Shown here piece after piece: positions 1 to 61,247 of a stretch of DNA of 61,247 nucleotides (position 1 is the stretch's first letter; each line of letters opens with the position of its first letter). Under the pieces are notes generated by a model. That model was given only the letters and a program-made list of their open reading frames with translations, ran no database searches and was not told the origin of the DNA. Position numbers and translations under genes: made by a program. Where the stretch lies: the NCBI GenBank assembly GCA_018334565.1, contig JAGXLU010000001.1, positions 1 to 61,247 of the forward strand, given 5' to 3'. This stretch comes from Halanaerobiales bacterium. GTDB taxonomy: Bacteria; Bacillota; Halanaerobiia; Halanaerobiales; M55B127.

Positions 1-950
<950 letters not shown>

Positions 951-966
951 CTAAAAATTATTTTTA

Positions 967-1344
967 CTACTGTAGTGTTGCATAAATACAGCTTTCCACA
1001 AGCTTGATATCATTATCTTCAGCATACTCCCTTATTTCATCACTACGTGTACCTGGCTGTAGCCAAACATATTTAATTTTAAGTTCATTAATCTCCTTCA
1101 TGATCAGTTTCCCGATCTGAGGATTTACAACCATATCAACTACATCAATCTTTTCTTCAACACTTGATAAATTGTCATATGTCTTTATCCCTTCAATTTT
1201 ATTTAAAGAAGGGTTAATTGGAAATACATTATAGCCGTTTTCATCCAAAGCCTTTACAATCTTATAGCCATATTTATCTTTTTTATCAGTCGCACCTACT
1301 ACCGCCCAATTTTTCATCTTTAATGTTTCTTTTTTTATTGTCAT
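967..1344 (-). CDS. CoA-binding domain protein (YccU-like)
   Basis: Rossmann-like N-terminus WAVVGATDKKDKYGYKIVKAL, VFPINPS and VWLQPGTRSDEI typical of CoA_binding_2 proteins. Confidence 0.85.
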   Translation of the reverse strand: MTIKKETLKMKNWAVVGATDKKDKYGYKIVKALDENGYNVFPINPSLNKIEGIKTYDNLSSVEEKIDVVDMVVNPQIGKLIMKEINELKIKYVWLQPGTRSDEIREYAEDNDIKLVESCIYATLQ

Positions 1345-1448
1345 TTTTTTATTCTCCTTATTATTATTTAACAGTGTACTGAATATTTTTATGTATATTT
1401 ATCTAAAAACCCTTATTTTTACCTTTTTTTATAAATAAAAGTTAATTT

Positions 1449-1473
1449 CAGCCCCAATTTTACAGTGGGGCTG
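1449..1473. terminator. Hairpin, stem CAGCCCCA/TGGGGCTG, probable terminator downstream of the desulforedoxin gene
   Basis: 8-bp perfect inverted repeat; the T-run is better on the plus strand (TTTTT), weaker on the minus strand. Confidence 0.55.
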
Positions 1474-1481
1474 TTTTTGCC

Positions 1482-1604
1482 TTATTTTTGTAGATCCATC
1501 GGTTCACCACAACAGATTAACTCTCCACCGCCTGCTTCAATAACCTTAACCACATTTCCACAGATCTGACATTTGTATACTTCACCTTTTTTCTTTACAT
1601 TCAT
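1482..1604 (-). CDS. Desulforedoxin-like 40-aa iron-binding protein
   Basis: Manual translation: [40 protein letters not shown]; CxxC...CC motif of desulforedoxin/desulfoferrodoxin N-terminal domains; SD GAGGAGG just upstream. Confidence 0.88.
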
Positions 1605-1630
1605 TTTATTGCCTCCTCATTTTATTAGTT

Positions 1631-4384
1631 TTATCTTCGCTTATAAAACTTCAATAATTCGTGAGCACTTAAAAAGATAACTGTAGCAGCAATTACATAA
1701 ATCCAATCTAGCAGTGTGATTGCAGCAAAACCAAGATACTGATTGATAAACGGGGTATAAATTGCTGTAATTATCATTAATATAGAGATAAGCACTGAAT
1801 ACAACATCTTTTTGTTAGAAAAGAAATTTTTATTAAATAAACTTGCTTTTTCATATCTTCTGGACATGATATTTGTTAGCTGGGTAAAGGCAATTGTTAA
1901 ATAAGTTATTGTTGTTGCCCTCCCGTAAAGGGGATGGGAAATGGTTAAATCTAAACTACCCATCCTCCCATTAAACAAATAGAAGTTTAAAAAGGCCAAT
2001 CCACCCATTAAAATACCAAATATAGCAAACTCAGAAAAAGTACGCTTATTTACAATATGCTCATCCTTAGCTCTGGGTGGTGATGTCATAATATCTTTTG
2101 AACCCGGATCAAAAGTGAAGGCCGTTAAGGGTAATATCTCTGCTAAAAGGTCGATAGCCAGTATTTGTATTGCTAAGATGGGAACAGGGAAATTAAAGAG
2201 TGATACCCCGAGCAATCCCAATAAAACAACCGCAAGTTCTCCACCATTACTGGTTAAAGAAGCAATAACAGTTTTCTTTAGATTATTATATATAGTTCGG
2301 CCCTCTTCGATAGCATATACAAGGGTGGGAAAACTATCATCCAGAAGAATCAATTCCGCTGCCTGTTTTGAAACATCAGTTCCCATACCTCCCATCGCTA
2401 CACCAATATGGGCACTCTTTAGAGCTGGAGCATCATTTACACCATCTCCGGTAACTGCAACTATTTTCTGTTGATTTTTTAAATTTTTAACTATACGTAA
2501 TTTATGCTCAGGTGAAACCCTTGAAAAAATCAGACTTTTATTTTCGTCCATTATGTTCATGAGTTCTTCATCACTTATATCTTCAAAGTCATGTCCTGTT
2601 ATAACCTTAATATCCTCGTCTTCTTTTACAAGATTTATCTCTTTACCAATAGCCTCTGCAGTAATAGCATGATCACCAGTCATAATATAGGTGTCTATAT
2701 GGGCTGCATGAGCCTGCTCAATAGACTCTCTGACACCTTCCTTGGGGGGATCAATCATTGCTACAATACCCAAAAATATTACATCTTTTTCAACTTCTTT
2801 TAGTACATAATCTTTATGCTCCGGTTCCAATTTGCGGAAAGCAAAAGAAAGGACCCTCATCGCATTTTTTGAGTACTTTTCATTTAAATTTTTGTACTTT
2901 TCTTTATCTTCTTTAGTAATTGGTTGCTTTTTGCCATCTTTATAAATATATTTACTAATTGAAAGAACACTATCTAAAGCACCTTTCATTGCCAGATATT
3001 CTCCGTCTTCAAACTGTCTGACAGAACTCATCCTCTTCCTTTCAGAATCAAAGCTGAATTCATGTAATTCGGGATTTTCCTCATCTTCATTAGGTGAGCG
3101 TGTGCCTACTTTAGTTGAAAGAGTAATCAGAGCAGCCTCTGTCGGATCACCAACTGGATACCAGCTGGAATGTTCATCATCTGGTGGATGTATTTCTGCA
3201 TTGGAAGCCATTGTAGCAGAATCAAACATAATTTCTAGTTTATCAATTACAGCTTGACTTACTTCTTTTCCATTTTCATCTAAAATCTTGCCGCGCGGTT
3301 CATAACCAATACCTGTGACATCATATTCCTGATTATCATAATAGACCTTTTGTACGGTCATCTCATTTTTGGTTAGAGTGCCTGTTTTATCGGTGGAGAT
3401 CACATTTGTTGAGCCAAGTGTTTCTACCGATGAAAGTTTCTTTACAACCGCTTTTTTTTTGGCTAACCGATCAACCCCCTGGGCAAGTGCAACAGTGATT
3501 TGCATTGGTAAGGCTTGTGGTACAACAGCAACGGCAATCCCCAGTCCATAAATGATAGCAAAGTTTAAACCAAGCCCCAGATAAAAACTTATCCCAAATA
3601 ATATTGTACCTATTATTACAGCAAAAACTGCAATTTTATTGGCAACAGATTTTAATTCCATCTGGAGGGGGGACTTAGATTTCTCTTCCTCCTGCGTCAT
3701 ATCCGCTATTTTACCCATCTCGGTATCCATACCTGTTGCTACTACAACACCCTTACCATTGCCAGATGCAACATTAGTACCAAGATATACCATATTTTCT
3801 CTGTCAGCCAGAGATTCTTTTTTGGCCATCTTATTACTATTTTTATTTTGAGGTAATGACTCTCCGGTTAATGAAACATCATTTGTCTTTAAGTTAAATG
3901 ACTCAATAATCCTTAAATCAGCCGGAATCTTATCCCCCTCTTCTAAAACAACAATATCACCAACAACCAACTTATTTTGTGAGATCTCACTTGTTTTATT
4001 TTCTCTTATTACTTTAGAAGGGGACTGTATTAATTTCTCTAATGACTCCATAATCTCTTCAGCTTTATGTTCCTGATAATACCCGATAACTGCATTGATT
4101 AAAGAGATAACTAACATGACAATCCCATCACGATAATTTTGAATGATAAAAGACATACCAGCCGCTACTAAAAGAATTATCATTAATACATCTCTAAATT
4201 GCAGTAAGAACTTAATTAATTCCGGAGTTTTTTCAAGCCTGACAAGCTTGTTTTCTCCATATTTCTCCAATCTTTTTTTAGCTTCTGATTCTAAAAGACC
4301 TTTTTTTGATGTTTGTAAATTTTCTAGACTTTCCTTTACAGTTTTTCTATAAAAATCTTTATCTTTGTATTCTATTTGAAACAC
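1631..4384 (-). CDS. Cation-translocating P-type ATPase (P2-like, calcium-ATPase family architecture)
   Basis: TGESLP, DKTGTLT, TGDGVNDAPALK motifs; N-terminal cation-ATPase domain; C-terminal TM region. Start codon uncertain (see findings). Confidence 0.93.
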   Translation of the reverse strand: MFQIEYKDKDFYRKTVKESLENLQTSKKGLLESEAKKRLEKYGENKLVRLEKTPELIKFLLQFRDVLMIILLVAAGMSFIIQNYRDGIVMLVISLINAVIGYYQEHKAEEIMESLEKLIQSPSKVIRENKTSEISQNKLVVGDIVVLEEGDKIPADLRIIESFNLKTNDVSLTGESLPQNKNSNKMAKKESLADRENMVYLGTNVASGNGKGVVVATGMDTEMGKIADMTQEEEKSKSPLQMELKSVANKIAVFAVIIGTILFGISFYLGLGLNFAIIYGLGIAVAVVPQALPMQITVALAQGVDRLAKKKAVVKKLSSVETLGSTNVISTDKTGTLTKNEMTVQKVYYDNQEYDVTGIGYEPRGKILDENGKEVSQAVIDKLEIMFDSATMASNAEIHPPDDEHSSWYPVGDPTEAALITLSTKVGTRSPNEDEENPELHEFSFDSERKRMSSVRQFEDGEYLAMKGALDSVLSISKYIYKDGKKQPITKEDKEKYKNLNEKYSKNAMRVLSFAFRKLEPEHKDYVLKEVEKDVIFLGIVAMIDPPKEGVRESIEQAHAAHIDTYIMTGDHAITAEAIGKEINLVKEDEDIKVITGHDFEDISDEELMNIMDENKSLIFSRVSPEHKLRIVKNLKNQQKIVAVTGDGVNDAPALKSAHIGVAMGGMGTDVSKQAAELILLDDSFPTLVYAIEEGRTIYNNLKKTVIASLTSNGGELAVVLLGLLGVSLFNFPVPILAIQILAIDLLAEILPLTAFTFDPGSKDIMTSPPRAKDEHIVNKRTFSEFAIFGILMGGLAFLNFYLFNGRMGSLDLTISHPLYGRATTITYLTIAFTQLTNIMSRRYEKASLFNKNFFSNKKMLYSVLISILMIITAIYTPFINQYLGFAAITLLDWIYVIAATVIFLSAHELLKFYKRR

Positions 4385-4394
4385 CTCCTATAAA

Positions 4395-5747
4395 TCAATC
4401 AAAATATATGCCTGATCCCTTTGATTTTTGGGTCATTACAGCTAATTCTTCAATTTTTTTGTTCATGTATTTTTTATCAAGATCTTCTAAGATTTCTTCA
4501 TCAAAACCATGTACAATATAATTACCAAATTCCCAGGTAATATCTTTAATCTTTTTCTCTGTACCCTCCGCAATGATAATTAGCGCTTCAATTAAAGAGG
4601 CAGCCACAGATACATCCCTCATCGAATAGTAGCGGAGCTGATACAATGTCTTGTATAATAGATAGTGAAAACTAACATCTTCAAAAATCAAGGTTAATTT
4701 ATCTTCCTCACTATAATAATAGGTGTTTTCCATATCTGCTTTGGCAATTCTATCCAGGACCATTGCAGCTTGTTTGATACAAAATATTGCGGTGTTAGGA
4801 TCATTGATACCGGGTGAGATAGCTCTCAATGCTACTTCTGTCAATTTTTGTAAACCAAATTCAATATCTTTGCTCTTATTTCTCTCCTTACCCACTAATA
4901 TAAAATTGAGACAATTTTTCAGTTTTTTTTCATCCAGTTCTTCTACTTCCATTTCTGCAAGATCATAATAAATTGTAAAAACCTTTGTATTCTTTGTAAC
5001 ATAATCACCAATCATCTTTTCTGCATTTATAACAACATTATTTTCATCTGCAAAGTTGGATAACTTCAAGCCATTTATATCTCTTATAAAGCCAACCTGA
5101 TCTGAATAGATACAAAATTGCTCTCTTGCCATTATCTGTTCAAGGTTGTAAGGAGGGTCATTTCTAATATTTTCATGTGTGTTATTAAACTCTCTAACCT
5201 CATCTACCAGTTCTAAAATTTCTGTAGTTAAGGTATCAATCAAAAGGTTAACTTGAATAGATTGGGCAACATGATTAATAAACAAAACAAAGTATATTAT
5301 ACAAAAGATGACTATAATAACACCAACAGCAGCAGAGAAAAACAGGTTTTGCTGATTACTATTTAAAAACAGCAGGGTTACTATTGAATAAACAAATCCT
5401 CCAATAAATATTCCTAAAACTCTTAAGGTTAATTTAGATTTTAAAAAGTCCTGTAAGGTCCGTGGCGAAAATTGGGTGGAATACGTCGTTAATACTACCA
5501 TGATTATCGAAAATGAGATTGTTACAATAGATAAGAGTGAACCTGCTATCGTAGATAGTATAGTTTTTGTTATTTCAAAAGAAGTAAAAAATACGTTAGG
5601 AAGTATACTCATTAAATAGACCTGGTAATTTTTATCTAAAAATAAGACAATTAGCGAAATTATAAGAGCGTAGAAACTATATAGGACAGGTATATAATAT
5701 ATTTTTGCTCTCCAATCTTCAAAAAAATTAAAGTTTAAAAACTTCAA
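4395..5747 (-). CDS. DUF2254-like predicted membrane protein
   Basis: N-terminal TM helices followed by a soluble domain with TEVALRAISPGINDPNTAI, characteristic of DUF2254 proteins. Confidence 0.85.
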   Translation of the reverse strand: MKFLNFNFFEDWRAKIYYIPVLYSFYALIISLIVLFLDKNYQVYLMSILPNVFFTSFEITKTILSTIAGSLLSIVTISFSIIMVVLTTYSTQFSPRTLQDFLKSKLTLRVLGIFIGGFVYSIVTLLFLNSNQQNLFFSAAVGVIIVIFCIIYFVLFINHVAQSIQVNLLIDTLTTEILELVDEVREFNNTHENIRNDPPYNLEQIMAREQFCIYSDQVGFIRDINGLKLSNFADENNVVINAEKMIGDYVTKNTKVFTIYYDLAEMEVEELDEKKLKNCLNFILVGKERNKSKDIEFGLQKLTEVALRAISPGINDPNTAIFCIKQAAMVLDRIAKADMENTYYYSEEDKLTLIFEDVSFHYLLYKTLYQLRYYSMRDVSVAASLIEALIIIAEGTEKKIKDITWEFGNYIVHGFDEEILEDLDKKYMNKKIEELAVMTQKSKGSGIYFD

Positions 5748-5935
5748 CTAAAAACCCCCTCATTCCTTCATGATAATAATATCTTTCTCGGCTTAGACTT
5801 AGAATATAAGTACCTTAACATTATTATATTATAATATTGTTTACCAAATAGTCTTTATCCTCCTATCATTATATCTGAATTAAAACTTTATGCTTAAATT
5901 ATTATTTTTATAATTCAAAATTGTTTTTATTAAAA

Positions 5936-6862
5936 TCATTTTCTATCTCTATTTATTATTATACCTTCATTATTAATTTTGGACTCTTTTATATCGTATG
6001 ATATATTCAATTGCTCTGCTGTGTTTTTTATAATTTTCTTGGTTAAAGAAAATTCTTTATCACTGAAAAATATTATTGTTGAACCACTTCCGCTTAAAAA
6101 AAATGGGCATTCGGTACGGATATTCATTTTTTTAAAAAAACTATTTAAATTATCGTTTAGTCTTAGTCTTTTATTTTGATGTATATAGTCTTTAGAACCT
6201 TTTTTTAATAATTTAATATCATTTTTTATTAATCCAGAAGTTATCAATGAGGCATTTGCAATATTTTTAATGACCTTATTAATAGATATCTTATCTTCAA
6301 TTACTCGGCGGGCCTCTGCGGTTTTGATGGGAAATTCTGGTATAAATAATAGTGTATTAATCTTGGGAGAAAGTTTAAATATCTCATAAGATAAGCAATC
6401 ATCTTCAATTTTATTAATGGAAAATCCACCCAATAAGGTCGGTACAATATTATCAGGATGGCCCTCTAATTTTAAAGCATAGTTGAGGATCTGATCTGTA
6501 TTTAAATTAAGGGTGTAAAGTTCATTTAATCCACATATCACAGCAATTATGGCGTTAGCAGAACTACCCAGACCTCGATTGATGGGGTAATTTAACTTAA
6601 CTTTTATTTCTAAATTATCAGTTTTTATTTTGTCTATATGTTTTTGCTTCATATATTCAATAGTTTTTAAAATTAGATTATCTTCTTTTTTTATATTTAC
6701 AAATGATTGTTGATTGTCTTTAATCTCTATCTTTAATTTTAAATTATTAGTAATTTTAAATTGATATTCATTAAAAAGATTTAAAGCCAGACCAAAAGAA
6801 TCATAGCCGGGCCCTAGATTAGCAGAAGTTGCGGGTGCTTTAACTTTTATCATTTCTTTCAC
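5936..6862 (-). CDS. thrB: Homoserine kinase
   Basis: GHMP kinase motifs KAPATSANLGPGYDSFGLAL and NRGLGSSANAI; start may be the ATG at 6853. Confidence 0.93.
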   Translation of the reverse strand: MKEMIKVKAPATSANLGPGYDSFGLALNLFNEYQFKITNNLKLKIEIKDNQQSFVNIKKEDNLILKTIEYMKQKHIDKIKTDNLEIKVKLNYPINRGLGSSANAIIAVICGLNELYTLNLNTDQILNYALKLEGHPDNIVPTLLGGFSINKIEDDCLSYEIFKLSPKINTLLFIPEFPIKTAEARRVIEDKISINKVIKNIANASLITSGLIKNDIKLLKKGSKDYIHQNKRLRLNDNLNSFFKKMNIRTECPFFLSGSGSTIIFFSDKEFSLTKKIIKNTAEQLNISYDIKESKINNEGIIINRDRK

Positions 6863-8101
6863 CTAAATTTCCCAGTTTTCTAAATATTGTTTCTGCTCAA
6901 CTGATAGTTCATCTATTGTTATGTTTTCAGCCTTCAATCTATATTTAGCAACCATCTCATCTATAGACTTGGGCACCTTATATAAACCGGGCAGCAGATC
7001 ATTTTCAGTTAAATAAAGCAATGATAAGACCTGTAATCCAAAACTCATATCCATTATTTCTATGGGATGTCCATCTGCTGCAGCCAAATTAACCAATCGA
7101 CCTTCTGCCATTAAGTATAGGGTTTTTTCTTCTATTTGATAGCCTTTGATATTTTCCCTATATTCAGATACATTTTGAGCTATCTCTTTTAATTTCTCCA
7201 CATTTATTTCCACATTAAAATGACCGGCATTGGCCAAAATTGCCCCATTTTTCATAAGTCTAAAATGCTGTTCGTTAATCACATTTTTACAACCGGTTAC
7301 TGTAATGAATATATCTCCCAAAACAGCAGCATCTTTCATTTTCATAATTCGATATCCATCCATTTTGGCTTCAAGGGCTTTAAAGGGGTCAACTTCTGTA
7401 ATGATAACCCTTGCTCCAAGACCTTCTGCTCGTCTGGCTACTCCTTTTCCACACCAACCGTAACCTGCTATAACAATATCTTTGCCAGCTATAACCATAT
7501 TGGTATTTCTCATCAGAGAATCTAAGACAGATTGGCCTGTACCATATCTATTATCAAAAAGGTATTTGGCCTGGGCATCATTAACAGACATCATGGGAAA
7601 CTGCAAAAGATTATTTTTATCTAAAGACTTTAATCTGATAACACCGGTAGTGGTTTCTTCCGCCCCACCAATGATCTTATCTATTAATTCAGGTTGTTCA
7701 TTATGTATTTTAGTGACCAAATCTCCCCCATCATCTATAATTAAATCTGGTTCTGAAGCAAGAATCTTATTTAATGAAGTATCATACTCCTTTTTTGTCT
7801 CTCCTCTCCAGCTGTAAACGTTTACCTCTTTTTTCGCTAGGGCAGCTGCAACATCATCCTGAGTAGAAAGTGGATTACTACCTGTTATAAAAACATCTGC
7901 TCCTAATTCTTTCAAAACCATGGCCATATAGGCAGTTTTAGCTTCTAGATGTAGACAGATAGAAACAGTTTTAGACTGCAGGGGCTTTTCATCCTTGTAA
8001 TCCTCTTTAATCTTATTTAATACTGACATTCTCTCTTTTACCCATTCGATTTTTTTATCTCCCTTAGCTGCCAGACTTAAATCTTTTACTTTACTTTTCA
8101 T
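6863..8101 (-). CDS. ahcY: Adenosylhomocysteinase
   Basis: SAH hydrolase motifs: LHLEAKTAYMAMVLKELGADV, VIAGYGWCGKGVARRAEGLGARVIITEVDP, NAGHFNVEI. Confidence 0.95.
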   Translation of the reverse strand: MKSKVKDLSLAAKGDKKIEWVKERMSVLNKIKEDYKDEKPLQSKTVSICLHLEAKTAYMAMVLKELGADVFITGSNPLSTQDDVAAALAKKEVNVYSWRGETKKEYDTSLNKILASEPDLIIDDGGDLVTKIHNEQPELIDKIIGGAEETTTGVIRLKSLDKNNLLQFPMMSVNDAQAKYLFDNRYGTGQSVLDSLMRNTNMVIAGKDIVIAGYGWCGKGVARRAEGLGARVIITEVDPFKALEAKMDGYRIMKMKDAAVLGDIFITVTGCKNVINEQHFRLMKNGAILANAGHFNVEINVEKLKEIAQNVSEYRENIKGYQIEEKTLYLMAEGRLVNLAAADGHPIEIMDMSFGLQVLSLLYLTENDLLPGLYKVPKSIDEMVAKYRLKAENITIDELSVEQKQYLENWEI

Positions 8102-8115
8102 GATTTGCCTCCTTG

Positions 8116-8547
8116 CTATTTCCCTGTATGACCGAAACCACCTTCACTACGGTTACTATCACTTAATTTATCAACTTCATCCCATTGTATATCAACTGTT
8201 TTGTGGATGATCAGCTGAGCAATACGATCATTTTTATCAATAAAAAATTCCTTATTGCTGTGGTTTATCAAAATAACACCTAATTCTCCTCGATAACCGG
8301 GATCTATTACTCCATCCGCATTTAAAACAGTAATACCTTTTTTTAAGGCAAGCCCGCTGCGTGGATAGACAAAACCACCATAACCTTTAGGAATTGCGAT
8401 TTTTAAACCTGTTTTAATCAATTTATACTGACCGGGCTTCAAAATGTAGTCTTTTTTGGCCATCAAATCAACACCACAATCTTCTCCCCAATGTTGATAT
8501 CTGGGTAATTTTATATTATCACCCATCCTCTTTACCTTAATTTTCAT
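8116..8547 (-). CDS. dut: dUTP diphosphatase
   Basis: YPRSGLALKKGITVLNADGVIDPGYRGELGVIL, RIAQLII, C-terminal RSEGGFGHTGK. Confidence 0.96.
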   Translation of the reverse strand: MKIKVKRMGDNIKLPRYQHWGEDCGVDLMAKKDYILKPGQYKLIKTGLKIAIPKGYGGFVYPRSGLALKKGITVLNADGVIDPGYRGELGVILINHSNKEFFIDKNDRIAQLIIHKTVDIQWDEVDKLSDSNRSEGGFGHTGK

Positions 8548-8559
8548 ATATTTGTCCTC

Positions 8560-9480
8560 CTACTTAGCAAATATGTGCTGCCCAATACTGACCACAAATT
8601 TTCTTGAAGCAAAAAAACTTTTATTTTTAGCTGTGTCTGGATTATAGTAATAAAGAGAACCCAAGGTCGGATCTGTACCACTTAACGAATCACGAGCAGC
8701 TCTATAGGCTGAGCTATTGGGAGAATAATGAATCTGTCCATCTGCTACAGCTGTAAATTGATTCTGCTGATAAATAACACCTTTGATTGTATCAGGAAAT
8801 TGATTGCTTAAAACTCTATTTATTATTACAGCTCCTACGGCAACCTGACCCATATATGGTTCTCCTCTTGCTTCACCATGAATGGTGCGGGCCATTAGTT
8901 CAATGTCGGAATCACTAATTGTTTTGGCCAAAACCTGTTTTTTGGATAGATTAAAAATGGGCAACTGAAGTTTTTCTCCCTTTCTGATTATAGAATTACC
9001 CATCTTATTTAAAGCCATAATCACACCAACTGAGGTATTAAAACTATTTGCCAGATCATAAAGGGTATCACCGGAATCTACATAATAGGTAATAATTTTA
9101 TCTGGTGGAATATTTACCTCTGGCAGAGGTTGTTCTGGATTATATCTGACTGAATAATTTTTCCCTACATCCAGTTGAAAGTCTTCTTGATTATTTTGCT
9201 CAAAGGAAAACCTGTAATCCATATTTAGATCAGTACTTTTTTCATTATTATCTTTTTTAATCACTAATTCATCACCTATATTTATTTTAGCAGCATCCTC
9301 TATATGATTATTTGTCAAAATTTCCTTAACTGTTTTATTATAATCAGTAGCGATATCTGAAATAGTATCTCCATTTTGCACCACATAAATTAATGTAAAC
9401 TCTGGTTGCGCAAATACAGCCGATGAAAATATAATGATTAATAATATGGTTGTAACATATACTTTAAAATGTTTTTCCAT
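8560..9480 (-). CDS. LysM-containing cell wall hydrolase (SleB/Hydrolase_2 family)
   Basis: Two LysM repeats (VVQNGDTISDIATDYN, YVDSGDTLYDLANSFN) and a C-terminal ARTIHGEARGEPYMGQVAVGAVIINRV domain. ORF extends to 9543, but SD GGAGAGG supports ATG at 9480 (MEKHFKVYVTT, signal peptide). Confidence 0.9.
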   Translation of the reverse strand: MEKHFKVYVTTILLIIIFSSAVFAQPEFTLIYVVQNGDTISDIATDYNKTVKEILTNNHIEDAAKINIGDELVIKKDNNEKSTDLNMDYRFSFEQNNQEDFQLDVGKNYSVRYNPEQPLPEVNIPPDKIITYYVDSGDTLYDLANSFNTSVGVIMALNKMGNSIIRKGEKLQLPIFNLSKKQVLAKTISDSDIELMARTIHGEARGEPYMGQVAVGAVIINRVLSNQFPDTIKGVIYQQNQFTAVADGQIHYSPNSSAYRAARDSLSGTDPTLGSLYYYNPDTAKNKSFFASRKFVVSIGQHIFAK

Positions 9481-9482
9481 AT

Positions 9483-11921
9483 TTATTCCTCTCCAGCCAC
9501 ATAATCTATTACCTCTCTTAAATTCATTTTTAAAACAGGACATCTATCAGGTATGGAGTTTAAAAAAACCCGTCCATAGTTCTTTCTGATAATTCTGTTG
9601 TCCATACAAATAACTATACCTTTATCATTCTTCGAACGAATCAGTCGACCAAAACCCTGTTTGAATTTAATAACTGCTTTAGGTATAAAATACTCGTAAA
9701 AATAGTTTTTACCTTCTTCATTTAATAATTGAATACGGGCTGCATTAACCGGATCACTCGGGACAGGAAAAGGTAGTCGCATTATTATCAAATACTTCAA
9801 ATCGCTACCTACTATATCAACACCCTCCCAGAAACTTTGTGTACCGAAAATTACCTGATTTTTACTAGACTTAAATTTGTTCATAATATAATGTCGAGAA
9901 AATTTACTCTGAGATAATATGTTTATATTTTCTGTTTCTAATTCAGAGTTAATCCTATTGTAAAGTTGGTCAAGCATATTATATGAGGTAAAAAGAACCA
10001 TAGTAGATCCTCTGAATGTTCTTAATATGTCCCTGAGGTCTTCTGTGATTTGACCTATAAAGATATCATGAGAGGGAGCATATATATCTGTTGGTATTAT
10101 TAACCTGCTTTGCTTTTCATAATTGAAAGGGGAACTGACTATTACCTCTACTGGATGAGAAATTCCTAAAGCGTCAATAAAAAAATTAAAAGAATCATTT
10201 ACACTTAAAGTAGCTGATGTTAAAAGAAAATTTCTCAAATTGCTCCACAAAATATCAGGCAGATGACTCTTAACATTCAAAAGAGCACTCTTGTGACTTA
10301 TATATTGATCAGAATAGCGGTATTTTTCCAGCCAAAACACATAATCATCATCACTTGACTCCAGGTTAAAAAGTAAATTAAGGACCATATCATTGACAGT
10401 ATTTAAATTCTGCTTTAATTCTAATACTTCAGATTTTATTTTATCATAATTCTTAATTATTTTTAACTCTTCTATTAATCTTTTTAAATAAATTAATAAT
10501 TTTTCATAATTATTGTGGTAGTTAAAACCCTTTTGATTTATCTCTTGATAATCTTGATCTTCTTTAATCTCTTCTGTGATAATCAGGTTTTGTTTTTTAT
10601 GCCTTTTAAAATATTTATCTAATAATAAGAAGTACTCCTTATTATCTTCTTCTAAGTCCTTAATAATAGCAATAATTTTTTTATCTATTAGCTTATAGAT
10701 TTCTTTTTTATTTTCAACAGATAGTTCAGCCAATATATTTCTTATACGTGGAATTATAGAGTATCTTTTATCATATAACTTCTTCAAAACTCTTTTATTC
10801 ATTTTATAGGAAGTATCTTTACCAAGATGATATGTAGCTACATCATGAAAATTATGTGCCTCATCAACTATAATACTTTTATATTTAGGTAGAGTGGAAT
10901 ATCCAACATTTTTCATAACAGCATCGGAAAGCAAAAGATAGTGGTTAACCACAATCAAATCCGAGTTAAACAATTCATTACGGGCCTTCATGAAATAACA
11001 ATCATCATAATAAGGACAGAGACTTCCTATACAATAGTCATTGTCAGAAGCTACTTCATCCCAAACTTCATTTTTAAAGTTAAATTTAATCTCACTTTTA
11101 ATACCAGCTTTTGTCTTTTGCGCCCAGTTAAATATCTTAGAAAAAGCAGCTTGCTCGTCATCCCCTCTAAATGAACCCGCAATATTTTTCAATTTCCGAA
11201 TACAGAGGTAGTTCTTTCTGCCAATCGCTAAATCTGCCTTAAATTTAAAAGGCAAAACTTTTTTTAAGAATTCTACATCCTGGTTCATTATTTGCTGCTG
11301 TAAGTTGATAGTGTTTGTAGAAATCACAACAGGTTCTTTATTTTCATGTGCCCAATAGAGAGCAGGTATTAAATAGGCTAATGACTTACCGATGCCGGTT
11401 CCTGCTTCTATTAGGGTCTGTTCAGCCTGATTGAAATTGTCAATGATCTTTTCTGTAATTTCCAACTGTTGATTTCTATATTCAAAAGCTTTCATATGAT
11501 GAGAAAGCGGACCATCTTCTTTGAAGTAATTTAATATTTCTTTTTTATTTATCCTTTTTTCTGTGCCGATTTCTTTTGGTTCAACTAATATATAAATATC
11601 TTCTACTTCATTATCAGAAATAGCAAAACCGACTCCCTTATTTCCCAATTTGGAAGCAATGTTAATATCTGGTCCAGAGGGAGTTGTATCACCGGAAGGG
11701 TGGTTATGTAAAACCATAGAATTTTTGCTTATATATTCGATAATGGCTGGGGCACTATTTTGATTACCGCGAGCCAAAACTTCTACACTATCGATCAAAT
11801 TTTTCTCAAAATCGATTCCTAGTAAAAAGAATACTTCATTACCTTCGGCTGCTTTTATTTCTCTTCTGATTATCTCTTTAATATCTTCCCTAAAAGCATT
11901 TACTATTTGCAAATTATTCAC
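9483..11921 (-). CDS. JAB/RadC-like metalloprotease domain fused to a DinG-family (XPD-like) ATP-dependent helicase
   Basis: N-terminus HNHPSGDTTPSGPDI (JAMM); Walker A EAGTGIGKSLAYLIPAL, VDEAHNF, Fe-S cysteines (YLCIRKLK ... CIGSLCPYYDDC), TSATL, QGFGRLIR. Confidence 0.92.
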   Translation of the reverse strand: MNNLQIVNAFREDIKEIIRREIKAAEGNEVFFLLGIDFEKNLIDSVEVLARGNQNSAPAIIEYISKNSMVLHNHPSGDTTPSGPDINIASKLGNKGVGFAISDNEVEDIYILVEPKEIGTEKRINKKEILNYFKEDGPLSHHMKAFEYRNQQLEITEKIIDNFNQAEQTLIEAGTGIGKSLAYLIPALYWAHENKEPVVISTNTINLQQQIMNQDVEFLKKVLPFKFKADLAIGRKNYLCIRKLKNIAGSFRGDDEQAAFSKIFNWAQKTKAGIKSEIKFNFKNEVWDEVASDNDYCIGSLCPYYDDCYFMKARNELFNSDLIVVNHYLLLSDAVMKNVGYSTLPKYKSIIVDEAHNFHDVATYHLGKDTSYKMNKRVLKKLYDKRYSIIPRIRNILAELSVENKKEIYKLIDKKIIAIIKDLEEDNKEYFLLLDKYFKRHKKQNLIITEEIKEDQDYQEINQKGFNYHNNYEKLLIYLKRLIEELKIIKNYDKIKSEVLELKQNLNTVNDMVLNLLFNLESSDDDYVFWLEKYRYSDQYISHKSALLNVKSHLPDILWSNLRNFLLTSATLSVNDSFNFFIDALGISHPVEVIVSSPFNYEKQSRLIIPTDIYAPSHDIFIGQITEDLRDILRTFRGSTMVLFTSYNMLDQLYNRINSELETENINILSQSKFSRHYIMNKFKSSKNQVIFGTQSFWEGVDIVGSDLKYLIIMRLPFPVPSDPVNAARIQLLNEEGKNYFYEYFIPKAVIKFKQGFGRLIRSKNDKGIVICMDNRIIRKNYGRVFLNSIPDRCPVLKMNLREVIDYVAGEE

Positions 11922-12750
11922 CTTTTAATTTAAGTATTGTTTGAATATCTTTATCTACACCGTTAAAACCAGGAGTTTCAATAATATAAACCTTATCTTT
12001 TAAAAGAGGATGATTTATTATATATGAAAAACTATCCAAACTAATTTTCCCCTGGCCAATATGTGCATGCCGATCTTTATTAGAACCCATTGCAAATTTG
12101 GAATCATTAAGATGAATTAACCTGAGGTTATTAACCCCCAATATACTATTTACTTCTTTAATAATGTGGTTAATTCCTCTTTTGTGGGATAAATTATAGC
12201 CAGCCACAAAAAGATGACAGAGATCTATACAAATCCCCAACCTTTTAAAGTTGTCTACATTCTTTAATATTTGTCCAAGCTCGTCTACTTGACTACCGAT
12301 CTGTGTACCTGCTCCCGCTGTATTTTCTGCAAGTAAAACAGTCTCATTTTTAACCTCATCTAAGATTATTTTTAAAGCCTTTATAATCCTTTTTATCCCT
12401 TCTTCTTTACTAGAATTTAAATAACTACCGGGGTGAAAAACATAGTAATCAGCTTTCAAACGGCCGGCCTGTTTGTAATCTCTTTTTAATTCATCAATTG
12501 ACTTTTTATATTGTTCTGCTTGCGGTGAGGCTAAATTGATAAGATAACTGGAATGTACAACAAGACTTTTAATATTATTGACTTCCATCTTATCCTTCAT
12601 TTTTTTTATTTCTTCTTCTTTAAGTATTTTCTTCTGCCAGCTACGTGGTGATTTTGTGAATATTTGAAGCGCATTTGCTTTAATTTTTATAGCCCTATCA
12701 ATTGCCTTGTCCATGCCCCCGCTTATCGAGAAATGTTTTCCCAACTTCAT
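11914..12750 (-). CDS. nfo: Deoxyribonuclease IV (AP endonuclease)
   Basis: MKLGKHFSISGGMDKAIDRA, NALQIFTKSPRSW, VFHPGSYL, LLAENTAGAGTQIG, HLNDSKFAMGSNKDRHAHIGQG. ORF extends to 12789; SD AAAGGAG favours ATG at 12750. Confidence 0.95.
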   Translation of the reverse strand: MKLGKHFSISGGMDKAIDRAIKIKANALQIFTKSPRSWQKKILKEEEIKKMKDKMEVNNIKSLVVHSSYLINLASPQAEQYKKSIDELKRDYKQAGRLKADYYVFHPGSYLNSSKEEGIKRIIKALKIILDEVKNETVLLAENTAGAGTQIGSQVDELGQILKNVDNFKRLGICIDLCHLFVAGYNLSHKRGINHIIKEVNSILGVNNLRLIHLNDSKFAMGSNKDRHAHIGQGKISLDSFSYIINHPLLKDKVYIIETPGFNGVDKDIQTILKLKGE

Positions 12751-12793
12751 TTTGAGTTCTCCTTTAACATTGATTTGCACATTATCCATGGAT

Positions 12794-12852
12794 AAAAAAA
12801 CAACCTCAATTATCTCCTACAATATATAATATCTATGAGGAGGTATTTTGAG
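12794..12852 (-). terminator. Probable terminator downstream of pnp
   Basis: Minus-strand CCTCAA...CTCCT(loop)AGGAG...TTGAGG followed by TTGTTTTTTT. Confidence 0.6.
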
Positions 12853-12912
12853 GTAATTTAAGTTAACTTTATTAACTAAGCTTACTGTTTAATTTCTTTA
12901 TAGATCAGAATC

Positions 12913-15006
12913 TTATTCTACATCTTTCATAGAAAGATTGATCCTATCTTTATTATCTATCTTGATCACCTTGACTTTAATCTCATCACCAACACTTAAG
13001 ACATCTGAGACTTTATCGATATGTCTGTCAGCTATTTTGGAGATATGAACCAGACCCTCTTTACCAGGCAGTATCTCAACAAAAGCACCGAAGTTCATTA
13101 ATTTAACTACCTTACCATTATACACTTCGCCCACTTCTACTTCACGGGTTAGATCTTCTATCATTTCCTTTGCTCTTTGACCACTTTTTTGATCATCAGC
13201 CAAAATAAAGATAGTTCCATCATCTTCAATATCAATACTAGCATCAGTTTCATCTATTATTTTATTAATCATTTTACCGCCCGGACCAATAACATATCTT
13301 ATTTTTTCAGGGTTAATCTGCATGGTCATAATGAGAGGTGCATTTTTAGATAATTCAGGACGGGGTTCGTCCAATACTTCAAGCATCCTATCTAAGATAA
13401 ATAGACGGCCTTGTTTGGCTTTTTTAAGAGCAGTTCTTAATAAATCTTTGGAAAGTCCGCTGGCCTTAATATCCATTTGAAGAGCGGTTATGCCATTTTC
13501 CGTACCTGCTACCTTGAAGTCCATATCGCCATAATGATCTTCCATTCCCTGAATGTCAGAAAGGATCGCATAATCCTCACCCTCTTTTATTAGTCCCATT
13601 GCAATACCTGATACAGGGTTTTTAATTTTTACACCTGCATCCATTAAAGATAAGGTGCTGCCACAAATACTGGCCTGAGATGAAGAACCATTTGATTCCA
13701 ACACCTCTGAAACTACTCTGATTGTATAAGGAAATTCTTCTTTAGATGGAATCATCGGTTCTAAAGCTCTTTCCCCCAGATGGCCATGACCTATTTCACG
13801 CCTGCCTGGTGATCTAAGTGGGTTTGTTTCTCCTACACTAAAAGGAGGAAAGTTATAGTGATGCATAAATCTTTTGGTACTATCTTCTCCTAAGCCAAAA
13901 ATGGTCTTTTGATCACTACTTGCTCCCAGAGTTACAACACTTAAAGCCTGAGTCTCACCTCTGGTAAATATGGCAGATCCATGAGTACGCGGTAAGTTGC
14001 CCACTTCACACCAGATTGGTCTAATTTCATCATACTGTCTTCCATCTGGTCTTCTTTTTTCTCTTAAAATCATTTCTCTAACACATTTTTTTGTTAATTT
14101 ATCGAAAACAGTATCAACCATTTTATTATATTTTTTTTCTTCTTTTAAATAATTTTCCAAATTATCTGAGAGATAGTCTTTGGTTTCTTCTTTAAGTTGA
14201 TCGATTGCATCTGCTCTTTTTTGTTTTTCAATGGTATCGACTGCATCTTTAAGTTTGTCTTCAGCAAATTTATTAATTAATCCTTCAACACTATCTTCTA
14301 CATCATTTACAAGCTGTATATCTGCTTTTTTATCTCCGGCTTCTTCTCTCATCTTAATTTGTTCTTTCACAATCTTTTTTATCTCTTCATGGGCAAAATC
14401 AATAGCATCTAAGATTACTTCTTCATCTACTTCATCCGCGCCTGCTTCTACCATTAAAACTTCATCTTCGGTACCTGCTACCGTTAGATCAAATTCTGAT
14501 TTTCCCCTTTCTTCTTCATTGGGATTAAGAACTAGTTCTCCTTCAACTAGACCAACTTTTACTCCACCGATTGGACCATCAAAAGGAATATCAGATAAGC
14601 AAAGAGCTGCCGATGCACCATTCATTGCTGCAATATCTGGTTCATGATCTTTATCAAGTGATAGGATAGTAGCAATTACCTGTATATCATGTCTCATGCC
14701 GGCAGGAAAAAGTGGACGTAGTGGTCTGTCAATCAAACGGGCAGAAAGAGTAGCAAAATCACGTGGCCGTCCCTCTCTTCTATTAACACTTCCCGGTATA
14801 TTACCTATTGCATATACTCGTTCTTCATAGTTGACCATTAATGGTAAGTAATTTATACCCTCTCTGGGAGAAGACATGGTTGCAGTAACTAATACCATAG
14901 AATCTCCATATCTTACTGTTACTGACCCGTTGGCCTGTTTAGCTAATTTGCCGGTTTCAATTTCCATTTCTGAACCAGCAAAATCAAACTTCCAATTTTT
15001 GTTCAT
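12913..15006 (-). CDS. pnp: Polyribonucleotide nucleotidyltransferase (PNPase)
   Basis: Two RNase PH domains, IGPGGKMINKI KH motif and C-terminal S1 domain. Confidence 0.98.
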   Translation of the reverse strand: MNKNWKFDFAGSEMEIETGKLAKQANGSVTVRYGDSMVLVTATMSSPREGINYLPLMVNYEERVYAIGNIPGSVNRREGRPRDFATLSARLIDRPLRPLFPAGMRHDIQVIATILSLDKDHEPDIAAMNGASAALCLSDIPFDGPIGGVKVGLVEGELVLNPNEEERGKSEFDLTVAGTEDEVLMVEAGADEVDEEVILDAIDFAHEEIKKIVKEQIKMREEAGDKKADIQLVNDVEDSVEGLINKFAEDKLKDAVDTIEKQKRADAIDQLKEETKDYLSDNLENYLKEEKKYNKMVDTVFDKLTKKCVREMILREKRRPDGRQYDEIRPIWCEVGNLPRTHGSAIFTRGETQALSVVTLGASSDQKTIFGLGEDSTKRFMHHYNFPPFSVGETNPLRSPGRREIGHGHLGERALEPMIPSKEEFPYTIRVVSEVLESNGSSSQASICGSTLSLMDAGVKIKNPVSGIAMGLIKEGEDYAILSDIQGMEDHYGDMDFKVAGTENGITALQMDIKASGLSKDLLRTALKKAKQGRLFILDRMLEVLDEPRPELSKNAPLIMTMQINPEKIRYVIGPGGKMINKIIDETDASIDIEDDGTIFILADDQKSGQRAKEMIEDLTREVEVGEVYNGKVVKLMNFGAFVEILPGKEGLVHISKIADRHIDKVSDVLSVGDEIKVKVIKIDNKDRINLSMKDVE

Positions 15007-15055
15007 ATGTTTTTATCCTCCTTATAATTTACATAAAAATAATATTTCTTAAAAT

Positions 15056-15080
15056 AAAGAGCGGGTTAAACCCGCTCTTT
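15056..15080 (-). terminator. rpsO-pnp intergenic hairpin (terminator/attenuator)
   Basis: Stem AAAGAGCGGG/CCCGCTCTTT, minus strand followed by ATTTT. Confidence 0.65.
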
Positions 15081-15096
15081 TGAATGCCCTATTTAA

Positions 15097-15363
15097 TTAA
15101 CCTCTTAGTCCTAAACTGGAAATCAATTCACGATACCTCTGCACATCTTTGCCTTCTAAGTATCTTAATAATTTCCTTCTCTGACCAACCATCTTAAGTA
15201 GTCCTCTTCGAGAAGAATGATCCTGTTTATGTTCTTTTAAGTGATCATTAAGTTCGGAAATTCTTTCAGTTAATATTGCAATCTGTACTTCAGGTGAACC
15301 AGTATCTTTTTCATCTCTGCGGTACTTTTCAACTATTGCCTGTTTCTTTTCTTTAGAAATCAA
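15097..15363 (-). CDS. rpsO: 30S ribosomal protein S15
   Basis: [53 protein letters not shown] start with SD AGGAGG. Confidence 0.98.
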
Positions 15364-15462
15364 TTACTTTCACCTCCTAAGTGCTGATACGCCTTAAACC
15401 AAGTAACAAGTTGAGGATTCTTATTCCTAGTATAAGGTATTTAATTAACCAAAAAAATTATA

Positions 15463-16386
15463 TCACAGAACCTCTAAGATGTAAAGAATATCCTTATTTA
15501 TGGCCGCTATTAATTGATCTACATCTTCAAATTTCTTTTCACCCCTCAGAAATTCAATCATTTCCAGATATACAAACTCTCCATATAAATCTCCTTCAAA
15601 ATTTGGCAAATGAACTTCTATGGTAAAGTTATCATCATCAAAAGTAGGTTTATGGCCAAAATTTGCCACACCTTTATATTTTTTATCATCTTCTATATAT
15701 AAGTAAACTGCATAAACTCCATCTGGAGGGAGTACATATCTAATTATTGGCTTTATATTAGCTGTTGGTATACCTAATTTTTTGCCTCTACCAAAACCTT
15801 TGACAACTTCACCCTCTATGATGAAGTTTTGATCAAGATGTTTTTTGAGCTCCTGAAGTCGCCCTGCTTTTATCAAATCTCTAATTACACTACTAGAAAT
15901 CTTATGATCACCGATCTTTAAGGGCTTAATTGAGGTTAGTGCAAAGTTATACTCTTGACTCATCTTCTTTAATTTATCTATATTCCCATTGCCCTGATAA
16001 CCCAGACTAAAATCAGCTCCAACTACAATGTGCTTTGTATTTAAATTATCTAAAATAATTTTCTTTATAAATTCATCAAACGGAGTTAAAGAAATATCAT
16101 GGCTGAATTCCATTTCAAAGTAATAATCGAAACCCAGTTGGTTTAATCTTTTAATCTTCTGAGATTTTGAACTCAAATAGAGATGGTTTTTTCCATCACC
16201 AATTACCTCGTCTGGATGTGGATCAAAAGTAAGCACACCACTTTTAAGGTTTTTCTCTTTTGCTATGTCTAAAGTATCCTTTAATATTTTTTTATGTCCC
16301 TTATGTATTCCGTCAAAAGAACCTATGGCTATAACATTATCATCTAGTTCATATTGATCAAATGTTCTGCTTTTAATTATCTTCAT
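15463..16386 (-). CDS. ribF: Bifunctional riboflavin kinase/FAD synthetase
   Basis: AIGSFDGIHKGHKKIL, VVGADFSLGYQGNG, GRGKKLGIPTANI. Confidence 0.96.
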   Translation of the reverse strand: MKIIKSRTFDQYELDDNVIAIGSFDGIHKGHKKILKDTLDIAKEKNLKSGVLTFDPHPDEVIGDGKNHLYLSSKSQKIKRLNQLGFDYYFEMEFSHDISLTPFDEFIKKIILDNLNTKHIVVGADFSLGYQGNGNIDKLKKMSQEYNFALTSIKPLKIGDHKISSSVIRDLIKAGRLQELKKHLDQNFIIEGEVVKGFGRGKKLGIPTANIKPIIRYVLPPDGVYAVYLYIEDDKKYKGVANFGHKPTFDDDNFTIEVHLPNFEGDLYGEFVYLEMIEFLRGEKKFEDVDQLIAAINKDILYILEVL

Positions 16387-17300
16387 CTTGAACCCCCATC
16401 ATAAAATACTCTCAAAGCCTGTATATATAAATTATCATCTTCATTTAATTTAACTTCACTAATTGAAATAAATTGACCTTTAGAATATATTAATAACTTT
16501 TCAGCCAGTTTTAAATCAAAAGGCCATTTTTTAAAATTTTTGGCTAACAATTTAGTTCCATTAATAGCATATTTAAAAGCATAATCTTTAACCGTAAGTG
16601 TCCTGTAATCAAGAGGTTGATCAACTGGTATCAATATATTATTTAAATTATCATCTGATATTTGATCCCATCTTATTGTATCTTTAAGTTTAAAGGGTCC
16701 TGACGAGGTCCTTAACAGATCTTTTAAATAAGCGGAAGTATTGAGCCTTTCACCAATATCTCTAGCCAGAGATCTAATATATGTGCCCTTAGAACAGTTA
16801 ACCTTTATTTTTATAAAAGGTAGATCTATATATATGAGATCAATACTTCTTATTTCCACCTGGCGTTTTTTAATATCAACACTCTCATTATTCCGGGCAT
16901 AGTGGTAAAGTTTTTTTCCTTTTTTCTTTACAGCGGAATATATAGGAGGTCTCTGCATAATCTTACCAGTAAAAGTTTTGATAGCTCCAATAATTTCTTC
17001 ATCTTTTAAGTTCTCCCACAAACTGTCTTTTTTTATTATCTTTCCATCTGCATCTAAGGTATCTGTAGATATACCTAGTTCAATTTTAGCTAAATATTCT
17101 TTGTTTTCTTCTGGAAGGTAGGGAATCACCTTGGTTGCTTTATTTATACAAACCGGTAATACTCCTGCTGCAGAGGGATCTAATGTACCTGTATGTCCAC
17201 ACTTTCTTATTTGCAAAATTTTTTTTACATATCCAACAATATCAAAAGACGTCATACCGGGCGGTTTTAAAATATTAATAATACCTGCCCTTTTAGACAT
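16383..17300 (-). CDS. truB: tRNA pseudouridine(55) synthase
   Basis: GIINILKPPGMTSFDIV, GHTGTLDPSAAGVLPVCI, ATKVIPYL. Confidence 0.96.
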   Translation of the reverse strand: MSKRAGIINILKPPGMTSFDIVGYVKKILQIRKCGHTGTLDPSAAGVLPVCINKATKVIPYLPEENKEYLAKIELGISTDTLDADGKIIKKDSLWENLKDEEIIGAIKTFTGKIMQRPPIYSAVKKKGKKLYHYARNNESVDIKKRQVEIRSIDLIYIDLPFIKIKVNCSKGTYIRSLARDIGERLNTSAYLKDLLRTSSGPFKLKDTIRWDQISDDNLNNILIPVDQPLDYRTLTVKDYAFKYAINGTKLLAKNFKKWPFDLKLAEKLLIYSKGQFISISEVKLNEDDNLYIQALRVFYDGGSR

Positions 17301-18279
17301 TTTTTTTCACCTCATCTAAAACATTTTTAATTACTTGATTTAAGCTGCCTTTAACCTTTGTCCCAGCAGCTCGAGGATGGCCGCCGCCACCAAATTTATG
17401 GGCGATTTCACTCACATCAAGATAACTATGCGAACGAAAACTGATATCAATAAGGCCTTGTTCTTTTTCGACAAAAGAAATCCCCACCTCTATTCCTCTT
17501 ATATCACGTGGGTAGTTAACTAAGTTGTTAATCTCTTCTATATTGATTTTTATATTTTTAATCTCTTGATTCGACAAAACTAGCCAGGCAATCCTATCTT
17601 TCTCATCTACTTTTATATTATGCAAGGCCTCAGCCAACATTTTCAAATAATCAACAGAAGGGTAACTTTTTAAAAACCTATTTATTTCAACAATATCAAC
17701 ACCTGCTTCTTTTAAATCTGCGATTAACCGAAAGCTGTCTGGATCACTATTAGGATATTGCAAAGAACCGGTATCAGCCAAAACTGCTAGAGCAATAGCA
17801 GTCCCAAGTTCTTTTTTTATATCGACATTTAAAAATTTCAGCTGTTTGTAAATTATCATACCAACAGCTGAACTTTCAGCATTGACATAGTTCAAATTAC
17901 CAAAGCAACTATTATCCTGATGGTGATCAATATTGATAATATATTTTTTGGTTATATATTTTTTATAATGGCCCAAGCGCTCTAAATTGGCCGTATCTAA
18001 GACAATAACATTTGAAAAGCCATCTAGTTTATTTAAAGAACTATTAGCTTTATATACATAATAATCATGGTTTTTTAAATATTTAAAAAGCATCTCATAA
18101 TTACTGCTAATATCGCTGTGCAATAATATTTTAGCTGATTTATTTAAACTATTCAAGAGAAATTTATAGGCCATAATAGATCCAACTGCATCACCATCGG
18201 GATCTATATGACCTATTATTAGATAATCATCATTATCTTTTATATAATTTGCAATTTCACTAAGAGAGTTATTCTTCAC
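17293..18279 (-). CDS. nrnA: Bifunctional oligoribonuclease/PAP phosphatase (DHH family)
   Basis: GHIDPDGDAVGSIMA, INIDHHQDN, FGGGGHPRAAG. ORF extends to 18321; SD AGAGGAAAG favours GTG at 18279. Confidence 0.93.
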   Translation of the reverse strand: MKNNSLSEIANYIKDNDDYLIIGHIDPDGDAVGSIMAYKFLLNSLNKSAKILLHSDISSNYEMLFKYLKNHDYYVYKANSSLNKLDGFSNVIVLDTANLERLGHYKKYITKKYIINIDHHQDNSCFGNLNYVNAESSAVGMIIYKQLKFLNVDIKKELGTAIALAVLADTGSLQYPNSDPDSFRLIADLKEAGVDIVEINRFLKSYPSVDYLKMLAEALHNIKVDEKDRIAWLVLSNQEIKNIKINIEEINNLVNYPRDIRGIEVGISFVEKEQGLIDISFRSHSYLDVSEIAHKFGGGGHPRAAGTKVKGSLNQVIKNVLDEVKKNV

Positions 18280-18646
18280 TTTCGTCTTTCCTCTTTTCAT
18301 CTTCTTCAATAACTTCATCAATCAAATGAGATATATGAACACCCTGTTCAATTGAATTATCATATCTAAATATAATCTTGGGGGTATGAAAGGTAGTCAG
18401 CCTTTCCCCAACTAACTTTTGAATAAAGTTACTAGCCTGATGAAGTCCTTCCATAGTCTCCTTTTTTTCCTGTTCACTTCCAATTATGCTCACCATAACT
18501 TTAGCATGTTTTAAATCATTAGAAACCTTTATTTTTGTGACTGATATAAAACCTATACGCGGATCTTTGATCTCTTTTAATAAAATATCACTTATTTCTT
18601 CTTTTAAAAGCTGACTCATTCTTCTTACTCTTTTTTTATTAGCCAT
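18269..18646 (-). CDS. rbfA: Ribosome-binding factor A
   Basis: RVRRMSQLLKEEISDILLKEIKDPRIGFISVTKIKVSNDLKHAKVMVSI. Confidence 0.96.
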   Translation of the reverse strand: MANKKRVRRMSQLLKEEISDILLKEIKDPRIGFISVTKIKVSNDLKHAKVMVSIIGSEQEKKETMEGLHQASNFIQKLVGERLTTFHTPKIIFRYDNSIEQGVHISHLIDEVIEEDEKRKDESEE

Positions 18647-18658
18647 AATATTTCACCT

Positions 18659-20668
18659 CTATAAGGATCTTTCTATCTCCTTATATCTATATATTTCTAA
18701 AATATCTCCTATCTTTATATCATTATAATCGTCGATACCAATCCCACATTCATAACCTTCTTTTACCATTCTTACATCATCTTCAAAACGCTTTAATGAA
18801 CTTATACTACCTTCGTGAACAACAACACCATTTCTGATCAGTCTTACATAATCATTTCTGTTAACTTCTCCTTCTTTTACATAAGAACCCGCAATTATAC
18901 CCACATCAGGTACTTTAAAGGTATCTCTTACTTCCACTCTACCGACTATTAACTCTTTATATTCAGGTTCGAGTAATCCCGACATAGCTTTTCTAATATC
19001 ATCTATTACTTTATAAATAACTCGATATGTTTTGATCTCAACTTTTTCTTTTTCAGCTGCCTTGCGAGCATTTGTACCTGGTCTAACATTAAAACCAATA
19101 ATTATTGCATTAGAAGCACTGGCTAAGTTAACGTCTGTTTCATTAATAGCACCGACCCCTGTATGAATTATATTTACGCTTACTTCGTCAGACTCTATAT
19201 TCAGCAAGGAACTTTTCAAGGCTGCAATTGATCCCTGTACATCTGCCTTGATTATTACATTTAATTCCTTAATTTCACCTTCCTGAATATTTCTATAAAG
19301 GTCTTCTAAGGAGACCTTGGAATCTTTTTTGAGCCTTTCTTCTTTGCGTTTTGCCTGTCTTTTATCAGCTAAATTTCTAGCCGTTTTTTCATCTTCCATA
19401 ACCCGCATATATTGACCCGCTTCAGGCACATCATTAAATCCTAAGACAATAACCGGAGTAGATGGTTTGGCTGTTTTGACTCTCTCGCCGTGTTCATCCA
19501 GTAAGGCTCTTACCCGTCCACTGATCATACCTGCTAAAATATTATCACCAATCTTTAGAGTGCCATTTTTGACAAGCACCGTTGCCACTGGTCCCCTGCC
19601 TCTATCTAGTTCAGATTCAATGATAACGCCATCTGCAATTCGGTCGGGGTTGGCTTTCAATTCTTCAACTTCAGCTACCAGTGTAACCATCTCCAAAAGT
19701 TCATCTATATTTTCACCTTTCAAAGCTGAAACAGATACACAGATCGTGTCACCACCCCATTCTTCTGGGACTAAACCATGTTCTGTTAACTCTTGTTTAA
19801 CCCGATCAGGTTGAGCATTTGCTTTATCTATCTTATTAACTGCTACAATAATCTGGATACCAGCTGCCTGGGCATGATTTATGGCCTCTATGGTCTGAGG
19901 CATAACACCATCATCAGCTGCTACCACCAGTATTACGATATCGGTCAGCTGGGCTCCCCTGGCCCTCATAGCAGTAAATGCTTCGTGTCCAGGTGTATCG
20001 ATAAAGGTAATTTTCTTATCTTTATATTCAGCTTGATAGGCACCAATATGTTGTGTTATGCCACCAGCTTCGCTTTCAGCTACTCTTGTTTCTCTTATCA
20101 TATCAAGTAGGGTTGTCTTCCCATGATCTACATGTCCCATAACAGTAACTATAGGAGGTCTGTTTTTAAGATCCTCCGGCTTGTCCACTATTTCATCTAA
20201 AATCAATTCACTATCTCTTTCTTCAATTTCATCATCTTCACTTATTTTAACTTCTAAACCCATTTCATCCTTTAAAATTTGTATCTCATCTTCATCAAGT
20301 GAGTAATTAACATTGGTCATTATCCCCAACTGCATCATCTCTTTAATTATCTTATTGGCAGGAATGTTAACTTTTTCTGAGAGGTCTCTAATCGAAATGC
20401 CCTCTCTGATCTTTAAATAATCTGCTTCAATATCTTTTTGGGGTTCTTTATCTTCTTCTATTTCTTGATCTATTTCATCTGTTTTAATCTCTTTCGCCAC
20501 TTTTTTATCTTCAGTTTTAATTACTTCTCTGACAAGTTCAGCTGTTTCATCTTCAATCGTGCTCATGTGACTGGTTACCTCGATCCCAAGGTCATTGAGA
20601 ATATCAACCAATTCTTTACTCTTCAAATCCAGTTTTTCAGCTAACTTATAGACTCTCATTTTACTCAA
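18659..20668 (-). CDS. infB: Translation initiation factor IF-2
   Basis: [42 protein letters not shown] extends to 20704; SD GGAGGTGG favours TTG at 20668 ([14 protein letters not shown]). Confidence 0.96.
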
Positions 20669-20684
20669 ACTAACCACCTCCATA

Positions 20685-21833
20685 TTAAGTTTTTTGTTGT
20701 TCATCTGTTTGTTTTTCTTCAGTTTCTTCTATTGTTTTTTCATCTTTTTCTTCTAATTCTTCATTTCTTTCTCTTTCTTCTTCTTGCTTCTTTTGCATCT
20801 CTTCGAACTCTGATTCTTTTTTAATATCTATTTTCCAACCCGTTAATTTAGCCGCCAGCCTGGCATTTTGTCCCTCTTTGCCAATGGCTAAAGATAACTG
20901 AAAATCAGGCACTACCACTGTCGCACTCTGTTCTTGTTCATCAATAACAACAGCCTTTACTTCAGCCGGGTTAAGGGCATTTGAAACAAAATCTTCCGGA
21001 TTATCACTGTATTTAACAATATCTATTTTTTCTCCATCCAATTGTTCCACAACTGATTTAACACGCCTTCCCTGAGGACCAACACAAGCTCCCACAGGAT
21101 CAACCTTACTATCATAAGAAAAGACAGCAACTTTAGATCTAAAACCTGCCTCTCTTGCAACTGAACGTATTTCAACAATACCATCAAAAATCTCTGGAAC
21201 TTCTACCTCAAACAATCTTTTCAAAAGGGCCGGATGGGTTCTTGATACTAATATACGAGGACCTTTAGTAGTAGATGAAACCTCAACAACATAAAGTTTT
21301 AATCTAAAACCAACCTTGTATTGCTCTGTAGGTATCTGTTCTGATACCGGTAAAAGAGCCTCTGTTTTGCCCATATCAATAAGTACATTATCTTTATGGA
21401 ACCTCTGGATAGTACCTGTTATTATTTCTCCTTCTTTACGCTTATAATCTTCATAAAGAACATCTCTTTCAGCTTCTCTTATTCTCTGCATTACAACCTG
21501 TTTAGCGGTCTGGGCAGCAATCCTACCAAAATTATCTGGGGTTATTTCTACATCCACATATTCCTCCAATTCGACTTCGGAATCTATTTTTTTGGCATTT
21601 TCAAGTAATATTTCATAATTATCATTCTTAATCTCTTCCACCACTTTTTTTCTTGAAAAGACCATTACTTGGCCGGTTTCTTCATTTACCTCTACACTTA
21701 CATTTTCTTTTGAACCGAAATCTTTTTTATAGGCTGAAAGTAGGGCAGCCTCAATCGCTTCTAAAAGAACATCTTTCGCAATGCCCTTGTCCTTTTCTAT
21801 ATCATCAAGCGCCTTCAACAAGTCAAGATTCAT
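20685..21833 (-). CDS. nusA: Transcription termination/antitermination protein NusA
   Basis: [32 protein letters not shown]1 and KH domains, [15 protein letters not shown], acidic C-terminal tail. Confidence 0.97.
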
Positions 21834-21855
21834 TTTTTTCCTCCTTTAGATCCAG

Positions 21856-22329
21856 CTAGAAATTAAACTCTTCGTAAAGATTTGCCCTGGCAATATCTGA
21901 ATAATCTATTTCCATTTTTTTATCTGTATCCTTTAAATTTATGGTTACAACTTGATTTTTATCGATTCCAACTAATTTACCAATAAATACTTTTGTTCCG
22001 TTAATTTTTCTATATGTGCTAATCTTAATGCTCTCTCCACTAAATCTTTCATAATCTTTAATCTTTTTTAAAGGCCTCTCTAATCCTGGTGAAGATACCT
22101 CTAAAAAGTATTTTTTTTCAATGGGATCTACCTCATCAAGTTTTTGACTAATCAGCCTGCTCAGATTACTTAACTGATCTATAGTTAACTCACTTTGTTC
22201 ATTTTCAACAAAAATTCTTAAGATCCAGTTTTGCCCCTCTTTAATATACTCTATATCAACCAAATCTAAGTCATTTAATTTGACTATTGGTTTTATTATC
22301 TTTTTTAACTGATTAATCATTTTGCTCAT
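21856..22329 (-). CDS. rimP: Ribosome maturation factor RimP
   Basis: DLVDIEYIKEGQNWILRIFVE, SRLISQKLDEVDPI, YFLEVSSPGLERPLK. Confidence 0.95.
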   Translation of the reverse strand: MSKMINQLKKIIKPIVKLNDLDLVDIEYIKEGQNWILRIFVENEQSELTIDQLSNLSRLISQKLDEVDPIEKKYFLEVSSPGLERPLKKIKDYERFSGESIKISTYRKINGTKVFIGKLVGIDKNQVVTINLKDTDKKMEIDYSDIARANLYEEFNF

Positions 22330-22354
22330 TTTTTAAGCCTCTCTTTCATAAATT

Positions 22355-22378
22355 AAAGAGTGGGCTCCCCCACTCCTC
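22355..22378 (-). terminator. polC-rimP intergenic terminator-like hairpin
   Basis: Stem GAGTGGG/CCCACTC, minus strand followed by TTTAATTT. Confidence 0.55.
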
Positions 22379-22428
22379 AATAAATCAACATTTACCATAC
22401 TATAGCCTATCATAAATTGGAGTAATTT

Positions 22429-25400
22429 TCAAGAATTAGAAAAGAGAGATAACTGATTTCTATCTGGAATTCCCTCTAACGAACCATGTTCTTTCATGTT
22501 TTCAATTACAGTTTTGCTTAAACTTGTCCTATTTGTTAAATCTTCTATTGAAATAAATTCTCCCTTTTGCCTGGCTTGTATTATGCTTTCTGCAGCACTT
22601 GACCCCAGCCCATCCAAACAGATTAATGGAGGAACGAGTTTATCATTTACCTCAATGAATTTGTCCGTCTTAGAATTATATAAATCCACTCTTCCGAATT
22701 CAATACCTCTATACATAGCCTCTTTAACTACCTTTAAAATAGTCGATGTTTCTTTTTCCTTTGAAGTCAGCTTATCCTGCTTTTTTAACTTTTTGAGATA
22801 GTCTTCTACATAAGCTAGACCTTTATCAACAATCTGGGCATCAAAAGAACTAGCCTTTGTTGTAAAATATGTCATATAAAAAGCAGTTGGATAATGGACC
22901 TTAAAATATGCAATGCGATAAGCCATCATTACATAGGCTGCTGCATGAGCTTTGGGAAACATATACTTAATTTTTTTACAGGAGTTTATATACCACCCAG
23001 GTATATTGTTTTCTTTCATCATTTTTTCTGACTGTTTTTTTAGCCCCTTACCCTTTCTAACACTTTCCATAATATGAAAGGCATCTACCGGTTTTAGCCC
23101 CATTTCAACTAAGTAGTTCATTATATCATCTCTTACAGAAATCACCTCTGAAAGATCTGCTTTTTTGTTTTTAATCAGCTGGCGGGCATTGTTCAACCAA
23201 ACATCTGTTCCATGAGACAATCCACTGATGCGTAGTAGTTCAGCAAAACTCTTGGGCTCTGTTTCAATCAGCATTTGTCGGACAAAACTGGTGCCAAATT
23301 CGGGAATACCATAGGTCCCCACTGCTGAGTTAATTTGATCTTTATTTAAATTTAAACTTTCAATCGATGAAAATATCTGCATAGTTTTTTCATCATCAAG
23401 GGGGATAGATTCCGGATCAACTCCCGTTAAATCCTGCAGCATTCGAAGTGAGGTAGGATCATCATGACCTAAAAGATCCAGTTTTAAAATCCTTCCACTT
23501 ATTGAATGGTAATCAAAATGGGTGGTTCTAACTCTTGTATTTTGATCATTGGCAGGATGCTGGATTGGCGTAAAATCATAAACATCCATTTTTTTAGGAA
23601 CAACCATCAATCCACCCGGATGCTGCCCAGTAGTTTTCTTAACACCTGCACAACCATCTACCAGACGATTTATCTCTGCTCTTTTAACATCTATATCATT
23701 ATCATCAAGATAATTTTTAACGAAACCAAAGGCAGTCCTACTTGCAATTGTTGAAATAGTTCCCGCCCTAAAAACATAATCGCGTCCAAAAAATTTTTCT
23801 GTAACCTCATGAATCTTGTTTTGATATTCCCCGGAAAAATTCAAATCAATATCAGGTACCTTATCTCCTTCAAATCCCATAAAAACTTCAAAAGGAATAT
23901 CAAAACCATTTTTTTTATAATCTGTGTCACATTTCGGACATTTCTTATCTGGCAGATCGATACCCGTACTGTATTTTTTATCAGTAATCATTTCTACATT
24001 TTTACATTGAGGACAGCGATAATGAGGAGGAAGAGGATTCACCTCAGTAATTCCGCACATGGTGGCAACAAGCGAGGAACCAACTGAACCCCTTGAACCA
24101 ACTAAATATCCGTCTTTTAAAGACCTCTTAACAAGTTGATGTGCAATTAAATAAATCACTGAATAACCATTATCGATTATGGAAGTCAGTTCTTTTTTTA
24201 GGCGTTTTTCGATTAATTCTGTTAAATCATCCCCATAGAGATTTTTTGCTTTATTATAAGTCATTTCCTTTATCTGCTTATCTGCCCCCTCTATTTGGGG
24301 AGTATAGATTCCTTCCGGAATCGGTTTTATATTATCTATCATCTCATATATTTTATTAGGATTATCTATTACAATCTCTTCTGCTTGTTCATTATCAAAG
24401 TAATCAAATTCTTTTAACATTTCCTCAGTTGTTTTAAAATATAAAGGGGGTTGGTTATCATAATCACCATAACCCTGACCGGCCTGCAGTATTTTACGAT
24501 AAATCTCATCTTCAGGATTAAGGAAATGCACATCACCAGTGCCTACAACCAACTTATCATGCTCTTTTCCAAGTTCATATATCCTTTTGTTAATCTCTTT
24601 TAAGACCTCTTGATTATCTACTTGATCAGGTATCAAAAATTGATTATTGGCCAAAGGCTGAATTTCCAAAAAATCATAAAACTCTACAACCTCTTCAATC
24701 TCAGCTCTGCTCCTATTATTTAATAGATATTTAAAAAGCTGGCCTGATTCACAGGCAGAACCAATCAACAAATTATCACGTTCAGCCAGCAGTTCACTTT
24801 TTAATATTCTTGGCTTTCTGTAAAAATTATTAAGATGGGCCTGAGAAACTAATTTGTATATTGTCTTTAAACCCGCCTTGTTTTTAGCAAGGATAAGTGC
24901 ATGGTAAGGATGCATTTTTTTCCAGTTAATATTTTTAGCCAATTCATTTATATCTGTGATCTTATTTATCTTCTCTGCATCTCTTTCACCTAATAACTTC
25001 AAAAACAATTTAGCAGTTGCCCGGGCATCATCCAATGCCCTATGGTGGTTTTTTAACTCAATATCATAGTATTCAATAAGTGTCGATAGCTTATGTTTTT
25101 TAAGATCAGGTAGGACCGCCCTGGCCAAACTCAAGGTATCAATTCTGGTAATTTCATCATCTGTAAAATATTTATTCAAATCATCTCTGATAAAACTATA
25201 ATCAAAATCCATGTTATGCGCAATCAATGGCTTACCGTCAAAAAATTCAACAAAACTTTGAAAAACCTGGGCATAATCCGGAGCGTCTTTGACCATCTTA
25301 TCATCTATACCGGTTAAATTACTTATTTTGTTCGGAATGCTGATATCAGGCTTAACTAAAGAAGAAAAACTGTCAACAACTTCACCACCCTTAATTTTTA

Positions 25401-26598
25401 CAGCTCCTATTTCTATAATCTCATTTTGTATAGGATTCAGTCCTGTTGTCTCCAAATCGAAGACAACAAACTCTTCTTGATCAATATCACAGGTAGTCGG
25501 ATTAACCACAATCGGCTTGCCATTATCTATCAAATAAGCTTCTAGGCCAAAAATAATATCTACCCCATATTTTTTGCCAGTCTGATAGGCATCTGGATAT
25601 GCCTGCACAACACCATGGTCTGTTATTGCCAGGGCTTTATGGCCCCACTTTGAAGCTAGTTTTACAGCTTCTTTTACATCTACCGTAGCGTCCATTGCAC
25701 TCATCTGGGTATGAAGATGTAGTTCAATCCTTTTTTGAGTAGATTTATCCTGCCTCTTTTTTTTATACCCAATTTTATTGATAGCGTTGGCTATTAATAT
25801 CAAATCATTACTGTATTTATCGTATTGAATATCTCCTCTAATTAAAACTTTTAAATCTTTTTTTAACCGCAAACGCTTGTTTTTTTTCAAAAACACCTTG
25901 CAGGTTAGAGAATCCTCATAGTTAGTAATATGAAAAGTATGTAGATGTAAGTTCTTATTTATTTCTTTTTCATTTTGATCAAAGATTATTCCACTTGTTA
26001 TTACGTTTTTTTGAGCATTTGAAATCTCTTTTAATGGAACTTTTTGATCAGTATTCTTAATTCTACGTCCATAAATGATCTGTTTTTTTATTTTATCTTT
26101 AGCTTTTCTTTGTTTGCTTTTTTCGACTTTCTTTTTTGTAAAGCTGTTTTTTAAAGACTGATCATCTTTAAAAAAATCCCCATTTTCAATCGCAATATTC
26201 AGTTCTCTATCGAGGTAAAAATATAGTCTGTTCTTTAAAAAATTAATAAACCGGGTATTGTTAATTTTTTTAGCTGCTAATTTTGTTTCCAAAGAGATGA
26301 TCAATTGATCATCTTTTAAAAATAATTTTGCCCTATCAAACCAGGCCTTGCTGTAAGAAAATTTTTCATTTAATTCCCTGCTTAACTGTGGCCAGATCAT
26401 CTTGACTTCTTGTTTTAAAGTAATGTTAAAATCATAGTTGATAGAAAAACCCGGTAATAACTTTTTGATTTTATCACTAAGCTCTTCAATCTGATCCTCA
26501 TTATTTACAATAATTCTACAGCTTTTATTTTTTTTATCAACCATGATATATTTTATTTTATCTTTATATTTTTCTCCGGGCTGAATAACCTCAAACAC
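22429..26598 (-). CDS. polC: DNA polymerase III subunit alpha, PolC type
   Basis: PHP domain (RIELHLHTQMSAMDATVDVKEAVKLA), inserted DnaQ-like exonuclease (VFDLETTGLNP), SRGSVGSSLVATM, PolC C-terminal motifs. Confidence 0.98.
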   Translation of the reverse strand: MFEVIQPGEKYKDKIKYIMVDKKNKSCRIIVNNEDQIEELSDKIKKLLPGFSINYDFNITLKQEVKMIWPQLSRELNEKFSYSKAWFDRAKLFLKDDQLIISLETKLAAKKINNTRFINFLKNRLYFYLDRELNIAIENGDFFKDDQSLKNSFTKKKVEKSKQRKAKDKIKKQIIYGRRIKNTDQKVPLKEISNAQKNVITSGIIFDQNEKEINKNLHLHTFHITNYEDSLTCKVFLKKNKRLRLKKDLKVLIRGDIQYDKYSNDLILIANAINKIGYKKKRQDKSTQKRIELHLHTQMSAMDATVDVKEAVKLASKWGHKALAITDHGVVQAYPDAYQTGKKYGVDIIFGLEAYLIDNGKPIVVNPTTCDIDQEEFVVFDLETTGLNPIQNEIIEIGAVKIKGGEVVDSFSSLVKPDISIPNKISNLTGIDDKMVKDAPDYAQVFQSFVEFFDGKPLIAHNMDFDYSFIRDDLNKYFTDDEITRIDTLSLARAVLPDLKKHKLSTLIEYYDIELKNHHRALDDARATAKLFLKLLGERDAEKINKITDINELAKNINWKKMHPYHALILAKNKAGLKTIYKLVSQAHLNNFYRKPRILKSELLAERDNLLIGSACESGQLFKYLLNNRSRAEIEEVVEFYDFLEIQPLANNQFLIPDQVDNQEVLKEINKRIYELGKEHDKLVVGTGDVHFLNPEDEIYRKILQAGQGYGDYDNQPPLYFKTTEEMLKEFDYFDNEQAEEIVIDNPNKIYEMIDNIKPIPEGIYTPQIEGADKQIKEMTYNKAKNLYGDDLTELIEKRLKKELTSIIDNGYSVIYLIAHQLVKRSLKDGYLVGSRGSVGSSLVATMCGITEVNPLPPHYRCPQCKNVEMITDKKYSTGIDLPDKKCPKCDTDYKKNGFDIPFEVFMGFEGDKVPDIDLNFSGEYQNKIHEVTEKFFGRDYVFRAGTISTIASRTAFGFVKNYLDDNDIDVKRAEINRLVDGCAGVKKTTGQHPGGLMVVPKKMDVYDFTPIQHPANDQNTRVRTTHFDYHSISGRILKLDLLGHDDPTSLRMLQDLTGVDPESIPLDDEKTMQIFSSIESLNLNKDQINSAVGTYGIPEFGTSFVRQMLIETEPKSFAELLRISGLSHGTDVWLNNARQLIKNKKADLSEVISVRDDIMNYLVEMGLKPVDAFHIMESVRKGKGLKKQSEKMMKENNIPGWYINSCKKIKYMFPKAHAAAYVMMAYRIAYFKVHYPTAFYMTYFTTKASSFDAQIVDKGLAYVEDYLKKLKKQDKLTSKEKETSTILKVVKEAMYRGIEFGRVDLYNSKTDKFIEVNDKLVPPLICLDGLGSSAAESIIQARQKGEFISIEDLTNRTSLSKTVIENMKEHGSLEGIPDRNQLSLFSNS

Positions 26599-26622
26599 TT
26601 GATCCCTCCTAAAACATACAAC

Positions 26623-27261
26623 TTATTTATCTGTAATATTACTAAAAATTGTCTTGAGAATATCTAAATACATCTTGCTTCTGGATTTAACACCCTTAAT
26701 AAAACCCATCTTCTCTTCTTTCATTACGTGTGTTAAATCTTTTAAATCAACCTTTTTTACCCTTTTATCATCTTTGAAATACTTATTTAAGGCCACTTCC
26801 ACCCCAAAACCTCGTTCAGCCAGATTTTTAACCTTAAGAAGTTCTGACATTTTTATAGCCCTTTGCCCAGATAGTTTTGGTGAGACAATCTGAGCTAAAT
26901 CTGTGAGACCTCGCCCGCTTTTAAAAACCCCAATTGTCATATCTGCTTCATCTGTAACAAGGGGGTTAATGAGCTTATATATGTGTTGTTTGTTTAAACC
27001 TATTAAATCTCCATCCAAAAGAACAATAATATCTGTTTCAATCTCTGATATTCCTTTTTGCAAAGCAGCCCCTTTACCTTTATTGACATCAAGTTTATAT
27101 ATACGAGCTTTCCTTTTATCAGCTTCCTGGTAGGTGTTATCCTGAGAACCATCATCAACTACTATGACTTCATCGATTAAAGAGGTGTTATTTAAAACAT
27201 CAATGATATCACCAATGGTCTTTTCTTCATTATAAGCGGGTATCAAAGCCTTTATTATCAT
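26623..27261 (-). CDS. Family 2 glycosyltransferase
   Basis: LIPAYNEEKTIGDIIDVL, VVDDGSQDNT, DGDLIG (DxD-like), LSGQRAIK. Confidence 0.88.
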   Translation of the reverse strand: MIIKALIPAYNEEKTIGDIIDVLNNTSLIDEVIVVDDGSQDNTYQEADKRKARIYKLDVNKGKGAALQKGISEIETDIIVLLDGDLIGLNKQHIYKLINPLVTDEADMTIGVFKSGRGLTDLAQIVSPKLSGQRAIKMSELLKVKNLAERGFGVEVALNKYFKDDKRVKKVDLKDLTHVMKEEKMGFIKGVKSRSKMYLDILKTIFSNITDK

Positions 27262-27275
27262 CGGGACACTCCCCT

Positions 27276-28985
27276 TTATTTTAATTCAGAGAGAAACTTT
27301 TTAATTTCAATCTTGTAGTTATCTAGAGAAATTTCATAATCCTGGCCGGTCTGTCTGTTATGGAGTTCTATGACATTATTTTGTAGTGAGCGGCTGCCTA
27401 ATGTAATCCTCAATGGGATTCCAATTAAATCAGCATCATTAAATTTAACCCCCGCCCTTTCCAATCTGTCATCTATAAGTACCTCAACATCCATTTTTTT
27501 AAAATATTCATAGATGTTTTTAGCTGTTTTTTGAACCTCTTCATTGTTACCTAAAGGTAGAATTATTATCTGATAAGGTGCGATAGATTTGGACCAAATA
27601 ATACCATTTTGATCATTACTCTGTTCTATAGCAGCGGCAACAATACGAGTAACACCAATCCCATAACTACCCATAACTACTGGCTGTTCTCGACCATTTT
27701 CATCAAGATATGTTGCTCCCATACTCTCACTATATTTTGTGCCGAGTTTAAAAATATGACCTAACTCTATACCGGATTTAATTTTTAGATGACCTTTATC
27801 ACATTCAGGACAGCAGTCACCTTGTTGGACTGTTCTTAAATCATGATAATCATCTACAGCAAAATCTCTACCCGGATTTATATTCTTAAAATGTTTATCA
27901 ACTATATTTGCTCCGCAGACCACATTTCTTAAATATTTTACTCTCTGATCGGCAATTATTTGATATTCTTCAATTCCAAGTGGTCCAATAAAACCGGCTT
28001 TTACGTTAAACACTTCAAAAATATCTTCTTCTTCAGCTGGTTCTATGGTTGTCGCTTGTAAAAAGTTAGCCAGTTTAACTTCATTTAACTGATCATCACC
28101 CCTAACTAAAACTACAATCAGCTGATCATCTACCTTCATTAACATGGTCTTGATCATTTGTGAACCATCTATATTAAGGAAATTTTCCAGCCCTTGTATG
28201 GTCTTGATATCAGGTGTGTCAATTAGCTTTTTTTTCTTTATATCTTGACTTACAGTCTGCTTTGCAAGATAGGAACCCGCCAATTCAATATTAGCAGCAT
28301 AATCACAGTTATCACAGAGTACTATATCATCCTCACCTGCCTCAGCAATTAAAACAAATTCATGTGAATCTTTGCCGCCCATTGCCCCTGAATCTGCCTC
28401 TACTATGTGTGTTTTTAAACCCAAACGGTCAAAAATCTTCACATAAGCATCATACATTTCCTGGTAGCTCTTATCCAGACCTGAATAATCTTCATCCATA
28501 CTGTAGGCATCTTTCATAATAAACTCTCTACTCCGCATCACTCCAAAACGAGGTCTGATTTCATCACGCACCTTGGTTTGAATTTGATATAGGTTTAAAG
28601 GCAAATCCTTATATGATCTCAATTCATCTTTGATTAAATCAGTAATTACTTCTTCATGTGTAGGACCCAAACAGTATTCATGTTCTTTTCTATCTTTAAA
28701 TCTGATCATGATTGGGCCAAACTTTTCCCAACGGTTAGAGTCCTGCCAGATCTTGGAGGTCTGCATTACAGGAAGTAGAACTTCCTGAGAAGATGTTTTG
28801 TCCATCTCTTCTCGAATAATTTTCTCTATCTTTTTTATAACTTTATAGCCCAGGGGTAAATAAGAAAAAATACCAGGACTTAATTTCCTCATTAAACCTG
28901 CCCTTAACATCAGCTGATGACTTTTTATTTCAGCTTCTGCAGGTGTTTCTTTTAATGTTGGTAGATATAATTTTGACATGCGCAT
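27276..28985 (-). CDS. proS: Prolyl-tRNA synthetase (bacterial type with editing insertion)
   Basis: LMLRAGLMRKLSPGIFSYLPLG, LGPTHEEVITDL, PRFGVMRSREFIMKDAYSM, C-terminal anticodon-binding domain. Confidence 0.97.
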   Translation of the reverse strand: MRMSKLYLPTLKETPAEAEIKSHQLMLRAGLMRKLSPGIFSYLPLGYKVIKKIEKIIREEMDKTSSQEVLLPVMQTSKIWQDSNRWEKFGPIMIRFKDRKEHEYCLGPTHEEVITDLIKDELRSYKDLPLNLYQIQTKVRDEIRPRFGVMRSREFIMKDAYSMDEDYSGLDKSYQEMYDAYVKIFDRLGLKTHIVEADSGAMGGKDSHEFVLIAEAGEDDIVLCDNCDYAANIELAGSYLAKQTVSQDIKKKKLIDTPDIKTIQGLENFLNIDGSQMIKTMLMKVDDQLIVVLVRGDDQLNEVKLANFLQATTIEPAEEEDIFEVFNVKAGFIGPLGIEEYQIIADQRVKYLRNVVCGANIVDKHFKNINPGRDFAVDDYHDLRTVQQGDCCPECDKGHLKIKSGIELGHIFKLGTKYSESMGATYLDENGREQPVVMGSYGIGVTRIVAAAIEQSNDQNGIIWSKSIAPYQIIILPLGNNEEVQKTAKNIYEYFKKMDVEVLIDDRLERAGVKFNDADLIGIPLRITLGSRSLQNNVIELHNRQTGQDYEISLDNYKIEIKKFLSELK

Positions 28986-28987
28986 TC

Positions 28988-30061
28988 TTACTCACTCCTA
29001 TTTTTTTTAATTTCTTCTATCAAGGTTTCAACAATTTCTTCTTCCTTAACTTTTTTAATAACTTTACCCTTTTTAAATAACAGTCCATTATGTTTGCCAC
29101 AGGCTATTCCTAAATCTGCTTCACGAGCCTCTCCCGGCCCATTAACAGCACAGCCCATTACAGCAACATTTAGACCTTCTTTAAAATACTTATCAAATTT
29201 TTCTATCCTTCTTTTTACCTCAACTGTAATTTTTTCCAAGTCAACCTCTGTCCTTCCACAGGTCGGACAGGAAATTACCGTAATTCCTCTGTTTCTTAAC
29301 TTTAGGTTTTTCAATATCTGATAAGCAGCAACTACTTCTTGTATGGGATCTCCTGTCAGAGAAACACGTAGTGTATCTCCATAACCATTCTTTAATAAAA
29401 GGGCCAGGCCAATTGATGATTTTATGATACCCTCTCGACCACTGCCGGCTTCTGTTATCCCTATATGAAAGGGGTAATCAACTTTATCATCCAATATCTC
29501 ATGGGCCTTTAAGGTCATCAATACATCAGTTGATTTCATTGAAATAATAGTATTATAAAAATTCAACTTTTCCAGTATTTTAACGTGTTTTAATACACTT
29601 TCTACCATGGCTTCTGCCGTTGGTCTGCCGTATTTATTTAAAATTTCTCTTTCGATAGAACCAGAATTAACACCTATTCTAATCGGTATTTGCTTGGTTT
29701 GACAGGCTTTAACCACCTGTTTTATCTCTTGGTTTGAACCGATATTACCGGGGTTTATTCTTAACCCATCAACCCCCTGTTCAACTGCTTTTAAAGCAAG
29801 AGTATAATCAAAATGTATATCAGCTATTAGAGGTATATTAATCTTATTTTTGATTTGTCTTAAAGCCGATGCAGCTTTTTTATCAGGCACAGCTGTCCTG
29901 ATAATCTCACAGCCTGCCCGTTCAAGATTCATGATTTGATTAACGGTTTTATCGATTTTGTCTGTCTTTGTATTGGTCATAGACTGCACTGTTATGGGGT
30001 GTTCACTACCCACCCCCACATCCTGATAGAAGATGCTTTTCGTGGCTCTTCTTTTTATCAT
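28988..30061 (-). CDS. ispG: 4-hydroxy-3-methylbut-2-en-1-yl diphosphate synthase
   Basis: ITVQSMTNTKTDKIDKTVNQI, GLRINPGNIG, SCPTCGRTEVDLE, VMGCAVNGPGEAREADLG. Confidence 0.97.
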   Translation of the reverse strand: MIKRRATKSIFYQDVGVGSEHPITVQSMTNTKTDKIDKTVNQIMNLERAGCEIIRTAVPDKKAASALRQIKNKINIPLIADIHFDYTLALKAVEQGVDGLRINPGNIGSNQEIKQVVKACQTKQIPIRIGVNSGSIEREILNKYGRPTAEAMVESVLKHVKILEKLNFYNTIISMKSTDVLMTLKAHEILDDKVDYPFHIGITEAGSGREGIIKSSIGLALLLKNGYGDTLRVSLTGDPIQEVVAAYQILKNLKLRNRGITVISCPTCGRTEVDLEKITVEVKRRIEKFDKYFKEGLNVAVMGCAVNGPGEAREADLGIACGKHNGLLFKKGKVIKKVKEEEIVETLIEEIKKNRSE

Positions 30062-30073
30062 TGCGATACCCCT

Positions 30074-31156
30074 TTAAAAGAAGTTTTTAACAATATCATT
30101 ATATATTATAAATACCATTAAGATCATCAACAAAATAAAGCCGATCAGATGAACAAATCCTTCTTTTTGCGGATCGACCGGTTTACCCCTGAATAGTTCA
30201 ATTATTATAAAGAAGATCCTTCCTCCATCTAAAGCAGGTAAAGGAAGCAAATTTATAATACCGAGATTAATCGAGATTATGGCCATCCAATTCATCACAT
30301 TAATAATGCCATTGCGGGCGGCCTGTCCTATAATAGAAGCAATCATGACCGGTCCCCCTATCCCCTCCATAGAACGGCTTGAAATAATCTGGATAAAACC
30401 TTTTATAGTCAAAGTAAAAACCTGCCAGCTCTGTACAACAGATAATTGACTGGCTTTAAAAAATCCAATGTTTTCTCTAACAACCTGAGGATAAATGCCA
30501 ATTATATTACTATCCATCTGATCATCATACTGGGGAGTTATTGTAAACTGCAGTCTTTCGCCCTTCCTATCTACAACAATATCAAGCGGCTCTTTTTGAG
30601 AATTGTGAATCTTTTCAGCCATTGACTCCCAGCTATTTATCTGCACACCTTCAATTTCAACTATCTCATCTCCAGGACGAAGCCCTGCTTCTGCAGCAGG
30701 CATACTTGGATCTAATTCACCAATAATCGGTTGATCTAAAGTTGAGGTCGGCAGTCCTGCAAAGTTAAAGATCAAAAAGAAAATAAGTACTGCCAAAGCG
30801 AAGTTCATAAATGGGCCCATAAATATTACAGCAAACCTCTTTAAAATTGACTTTTGGTGAAAACAACGTCCATTTTTTAATGCTTCATTATATATTTTGA
30901 GATCTTCACTATCATCATCTTCATCTGGTACGAATTCACCTGTCATATTACAGAAACCACCTAAGGGAATTATCCTAATTGAATAAACGGTCTCTCCCCA
31001 CTGTTTTGAAATCAGTTTAGGTCCAAACCCTAGGGCGAATTCTTCTACCCTGATGTCACTTAGTTTTGCTGTAATATAATGTCCAAATTCATGTATAAAA
31101 ATCAATATTCCCAGTACAACAATAAAACTGAGAATTGTGGTTAACATATTAAACAA
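30074..31156 (-). CDS. rseP: Site-2 protease RseP family (PDZ-containing)
   Basis: FIHEFGHYITAK (HExxH), central PDZ, NLLPLPALDGGRIFF. Confidence 0.94.
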   Translation of the reverse strand: MFNMLTTILSFIVVLGILIFIHEFGHYITAKLSDIRVEEFALGFGPKLISKQWGETVYSIRIIPLGGFCNMTGEFVPDEDDDSEDLKIYNEALKNGRCFHQKSILKRFAVIFMGPFMNFALAVLIFFLIFNFAGLPTSTLDQPIIGELDPSMPAAEAGLRPGDEIVEIEGVQINSWESMAEKIHNSQKEPLDIVVDRKGERLQFTITPQYDDQMDSNIIGIYPQVVRENIGFFKASQLSVVQSWQVFTLTIKGFIQIISSRSMEGIGGPVMIASIIGQAARNGIINVMNWMAIISINLGIINLLPLPALDGGRIFFIIIELFRGKPVDPQKEGFVHLIGFILLMILMVFIIYNDIVKNFF

Positions 31157-32303
31157 CCTCCTCTAGATATTCCCTGGTCCAGTTATCTATCTCAATTATT
31201 GTTTCAATATCCGGTTTTTTGATGTGTCTGTGGGAATTTAATGCTTTTTTAATAATTTTTGGAATCTCTAAAAATTCAATTTTCTCTTCTAAGAATTTAG
31301 CTACAGCCACTTCATTAGCTGCATTTAATACAACAGGGAAGCTTCCCCCTTTACGACCTGCCTGATAAGTCAGCTGAAGACATTCAAATTTGTTATAATC
31401 AGGTTCAAAGAATTCTAATTTGGCCTGTTTTATTAAATTAAGTTTCTGCCCGATTCCCTCGTTCACGCGGGGATATTCCAATACATATTGAATGGGCATC
31501 TTCATGTCTGGTAAACTCATCTCTGCATATATAGAATGATCGATTAACTCGATCATGGAATGTATTATGCTCTGAGGGTGAATCACAACATCTATTTTAT
31601 CATAATCAATATCAAATAACCAATAGGCTTCTATAACTTCTAATCCTTTATTCATCATAGTCGCTGAATCAATAGTTATCTTATTGCCCATTTCCCAGTT
31701 GGGGTGATTAAGAGCATCTTCTATACTTACTTTCTTTAAATCACGATAACTTTTATGACAGAACGGTCCCCCGGAAGCTGTTAGTATTATATTTTTTAAT
31801 TCTTTTTTTTCATGACCCCGCAGTAGTCTAAATATGGCATTGTGTTCACTGTCTATCGGCAATAAGATGTCTTCCCCTTTATTATATTTATTTAAGCGTT
31901 CTTGTACTAAATGACCGCCTATAACAAGGCTCTCCTTATTAGCCAGACCTAATTTAACACCTCTATCAAGGGTATTTAATGTAGGAATCAGACCAACAGC
32001 TCCCACCAGTCCATTTATTACTAAATCTATATTATCTAATTTGACAATTTCATTAAGCTCTTTGGTTCCGCTTAAGACTGTAATTTTTTGATCTTTCAGA
32101 TTTAGTCTGACTCGTTCTGCACTTTTTGGATCTGACATTACCACATAATCAGGCATATACTTTAATGCCTGCTTTGTAATTTTATCAACACTTTTATTTG
32201 CCGTTAATACCTTGATATTCCAATTATCATCTATAAAATCTATAACCTCAAGGACCTGGGATCCAATCGAACCGGTTGAACCCAATAAAATTAAATTATT
32301 CAT
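31149..32303 (-). CDS. dxr: 1-deoxy-D-xylulose 5-phosphate reductoisomerase
   Basis: LLGSTGSIGSQVLEVI, LANKESLVIGG, PIDSEHNAIF, TASGGPF, NHPNWEMGNKITIDSATMMNKGLEVIEA. Confidence 0.97.
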   Translation of the reverse strand: MNNLILLGSTGSIGSQVLEVIDFIDDNWNIKVLTANKSVDKITKQALKYMPDYVVMSDPKSAERVRLNLKDQKITVLSGTKELNEIVKLDNIDLVINGLVGAVGLIPTLNTLDRGVKLGLANKESLVIGGHLVQERLNKYNKGEDILLPIDSEHNAIFRLLRGHEKKELKNIILTASGGPFCHKSYRDLKKVSIEDALNHPNWEMGNKITIDSATMMNKGLEVIEAYWLFDIDYDKIDVVIHPQSIIHSMIELIDHSIYAEMSLPDMKMPIQYVLEYPRVNEGIGQKLNLIKQAKLEFFEPDYNKFECLQLTYQAGRKGGSFPVVLNAANEVAVAKFLEEKIEFLEIPKIIKKALNSHRHIKKPDIETIIEIDNWTREYLEEVV

Positions 32304-32316
32304 AACCTAATACCTC

Positions 32317-33102
32317 CTAATTTAAAAGCAAACTCAAATAAAAATATGTGAAAGGTATTGTGAAAAAGAGACTATCAAAACGATCCAATATACCCCCATG
32401 TCCAGGTATTAAATCACCAGAATCTTTAACATCAACTGCCCTTTTAATGGCTGATTCAAATAAATCTCCCACCACTGCAATCATCGGCAGTAAAATACCA
32501 TATATAACCCAGATACCAGAAAAAATATCTAAATATAAAGTAATTGCGATGATAAACAAAAAGGAAGTCACAATACCTCCCAGGGCACCTTCTATGGTTT
32601 TATTGGGACTGATTTTTGGGGCTAGTTTCTTTTTACCATAATATTTTCCCACAAAAAATGCTGCTATATCTGTCAGCCAGGTACCAATTAAAGCAATCCA
32701 TAAAGCGAATTGTAAATCTAAATTTCTTAAATATATAAAATAAATAAGTCCAAAAACTATATAAATAACTGCAAAAATATTGATTGAAATATTTTGCAAA
32801 ATATTTCTCAGATCATCTTTTTGGTAATTTTCATAAAAAAAGATTAGCAAAATTAATATAAAAAAGTACTCTAAATGAAAGTCATATTGATATATTAAAT
32901 TTAAATAAGAAACCACCAAAAAAAGCATACCACTCAGTATCAAAGAAAACGAACTATTAGTTTGTGTTATCTGGCTGAATTCTTTTAATGCTAAAATTGT
33001 GACAAGTGAAATAAAAATAAAAAAAGGGAAATTACCCCAATAGATAGCCAGTATAAAGATTAATACACCCAAAGTACCACTTATTATCCTTTTCAATAAC
33101 AT
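32317..33102 (-). CDS. cdsA: Phosphatidate cytidylyltransferase
   Basis: Multi-TM protein with LAPKISPNKTIEGALGG and KRAVDVKDSGDLIPGHGGILDRFDSLF signature. Confidence 0.95.
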   Translation of the reverse strand: MLLKRIISGTLGVLIFILAIYWGNFPFFIFISLVTILALKEFSQITQTNSSFSLILSGMLFLVVSYLNLIYQYDFHLEYFFILILLIFFYENYQKDDLRNILQNISINIFAVIYIVFGLIYFIYLRNLDLQFALWIALIGTWLTDIAAFFVGKYYGKKKLAPKISPNKTIEGALGGIVTSFLFIIAITLYLDIFSGIWVIYGILLPMIAVVGDLFESAIKRAVDVKDSGDLIPGHGGILDRFDSLFFTIPFTYFYLSLLLN

Positions 33103-33813
33103 TTATTGATCAGCCTCCTCAATAAGTGCTCCAAATTTTCTCTGTCTCTTAGCAAAAGATTTAAGGGCTATTTTTAATTCCTTTTCATCAAATTCAGGCC
33201 AATACTTATCTGTAAAGTATAGTTCTGCATAAGCAGACTCCCATAATAGAAAGTTGCTTATTCGTTTATCACCACCAGTTCTTATTAGAAATTCAATATC
33301 AGATATGGTGGGATTATATAAATATTTACTGATTAATTTTTGCGTTATCTCTTCTGTTTTGAGATTTTTATCAGCTTTTATTTTTTTTATAACATCGATA
33401 ATTTCTGCCCTTCCTCCATAATTAAAAGCTATATTAAGTATTAATTTATCGTTATCCTCTGTTAGCTTTTCTATTTTTTCGATCTTCTTTAATATTTGTT
33501 GATTCAGCTTAGCTCTTCTGCCTATAATATTTATTTTTATACCCTGCTCATCTAATTCAGCCGCTTCCCTCGCGATCGTTTGACTAAATAACTTCATCAA
33601 ATACTTTACTTCTTTAGGAGGTCTTTTCCAATTTTCTGTAGAAAATGCATATACAGTCAAACTGGTTATCTCATATTTAATAAATGATTTTACTGTATCT
33701 TTTAAAACCTCTACGCCTTTTTTATGGCCGTATGCTCTCGGCATATTTTGTTTTTTTGCCCAGCGTCCGTTACCATCCATTATAATGGCAACATGGGCAG
33801 GTAAGTTTTGCAT
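33103..33813 (-). CDS. uppS: Isoprenyl (undecaprenyl) diphosphate synthase
   Basis: HVAIIMDGNGRWAKKQNMPRAYGHKKGVE, FSTENWKRP, FLIRTGGDKRISNFLLWESAYAELYF. Confidence 0.96.
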   Translation of the reverse strand: MQNLPAHVAIIMDGNGRWAKKQNMPRAYGHKKGVEVLKDTVKSFIKYEITSLTVYAFSTENWKRPPKEVKYLMKLFSQTIAREAAELDEQGIKINIIGRRAKLNQQILKKIEKIEKLTEDNDKLILNIAFNYGGRAEIIDVIKKIKADKNLKTEEITQKLISKYLYNPTISDIEFLIRTGGDKRISNFLLWESAYAELYFTDKYWPEFDEKELKIALKSFAKRQRKFGALIEEADQ

Positions 33814-33841
33814 TTTTGACCTCCTTAAATATTAAATAACC

Positions 33842-33862
33842 CCCCTATATCATATAGAGGGG
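33842..33862 (-). terminator. Hairpin upstream of uppS
   Basis: Minus strand CCCCTCTATATGATATAGGGGGGTTATTT. Confidence 0.6.
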
Positions 33863-33864
33863 AA

Positions 33865-34059
33865 TTATTCATAATCTTTATAAGAATATAAGATGATATC
33901 CTTATCCTCCTGATTTATAATTTTTAATATAATTTTGTTCCCTCTACCTCTTCCACGGTCTGGTGGTGCATATTCGATAAGCTCAAAATTGCGCTTTTTA
34001 TCTAAGTTCTTAATGTATTTATCTGGCTTTTCTAATAGGTATTTATCTAATCCCTTCAT
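33865..34059 (-). CDS. Small uncharacterised protein (64 aa) coupled to frr
   Basis: ORF start overlaps the frr stop (TAATG arrangement); basic and Gly/Arg-rich centre (PPDRGRGRGNK). Confidence 0.65.
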   Translation of the reverse strand: MKGLDKYLLEKPDKYIKNLDKKRNFELIEYAPPDRGRGRGNKIILKIINQEDKDIILYSYKDYE

Positions 34060-34616
34060 TATACCTCCATTATAACCTCTTCTTTGCTTTCAGTAATATC
34101 TTCTATCTTTTCACAAAATTTGTCTGTCAATTCTTGAAGATTATCCAGGCCTCTGTAAAAATTATCTTCTGAAATTTCGCCTTCTTCTTCCAGTAACTCT
34201 AACTCCTCTTTAATATTATGCCTAATATTTCTAATATTAACCTTACCTTTTTCTGCTTTTTGGTGGAGAATTTTTACGAGTTCTTTTCTTCTTTCCTCTG
34301 TAAGCTTAGGGATATTAATTCTAATCACATTACCATCATTGTTGGGAGTCAACCCGAGATTTTCTTTCATTATAGCCCTTTCTATATTTTCAATTACACT
34401 TTTATCCCAGGGTTCAATAACCAACTGTCTGGGCTCTGGGGCAACTACTTTTGCCATCTGCTGCAGTGGTGTAGCGGTTCCATAGTAGTCAACCATTATA
34501 TTTTCAACTATTGATGGTCTAGCGCGTCCTGTTCGAACCGTATTCAAGTCTTCTTTTGTTGCTTGAAGAGATTTTTCCATCTTATTTTCAGCTTTTTTGG
34601 TTAATTTACCAATCAT
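34059..34616 (-). CDS. frr: Ribosome recycling factor
   Basis: TVRTGRARPSIVENIMVDYYGTATPLQQMAKV, PKLTEERRKELVK. Confidence 0.97.
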   Translation of the reverse strand: MIGKLTKKAENKMEKSLQATKEDLNTVRTGRARPSIVENIMVDYYGTATPLQQMAKVVAPEPRQLVIEPWDKSVIENIERAIMKENLGLTPNNDGNVIRINIPKLTEERRKELVKILHQKAEKGKVNIRNIRHNIKEELELLEEEGEISEDNFYRGLDNLQELTDKFCEKIEDITESKEEVIMEV

Positions 34617-34647
34617 TGATTTTCCCCCTTAAATGCATTTATATTGT

Positions 34648-35373
34648 TTATCTTACTACAGTTCCCACATCTTCTCCAATAATAGCCCTTTCAATGTTTT
34701 CATAATCATCCAGACCAAAAACAATTAACGGTATATTATTATCCATACAGAGAGAAATAGCTGTTGAATCCATAACTTTCAAAGATTTATTTAATACTTC
34801 TATATAGGTTAATTCTTTATATTTGACAGCATTATCATTCTGTAAGGGATCATCATCATATACTCCATCTACATTTTTGGCCATTAAAATTGCTTCAGCA
34901 GATATTTCTGCTGCTCGTAAAGCAGCCGCAGTATCGGTGGTAAAAAATGGATTACCAGTCCCTGCTGCAAAAATAACAACCCTGCCCTTTTCTAAATGTC
35001 GGATTGCTCTTCTTCTAATATAAGGTTCTGCAATTTGACTCATCTCAATAGCTGATTGAACTCTTGTTTCCAGTCCATATTTTTCTATAGCATCTTGTAA
35101 GGCCATGGCGTTAATTACGGTTGCCAGCATACCCATATAATCAGCTGTCCCACGATCCATGCCTTTAGCAGAACCTGCAACTCCTCGAAATATATTGCCA
35201 CCACCAACAACTATTGCAATTTCAACTTTTGTTTCACTGACAATTTCATTAATTTTTCCAGCCACACTTTGAATTGTAATTGGATCGATTCCATAATCGC
35301 GGTTCCCACCCAGGGCAGCACCGCTTAATTTTAACAACACTCTGGAATACTTTGTTGTTCGAGTCATTACCAT
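34648..35373 (-). CDS. pyrH: UMP kinase
   Basis: [45 protein letters not shown]. Confidence 0.97.
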
Positions 35374-35431
35374 ACCTCCAAGAAATATATTCTCGATTCT
35401 ATATTAAAATCCTTCATTTGTATACATATTG

Positions 35432-35460
35432 AAAAAGAGAACACTCAATGTGCTCTCTTA
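35432..35460 (-). terminator. tsf-pyrH intergenic hairpin
   Basis: Stem AAGAGAGCAC/GTGTTCTCTT followed by TTTC on the minus strand. Confidence 0.7.
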
Positions 35461-35473
35461 AAAATTCATCTAA

Positions 35474-36385
35474 TTATTCATTTTTATTGACCTCTGCCAT
35501 TACCTCTTCAGCAAAGTCCTCTTCTTTTTTTTCTATACCCTCACCCAGTTCATATCTTGTAAATCTTTTAACTGAAATATCAGACTCTTCTAATACATCT
35601 TTAACCTGTAAATCCGTATCTCTGATATACTCTTGTTCTAATAAACAAATCTGAGTATAATATTTATTAATCTTGCCTTCAACAATTTGATCTAATATAT
35701 GCTCTGGTTTCCCTTCATTTTTAAGCTGTTCTTTAATAATAGTCTTCTCTTTTTTAATTACATCCTGGTCAACATCTTCGCGACTTAAAAAATCAGGATT
35801 ACTGGCTGCAATATGCATTGTAATATTTTTAGCAGTATTCAGACTAGCATCATCTTGTTCTCCTTCAAATTCTGCTAAAACACCTATTTTGCCATTTAAG
35901 TGTATATATCCATAAAGAAAACCTTCTGTTTTCATCTTAACATACCTGCGTAAATTAATATTCTCTCCAATACCGGCTATAGCTTCTTTAATAATTGTCT
36001 CAACAGTTTTGTCTTCATCTTTAAACCATTTTTCTGCATTTAACTCGGCTAAATTATTAGCTTTGCTCAACATAATGTGTTCTGAAATACTGTTTACTAG
36101 ATCTTGAAACCTTTCATTTTTGGCAACAAAATCAGTTTCACTATTTATTTCTACAATAACTCCTTTATCTCTATGGTCATTAATCATAACATTGACCAGG
36201 CCTTCTGCAGCAACCCGGCCTGATTTCTTAGCAGCTTCAGACATGCCTTTTTCTCGTAAAAAATCAATGGCTGCTGCAATATCTCCCTCTGTTTCAGTTA
36301 ATGCATTTTTACAATCCAATACTCCAGCCCCGGTTCTTTCTCTTAATTCTTTTATATCTTTCATAGATACAGACATTTTATCCAC
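35474..36385 (-). CDS. tsf: Elongation factor Ts
   Basis: VKDIKELRERTGAGVLDCKNAL-type N-terminus, NSETDFVAKNERF. Confidence 0.97.
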   Translation of the reverse strand: MDKMSVSMKDIKELRERTGAGVLDCKNALTETEGDIAAAIDFLREKGMSEAAKKSGRVAAEGLVNVMINDHRDKGVIVEINSETDFVAKNERFQDLVNSISEHIMLSKANNLAELNAEKWFKDEDKTVETIIKEAIAGIGENINLRRYVKMKTEGFLYGYIHLNGKIGVLAEFEGEQDDASLNTAKNITMHIAASNPDFLSREDVDQDVIKKEKTIIKEQLKNEGKPEHILDQIVEGKINKYYTQICLLEQEYIRDTDLQVKDVLEESDISVKRFTRYELGEGIEKKEEDFAEEVMAEVNKNE

Positions 36386-36396
36386 TCCTTTATTTA

Positions 36397-36440
36397 ATAA
36401 AAAAGACGTTGAAAAAAGGGAGCCCTTTTAACAACGCCTT
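36397..36440 (-). terminator. rpsB-tsf intergenic long hairpin
   Basis: Minus strand GGCGTTG-TT-AAAAGGG-CT-CCCTTTT-TT-CAACGTC followed by TTTTTT. Confidence 0.75.
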
Positions 36441-36449
36441 AAGTAAGTT

Positions 36450-37202
36450 CTATTGTGGTTCAACAACTTCAAGATCTTCATTTTCTTCTTTATCCTGAAT
36501 TTGTTCATTTTCAAGCTGTTCTCCCTGTTTTCCAGCTAATACAGCATCAGCTATTATTCTACTTATTAATTTTACCGCTCGGATGGCGTCATCATTGCCG
36601 GGAATTTCATAATCGATGAGATCAGGATCACAGTTAGTATCCAAAATTGAAACAATAGGAATATCAAGTTTTATTGCTTCAGCAACGGCGATTGACTCTT
36701 TTCTGGGATCTGTGATGTATACAACATCAGGTAAACCGCCCATATGACGAATACCACCCAGGTTTTTCAGCAATTTTTCTCTCTCCCGTTCTAACTCGAT
36801 AACCTCTTTGTTTGGTAAGACCTCAAACAAACCGTCTTCCTCCATCTGTTCAAGCTCATTTAATCGATCAATGCGCTTGCTGATAGTTTTATAGTTGGTT
36901 AACATCCCTCCCAACCAGCGTTGGTTAACATAAGGCATTCCACAACGTTCGGCCTCTTTTTTGATGGTTTCCTGTGCTTGCCTTTTAGTTCCAACAAAAA
37001 GAACTTCATGACCTTTGGTTACTTGTTCTCTAACAAACTCATATGCCCTGTCCATTAACTTGACAGTTTGTTGTAAATCGATAATATAAATTCCATTTCT
37101 TTCAGTGAAAATGTAATCCTTCATCTTAGGATTCCATCTTCTAGTCTGGTGTCCAAAATGTACACCTGCTTCAAGCAGTTGTTTCATATTAACTACAGAC
37201 AA
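36450..37202 (-). CDS. rpsB: 30S ribosomal protein S2
   Basis: [54 protein letters not shown]. Confidence 0.98.
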
Positions 37203-37239
37203 TATTATTACCTCCTCTCCGGTTTTAAACTTCCACCTG

Positions 37240-37325
37240 CTTCATCCCCTGCTATTAGTATCAAAGAGGATTAAGCCTCGATACCACTACTACCCTCATA
37301 GGCAGCACCAGTGACAGGGTCAACA
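37240..37325 (-). promoter_or_regulatory. Putative structured rpsB leader RNA
   Basis: Outer stem ACCCTG/CAGGGG enclosing CACT..CTGCC/GGGTAG..AGTG and GTATCGAGG/CCTCtttGATAC hairpins, upstream of the S2 SD. Confidence 0.6.
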
Positions 37326-37352
37326 AGATGTGATTATTTATTGCCAATTGAT

Positions 37353-37381
37353 AGTATAACATATAAAAATACTATTATCAA
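37353..37381 (-). promoter_or_regulatory. SigA-type promoter of rpsB
   Basis: TTGATA - 17 bp - TATACT on the minus strand. Confidence 0.75.
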
Positions 37382-37401
37382 TCTTAAAACTAATTATTTT
37401 T

Positions 37402-38184
37402 TTACATTTTCATTTTTTTTAAATCATCTAATAGATATTCATTGAGAACTTTAATATAAGTTCCTTTCATCCCCAGAGAACGAGATTCTATTACTCCAGC
37501 ACTTTCAAATTTACGCAAGGCATTAACAATCACTGATCTGGTTATTCCAACCCTGTCAGCTACTTTGCTTGCAACCAATAATCCCTCTTCTCCATCCAGC
37601 TCATCAAAAATATGTTCTACCGCTTCCAATTCAGAATATGAAAGTGTGTCAATTGCAATTTGAACAGCTGCTCGCTTACGGGCCTCTTTTTCTATCTTAT
37701 TACTTTTTTTTCTCAAAATTTCCATTCCAACAACAGAAGCACCATATTCAGCTAAGACAAGATCTGTATCACTAAATTTTTCCCCATAACGTGATAATAT
37801 TAATGTACCAAGTCGATCTCCTCCGCCAATTATAGGGACAATGGTTGTCAATTTATTAGAGTACATACATTCATTCTCTGGATCAAAAATACATACCCTA
37901 TCTTCTTGAGTTATATTCGCCTTTGTGCCATTTACATTTAAGATACTTTGGCTATAATCTTCAGGAAATCTGTTTTCTCGCAATACTATTTGATTCATTA
38001 TTTCACATTCAAAATCCTCCATAAAAGAATAACCCAGTACTTTACCTTTTTTGCTAGTAATGTATGTATTACATTGAATTGCATCAGATAAAACTGGTGC
38101 CATCTTTTCAAAGTCAACAGGTTGACCACCAGACCGCTGCAGCAGTCTATTGATCTTCCTGCTTTTTTCTAAAAGTTGACTCAT
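37402..38184 (-). CDS. codY: GTP-sensing transcriptional regulator CodY
   Basis: [28 protein letters not shown]-terminal [44 protein letters not shown]. Confidence 0.96.
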
Positions 38185-38215
38185 CTAAATTACCTCCATC
38201 GGTTTTATTTAAAAA

Positions 38216-39592
38216 TTATAATATATATTTGCTTAAATCTTTATCTTTAACAACTTCAGAAAGTTGTTCTTGTACATATTTAACATTTATTGTTACTTGA
38301 TTATTCTTTATATTATCAGGAGCATTGTATGACAAATCTTCCAGCAGCTTTTCCATGATTGTATGAAGCCTACGTGCCCCTATGTTTTCTGTTTGTTCAT
38401 TCACTTCATAAGCAAACTCAGCAATCTCTCTTATCGCATTATCTGTAAAAGAAATATCTAATCCCTCGGTTTTAAGTAGTGAGCGGTATTGCCTGGTCAA
38501 TGCATTTCTGGGCTGTAGTAAGATCTGTTCAAAATCATCTACAGTTAGACTATTTAATTCTACTCGTAGAGGAAATCTCCCCTGTAGTTCAGGTATTAAA
38601 TCCGATGGTTTTGACATATGAAAAGCACCGGCTGCTATAAATAGTATGTGATCTGTTTTAACAGCACCATGTTTGGTCATAACAGTGGATCCTTCCACAA
38701 TAGGTAAGATATCTCTCTGTACACCCTCACGAGATACATCAGGGCCAGATCCCTTGTCTTGACCCGCAATCTTATCTATCTCATCTAAGAAAATTATCCC
38801 CTGATTTTCAACCAGATCAACTGCCTTTGCCTTGACCTCCTCATCATCTATCATTTTTTTTGCTTCTTCTTCTTGTAAAATTTCGATAGCCTCTTTGATC
38901 TTAACTTTCCTGTCTTTTTTCTTTTTAGGAAACATGTCTCCCAGCATATCATTAAAGTTTATCCCCATTTCTTCACTACCCTGACCGGTAAAAAGCTCCA
39001 GCATCTGAGGGGATTTTTTTTCAACAGAGATTTCTATCATCCTATCATCAAGATCTCCATTTTTTAACTTTTCCATAAGTTTATTTCGTCTGCGCTGTAT
39101 TCTCTGATAACTTTCAGATTTATCCTTATCCTCATCTTCATCAGATATAAATTGGAAAGGACCTTCATTATCCTTACCCGGGGTGGGTAATAAACTGCCT
39201 ATGATCCTCTCCCGGGCAGCCTGAAGTGCTTCTATTTGAACCTTCTCAATCTCTTTTTCCTTGACCATACGTATGGCATATTCGATTAGATCTCTTACCA
39301 TAGACTCTACATCTCTGCCTACATAACCGACCTCAGTAAACTTTGTTACCTCAACTTTTATAAAAGGAGCCTGAGCAATATTAGCTAATCGTCGGGCTAT
39401 TTCTGTCTTGCCCACTCCGGTCGGTCCGATCATTAAAATATTTTTTGGTATGATTTCTTCCTGCAGATCTTCATCCACCAACTTACGGCGGTATCTATTT
39501 CTTAAAGCAATTGCAACTGATTTTTTCGCGTCGTTTTGACCAATTATATATTGATCTAGTTTTCCAACAATTTGACTCGGTGTCAATTCCAT
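38216..39592 (-). CDS. hslU: ATP-dependent protease ATPase subunit HslU
   Basis: [49 protein letters not shown]. Confidence 0.97.
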
Positions 39593-39609
39593 AAACTTCC
39601 TCCTCTATC

Positions 39610-40146
39610 TTAAATATCTTCTATAACAATGTTGTCATTTGTATAAATACAGATATCAGATGCAATCTTTAAAGATCTTTTTGCAATTTCTGCAGCAGTT
39701 AAATCTTGATCAGTTTCGATTAAAGCTCTGGCTGCAGCCTTTGCATATGGACCTCCTGAACCAATTGACATAACCTCATCATCTGGTTCTATCACATCTC
39801 CCGTACCTGATATAATCAACATCTTGTTTTGATCAGCCACTAAAAGTAAGGCTTCCAGCTTACGTAAAATCTTATCTGTACGCCACTCTTTGGCAAGTTC
39901 AACTGCAGAGCGCTCCAGATTACCATGGTATTCTTCTAACTTTCCTTCAAATTTTTCAAATAGAGTAAAGGCATCAGCAGAGGTACCTGCGAAACCCGCA
40001 AGAACTTTATTATGATAAAGTCGCCTGACCTTACGAGCAGTGGATTTCATAACAGTATCGCCCATTGTAACCTGGCCGTCTCCAGCTATAGCTATACTCT
40101 TTTTATAATTAACAGCAACTATTGTAGTTGCTTTGATTTTGTCCAT
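39610..40146 (-). CDS. hslV: ATP-dependent protease subunit HslV
   Basis: [38 protein letters not shown]; catalytic Thr after a short propeptide MDKIKA. Confidence 0.97.
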
Positions 40147-40196
40147 GATCTACCTCCTGTAATTTTGTGAATATTATAAATCTTTTAATGAGTTCA

Positions 40197-40225
40197 GTTT
40201 AACACAAGCAATTCAACTGTGTCAA
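40197..40225 (-). promoter_or_regulatory. Predicted promoter of hslV-hslU-codY
   Basis: TTGACA - 17 bp - TTAAAC, embedded in an inverted repeat. Confidence 0.5.
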
Positions 40226-40237
40226 ATTGGGAACCTC

Positions 40238-42298
40238 TTATTCCTTGTCAACTGTATGCTTACAGTCTTTATTTGAACATTTATAATAGCTACCTCTTTT
40301 TTTACTGAATTTTTCTACCATCATACTTCCACATTTAGGACATTTTTTATTAGTTGGTTTATCCCAGGAAACAAAATCACATTCGGGGTAATTACTGCAT
40401 CCATAAAATGTTTTACCCTTTTTGGATTTTCTCTTTACTATCTCACCATCTTTACACTTGGGACATTTTACACCAATCTTATCTAGATAAGGTTTGGTGT
40501 TTTTGCACTCTGGGAAACCTGAACATGCTAAAAACTTACCGTATCTCCCATGTTTAATAACCATGGGCTTACCACATTTATCACATTTTATATCTGTCTC
40601 AATATCCATGTTTACCTTTTTCATATTATCTTTAGCTTCCTCAAAACGTTCTGAAAATTCTTTATAGAAATCGTGCAAAATTTCCTGCCATTCTTCTTTG
40701 CCCTCTTCGATCTCATCCAATCTATGTTCTAACTGGGCAGTAAATTCAATATCAGTGACATCGGGAAAATATTTATTTAAAAGATGATTAACAGTTACTC
40801 CCAGATCAGTTGGACTAAAGTATTTGCCTTTCTTTTCAACATAATTTCTTGTTACAATTTTTGATAATGTCGGTGCATAAGTACTGGGACGGCCTATACC
40901 CTCTTCTTCCATGGTTTTGACCAAACTAGCTTCTGTATATCTCGGTGGTGGCTTGGTAAAATGTTGTTCAGGCTTGATATCTTCCGCAGTAATTTTATCT
41001 GATTTTTGCACATCTGGAATATAGTCTTTACCATTATCTTTTTTAAATAATTTTAAAAAGCCGGGAAAGATTAATTCAGATCCGTTGAAGCGGAACTTAT
41101 ATTTACCATTCAAAATATCAATTGTATATGTTTTATATATTGCCGGCTGCATTTGACTTCCAATAAATTGATTCCAAATCAATTTATATAAGATATATTG
41201 GTCACCTGAAAGATATTCTTTCATTTTATCCGGTGCTCTAAATGCAGAAGTCGGCCTTATAGCCTCATGAGCATCCTGATTATTATTGTTCTTTTTATTA
41301 TATTTTTTATTGTTTTGATGGTATTTCTCTCCAAATACTTCTTTAACGTACTTGGCTGCTTCACTGCGGGCTTCATTAGAAAGACGTGTACTGTCTGTTC
41401 TGATATAACTTATTAGACCTATTGTGCCACTTTTACCAATATTTATTCCTTCATATAATTTTTGGGCCAGGTACATAGTTTTTTTCGCAGAAAAATTAAG
41501 CACAGAAGAAGCCCTCTGCTGAAGAGTTGAGGTCGTAAAGGGTGGATACGGATTTCTTTTGCGCTTTTTAACTTTTATGTCCTCTATCTTATATTCATTT
41601 TTTTCTAAATCTTTTTCCACCTTATCAACTGCGGCTTTTTCGTTTAGTGCAAAATCTTCATTATTAATTTTAAATAAATCTGCAGTAAAATCTTTTTTTC
41701 CATCATTAAATACAGCAGTTATTGTCCAGTATTCGACTTTCTCAAAATCTTCTATTTCTTTTTCTCTTTCACAAATTATCTTAACAGCTACAGATTGAAC
41801 TCGACCTGCACTCAGACCCTTCCTCACTTTTTTCCAGAGCAGGGGACTTAATTTATATCCGACCAGCCTGTCTAAAAGCCTTCTGGCCTGTTGAGCATCA
41901 ACTAAGTTTTGATCTATTTCTCTCGGATTATCTATAGCCTTTTTTATTGCATTTTTTGTTATCTCATTAAATGCAATTCTGTTTTTATTTTCATCTAGTT
42001 TTAAAGACCTAGATAGATGCCATGAAATAGCTTCACCTTCTCTATCAGGGTCAGTTGCTAAATAAACTTTATCACTTTTCTTTTTAGCCTTTCTTAATTT
42101 GCTCAAGATCTTACCCTTGCCTCTTATTGTAATATAGTTAGGCTTAAAATTATCATCGATATCAATACCCATCTTGCTTTTGGGTAGGTCAACAACATGT
42201 CCCATAGAAGCCTCAACTTTATAATTTCTACCCAAAAATTTTTTGATTGTTTTAGCCTTTGCTGGGGATTCTACAATTACTAAATTCTGTTTTGACAT
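40238..42298 (-). CDS. topA: DNA topoisomerase I
   Basis: NLVIVESPAKAKTIKKFLG, YLATDPDREGEAISWHL, SYIRTDSTRLS, three C-terminal four-Cys zinc fingers. ORF extends to 42316. Confidence 0.98.
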   Translation of the reverse strand: MSKQNLVIVESPAKAKTIKKFLGRNYKVEASMGHVVDLPKSKMGIDIDDNFKPNYITIRGKGKILSKLRKAKKKSDKVYLATDPDREGEAISWHLSRSLKLDENKNRIAFNEITKNAIKKAIDNPREIDQNLVDAQQARRLLDRLVGYKLSPLLWKKVRKGLSAGRVQSVAVKIICEREKEIEDFEKVEYWTITAVFNDGKKDFTADLFKINNEDFALNEKAAVDKVEKDLEKNEYKIEDIKVKKRKRNPYPPFTTSTLQQRASSVLNFSAKKTMYLAQKLYEGINIGKSGTIGLISYIRTDSTRLSNEARSEAAKYVKEVFGEKYHQNNKKYNKKNNNNQDAHEAIRPTSAFRAPDKMKEYLSGDQYILYKLIWNQFIGSQMQPAIYKTYTIDILNGKYKFRFNGSELIFPGFLKLFKKDNGKDYIPDVQKSDKITAEDIKPEQHFTKPPPRYTEASLVKTMEEEGIGRPSTYAPTLSKIVTRNYVEKKGKYFSPTDLGVTVNHLLNKYFPDVTDIEFTAQLEHRLDEIEEGKEEWQEILHDFYKEFSERFEEAKDNMKKVNMDIETDIKCDKCGKPMVIKHGRYGKFLACSGFPECKNTKPYLDKIGVKCPKCKDGEIVKRKSKKGKTFYGCSNYPECDFVSWDKPTNKKCPKCGSMMVEKFSKKRGSYYKCSNKDCKHTVDKE

Positions 42299-42321
42299 AT
42301 GCAATATTACCTCCAAAATTT

Positions 42322-42810
42322 TTAATTAATAAATTTAAAATCTTTCGATAAATTTGCGGAAAACCCGCTGAAGTGATCGGAAATATATTCAATACGCTTT
42401 TCATCTTTGACTACATTTTGTATTAAATCCCAAAAATCAAAGCCTTCCTTCTTTCCATAATAGACATTTTGAATAATCTTATTTACTATTTCTTCGGTCT
42501 CTTTAATAGTAATAATATTTATCATCAACATTCTTTTTATTAAACCTCTGTACTGCTTGGGTATATACATCTTTTCCTGTACTGTAAATACTCTATTTAA
42601 AAAATTATCCTCAGATAATCCTTTAACATCATCAGCTTCGATGATTTCAGGTTTTTCAAAGATTATTTGAAAGGCTTCATCAATATCATCAAGTTCATAT
42701 CCCATATCAACCAGATCATCAATAAGGAGGTCCTGGTCAACAACTTCATCTCCGCTATTTAATAACTCTTCAATTAAGTAACTTAATATATCAAAAATTT
42801 TTTCTCTCAT
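42322..42810 (-). CDS. smg: DUF494 family protein (Smg-like)
   Basis: MREKIFDILSYLIEELL start, acidic middle and position directly upstream of topA match Smg/DUF494 proteins. Confidence 0.75.
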   Translation of the reverse strand: MREKIFDILSYLIEELLNSGDEVVDQDLLIDDLVDMGYELDDIDEAFQIIFEKPEIIEADDVKGLSEDNFLNRVFTVQEKMYIPKQYRGLIKRMLMINIITIKETEEIVNKIIQNVYYGKKEGFDFWDLIQNVVKDEKRIEYISDHFSGFSANLSKDFKFIN

Positions 42811-42876
42811 TATATATCCGCAGAAAACCTGCTCATCCCTCCTTGATTTATTTTCATTGCACTTAACTATTATATC

Positions 42877-42905
42877 ATTATAGATGTTTGAAAATTGTTT
42901 GTAAA
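42877..42905 (-). promoter_or_regulatory. SigA-type promoter upstream of smg-topA
   Basis: TTTACA - 17 bp - TATAAT on the minus strand. Confidence 0.7.
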
Positions 42906-42955
42906 GTAATTTTTAAGATTTTTGAAAAGATTTTGACTTATCAAGTAAAGGGTGT

Positions 42956-44314
42956 TTAAGACAATTTATCTACTCTATTTATATATTTTTCCATATTGAA
43001 CTTTCTCTCTAAACCGGCTTTGTTCATATATCTGACTTTGCCAAATATTTTTCTTTCCTTCCAGGCCCTATCGTGTTTTCCAAATATCCAGGCAGCTCCA
43101 GCAAATCCATTAGGATCTCTGCCGTCTAATAGATATTTATTATTTAAATAAAGAATTCTTTGAAAAGATGACTGATAATCTTCAGTCCATTCCAATATTT
43201 TTTTACCCCAGTACATACGCATATATCCATTCATATAGCCACTAACTACCATTTCCTGTTGAGCTGCATTCCAGTAAGGATCATGTGTTTTGTAATTTTC
43301 TAAATCTTCTAAAGAATAAATCTTCTCCCTTTGATCTGCCTGATGTTTGTTTAAGGTCTTAACTGCCCAATTAGGAAGTATATCAACTAATGAATTATCA
43401 TAATTTTGATTGTAATAGACAAAATTAAAACTAAGTTCTCTTCTAACTACCAACTGTTCTAAAAAGTCCTCTGCTTCAATACCACTTTCTTGAACCTTCT
43501 GATAGATAAAGCTGGGTGATATTTGTCCAAAATGCAAATAAGGGCTTAAATAGGAAGTAATATCTTGGTCTGGATTACTTCCATATTTTTGATATTTTTT
43601 TAACTTTTCTTTGATAAAATTATTTAATTTTTTGACAGCTTGGTTTCTGCCTCCTTTTAGTATATTACTCTTTTTTATTTCCATATCAATATCAAGCTGT
43701 TTTATAATTTTTTCTATATTTTTTAATTTTATACCGTTTAGCTTAATTTTAAGAGAATTTAATTTTAATTTTTTCTGTTCTGAATTTCTTAAAAACCTCT
43801 CAACCTTATTCGTTATTTTCTTTCTAATTGTATAGGCTGCATATTCTTCTTTATCTGAGGCTATATCAACGGGTACTATTGTATTAGTATTTATAAGGAC
43901 AAATCTACAGTTTATATTTTTAGCCACGTTTTCTTTCCACTTTCTTTCAATCTTTAGATAACCTCTATCAGAAATGAGAATGACTGCATCTTTAATTAAT
44001 TTAGCCAAGTTTTGTATGGGATCACCAATATTAACAACAAATTTTATTCCTATTTTAGCAAGTTCTTTTTCTACTTCTTGTAATCCTTCTAACATGAAAT
44101 AATAATGACGATAATTAGCCTCGGGAAATTGATCGGTTAAATTAAAAAAAACTATAAGAGGAACTTCAATCTGATTGGCTCTTTTTATCGCATAATTTAA
44201 GGCCGGATTATTTTTTGCTCTCTGGGCAGATTGCATCCAATATATTATATATTTATTTGCTTTTACATTGCCTTCTCGTAATACTTTTATTTTTTCTTCT
44301 CTCATTTTTATCAT
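42956..44314 (-). CDS. Deoxyribodipyrimidine photolyase (class II-like)
   Basis: YIIYWMQSAQRAKNNPALNYAI, VRRELSFNFVYYN, WNAAQQEMVVSGYMNGYMRMYWGKKILEW, YLLDGRDPNGFAGAAWIFGKHDRAW. Confidence 0.93.
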   Translation of the reverse strand: MIKMREEKIKVLREGNVKANKYIIYWMQSAQRAKNNPALNYAIKRANQIEVPLIVFFNLTDQFPEANYRHYYFMLEGLQEVEKELAKIGIKFVVNIGDPIQNLAKLIKDAVILISDRGYLKIERKWKENVAKNINCRFVLINTNTIVPVDIASDKEEYAAYTIRKKITNKVERFLRNSEQKKLKLNSLKIKLNGIKLKNIEKIIKQLDIDMEIKKSNILKGGRNQAVKKLNNFIKEKLKKYQKYGSNPDQDITSYLSPYLHFGQISPSFIYQKVQESGIEAEDFLEQLVVRRELSFNFVYYNQNYDNSLVDILPNWAVKTLNKHQADQREKIYSLEDLENYKTHDPYWNAAQQEMVVSGYMNGYMRMYWGKKILEWTEDYQSSFQRILYLNNKYLLDGRDPNGFAGAAWIFGKHDRAWKERKIFGKVRYMNKAGLERKFNMEKYINRVDKLS

Positions 44315-44335
44315 TCCCGTTTATTTTCTTATATT

Positions 44336-44362
44336 CTAAAAAAGCCCCCATTTAAGGGGGCT
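44336..44362 (-). terminator. Intrinsic terminator of the cDPGS-like gene
   Basis: AGCCCCC-TTAAAT-GGGGGCT followed by TTTTT on the minus strand. Confidence 0.85.
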
Positions 44363-44378
44363 ATTATGTGTTTTCAAT

Positions 44379-45692
44379 TTATAGATTTAATTTTTCAATT
44401 ATTTCGGGTAAATTTGGTCTTCCAATCTCTTCCAATTCATATCTAACCCGAGTATGTGGTTTGTCAATATCTATAATTTTAGTTAAATCTATAGGAGTTC
44501 CAATTACAACAGCCTCTGCATCTGAGTTTTTGATGGTTTGTTCAAGCTCTTGCATCTGCTCCTTACCATAACCCATAGCAGGCAAGATGTCAGATAAATG
44601 TCCATATTTTTCAAATGTGTCTTTGATTGAACCAACTGCGAAAGGACGCGGATCAATTAATTCTTTAGCCTGGGATTTGCGGGCTGCAATAGCACCTGCA
44701 CCATATTTCATTTCCCCATGGGTTAAAGTTGGGCCATCTTCTATAACAAGAACCCTCTTGTTTTTAATTAGGGAGGGGTCTTCCACAAAGAGTGGTGAAG
44801 CAGCATCAACAATTGTAGCTTCTGGGTTTACCATTTGAATATTTTTTCTGACTTCTTCTACATCTTCTGGATAAGCAGTGGCTACCTTATTAATTAGGGC
44901 TACATCTGCTAAACGTAAATTAATTTCTCCCGGGTAATAGTTAAGTTCATGACCTGGTCTATGAGGATCAACCAGAGTAATCATCAAATCTGGTTTATAG
45001 AAAGGCATATCATTATTACCACCATCCCATAAAATAACATCAGCATCTTTTTCTGCTTCTCTTAAGATTTTCTCATAGTCAACACCGGCATATAAGATGT
45101 TGCCTCTCTCAATATGAGGCTCGTATTCTTCCATTTCTTCAATTGTACATTTGTGTTTTTCCATATCATCATAATTTTCAAAACGCTGTACAGATTGTGC
45201 TACTAAATCACCATAAGGCATTGGATGTCTGATAACAACAACTTTTTTACCCATTGCATTTAATATATCAGATACCCTGCGGGTTGTCTGGCTTTTTCCA
45301 ACCCCAGTTCTAACTGCACATACTGCAATTATAGGTACATCAGATTCAAGCATAGTAGATTCGCTACCCATCATCTTGAAATCAGCACCGGCTGCCATTA
45401 CCTGTGAGCCTTTACTCATTAAATATTGATAATTAACATCACTGTAAGCGAAAACTACTTCCTCAATATTTTTTTCCTTAATCAATTTTTCAATATCACT
45501 TTCCGGATAAATTGGTATACCCTCAGGATAATTACTACCTGCTAGTTCTGCTGGATACTTTCTTCCTTCAATATCTGGTATTTGAGTAGCTGTAAATGCA
45601 ACCACTTCATAGTCATCATTATCACGATAAAAGGTATTAAAATTATGAAAATCTCTTCCTGCTGCACCCATTATTAAAGTCCTTTTTTTCAT
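44379..45692 (-). CDS. Cyclic 2,3-diphosphoglycerate synthetase-like P-loop protein
   Basis: MKKRTLIMGAAGRDFHNFNTFYRDNDDYEVVAFTATQIPDIEGRKYP, P-loop-like AVRTGVGKSQTTRRV, family-typical VDPHRPGHE. Confidence 0.8.
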   Translation of the reverse strand: MKKRTLIMGAAGRDFHNFNTFYRDNDDYEVVAFTATQIPDIEGRKYPAELAGSNYPEGIPIYPESDIEKLIKEKNIEEVVFAYSDVNYQYLMSKGSQVMAAGADFKMMGSESTMLESDVPIIAVCAVRTGVGKSQTTRRVSDILNAMGKKVVVIRHPMPYGDLVAQSVQRFENYDDMEKHKCTIEEMEEYEPHIERGNILYAGVDYEKILREAEKDADVILWDGGNNDMPFYKPDLMITLVDPHRPGHELNYYPGEINLRLADVALINKVATAYPEDVEEVRKNIQMVNPEATIVDAASPLFVEDPSLIKNKRVLVIEDGPTLTHGEMKYGAGAIAARKSQAKELIDPRPFAVGSIKDTFEKYGHLSDILPAMGYGKEQMQELEQTIKNSDAEAVVIGTPIDLTKIIDIDKPHTRVRYELEEIGRPNLPEIIEKLNL

Positions 45693-45745
45693 TAAATTTC
45701 CTCCTTAAGAAATAATTTATGCATCTAATTATATTTATACATCTT

Positions 45746-45774
45746 AGTATATATATTATATATTAGGTTGTCAA
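45746..45774 (-). promoter_or_regulatory. Strong SigA-type promoter of the cDPGS-like gene
   Basis: TTGACA - 17 bp - TATACT on the minus strand. Confidence 0.8.
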
Positions 45775-45798
45775 ATCCTGCTTTAAGCTCAAAAATAT

Positions 45799-46659
45799 TT
45801 AATAATCGGTATTATTCAAAAAAAATACAGAAAGTGTCCCTGGTCCTGAATGAGCACCAATAGCAGATCCTATTATGTTAATCATAATTTCTTGGGGATT
45901 AAATTTCTTTTCAATCATATTTTTTAATTTTTCGGCACCTTCTAGATCATCCCCATGGCTTATAGCTATTAGCTGTTTACTCAAATTTTCTCCCCTTTCT
46001 TCCATTAATTCTAAAATTCTTTTGATGACTCTACTCCGCCCTCTCTTTTCCTCTAGGGGAACAAGTTTACCATCTTCCACATCCAATATGGGTTTGATGT
46101 TTAATAAGCCGCCGACAAAAGCAGCTGTTCTACTGATTCTGCCGCCTCTTCTTAGATATTTTAGGTCATCTACAGTAAAAATATGTTCAATATGATCTTT
46201 ATAATGTTTGATTACATCAACAATTTCTTCTTTGCTCTTCCCTTCATTAGCCATCTGAGCAGCTTTATAAACAAGTAAACCATAACCTAAAGATGCACAT
46301 TTAGAATCAATTATGGTAATATCTAGGTCTTTATTCTCTTCATCGATCTTGTTTTTTATCAAAACAGAGGATTGGTAAGTCCCGGATAATTTAGAAGAAA
46401 ATGATATATAAATAGCCTGACGCTTATCACTTGCTAATTTTTGATAGAGTCTTTCAAAATAATTAGGCGGAACCTGTGCAGTTTTATAGATCATACCTTC
46501 TCTCATTTTATCATAAATCAATTTAGGATCATTTACTTTTTTAGCTTTATCTTCCTGTCCCTCAGGATATACTAAAAGTGGTGCCTCAGTAATGTCGTAT
46601 TCTTTTATTATAGACTTAGGTAAGTCACAACCAGAATCAGCAATAATTTTTACAGTCAT
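45799..46659 (-). CDS. DegV family protein (fatty-acid binding)
   Basis: VKIIADSGCDLPKSIIKEYDI, YISFSSKLSGTYQS, IGSAIGAHSGPGTLSVFF. Confidence 0.94.
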   Translation of the reverse strand: MTVKIIADSGCDLPKSIIKEYDITEAPLLVYPEGQEDKAKKVNDPKLIYDKMREGMIYKTAQVPPNYFERLYQKLASDKRQAIYISFSSKLSGTYQSSVLIKNKIDEENKDLDITIIDSKCASLGYGLLVYKAAQMANEGKSKEEIVDVIKHYKDHIEHIFTVDDLKYLRRGGRISRTAAFVGGLLNIKPILDVEDGKLVPLEEKRGRSRVIKRILELMEERGENLSKQLIAISHGDDLEGAEKLKNMIEKKFNPQEIMINIIGSAIGAHSGPGTLSVFFLNNTDY

Positions 46660-46725
46660 ACAAAAAACCCCTTCCAGGTAAATTATATTATTTTATTTAA
46701 AGATAATAATTTACTAAATCTATAC

Positions 46726-46753
46726 TAAATATTTATTTCAAGATAAATATTTA
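46726..46753. repeat. 11-bp perfect inverted repeat TAAATATTTAT-ttcaag-ATAAATATTTA
   Basis: Direct reading of sequence. Confidence 0.9.
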
Positions 46754-46778
46754 TATTCCTCTATTTAAAATAATGCAA

Positions 46779-46794
46779 AATAAATGCATTTATT
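46779..46794. repeat. 16-bp perfect palindrome AATAAATGCATTTATT
   Basis: Direct reading of sequence. Confidence 0.9.
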
Positions 46795-46901
46795 AAACAA
46801 AAGTACTTCTAATTAAATTAAATATCCATTTAATAATTTATTTATTAATAATTTTGTTAAAGAATCATTTCAAATATTTACAGTCATATCTTTATAAATA
46901 A

Positions 46902-47909
46902 TTAGGAAAGATAATAAAATTCATCTTTGGCTTCTCTGGACATCAAATCATCAACTGCCTGAATGGGCTCCTTATTTTCATAGAGCACTTTATATACCTC
47001 TTGAGTAATAGGCATCTTTAATTCCTTATTGTTAAGCAAATAATCATGAACCGCTTGGACCGTTTTAACACCTTCTACGATCTGATTTACCACTTTAGCT
47101 GCTTTTTTTCTACTGGCGCCTTTACCAATCTGAATACCAAATCTTCGATTGCGACTATGCTCGGAATTACAGGTCACGACAAGATCTCCTAATCCGGCCA
47201 GACCGTTATAGGTTTTTCTATCAGTATTTTGTGCAAGGCCAAATTTTACTATTTCGGCCAATCCTCTTGTAATTAGGGCGGCTTTGGTATTATCTCCATA
47301 GCCGATCCCATCTGTTATTCCAGAAGCAACAGCTATTATGTTTTTTATGGCTCCTGCTATCTCGACTCCTTTAATATCTAATAATGTATAAATCCTGAAA
47401 CGAGGAGTCATTAACATATTTTGGATTTGAATGGCCGTTTTTCTATTTTTGGCTGCAGCTACAATCGCAGTAGGTATTTGTCTAATTACCTCTTCAGCAT
47501 GTGTAGGACCAGACAGCACAACTACATTGCCGGCAAAAAATTCTCTTATAACTTCCGAATTCGTTTTAAAACTAGCTGTTTCTATACCCTTAGCTGTAGA
47601 GATTATCGTATGATGTTCACAAAGATATTTACTTATTTTTTCCATTAAAGAGCGGGTAGAATTGGTAGGTACTGATAATATTATGTCTTTAGAAAAATCA
47701 ATTATACGTTCTAAATCACTGGTAGCTGAAATATTATTGTTTAGTTTAATATCAGCAAAGTATTTGTTGTTTTTGCAATCATTATTTATGCTTTTGACCA
47801 CTTCTCTATCTCTTGCATATATCAAAACCTTATCCATATTATAAGAAGCCACTTGAGATAAAGCTGTACCCCAACTTCCTCCTCCAATTACAGCTATTTG
47901 GTTCTGCAT
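46902..47909 (-). CDS. gpsA: NAD(P)H-dependent glycerol-3-phosphate dehydrogenase
   Basis: AVIGGGSWGTALSQVA, GPTHAEEV, AGAIKNIIAVASGITDGIGYGDNTKAALITRG. Confidence 0.97.
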   Translation of the reverse strand: MQNQIAVIGGGSWGTALSQVASYNMDKVLIYARDREVVKSINNDCKNNKYFADIKLNNNISATSDLERIIDFSKDIILSVPTNSTRSLMEKISKYLCEHHTIISTAKGIETASFKTNSEVIREFFAGNVVVLSGPTHAEEVIRQIPTAIVAAAKNRKTAIQIQNMLMTPRFRIYTLLDIKGVEIAGAIKNIIAVASGITDGIGYGDNTKAALITRGLAEIVKFGLAQNTDRKTYNGLAGLGDLVVTCNSEHSRNRRFGIQIGKGASRKKAAKVVNQIVEGVKTVQAVHDYLLNNKELKMPITQEVYKVLYENKEPIQAVDDLMSREAKDEFYYLS

Positions 47910-47911
47910 AG

Positions 47912-48526
47912 TTACCTATCACCTCTAGGAGGCCAACTCATTTTATTCTCATTTCCCTTTATTAACCTCTGGATATTAGTACGGTGACTAAAAATTATTA
48001 ATAAAGCTATTAATAAACCAAAGGTGATATTATCCGTACTACCATCATAGATAAATAGAATAGATAAGGGCAAAGAAACAGCCCCTATAAGAGAGCCAAC
48101 GGAAACAATTTTTGTAGAAATGATCATCAAAACCCAGACAACAAAAAACACCAATAGAGAATAGGGGAATAAGTTTAATAAAATACCAACACTGGTTGCA
48201 ACACCCTTACCACCGTTTAATGATAAGAAGATAGACCAATTATGTCCAATAACTGCTAAAATAGCAGCTGAAAAAACAAATATCATAGAATATTGTGGGA
48301 TTAAAAATAATTCTGCAATGTAAACAGCTAAAAAGCCCTTTGCAATATCTAAAATAGCCACAATAAGTCCAACCTTGTATCCTGCTATACGGGCTACATT
48401 TGTAGCGCCAACATTACCGCTTCCATATTTTCTTATATCTTTGTTAACAGTATATTTTCCTAAAATATAGCCATTTGGTATTGATCCTAATAGATATGAA
48501 AAAAGCAAAATCAAAATAATTTTCAT
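47912..48526 (-). CDS. plsY: Glycerol-3-phosphate acyltransferase PlsY
   Basis: LLGSIPNGYILGK, GSGNVGATNVAR, GHNWSIFLSLNGGKGVATSVG. ORF extends to 48559; SD AAAGGAG favours ATG at 48526. Confidence 0.96.
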   Translation of the reverse strand: MKIILILLFSYLLGSIPNGYILGKYTVNKDIRKYGSGNVGATNVARIAGYKVGLIVAILDIAKGFLAVYIAELFLIPQYSMIFVFSAAILAVIGHNWSIFLSLNGGKGVATSVGILLNLFPYSLLVFFVVWVLMIISTKIVSVGSLIGAVSLPLSILFIYDGSTDNITFGLLIALLIIFSHRTNIQRLIKGNENKMSWPPRGDR

Positions 48527-48530
48527 CTTG

Positions 48531-49844
48531 TTAACTCCTTTTTTTGATTTTGAGTACAATAGGGCTGCCCAAAAATCCGAAATTATCTCTTATTGTGTTT
48601 TTTAAATACCTTTCATAAGCAAAATGCATCAAATCAGGATTATTAACAAATATAACAAAGGTAGGTGGTTTAACACCAACTTGAGTGCAGTAGTAAATTT
48701 TGAGGCGTTTGCCTTTTTTGGTGGGCGGTTCTCTTAACTGAACTGCCTCAGTAATTACTTCATTTAATAATCCAGTTTTAATCCTCTTCGCACTTTGATC
48801 AACACTGTATTCTAATAATTCTAACACTTCTTCAATTCTCTGACCCGTTAAAACCGAGATAAAACTAATCGGAACATAATTTAAAAATTTCAGATTATAA
48901 TATATTTCATCTCTATACCTGGCCATTTCATCTGAATCAGCTGTGATAAGATCCCATTTATTTATGGCAATTACCATAGCTTTACCAGCTTCATGTGCAT
49001 ATCCAGATATTTTTTTGTCCTGTTCAGTAACACCCTGTTCTGCATCAATCATCATCAAAACACCATCAGATCTTTCAATAGCCCGAATTGCTCTGATATT
49101 ACTATAATATTCTATATCATCTTTAACTCTTGCTTTACGTCTGAGCCCAGCCGTATCAATTAAATTATATTTAATATCATTATATTCAATGACTGTATCA
49201 ATAGCATCTCTGGTAGTGCCCGGTATTTCACTTACTATTACTCTTTCATGGCCGACCAGATAATTGATAAATGATGATTTCCCTACATTTGGTTTGCCTA
49301 CAATAGCAATATTAATTATATCTTCTTTTAATCGTTCTTCTGTCTCATCAAAATCACTAATAATAAGGTCCAGTAAATCACCGATGTTCTTTCCATGTTC
49401 AGCAGAAATCGGGATGAGCTCTTTAAAACCAAGGGCATAAAACTCCCAGACATTTTCTTGCATTTTTTTAAAATTCTCTATTTTATTTACAACCACTTTT
49501 ACTTTTTTATTGGATTTTCTCAATAATTGGGCAACTTCTTCATCCAGTTTAGTCAAGCCCTCTCTTCCATCTACTACAAAAAGGATGTGGTCAGCTTCTT
49601 GAATAGCTAATTTAGATTGTTTTTTAACCATCGAGTTAAACTTTACCTCTGTATCAGTCTCAATTCCACCAGTATCTATTAACTTAAATTTATAACCAAG
49701 CCATTTTGCTTCAGCATAAATTCTATCACGGGTAATCCTTGGTTCATCTTCTACAATAGATATTCGCGTACCAGCTAATCTATTAAATAAGGTCGATTTC
49801 CCTACATTTGGCCTACCTACTATTGCTACAATTGGTGTCGACAC
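48531..49844 (-). CDS. der: Ribosome biogenesis GTPase Der (two GTPase domains)
   Basis: VAIVGRPNVGKSTLFNRL and IAIVGKPNVGKSSFINYL, C-terminal KH-like domain. Confidence 0.97.
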   Translation of the reverse strand: MSTPIVAIVGRPNVGKSTLFNRLAGTRISIVEDEPRITRDRIYAEAKWLGYKFKLIDTGGIETDTEVKFNSMVKKQSKLAIQEADHILFVVDGREGLTKLDEEVAQLLRKSNKKVKVVVNKIENFKKMQENVWEFYALGFKELIPISAEHGKNIGDLLDLIISDFDETEERLKEDIINIAIVGKPNVGKSSFINYLVGHERVIVSEIPGTTRDAIDTVIEYNDIKYNLIDTAGLRRKARVKDDIEYYSNIRAIRAIERSDGVLMMIDAEQGVTEQDKKISGYAHEAGKAMVIAINKWDLITADSDEMARYRDEIYYNLKFLNYVPISFISVLTGQRIEEVLELLEYSVDQSAKRIKTGLLNEVITEAVQLREPPTKKGKRLKIYYCTQVGVKPPTFVIFVNNPDLMHFAYERYLKNTIRDNFGFLGSPIVLKIKKRS

Positions 49845-51138
49845 CTTTTAACACCTCCATAATATCCTTTATATTATCACATACAAATATATTTTTATTT
49901 TTGAAGTCATTTTTAAAATTATCGATGCTTACCTGGTCTAAAAATAAGCCTTTCTCATTTAATGTTATAGAAGGGATTATGATATTTTTTGCTGAAATAC
50001 CACTAATCCTTTCACCTATATCCTGAGCTGTTAATAGGCCCGTTACGGTTATCGTTTCACCAAAAAACTTATTTTCTACAATCTTTATCTCAATATTTAT
50101 ATTAAACAGGCTTTCATTTATATCATCTATTATATACTTAATAGCCTTCTTGCCTAATAAAGATGTGATTAAGACATATTCTTCATTATTTTTTTTCTTT
50201 TTAATTGAGTCTATAAAATCGTCTTTTATTTTTTGATATTGATCTCTAAAAATACGTGTTAAACCTACTCCATTTTCCAGCTGTAAAAAGTTGTTATATG
50301 ATCTATAACTGGGAATATCTATTTTAGACATAAGATAAAATTCATCTGAGGCAAAAAGAAAATTTTCTCCATACTTATCTTTTAATATCTTCTGCCAGTT
50401 ATTTATCTGGTTCACAATATTTTCAGCTTCTTGAGATGTATAAGTTCTTAACTTTTTATTTTTATACTTAGTTAATCCAACCGGTACTACAGAAAGGGAT
50501 AAAATATTAGGAAAGTATTTAGCCAAAGATTGGATGGATTCATCTAATTTTTTACCATCGTTAATCCCTGGACAAAGTACAATTTGTGCGTTAAAATCAA
50601 TTCCATTTTCAGTCAAATAATCAAGGTCTTTAATAATGTTACCAGCCCGTGGATTTTTCATCATATACTTTCTTAACTCGGGATCTGTAGTGTGTATGGA
50701 TATATTTAATGGACTCATATGATACTTTACTATTTTTTTGAAGTCTATCATATCAAGATTTGTAAGTGTAATATAACTTCCCTGTAAAAAAGAAAATCTG
50801 TAATCATCATCTTTTAAGTTTAAAGTTGCTCGAAGGTTATCTGGCTGTTGGTCTATAAAACAAAATATACATTTATTAGTACATTTTTTAAGGCCATCAA
50901 AGACTATACCCTCAAATTCAATTCCCATCTCTTCATCATAAGTTCTTTTTATATCATATTTTTTTATACTACCATTTCTTTTTTTTACTTCCATCTGAAA
51001 ATTATATGAGGAAATGAAATCATTATATTCAATATAGTCCTTGATTTTTTTCCCATTAATTGAAATTAATTGATCACCGGCCTCAAGTCCTATCTTTGCA
51101 GCGGTACTTTCTTTTTTAATATTCTTAATATAAACCAT
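49813..51138 (-). CDS. DUF512 radical SAM protein with N-terminal PDZ-like domain
   Basis: GDQLISINGKKIKDYIEY (PDZ), CTNKCIFCFIDQQP (CxxxCxxC), adjacency to der. SD AGGAGG favours ATG at 51138. Confidence 0.92.
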   Translation of the reverse strand: MVYIKNIKKESTAAKIGLEAGDQLISINGKKIKDYIEYNDFISSYNFQMEVKKRNGSIKKYDIKRTYDEEMGIEFEGIVFDGLKKCTNKCIFCFIDQQPDNLRATLNLKDDDYRFSFLQGSYITLTNLDMIDFKKIVKYHMSPLNISIHTTDPELRKYMMKNPRAGNIIKDLDYLTENGIDFNAQIVLCPGINDGKKLDESIQSLAKYFPNILSLSVVPVGLTKYKNKKLRTYTSQEAENIVNQINNWQKILKDKYGENFLFASDEFYLMSKIDIPSYRSYNNFLQLENGVGLTRIFRDQYQKIKDDFIDSIKKKKNNEEYVLITSLLGKKAIKYIIDDINESLFNINIEIKIVENKFFGETITVTGLLTAQDIGERISGISAKNIIIPSITLNEKGLFLDQVSIDNFKNDFKNKNIFVCDNIKDIMEVLKGVDTNCSNSR

Positions 51139-51218
51139 GGATAATTTCCTCCTGCTACATAGAATAATAACATATCTTAAAGGCTGTGACAATAAACGAA
51201 TAGTTTTAAATAAATAAA

Positions 51219-51250
51219 AGCCTTACTATCCTTTTATGAATAGTAAGGCT
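51219..51250 (-). terminator. Terminator downstream of ispH-S1
   Basis: AGCCTTACTAT/ATAGTAAGGCT stem followed by TTTATTTATTT on the minus strand. Confidence 0.8.
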
Positions 51251-51276
51251 CGCTTATTTAAGCATTTGTTTTACAG

Positions 51277-53745
51277 CTATTCTTCATCTTTATCAAAAAT
51301 ATCTCCGACTAGTTCTTGGATTGTAGTTCCAGAAGATTGTTCTTCTTCTTTATTTTCCGATTCCTTATTTTTGGTGGTTTTTTTGTTTTCTTTCTTCGCT
51401 TTTTTTGCATTCATTTCTTCTTCTATACTTTTTAGGCTTAATCCGATTCTTCTCTGCTCTGGATCTATATTAATGATTTTTGCTTTTCTTTCTTCGCCTT
51501 CTTCGACTATTTCATCAGGGGTTTCAACATGTTTTTGGGATAATTGTGAGATATGGATTAATCCTTCAATTCCTTCTGCAACCTCCATAAATGCTCCAAA
51601 ATCAACTATTTTAGTTATTTTACCATCTATTTTTTCACCTTCATAATGTTTTCTGGCGAATTCTTCCCAGGGATCTGGCAGTAATTGTTTTAAACCCAAT
51701 GATATTCTTTCTTCTTCTTTATTAACACCGAGTACTTTTACCTCTACTTCTTGACCTTCTTCTAATATTTCGGTAGGATGATCAATTCTTCCCCAGGACA
51801 TTTCGGATATATGAAGTAGACCTTCAATTCCGCCCAAATCTATAAAGGCACCAAAATCTACCAGTTTTGTTACCGTGCCATTTACTACATCGCTTTCTTC
51901 TAAATTATCTAAAGTTTCTTTTTTACTTTCTGCTCTTTCAGCTTCAATTACTTTTTTAGCAGATAAAACTACATTATTTTTATCTCTTTCAACCTCAATT
52001 ATTTTTAATCTCAAAGTTTGATTGACATATTCACTTAGATCTTCTACATATCCTACTGCTACATGTGAAGCAGGAATGAAACCTCTTACTCCAACATCTA
52101 CAACTAAACCACCTTTTACTTCTTTTGTAACCTCCGCCTCAATAATTTTATCATCTTCGTAGGCTTCTATGATTTTTTCCCAGGCTTTTTCATAATCTGC
52201 CTTTTTCTTCGAAAGAATCATATTACCTTCTTCATTTTCCAAAGTTAAAATAACTACTTCAATATCCTGATCTTCTTCGACAAAATCACGTGGGTCTTTA
52301 ATAGAACGGTGGTTCAATTCATCCTTAGGAATAAACCCATCAGTTTTATAACCAACATCTACATATACTCCATCATCATTTATTTCTACTACAGTACCCG
52401 TTACTTTTTGACCTTTTTTAAGATCTGCAATATCATTGTCACTGTAGTTAAATTCATCAATATTACTTTCTTCTTCAGCTTCATCAGCTACTTCTTTTGT
52501 TTTTTCTGCATCTTCTTTTTGCTCAGTTTCGACTGTTTCTTGTTCTTCTTTTACTTCTTCTGTATCTTCTGGTTCTTCTTCGACTACTTCTTCTGTATCT
52601 TCTTGTTGCTCAGTTTCAACAACTTCTTGTTCTTCATCAACTTTTTTATTTTCCTCTTCAGATACCTCTTCTGTTTCTTTTTTAACAGTTTCTTCTTTTG
52701 GTTCTTCACTTTCTTGTCCCGTTTCTTCTAAAACTTCTTGTTCTTCTTTTTCTACCTCTTCTGTATCTTCTTGTTGCTCAGTTTCAGCCTCTTCTTTTTC
52801 TACCTCTTCTTTAACCTCTTCGACTATTTCTTCTGCTTCCTTTTCTACCTCTTCTTCTGTAAGTTCTGGCTGATTAACTTCTTCTTTTTCATTAACATCT
52901 TTTTTCTCTTCAGACATAATTTCCAAGACCTCCTTGATTATCCAGTCAGGGGTCGATGCCCCCGCGGTAACTCCAATTTTATTTACGTTCTTAATTTTAT
53001 CCCAGTTGATTTCATCAACTATTTCTATGTGAAAGGTTGGTGTTTTGGTTTTAGCACAGATCTCGGCTAATCTCTTTGTATTGGCACTATTGTGTCCTCC
53101 AATTACAAACATCGCATCAACCTTTTTTGCTAATTCTCTCGCTTCTCTTTGCCGATTACCGGTCGTATTACAAATAGTATTATATATTTTTAACTCATCC
53201 ACTTTTGGTAAAAGATAACTAATTATTTCTATATATTTTTCATAAGATTGTGTGGTTTGTGCAACCAGGCCTACATAATCCCTTAAAACTATACCTTCGA
53301 AATCTTGAATATTCTCTATAATCTTACCTTTATTATTAGTATGACCATAAATTCCTTTTATTTCTGGATGGTTTTTGTCTCCAAAGATAAAGGTCTGATA
53401 ACCTGTTTTCACCAACTTTTTTGCGTATATATGAGCATTTTTAACAAAAGGACAGGTGGCATCTATTAACTCAAGATTTTTTTCTTTTGCTTTCTCTAAA
53501 ATCTTAGGTTCAATTCCATGTGTTCTGATAATTAGTATACCCTCATCAATTTCATCTAAACTGTCTACAAGATGTACACCCTGTTTTTGCAATTTTTTAA
53601 CAACCTGAGGATTGTGGATTAATGGACCCAATGTATAAACCTTTTTATCAGAACCTTTAACCGCTTTTTGGACTATTTCAATTGCCCTTTTGACTCCAAA
53701 ACAAAAGCCGGCTTCATCCGCAGTTATTATCTCCAGTACCTTCAC
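51277..53745 (-). CDS. ispH: HMB-PP reductase (IspH) fused to ribosomal protein S1-like protein with four S1 domains
   Basis: IspH Cys motifs (GFCFGVKRA, DATCPFV, NTICNTTGNRQRE), Glu-rich linker, four S1 repeats (e.g. VNGTVTKLVDFGAFIDLGGIEGLLHISEMSW). Confidence 0.96.
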   Translation of the reverse strand: MKVLEIITADEAGFCFGVKRAIEIVQKAVKGSDKKVYTLGPLIHNPQVVKKLQKQGVHLVDSLDEIDEGILIIRTHGIEPKILEKAKEKNLELIDATCPFVKNAHIYAKKLVKTGYQTFIFGDKNHPEIKGIYGHTNNKGKIIENIQDFEGIVLRDYVGLVAQTTQSYEKYIEIISYLLPKVDELKIYNTICNTTGNRQREARELAKKVDAMFVIGGHNSANTKRLAEICAKTKTPTFHIEIVDEINWDKIKNVNKIGVTAGASTPDWIIKEVLEIMSEEKKDVNEKEEVNQPELTEEEVEKEAEEIVEEVKEEVEKEEAETEQQEDTEEVEKEEQEVLEETGQESEEPKEETVKKETEEVSEEENKKVDEEQEVVETEQQEDTEEVVEEEPEDTEEVKEEQETVETEQKEDAEKTKEVADEAEEESNIDEFNYSDNDIADLKKGQKVTGTVVEINDDGVYVDVGYKTDGFIPKDELNHRSIKDPRDFVEEDQDIEVVILTLENEEGNMILSKKKADYEKAWEKIIEAYEDDKIIEAEVTKEVKGGLVVDVGVRGFIPASHVAVGYVEDLSEYVNQTLRLKIIEVERDKNNVVLSAKKVIEAERAESKKETLDNLEESDVVNGTVTKLVDFGAFIDLGGIEGLLHISEMSWGRIDHPTEILEEGQEVEVKVLGVNKEEERISLGLKQLLPDPWEEFARKHYEGEKIDGKITKIVDFGAFMEVAEGIEGLIHISQLSQKHVETPDEIVEEGEERKAKIINIDPEQRRIGLSLKSIEEEMNAKKAKKENKKTTKNKESENKEEEQSSGTTIQELVGDIFDKDEE

Positions 53746-53875
53746 CTCCTTCCAAACAACAAAACAAACCTGTATTACACTACCACAATGACGTTAAAAA
53801 ATACTAAATTATAGTCAGTATTAACTGCTCATAGATATTATTAAAATAACATATTTCTTTCTAAAAGGCAAATAT

Positions 53876-54472
53876 TTAATCAAGACAATTGAGTTGATTT
53901 TTTATTTTTTTCATAATCAATTCACCCACTTCTGTCTTTTCCTGTCTGCTTAACTTTTTATCATAGTATTCCTTTAAAGAAAATGACTGACCTATAGAAA
54001 CCTTGAGGGCCTCATCTTTTTGATTAGAATGTTTGATCCCTACAGGTAATATTGGGCTTTCACTCATCAAAGATATTAATGTAACACCAGGTTTTGCATC
54101 ACCCAGTTTGTCTTCTTTAATCCTCGTTCCTTCTGGAAACATACACAACACTTTGCCATTTTTTAAAATTTCTAAAGAACGCCTTATTGCTTTTTTATCA
54201 GGCACACCTCTTTTGATTGGGAAAGCCCCTATTTGTTTTAACAAGAAACCAAACCATTTTTTTTCAAATAGTTCTTCTTTTGCCATAAAATGAAGCTGTC
54301 TGTTAACCGCACAACCTACGATAGGAGGATCAAGATAACTAACATGGTTACTTACCACAATTAAAGGGCCTTCTTTTGGTACATTTTTTCTTCCTTTTAC
54401 CTTCCAATTATGAACTATTTTCAAATAAATATTGACTAGATAATAACTTAACCAGTATATTATCTTACCCAT
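53876..54472 (-). CDS. plsC: 1-acylglycerol-3-phosphate acyltransferase
   Basis: VSNHVSYLDPPIVG (NHxxxxD), FPIKRG, MFPEGTRIKE. Confidence 0.95.
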   Translation of the reverse strand: MGKIIYWLSYYLVNIYLKIVHNWKVKGRKNVPKEGPLIVVSNHVSYLDPPIVGCAVNRQLHFMAKEELFEKKWFGFLLKQIGAFPIKRGVPDKKAIRRSLEILKNGKVLCMFPEGTRIKEDKLGDAKPGVTLISLMSESPILPVGIKHSNQKDEALKVSIGQSFSLKEYYDKKLSRQEKTEVGELIMKKIKNQLNCLD

Positions 54473-54476
54473 AATC

Positions 54477-55142
54477 TCAACTCCTCTCTATTATATTCAA
54501 TACTTTTTTTAGTACTTCTTTTATGGTTAAATCAGTACTCTTTACAACTACTGCATCTTCTGCCTTTTTAAGTGGTGAATATTTTCTGGTTGAGTCAATC
54601 TTATCCCTTTGAATTATTTCCTTTTTAACATCTTTAAAATCAATATCTCGTCCATTACTTTTAAGGATATCTTTATATCTTCTTTGGGCCCTTTCTTGCA
54701 CAGTTGCAGTTATGTAAAACTTGAAATCAGCATCAGGTAAAACCCTGGTACCAATATCTCGACCATCCATTACTATATTTTGTTTTGATGCAATTTCTCT
54801 CTGTTTTTTGACCAGTTCATCACGGACAGATTTAACCTGAGCAACCCTGGAAACATTATTATCGACTGCCGCACTCCTTAATTTATCAGTAATATCTCTA
54901 CCATCTGCATATATACGAAATACATTATTTTGATAAGTAATATCAAGTTCTAAATCTTTTACAAGTTGAGTCAACTCAGTATTGTCATTTAGATCAAATT
55001 CATCTTCAATTGCTTTAAGTGTTACCGCCCTATACATAGCTCCACTATCTAAATAGGTAAAATTTAATTCTTTAGCCAGTAATCTTGCTATAGTACTCTT
55101 GCCAGCTCCAGCTGGACCATCTATCGCTATTGAAATGGTCAA
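54477..55142 (-). CDS. cmk: Cytidylate kinase
   Basis: IAIDGPAGAGKSTIARLLAKELNFTYLDSGAMYRAVTLKAI, VMDGRDIGTRVLPDADFKFYITA. Confidence 0.97.
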   Translation of the reverse strand: MTISIAIDGPAGAGKSTIARLLAKELNFTYLDSGAMYRAVTLKAIEDEFDLNDNTELTQLVKDLELDITYQNNVFRIYADGRDITDKLRSAAVDNNVSRVAQVKSVRDELVKKQREIASKQNIVMDGRDIGTRVLPDADFKFYITATVQERAQRRYKDILKSNGRDIDFKDVKKEIIQRDKIDSTRKYSPLKKAEDAVVVKSTDLTIKEVLKKVLNIIERS

Positions 55143-55310
55143 TTTATCACCTCATTATTATCTACAATAAAAGCATAATTATGATAAGTTGAATCAATAT
55201 TTCAAAAACACAAAATTATGATTTAAAGATGTTAATAATAATTTAATTTTAAATACCCACATCTTTCCTGTCAAAAATTAAACTTTATGTGTTGGCCTTT
55301 TGAATGATTT

Positions 55311-55700
55311 TTACTTATTTTTTACAGCCTGAATGATCTTTTTAAATTTATCAACATATAAAGGTTATAAACCATTGCTTAAAGCCTTTTTAAGTATCAG
55401 GTGCTAAGTAAAGCTCTATTCTTAAGCTTAAAGAAGTCATTACAGCCAGATTAATCAACATCCAGCAAACTCTCCCCTGCTAAAATCAATTATAACAGTG
55501 TGGCTGCATATTTCTTTAAAATAGGTACTGACATCAGATTATAGAAAGACTAGGTTTTGTTTGCCCTTTGTATTTTTACTCAGCGGTAGTTACAAAACTT
55601 CAGTAACTATTTTAAAATCATATGCTAAAGATACTTCCTTCAATATTTTAATTCCTCTTCTTTTAAACCCTTAAATTACCTTCTTTGAGCAGCTAATAAA
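55311..55700 (-). pseudogene. aroF: Decayed DAHP synthase (3-deoxy-7-phosphoheptulonate synthase, AroF-type) remnant
   Basis: Minus-strand fragments in shifting frames: GFKRRGIKILKEVSLAYDFKIVTEVL*, NLMSVPILKKYAATL, VIIDFSRGE, LINLAVMTS..RIELYLAPDT*, LYVDKFKKIIQAVKNK*. These match in order remembered DAHP synthase motifs (GLGEKGLEYLREAADKYGMYVVTEAL, LDISAVPIIRKESHLPILVDPSH, VIPLSRAAI, IVEVHPEPEKALSDG, FKELVQEMKK). Confidence 0.8.
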
Positions 55701-55856
55701 ATTTTTAAATTTTCTTCAATTAAAATAAGTAGATAGCTATCTATTTGTAAAACATAAATTTTGACCATATATATTCTTTTATTGAAAGATAATCTTTTTT
55801 TCTAAACTTATTAAATAATATAATCTATTCTCCCACTCAAATTTTATTACCGTTTT

Positions 55857-56225
55857 TTACTCTTGAGTATTAAAAAATTGATCTTCTCTTAGGTTTGTCG
55901 CCTCTTTTAGATAAATATGTTTAATTTTATTTTTATCTTTAAGGCCATCAGCTAAAATCATTACTCTTATGCATTTTTTTAGAGAACTTTTTACATACAT
56001 TTCCTGCAGACACAATATAGATGTTTTAACAAACCCTAAATCACGTACAGCTCGACCCGGATATACTTGATCAAGATCTCTGGTTACAGTAAAAATAAAG
56101 CTGATAATATCTTCATCCTTCAGCATGTTTTTTTCAATAATTTTCGATACCATACTTTTGGTAGCTTCGATAATTTGATTAGCATCATTTTTTTTAACAG
56201 TTACAGCACCACGTATACTAAACAT
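55857..56225 (-). CDS. aroH: Chorismate mutase, AroH type
   Basis: FSIRGAVTVKKNDANQIIEATKSMVSKIIEKN, ISFIFTVTRDLDQVYPGRAVRDLGF, CIRVMILAD. Confidence 0.94.
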   Translation of the reverse strand: MFSIRGAVTVKKNDANQIIEATKSMVSKIIEKNMLKDEDIISFIFTVTRDLDQVYPGRAVRDLGFVKTSILCLQEMYVKSSLKKCIRVMILADGLKDKNKIKHIYLKEATNLREDQFFNTQE

Positions 56226-56353
56226 ATCTAATACACCTCACAAAGAAAGTTTTCGATCAATTTAATCAAAACTTTGTTCTTATTCATTTAAAATTGATCT
56301 TAATTACATATAATACTTGAAATTATATTTTAGAATAGCAAAAATAAGCAGAA

Positions 56354-56377
56354 AATACACCCTAAAAAGGGTGTATT
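56354..56377 (-). terminator. Terminator downstream of rnc
   Basis: AATACACCC-TTTTTA-GGGTGTATT followed by TT on the minus strand. Confidence 0.7.
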
Positions 56378-56383
56378 ACATAA

Positions 56384-57091
56384 TCATTTATTAATCTGCT
56401 GCAAGGCATCTTTAGCAGCTTTTTGTTCTGCCTGTTTCTTGCTTTTCCCTTTACCAAAACCCAACTCTTTTTCTTCAAAATTTACAGTTACATAAAATTC
56501 CTTGTTGTGGTCTGGACCTTTTTCTTTAACAACTTCATATTCTGGTCTATTATTGCTGTTTTTTTGGATGATTTCCTGTAGCATGGTTTTGTAATCCTGA
56601 ATATAGTTACCGTTGTTAACTTCAAAAATAAAATTTTTAAAGTTGTTTATAATAAAATCAAATACAAAATTAAAATCCTTATCTAAATAGATAGCACCTA
56701 AAATAGCTTCCATGGTGTCTGCCAATATAGAATCTCTATTTCTACCTCCAGAAAGTTCTTCTCCTTTCCCAAGCAGTAAATAGTTGCCAAGATTTAATCT
56801 AAAGGCTTTTTCAGCAAGGATGGGAGCACTTACAATTACTGATCTTATTTTGGCCAATTCACCTTCTGCATATTTATCATATTTATTAAAAATATATGTG
56901 CTAATTGATAAACTTAAAACAGAATCTCCTAAAAACTCAAGTCTTTCATTATCTTTAATATTTAAATCAGAATTTTCATTTGCAAATGATTTATGTGTTA
57001 AAGCCCTTCTTAATAAACCCTTGTCATCGAATTTTAAATTTAATTTATTTTCTAATTCTGTCAATTTCTCTTCTGAAAAATATTCTGTCAT
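56384..57091 (-). CDS. rnc: Ribonuclease III
   Basis: RALTHKSFANE, NERLEFLGDSVL, DTMEAILGAIYLDKDF, C-terminal dsRBD. Confidence 0.97.
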   Translation of the reverse strand: MTEYFSEEKLTELENKLNLKFDDKGLLRRALTHKSFANENSDLNIKDNERLEFLGDSVLSLSISTYIFNKYDKYAEGELAKIRSVIVSAPILAEKAFRLNLGNYLLLGKGEELSGGRNRDSILADTMEAILGAIYLDKDFNFVFDFIINNFKNFIFEVNNGNYIQDYKTMLQEIIQKNSNNRPEYEVVKEKGPDHNKEFYVTVNFEEKELGFGKGKSKKQAEQKAAKDALQQINK

Positions 57092-57127
57092 TTAAATTTC
57101 ACCACACCTATTGTAATAATTTCAGAT

Positions 57128-57163
57128 AAGGGGGAAGTAAAATCAATGATTTTTATCCCCCTT
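57128..57163. terminator. acpP-rnc intergenic hairpin
   Basis: AAGGGGGA/TCCCCCTT stem; T-run stronger on the plus strand. Confidence 0.45.
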
Positions 57164-57176
57164 TTTATATTAAAGT

Positions 57177-57413
57177 TTAAAGACTGGCCTCAATATAATC
57201 AACTGCATTTCCTACAGTTGCTATTTCTTCAGCATCTTCATCAGGAATCTCAATATCAAACTCTTCTTCTAAAGCCATAATCAACTCAACCACATCTAAT
57301 GAATCAGCACCAAGGTCATCAATAAATGAGGCATCTTTAGTGACTTCTTCTTCAGAAATTGCAAGTTCTTCAGAAGTGACTTGAACGATTCTTTCAAAAA
57401 CATCTGCCATCAT
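57177..57413 (-). CDS. acpP: Acyl carrier protein
   Basis: [43 protein letters not shown]. Start ambiguous (57413 or 57410). Confidence 0.98.
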
Positions 57414-57425
57414 CTTCACCTCCTT

Positions 57426-58169
57426 TCACATTAACATCCCCCCATCAATATTTATATTTTGACCATTAATATAGCTTGCTAATGGTGAAACCAAAAACAT
57501 AATTACATTCGCTACTTCCTCAACTTCACCAAATCTTTCTAAGGGTATACTATTTAACATCTCTTCTTTAACTTCGGAAGATAAATTTTGCGTCATATCT
57601 GTTTGAATATAACCGGGCGAAATTGTATTAATATTAATACCTCTTTTTGATACTTCTCGCGCAATTGCTTTTGAAAATCCAACTATACCTGCTTTGGAAG
57701 CAGCATAATTAGCCTGACCTGCATTACCCATTGAACCTACTACAGAACTTAAATTAACTATTTTACCGTGCCTTTGTTTCATCATGTATCTTATTGCATT
57801 TTTTGTGCAATTAAAAGTCCCCTTCAAATTTACATCTATTACACTATCAAAATCTTTTTCTTTCATCCTCAATAAAAGCCCATCCCTAGTTATACCCGCA
57901 TTATTAACGAGGATGTCAATTTTCCCAAACTTACTGACAGCTTTTTTAATTAGGTTTTTAGCATCTGAGCTATCTGCTACATTTCCCTGAACTATTAATG
58001 CCTTTCTACCCTGATTAAGAACTTGACGAGCCGTTTCTTCTGCACTTTGTTTGTCATTATTGTAATTAATAACAAGGTCAGCACCTTCAGAAGCAAGCTT
58101 TACAGCAGTAGCAGCACCTATTCCCCTTGAACTACCGGTAACAATAGCAACCTCGCCTTCTAATAACAA
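57426..58169 (-). CDS. fabG: 3-oxoacyl-[ACP] reductase
   Basis: AIVTGSSRGIGAATAVKLA, NNAGITRDGLLLRMKEKDFD, NYAASKAGIVGFSKAIARE. Confidence 0.95.
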   Translation of the reverse strand: MLLEGEVAIVTGSSRGIGAATAVKLASEGADLVINYNNDKQSAEETARQVLNQGRKALIVQGNVADSSDAKNLIKKAVSKFGKIDILVNNAGITRDGLLLRMKEKDFDSVIDVNLKGTFNCTKNAIRYMMKQRHGKIVNLSSVVGSMGNAGQANYAASKAGIVGFSKAIAREVSKRGININTISPGYIQTDMTQNLSSEVKEEMLNSIPLERFGEVEEVANVIMFLVSPLASYINGQNINIDGGMLM

Positions 58170-58184
58170 GTTATCATCTCCTCA

Positions 58185-59003
58185 TCAGTTTATAACAAGT
58201 GAACTTATGTAAAAATTAAAGTTCTTAATATAAAGACCAGTAAACTTTTCAATTGACTTATTTAAAGTTCTCTGTAACTTTTGGATATAATCAATTATTT
58301 CTATACCATATTTTAATACAATTTCTATTCTAATACAAATTTCATTATTATCTTTTTCAATATAGATCGAGGATATCTCTTTTACATCTACCTCTTGTGA
58401 TAATTCAAAATAGATAAGGTCTCTTAGTACCTGATTATAAATTACAAGGTTACCAAAATAAGAAAATTTGGGTCTAACTATTGTTTTTTCTTTTCTTATA
58501 GAACCTTTACCCTTTTTGAAAAACAATTCAAGGGAATGAATAAAATAACCTGGAAACTGAGACTTGACTTCAATTTTGGGAACAGGTATTACATGCTTTC
58601 CTTCTTTTTTTCTAATATCAATCGCTTTTTTAATCTCTTGTTGATCAGCTATTTCATCTATTTTAATGATTTGATTAATACCATTTAATTTTAAGTTTTC
58701 AACAATTTTTTTTATCATACGTAGTGAAGTACCCAATATTAGTATCTTTTCTTCATTTACATCATTAAGAGCATCTTTAACTTCCTTTAAATGCTCTTCT
58801 TTTAACAAAATTGCGGTCCGGATGGCCTGGATCTTTATTTTATCACGTTTAGCAGATTTACCAGCTAAAACATGTCCTTTGTGTATTAAAAGACCATCAT
58901 CTAAAATGAGTGGTATATTATATTTATCTGCTACAAATGCAGCTCTATGACTTTTCCCTGAACCACTAACCCCAACCAGTGCATAAACATACAATATCTC
59001 CAC
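58185..59003 (-). CDS. P-loop NTPase-like protein with Asp23/Gls24-like C-terminal domain
   Basis: Walker A ALVGVSGSGKSHRA near the N-terminus; C-terminal ISSIYIEKDNNEICIRIEIVLKYGIEIIDYIQKLQRTLNKSIEKFTGLYIKNFNFYI resembles DUF322. Start may be TTG at 58994. Confidence 0.75.
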   Translation of the reverse strand: MEILYVYALVGVSGSGKSHRAAFVADKYNIPLILDDGLLIHKGHVLAGKSAKRDKIKIQAIRTAILLKEEHLKEVKDALNDVNEEKILILGTSLRMIKKIVENLKLNGINQIIKIDEIADQQEIKKAIDIRKKEGKHVIPVPKIEVKSQFPGYFIHSLELFFKKGKGSIRKEKTIVRPKFSYFGNLVIYNQVLRDLIYFELSQEVDVKEISSIYIEKDNNEICIRIEIVLKYGIEIIDYIQKLQRTLNKSIEKFTGLYIKNFNFYISSLVIN

Positions 59004-59064
59004 CCCTAAAAATACATTCTTAAATTTACTATAAATGATATTTTAAAAAATTTCAAGTTATTCA

Positions 59065-59098
59065 TAAAAAAACCGCTGCTCAATTAAAGACAGCGGCC
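59065..59098 (-). terminator. Terminator of the xanthine-dehydrogenase-type gene
   Basis: CCGCTG..CAGCGG stem followed by TTTTTTT on the minus strand. Confidence 0.8.
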
Positions 59099-59125
59099 TA
59101 TATTAATATTTAATTTTTTAAACAT

Positions 59126-61247
59126 TTATTCCTCTTTTTTTGACTCGATTAGTTCAAATATTTTCTCAGGAATAACGGGCATTTCTTTGATCTTAACCCC
59201 AATTGCATCCTGAACAGCATTACCAATTACTGAAGGAATTGACAGCATCGGGTGTTCTGCTACACCACGAGCTCCATAAGGTCCGTCTTCCTGTGCATTT
59301 TCCACAATTATAGGTTTTAATTCGGGAATATCTGCAATAGAAGGTACCTTGTAATCAGTAAAGGTATTGGTCAATAGCCTACCATCTTCACTAAATTGAT
59401 AACCCTCCATCACTGCAGAACCATATCCTTGAATTACTCCACCTTGTATTTGACCGATAACATTTTCTTTATTAATTGCCTTACCAACATCGAAGGCAGA
59501 AGCAATTTTAACTACTTCAAATTCACCGGTTTCTTCATCTACTATAACCTCAACTCCATGTGCACCATAAGTCCAATCCAGTGCAGGAAGCCCCTGCCCA
59601 GTTTCTGGATCAATATTGGTTAATCCCTGAGCAATATAATTACCTCTTGCTATTAGAGGACCACCAATTGCATTACCGTTTTCATAGGTATAACCCATGG
59701 CTAGCTCTTTAAAGCTGATGTATTTATCGAGGTGGTGTCTAACCTTGACTTTCTCATCCTCTATAAGAAGATCTTCAACAGAACATCTCAAGGGCTCAGA
59801 TGCAATTTCTTTTAATTGTTGAGCCATATCCTGAGATGCCTTTATTACAGCATTACCTGACATGAATAGCCCTTTAGAAGCAACTGTCTGCCAATCATAC
59901 GGTTCAGTTTCTGTATTATTCTCCCAGACTACATTAACCTTATCTACTGGCATATCAAGTTGATCTGCAACTATTTGAGCCAGGGCAGTATAAGTGCCTT
60001 GACCATAATCAGTCAGTGATACTGTAAGATTAATTGTGCCATTTTCATTGAACTTAAGAAAAGCTGCAGTACCAGTATTTGTAGGCATAGCTGGTGCTTT
60101 ATGGAGTGTAGCTAATCCCTTGCCGCGCTTTTTGCCTGCTGGCAGGTCATCTGAATCTCTATTTTCAAAATCAATCTCTTTAGCTACTTCTCTTAAACAC
60201 TCTTTAACTCTACCGTGAGATCCACCTATATGCTCTCCTGTAATTGTCACAGAACCGACCTCTAAGCCGTTTTTCATTCTTATATCATAGGGACTTATCT
60301 CTATTTCTTTAGCTACAAGATCCATCTGCCTTTCAATAGCCCAAAGTATTTCAAGATGACCAAATCCACGGTAAGCAGTCCCAAATATCTTATTGGTATA
60401 AACTGTTTTTGAATCCAGTTTTACATTTTTTATTTCATAAGGTCCTACTCCGGCTGTTGCAGCTGCTCTGGTTACATTAACACCATAGTCAGCATTAGCT
60501 CCACTGTCCCAGAGAAATTCAGTTTCCTGAGCTACAATCTCACCATCATCATTGACTCCTGTTTTTAATCTAGAATAAAGCCCCTGCCTAACCGGAACTG
60601 AATTAAACTCTTCTTCTCTAGACATTACTATTTTAACAGGTCTACCATCAGCTGCTCTGGAAAGACAGGTCACAAGGGGTTCGAAGTGAATTCCAGCTTT
60701 ACCACCAAACCCACCACCCACATAGGGAACAATAACCTCGATATCTTCATGATTTAAATTCAGACCATTTGCTAATAAATCTCTTACAGCAAAAGGGGAC
60801 TGAGCACTCGTCCATATCTTTACTTTTCTACCCGGCTTCCACTGCGCTATGGAGGTATGAGTCTCCATGGCAGTGTGGTCGACCATCGGGAGGGTAAATT
60901 CGTTTTCAATAATGTGATCTGCTTTTGCAAATCCTTTATTAATATCTCCCTTTCTGATTTTTGTGTGATGTGCGATATTAGTACCAGGTTTTGGGAAAAA
61001 GACAGGTGCACTTTCTAATTCAGCAAGATTCTCATGAACTAAAGGAGCATCTTCTTCAACTGCTTTTTGTACATCAAGGACTGCATCCAGTTTTTCATAT
61101 TCTACTTCTATTAATTCGACTGCTTTTTCTGCAATTTCTTTAGTTTCTGCCGCAACTGCAGCTACAGGTTCTCCCTGATATCTGACTTTATTAACTGCCA
61201 GAATATCTTTGTCGATTAAATAAAGTCCTACTTTATAAGGTAGCTCT
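59126..61247 (-). CDS. Xanthine dehydrogenase/aldehyde oxidase family molybdopterin-binding subunit, N-terminus beyond window
   Basis: The reading frame continues past the track's 60886 start to the window edge (ELPYKVGLYLIDKDILAVNKVRYQGEPVAAVAAETKEIAEKAVELIEVEYEKL...); PYVGGGFGGKAG, GTAYRGFGH, GARGVAEHPMLSIPSVIGNAVQDAIG. Confidence 0.95.
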   Translation of the reverse strand, partial: ELPYKVGLYLIDKDILAVNKVRYQGEPVAAVAAETKEIAEKAVELIEVEYEKLDAVLDVQKAVEEDAPLVHENLAELESAPVFFPKPGTNIAHHTKIRKGDINKGFAKADHIIENEFTLPMVDHTAMETHTSIAQWKPGRKVKIWTSAQSPFAVRDLLANGLNLNHEDIEVIVPYVGGGFGGKAGIHFEPLVTCLSRAADGRPVKIVMSREEEFNSVPVRQGLYSRLKTGVNDDGEIVAQETEFLWDSGANADYGVNVTRAAATAGVGPYEIKNVKLDSKTVYTNKIFGTAYRGFGHLEILWAIERQMDLVAKEIEISPYDIRMKNGLEVGSVTITGEHIGGSHGRVKECLREVAKEIDFENRDSDDLPAGKKRGKGLATLHKAPAMPTNTGTAAFLKFNENGTINLTVSLTDYGQGTYTALAQIVADQLDMPVDKVNVVWENNTETEPYDWQTVASKGLFMSGNAVIKASQDMAQQLKEIASEPLRCSVEDLLIEDEKVKVRHHLDKYISFKELAMGYTYENGNAIGGPLIARGNYIAQGLTNIDPETGQGLPALDWTYGAHGVEVIVDEETGEFEVVKIASAFDVGKAINKENVIGQIQGGVIQGYGSAVMEGYQFSEDGRLLTNTFTDYKVPSIADIPELKPIIVENAQEDGPYGARGVAEHPMLSIPSVIGNAVQDAIGVKIKEMPVIPEKIFELIESKKEE

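Follow-up and report, generated by a model that had tools for sequence, protein, structure and literature searches.

Genes that join the enzyme IspH to ribosomal protein S1 raise the question of how a protein required on the scale of the ribosome and a low-demand enzyme can be supplied from a single reading frame. Such genes also occur in other phyla, among them Fusobacteria, whose fusion carries six S1 repeats. The IspH-RPS1 'Rosetta stone' fusion is already known and has been treated as one protein (Rao et al. 2015, PMC4746011). The C. thermocellum IspH-RPS1 described in that paper bears out the statement of an earlier note on this DNA that such fusions are known in Clostridia. HMBPP reductase activity has been shown for the C. 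thermocellum homologue (PMC4746011); for the protein studied here it is predicted only. The full-length C. thermocellum protein was purified from E. coli with no shorter form mentioned (PMC4746011), and the nickel-column purification, apparently by an N-terminal tag (pET-28a), would not reveal free S1. A term search of the text of PMC4746011 returned no internal start, start codon, Shine-Dalgarno, linker or free S1 product.

Here we analyze an ispH-S1 gene on a stretch of 61,247 nucleotides from a Halanaerobiales bacterium (the window) and compare it with fused, separate and overlapping relatives. Our preferred reading, to which we give a probability of roughly 0.88, is that ispH-S1 is a two-product gene whose predicted products are the IspH-S1 fusion and a free S1 of 546 aa.

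The ispH-S1 gene and its junction

The features of the locus, all on the minus strand, are as follows.

53745..53751, minus: Shine-Dalgarno of ispH, AAGGAGG, 8 nt before CTG; same layout in most Halanaerobiales
51277..53736, minus: ispH-S1 fused reading frame, likely start CTG 53736-53734; 766.8 bits to PRK00087.1/NF000907
52918..53736, minus: IspH (LytB) domain, Pfam LYTB 326 bits; ends AGASTPDWIIKEVLEI directly before the internal Met
52928..52935, minus: internal Shine-Dalgarno AAGGAGGT, covering the K-E-V codons; duplex energy -11.9 kcal/mol
52915..52917, minus: internal start codon ATG of the predicted free S1; ATG in 53/53 class members
51277..52917, minus: predicted free S1, 546 aa; four S1 domains behind an acidic N-terminal stretch of ~150 aa (50% D/E)
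51218..51251, minus: terminator-like hairpin 3' of the S1 stop (consensus scan only), common 3' end of both products

The open reading frame listing places the start of ispH-S1 at GTG 53745, giving an ORF of 822 aa (51277-53745) that exceeds the cut-off of the PRK00087.1/NF000907 equivalog (624 bits) and holds a LytB/IspH domain, an acidic linker and four S1 domains in one frame, as does the PRK00087.1 fusion. It is the same gene, with the same domain order and family, as the fusions of PMC4746011, and differs from them as described there in its long acidic linker. This Glu-rich N-terminal stretch of the window S1 (52468-52917, minus strand, ~150 aa) contains internal repeats and is longer than in most relatives. 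The gene order is cmk, plsC-like acyltransferase, ispH-S1, DUF512 radical-SAM protein and der-like GTPase. No second multi-domain S1 gene was found in the genome, where the remaining matches are single S1 domains of other proteins.

At the 5' end of the gene, positions 53734-53751 of the minus strand read AAGGAGG, 8 nt, CTG GAG ATA, and the listed GTG overlaps the Shine-Dalgarno sequence. From this region of the sequence, the window ispH most likely starts at CTG 53736-53734 rather than at GTG 53745. The aligned ispH start is NTG in 50/51 class members (CTG 31, TTG 10, GTG 1, ATG 8), and in other classes (n=78) it is TTG in 36, GTG in 17 and ATG in 18. Thus ispH starts with CTG, TTG or GTG in 42/51 class genes and with TTG or GTG in 53/78 other genes, in contrast to S1, for which ATG is used with few exceptions; ispH is likely to have a conserved CTG start codon.

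Where the IspH domain ends, the minus strand from 52935 to 52915 reads AAGGAGGTCTTGGAAATTATG (in codons, with flanks, GAC TGG ATA ATC AAG GAG GTC TTG GAA ATT ATG TCT). The Shine-Dalgarno occupies 52935-52928 and the ATG 52917-52915, in frame with the 822-aa ORF, of which the internal Met is residue 277; the Pfam LytB/IspH match covers residues 6-277. Coordinates, frame and domain match all agree with the earlier note, which had placed a full Shine-Dalgarno, about 10 nt and an in-frame ATG at 52917 at the end of IspH. The 546-aa S1-type protein that it expected from this ATG is likewise what translation gives, a predicted product with four S1 domains that begins MSEEKKDVNEKEE. The spacing of 10 nt after GGAGGT is on the long side. 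In the window gene both the Shine-Dalgarno and the start codon therefore lie within the reading frame, at a domain boundary where an internal start makes sense; the frame runs on across the junction, and the upstream stop near the S1 start that marks an overlapping pair is not there. The 61-kb window has a single AAGGAGG-N11-ATG motif where shuffled sequence gives 0.31 on average, weak evidence by itself, and the significance of the pair comes from the comparison of related genes.

Conservation and codon choice at the junction

Fused relatives were drawn from the order and class of the window and from other classes of the phylum, the latter picked by S1 similarity and not by their junction. 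The junctions form two sets, one of 138 non-redundant genes and then 40 more mostly from additional families, for a total of 178 that covers ~83 family-level groups (our own count from group codes). All 138 junctions of the first set pair a start codon (133 ATG, 5 GTG) at codon 16 or 17 after TAGASTP with a Shine-Dalgarno of -10.6 to -13.1 kcal/mol. In the second set the pair lies at codon 17 in 38 and ~10 codons downstream in two (L232 and L237). The conservation across Clostridia and Halanaerobiales homologs that the earlier note had proposed to check is thus found at the same position in 176/178 fused junctions, the other two being the shifted ones. A Shine-Dalgarno of -11 or below precedes the junction ATG in 53/53 class genes and occurs only 4 times elsewhere among 2313 ATGs in all frames. 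From the 5' end of AAGGAGGT to the ATG the distance is 18 nt, or 15 nt where the ATG lies one codon earlier. In 86% of genes the mRNA near the internal start shows less folding than the gene does on average; in the window it is slightly more folded (-5.7 vs -4.5 for the gene mean).

Codon choice separates the constraint on the nucleotides from that on the protein. Codon 11 is GAG, AAG, AGG, TTG or CAG (K/R/E/L/Q) and codon 12 is GAG or GGG (E/G), so that the third base of both is G in 138/138 despite the residue change. Among 29 divergent class members (<80% identical), with gene-level codon use as the yardstick, Glu at codon 12 is GAG in 29/29 against 765/3273 Glu codons gene-wide (23%), and the corresponding AAG figures for Lys at codon 11 are 26/26 and 501/1789. 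All other Glu and Lys columns stay below 80%, the next best being 77% for Glu and 50% for Lys; as the rows of these columns are mutually related, no p-value is given. The same residues could be encoded by AAAGAAGTT, the synonymous counterpart of AAGGAGGT. Thus, the junction Shine-Dalgarno and start are under selection beyond the protein sequence, and a Shine-Dalgarno arising as a side effect of conserved K-E-V is excluded by the codon choice together with the residue changes that retain it.

For the Val at codon 13, which lies within the Shine-Dalgarno (52927-52929 in the window, minus strand), 137 genes use GTT, GTA or GTC; none has GTG, which would lengthen the pairing. GTG is possibly avoided because it could compete as a start or make the Shine-Dalgarno too strong.

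Separate and overlapping genes, and rival explanations

Among 15 ispH genes without S1 behind them, none has a Shine-Dalgarno with ATG or GTG at the position where IspH ends; three, all GC-rich, carry CGGGAGGTC as a result of their codon use, and in one of these a TTG follows. Family f72 has S1 as a gene apart, downstream of ispH and with a start of its own, and its ispH reads CAA/CAG GAA GTT/GTC at these codons. Family f39 (L178-L187, L191; 9 distinct genes) takes a different form. Here ispH stops ~10 codons after K/R-E-V and retains AAGGAGGT or AGGGAGGT (duplex energy -11.9 to -12.5), and S1 starts in another frame at a GTG 9 nt downstream of this Shine-Dalgarno, overlapping the end of ispH. 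No other start with a comparable Shine-Dalgarno was found in the f39 S1 frame. At the level of gene layout, f39 is a natural experiment showing the junction Shine-Dalgarno to be the one that would start S1. In f102 the Shine-Dalgarno and start are displaced downstream both in a fused gene (L232) and in overlapping genes (L182, L192). Taken together, the f39 and f102 forms indicate that the same signal starts S1 whether it is fused in frame or overlaps out of frame.

The overlapping, separate and displaced forms all branch within groups of fused genes in the IspH tree (SH-aLRT ~83-87 at the relevant forks), and this nesting, with its moderate support, suggests splitting of fused genes with the S1 start kept. 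The alternative origin offered by the earlier note, a fusion of two coupled genes that kept the old start, is possible as an origin; the overlapping form that resembles such a pair is instead found nested among fused genes.

A frameshift breaks ispH, the only copy found, in one genome of the same order (G005, one contig; L050:1000-1240), and leaves the junction Shine-Dalgarno/ATG and the S1 frame undamaged. It is either a sequencing error or a real loss, and as a possible sequencing frameshift it was set aside as evidence for independence of S1.

It has been proposed that SD-like sequences within a reading frame slow the ribosome. The junction stretch could accordingly be a translational pause that aids IspH folding, with the ATG merely a conserved Met, and its place exactly at the domain boundary is what such a pause would predict. 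However, the start codon is conserved as a start, with GTG for ATG in 8 genes; in f24 the ATG lies one codon earlier and Leu follows; f39 uses the same Shine-Dalgarno for an S1 gene that is out of frame; and ispH genes without an adjacent S1 are without the pair. We consider a pause improbable. We rate equally low a relic of two coupled genes whose start is unused and whose Shine-Dalgarno is preserved by the K-E-V residues of IspH. In its favor, IspH often has K/E-E-V at this position and some unfused ispH genes retain AAG GAG GTN; but synonymous codons are fixed where 23-28% is expected, residue changes (including Glu to Gly) retain the Shine-Dalgarno, f72, f63 and others have lost it, and the low-GC unfused ispH genes that retain it are those where it still serves S1. 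A chance Shine-Dalgarno/ATG without function, for which it speaks that shuffled sequence could also yield one such pattern in 61 kb, is refuted by the conservation of the pair in 178/178 fused genes, including the two shifted ones, against 0/15 controls with ATG or GTG, and retains a negligible probability. An internal promoter for a separate S1 mRNA was also rejected, a weak consensus scan of the minus strand from the ispH start to the junction having returned no promoter-like site.

Two products from one gene

The two-product reading, first raised in the earlier note, draws its support from the conservation of the junction, the fixed synonymous codons, the absence of the pair in ispH genes without S1 and the use of the Shine-Dalgarno in f39. 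Ribosomes that begin at the ispH start of a single mRNA would make the full IspH-S1 fusion, and others would load separately at the junction AAGGAGGT/ATG to make the free 546-aa S1. The layout would be that of an ispH-rpsA operon from which the intergenic stop is missing and in which the second ribosome-binding site has been kept under selection, and a single gene could in this way give little IspH and a large amount of S1, for which the demand is similar to that for ribosomes.

CTG and TTG are weak start codons, and since ispH usually starts with one of them, free S1 is probably made in larger amount than the fusion, in keeping with a demand for S1 on the scale of the ribosome. Both proteins would be expected to accumulate, with free S1 as the form on the ribosome. 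The optimal Shine-Dalgarno spacing in C. ljungdahlii is 13 nt (PMC6203783); the junction spacing of 18 nt (or 15) exceeds it, so initiation may be moderate. The frame has stayed open across ~83 families while the linker varies, which suggests selection for retention of the fused form as well. A stronger version, in which the Clostridia-like IspH-S1 is mainly a device for free S1, has for us even odds: the internal start would be the source of ribosomal S1, the fusion a minor product of the weak CTG/TTG start, and lineages would switch between nested and overlapping forms by small indels that keep the S1 start.

Bacterial genes with in-frame internal starts and two proteoforms include infB/IF2, clpB and cheA. 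Other in-frame internal starts have been described for the archaeal type I-B Cas11b (PMC11899642) and for the intragenic RpnS antitoxins (PMC10327210). As in all of these, ispH-S1 has an internal Shine-Dalgarno and an in-frame ATG from which a C-terminal protein would be made on the same mRNA. Unlike in those genes, translation from the internal start would give a whole ribosomal protein with a housekeeping role, and what precedes it codes for an unrelated enzyme, so that ispH-S1 behaves as an operon without a stop, and the site is conserved over ~83 family-level groups. The nearest likeness is to overlapping coupled pairs, in which the downstream Shine-Dalgarno lies inside the upstream gene; f39 is exactly such a pair with the same Shine-Dalgarno, whereas in the window no stop lies between the two and the products share frame and C-terminus. 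No published account of an IspH-S1 internal start was found in the open-access literature, which leaves most subscription journals uncovered. As judged from that literature, what is new is that IspH-S1 is an internal-start gene everywhere that the phylum was sampled, and that its junction switches between two forms, nested in frame and overlapping out of frame.

The fusion has served as an example for Rosetta stone inference of functional links, and roles in the stringent response or in Fe/O2 sensing have been proposed on its basis (PMC4746011). Should free S1 be made as well, and be the main form, the fusion would cease to be a sign that S1 on the ribosome has IspH attached, which would weaken that inference. 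The two-product reading would answer how a ribosome-scale protein and a low-demand enzyme share one gene, and it predicts a missed proteoform in many anaerobes. Thus, the internal start changes the understanding of a well-known 'fusion': judged from the sequences compared here, the cells that carry it very probably also make S1 alone.
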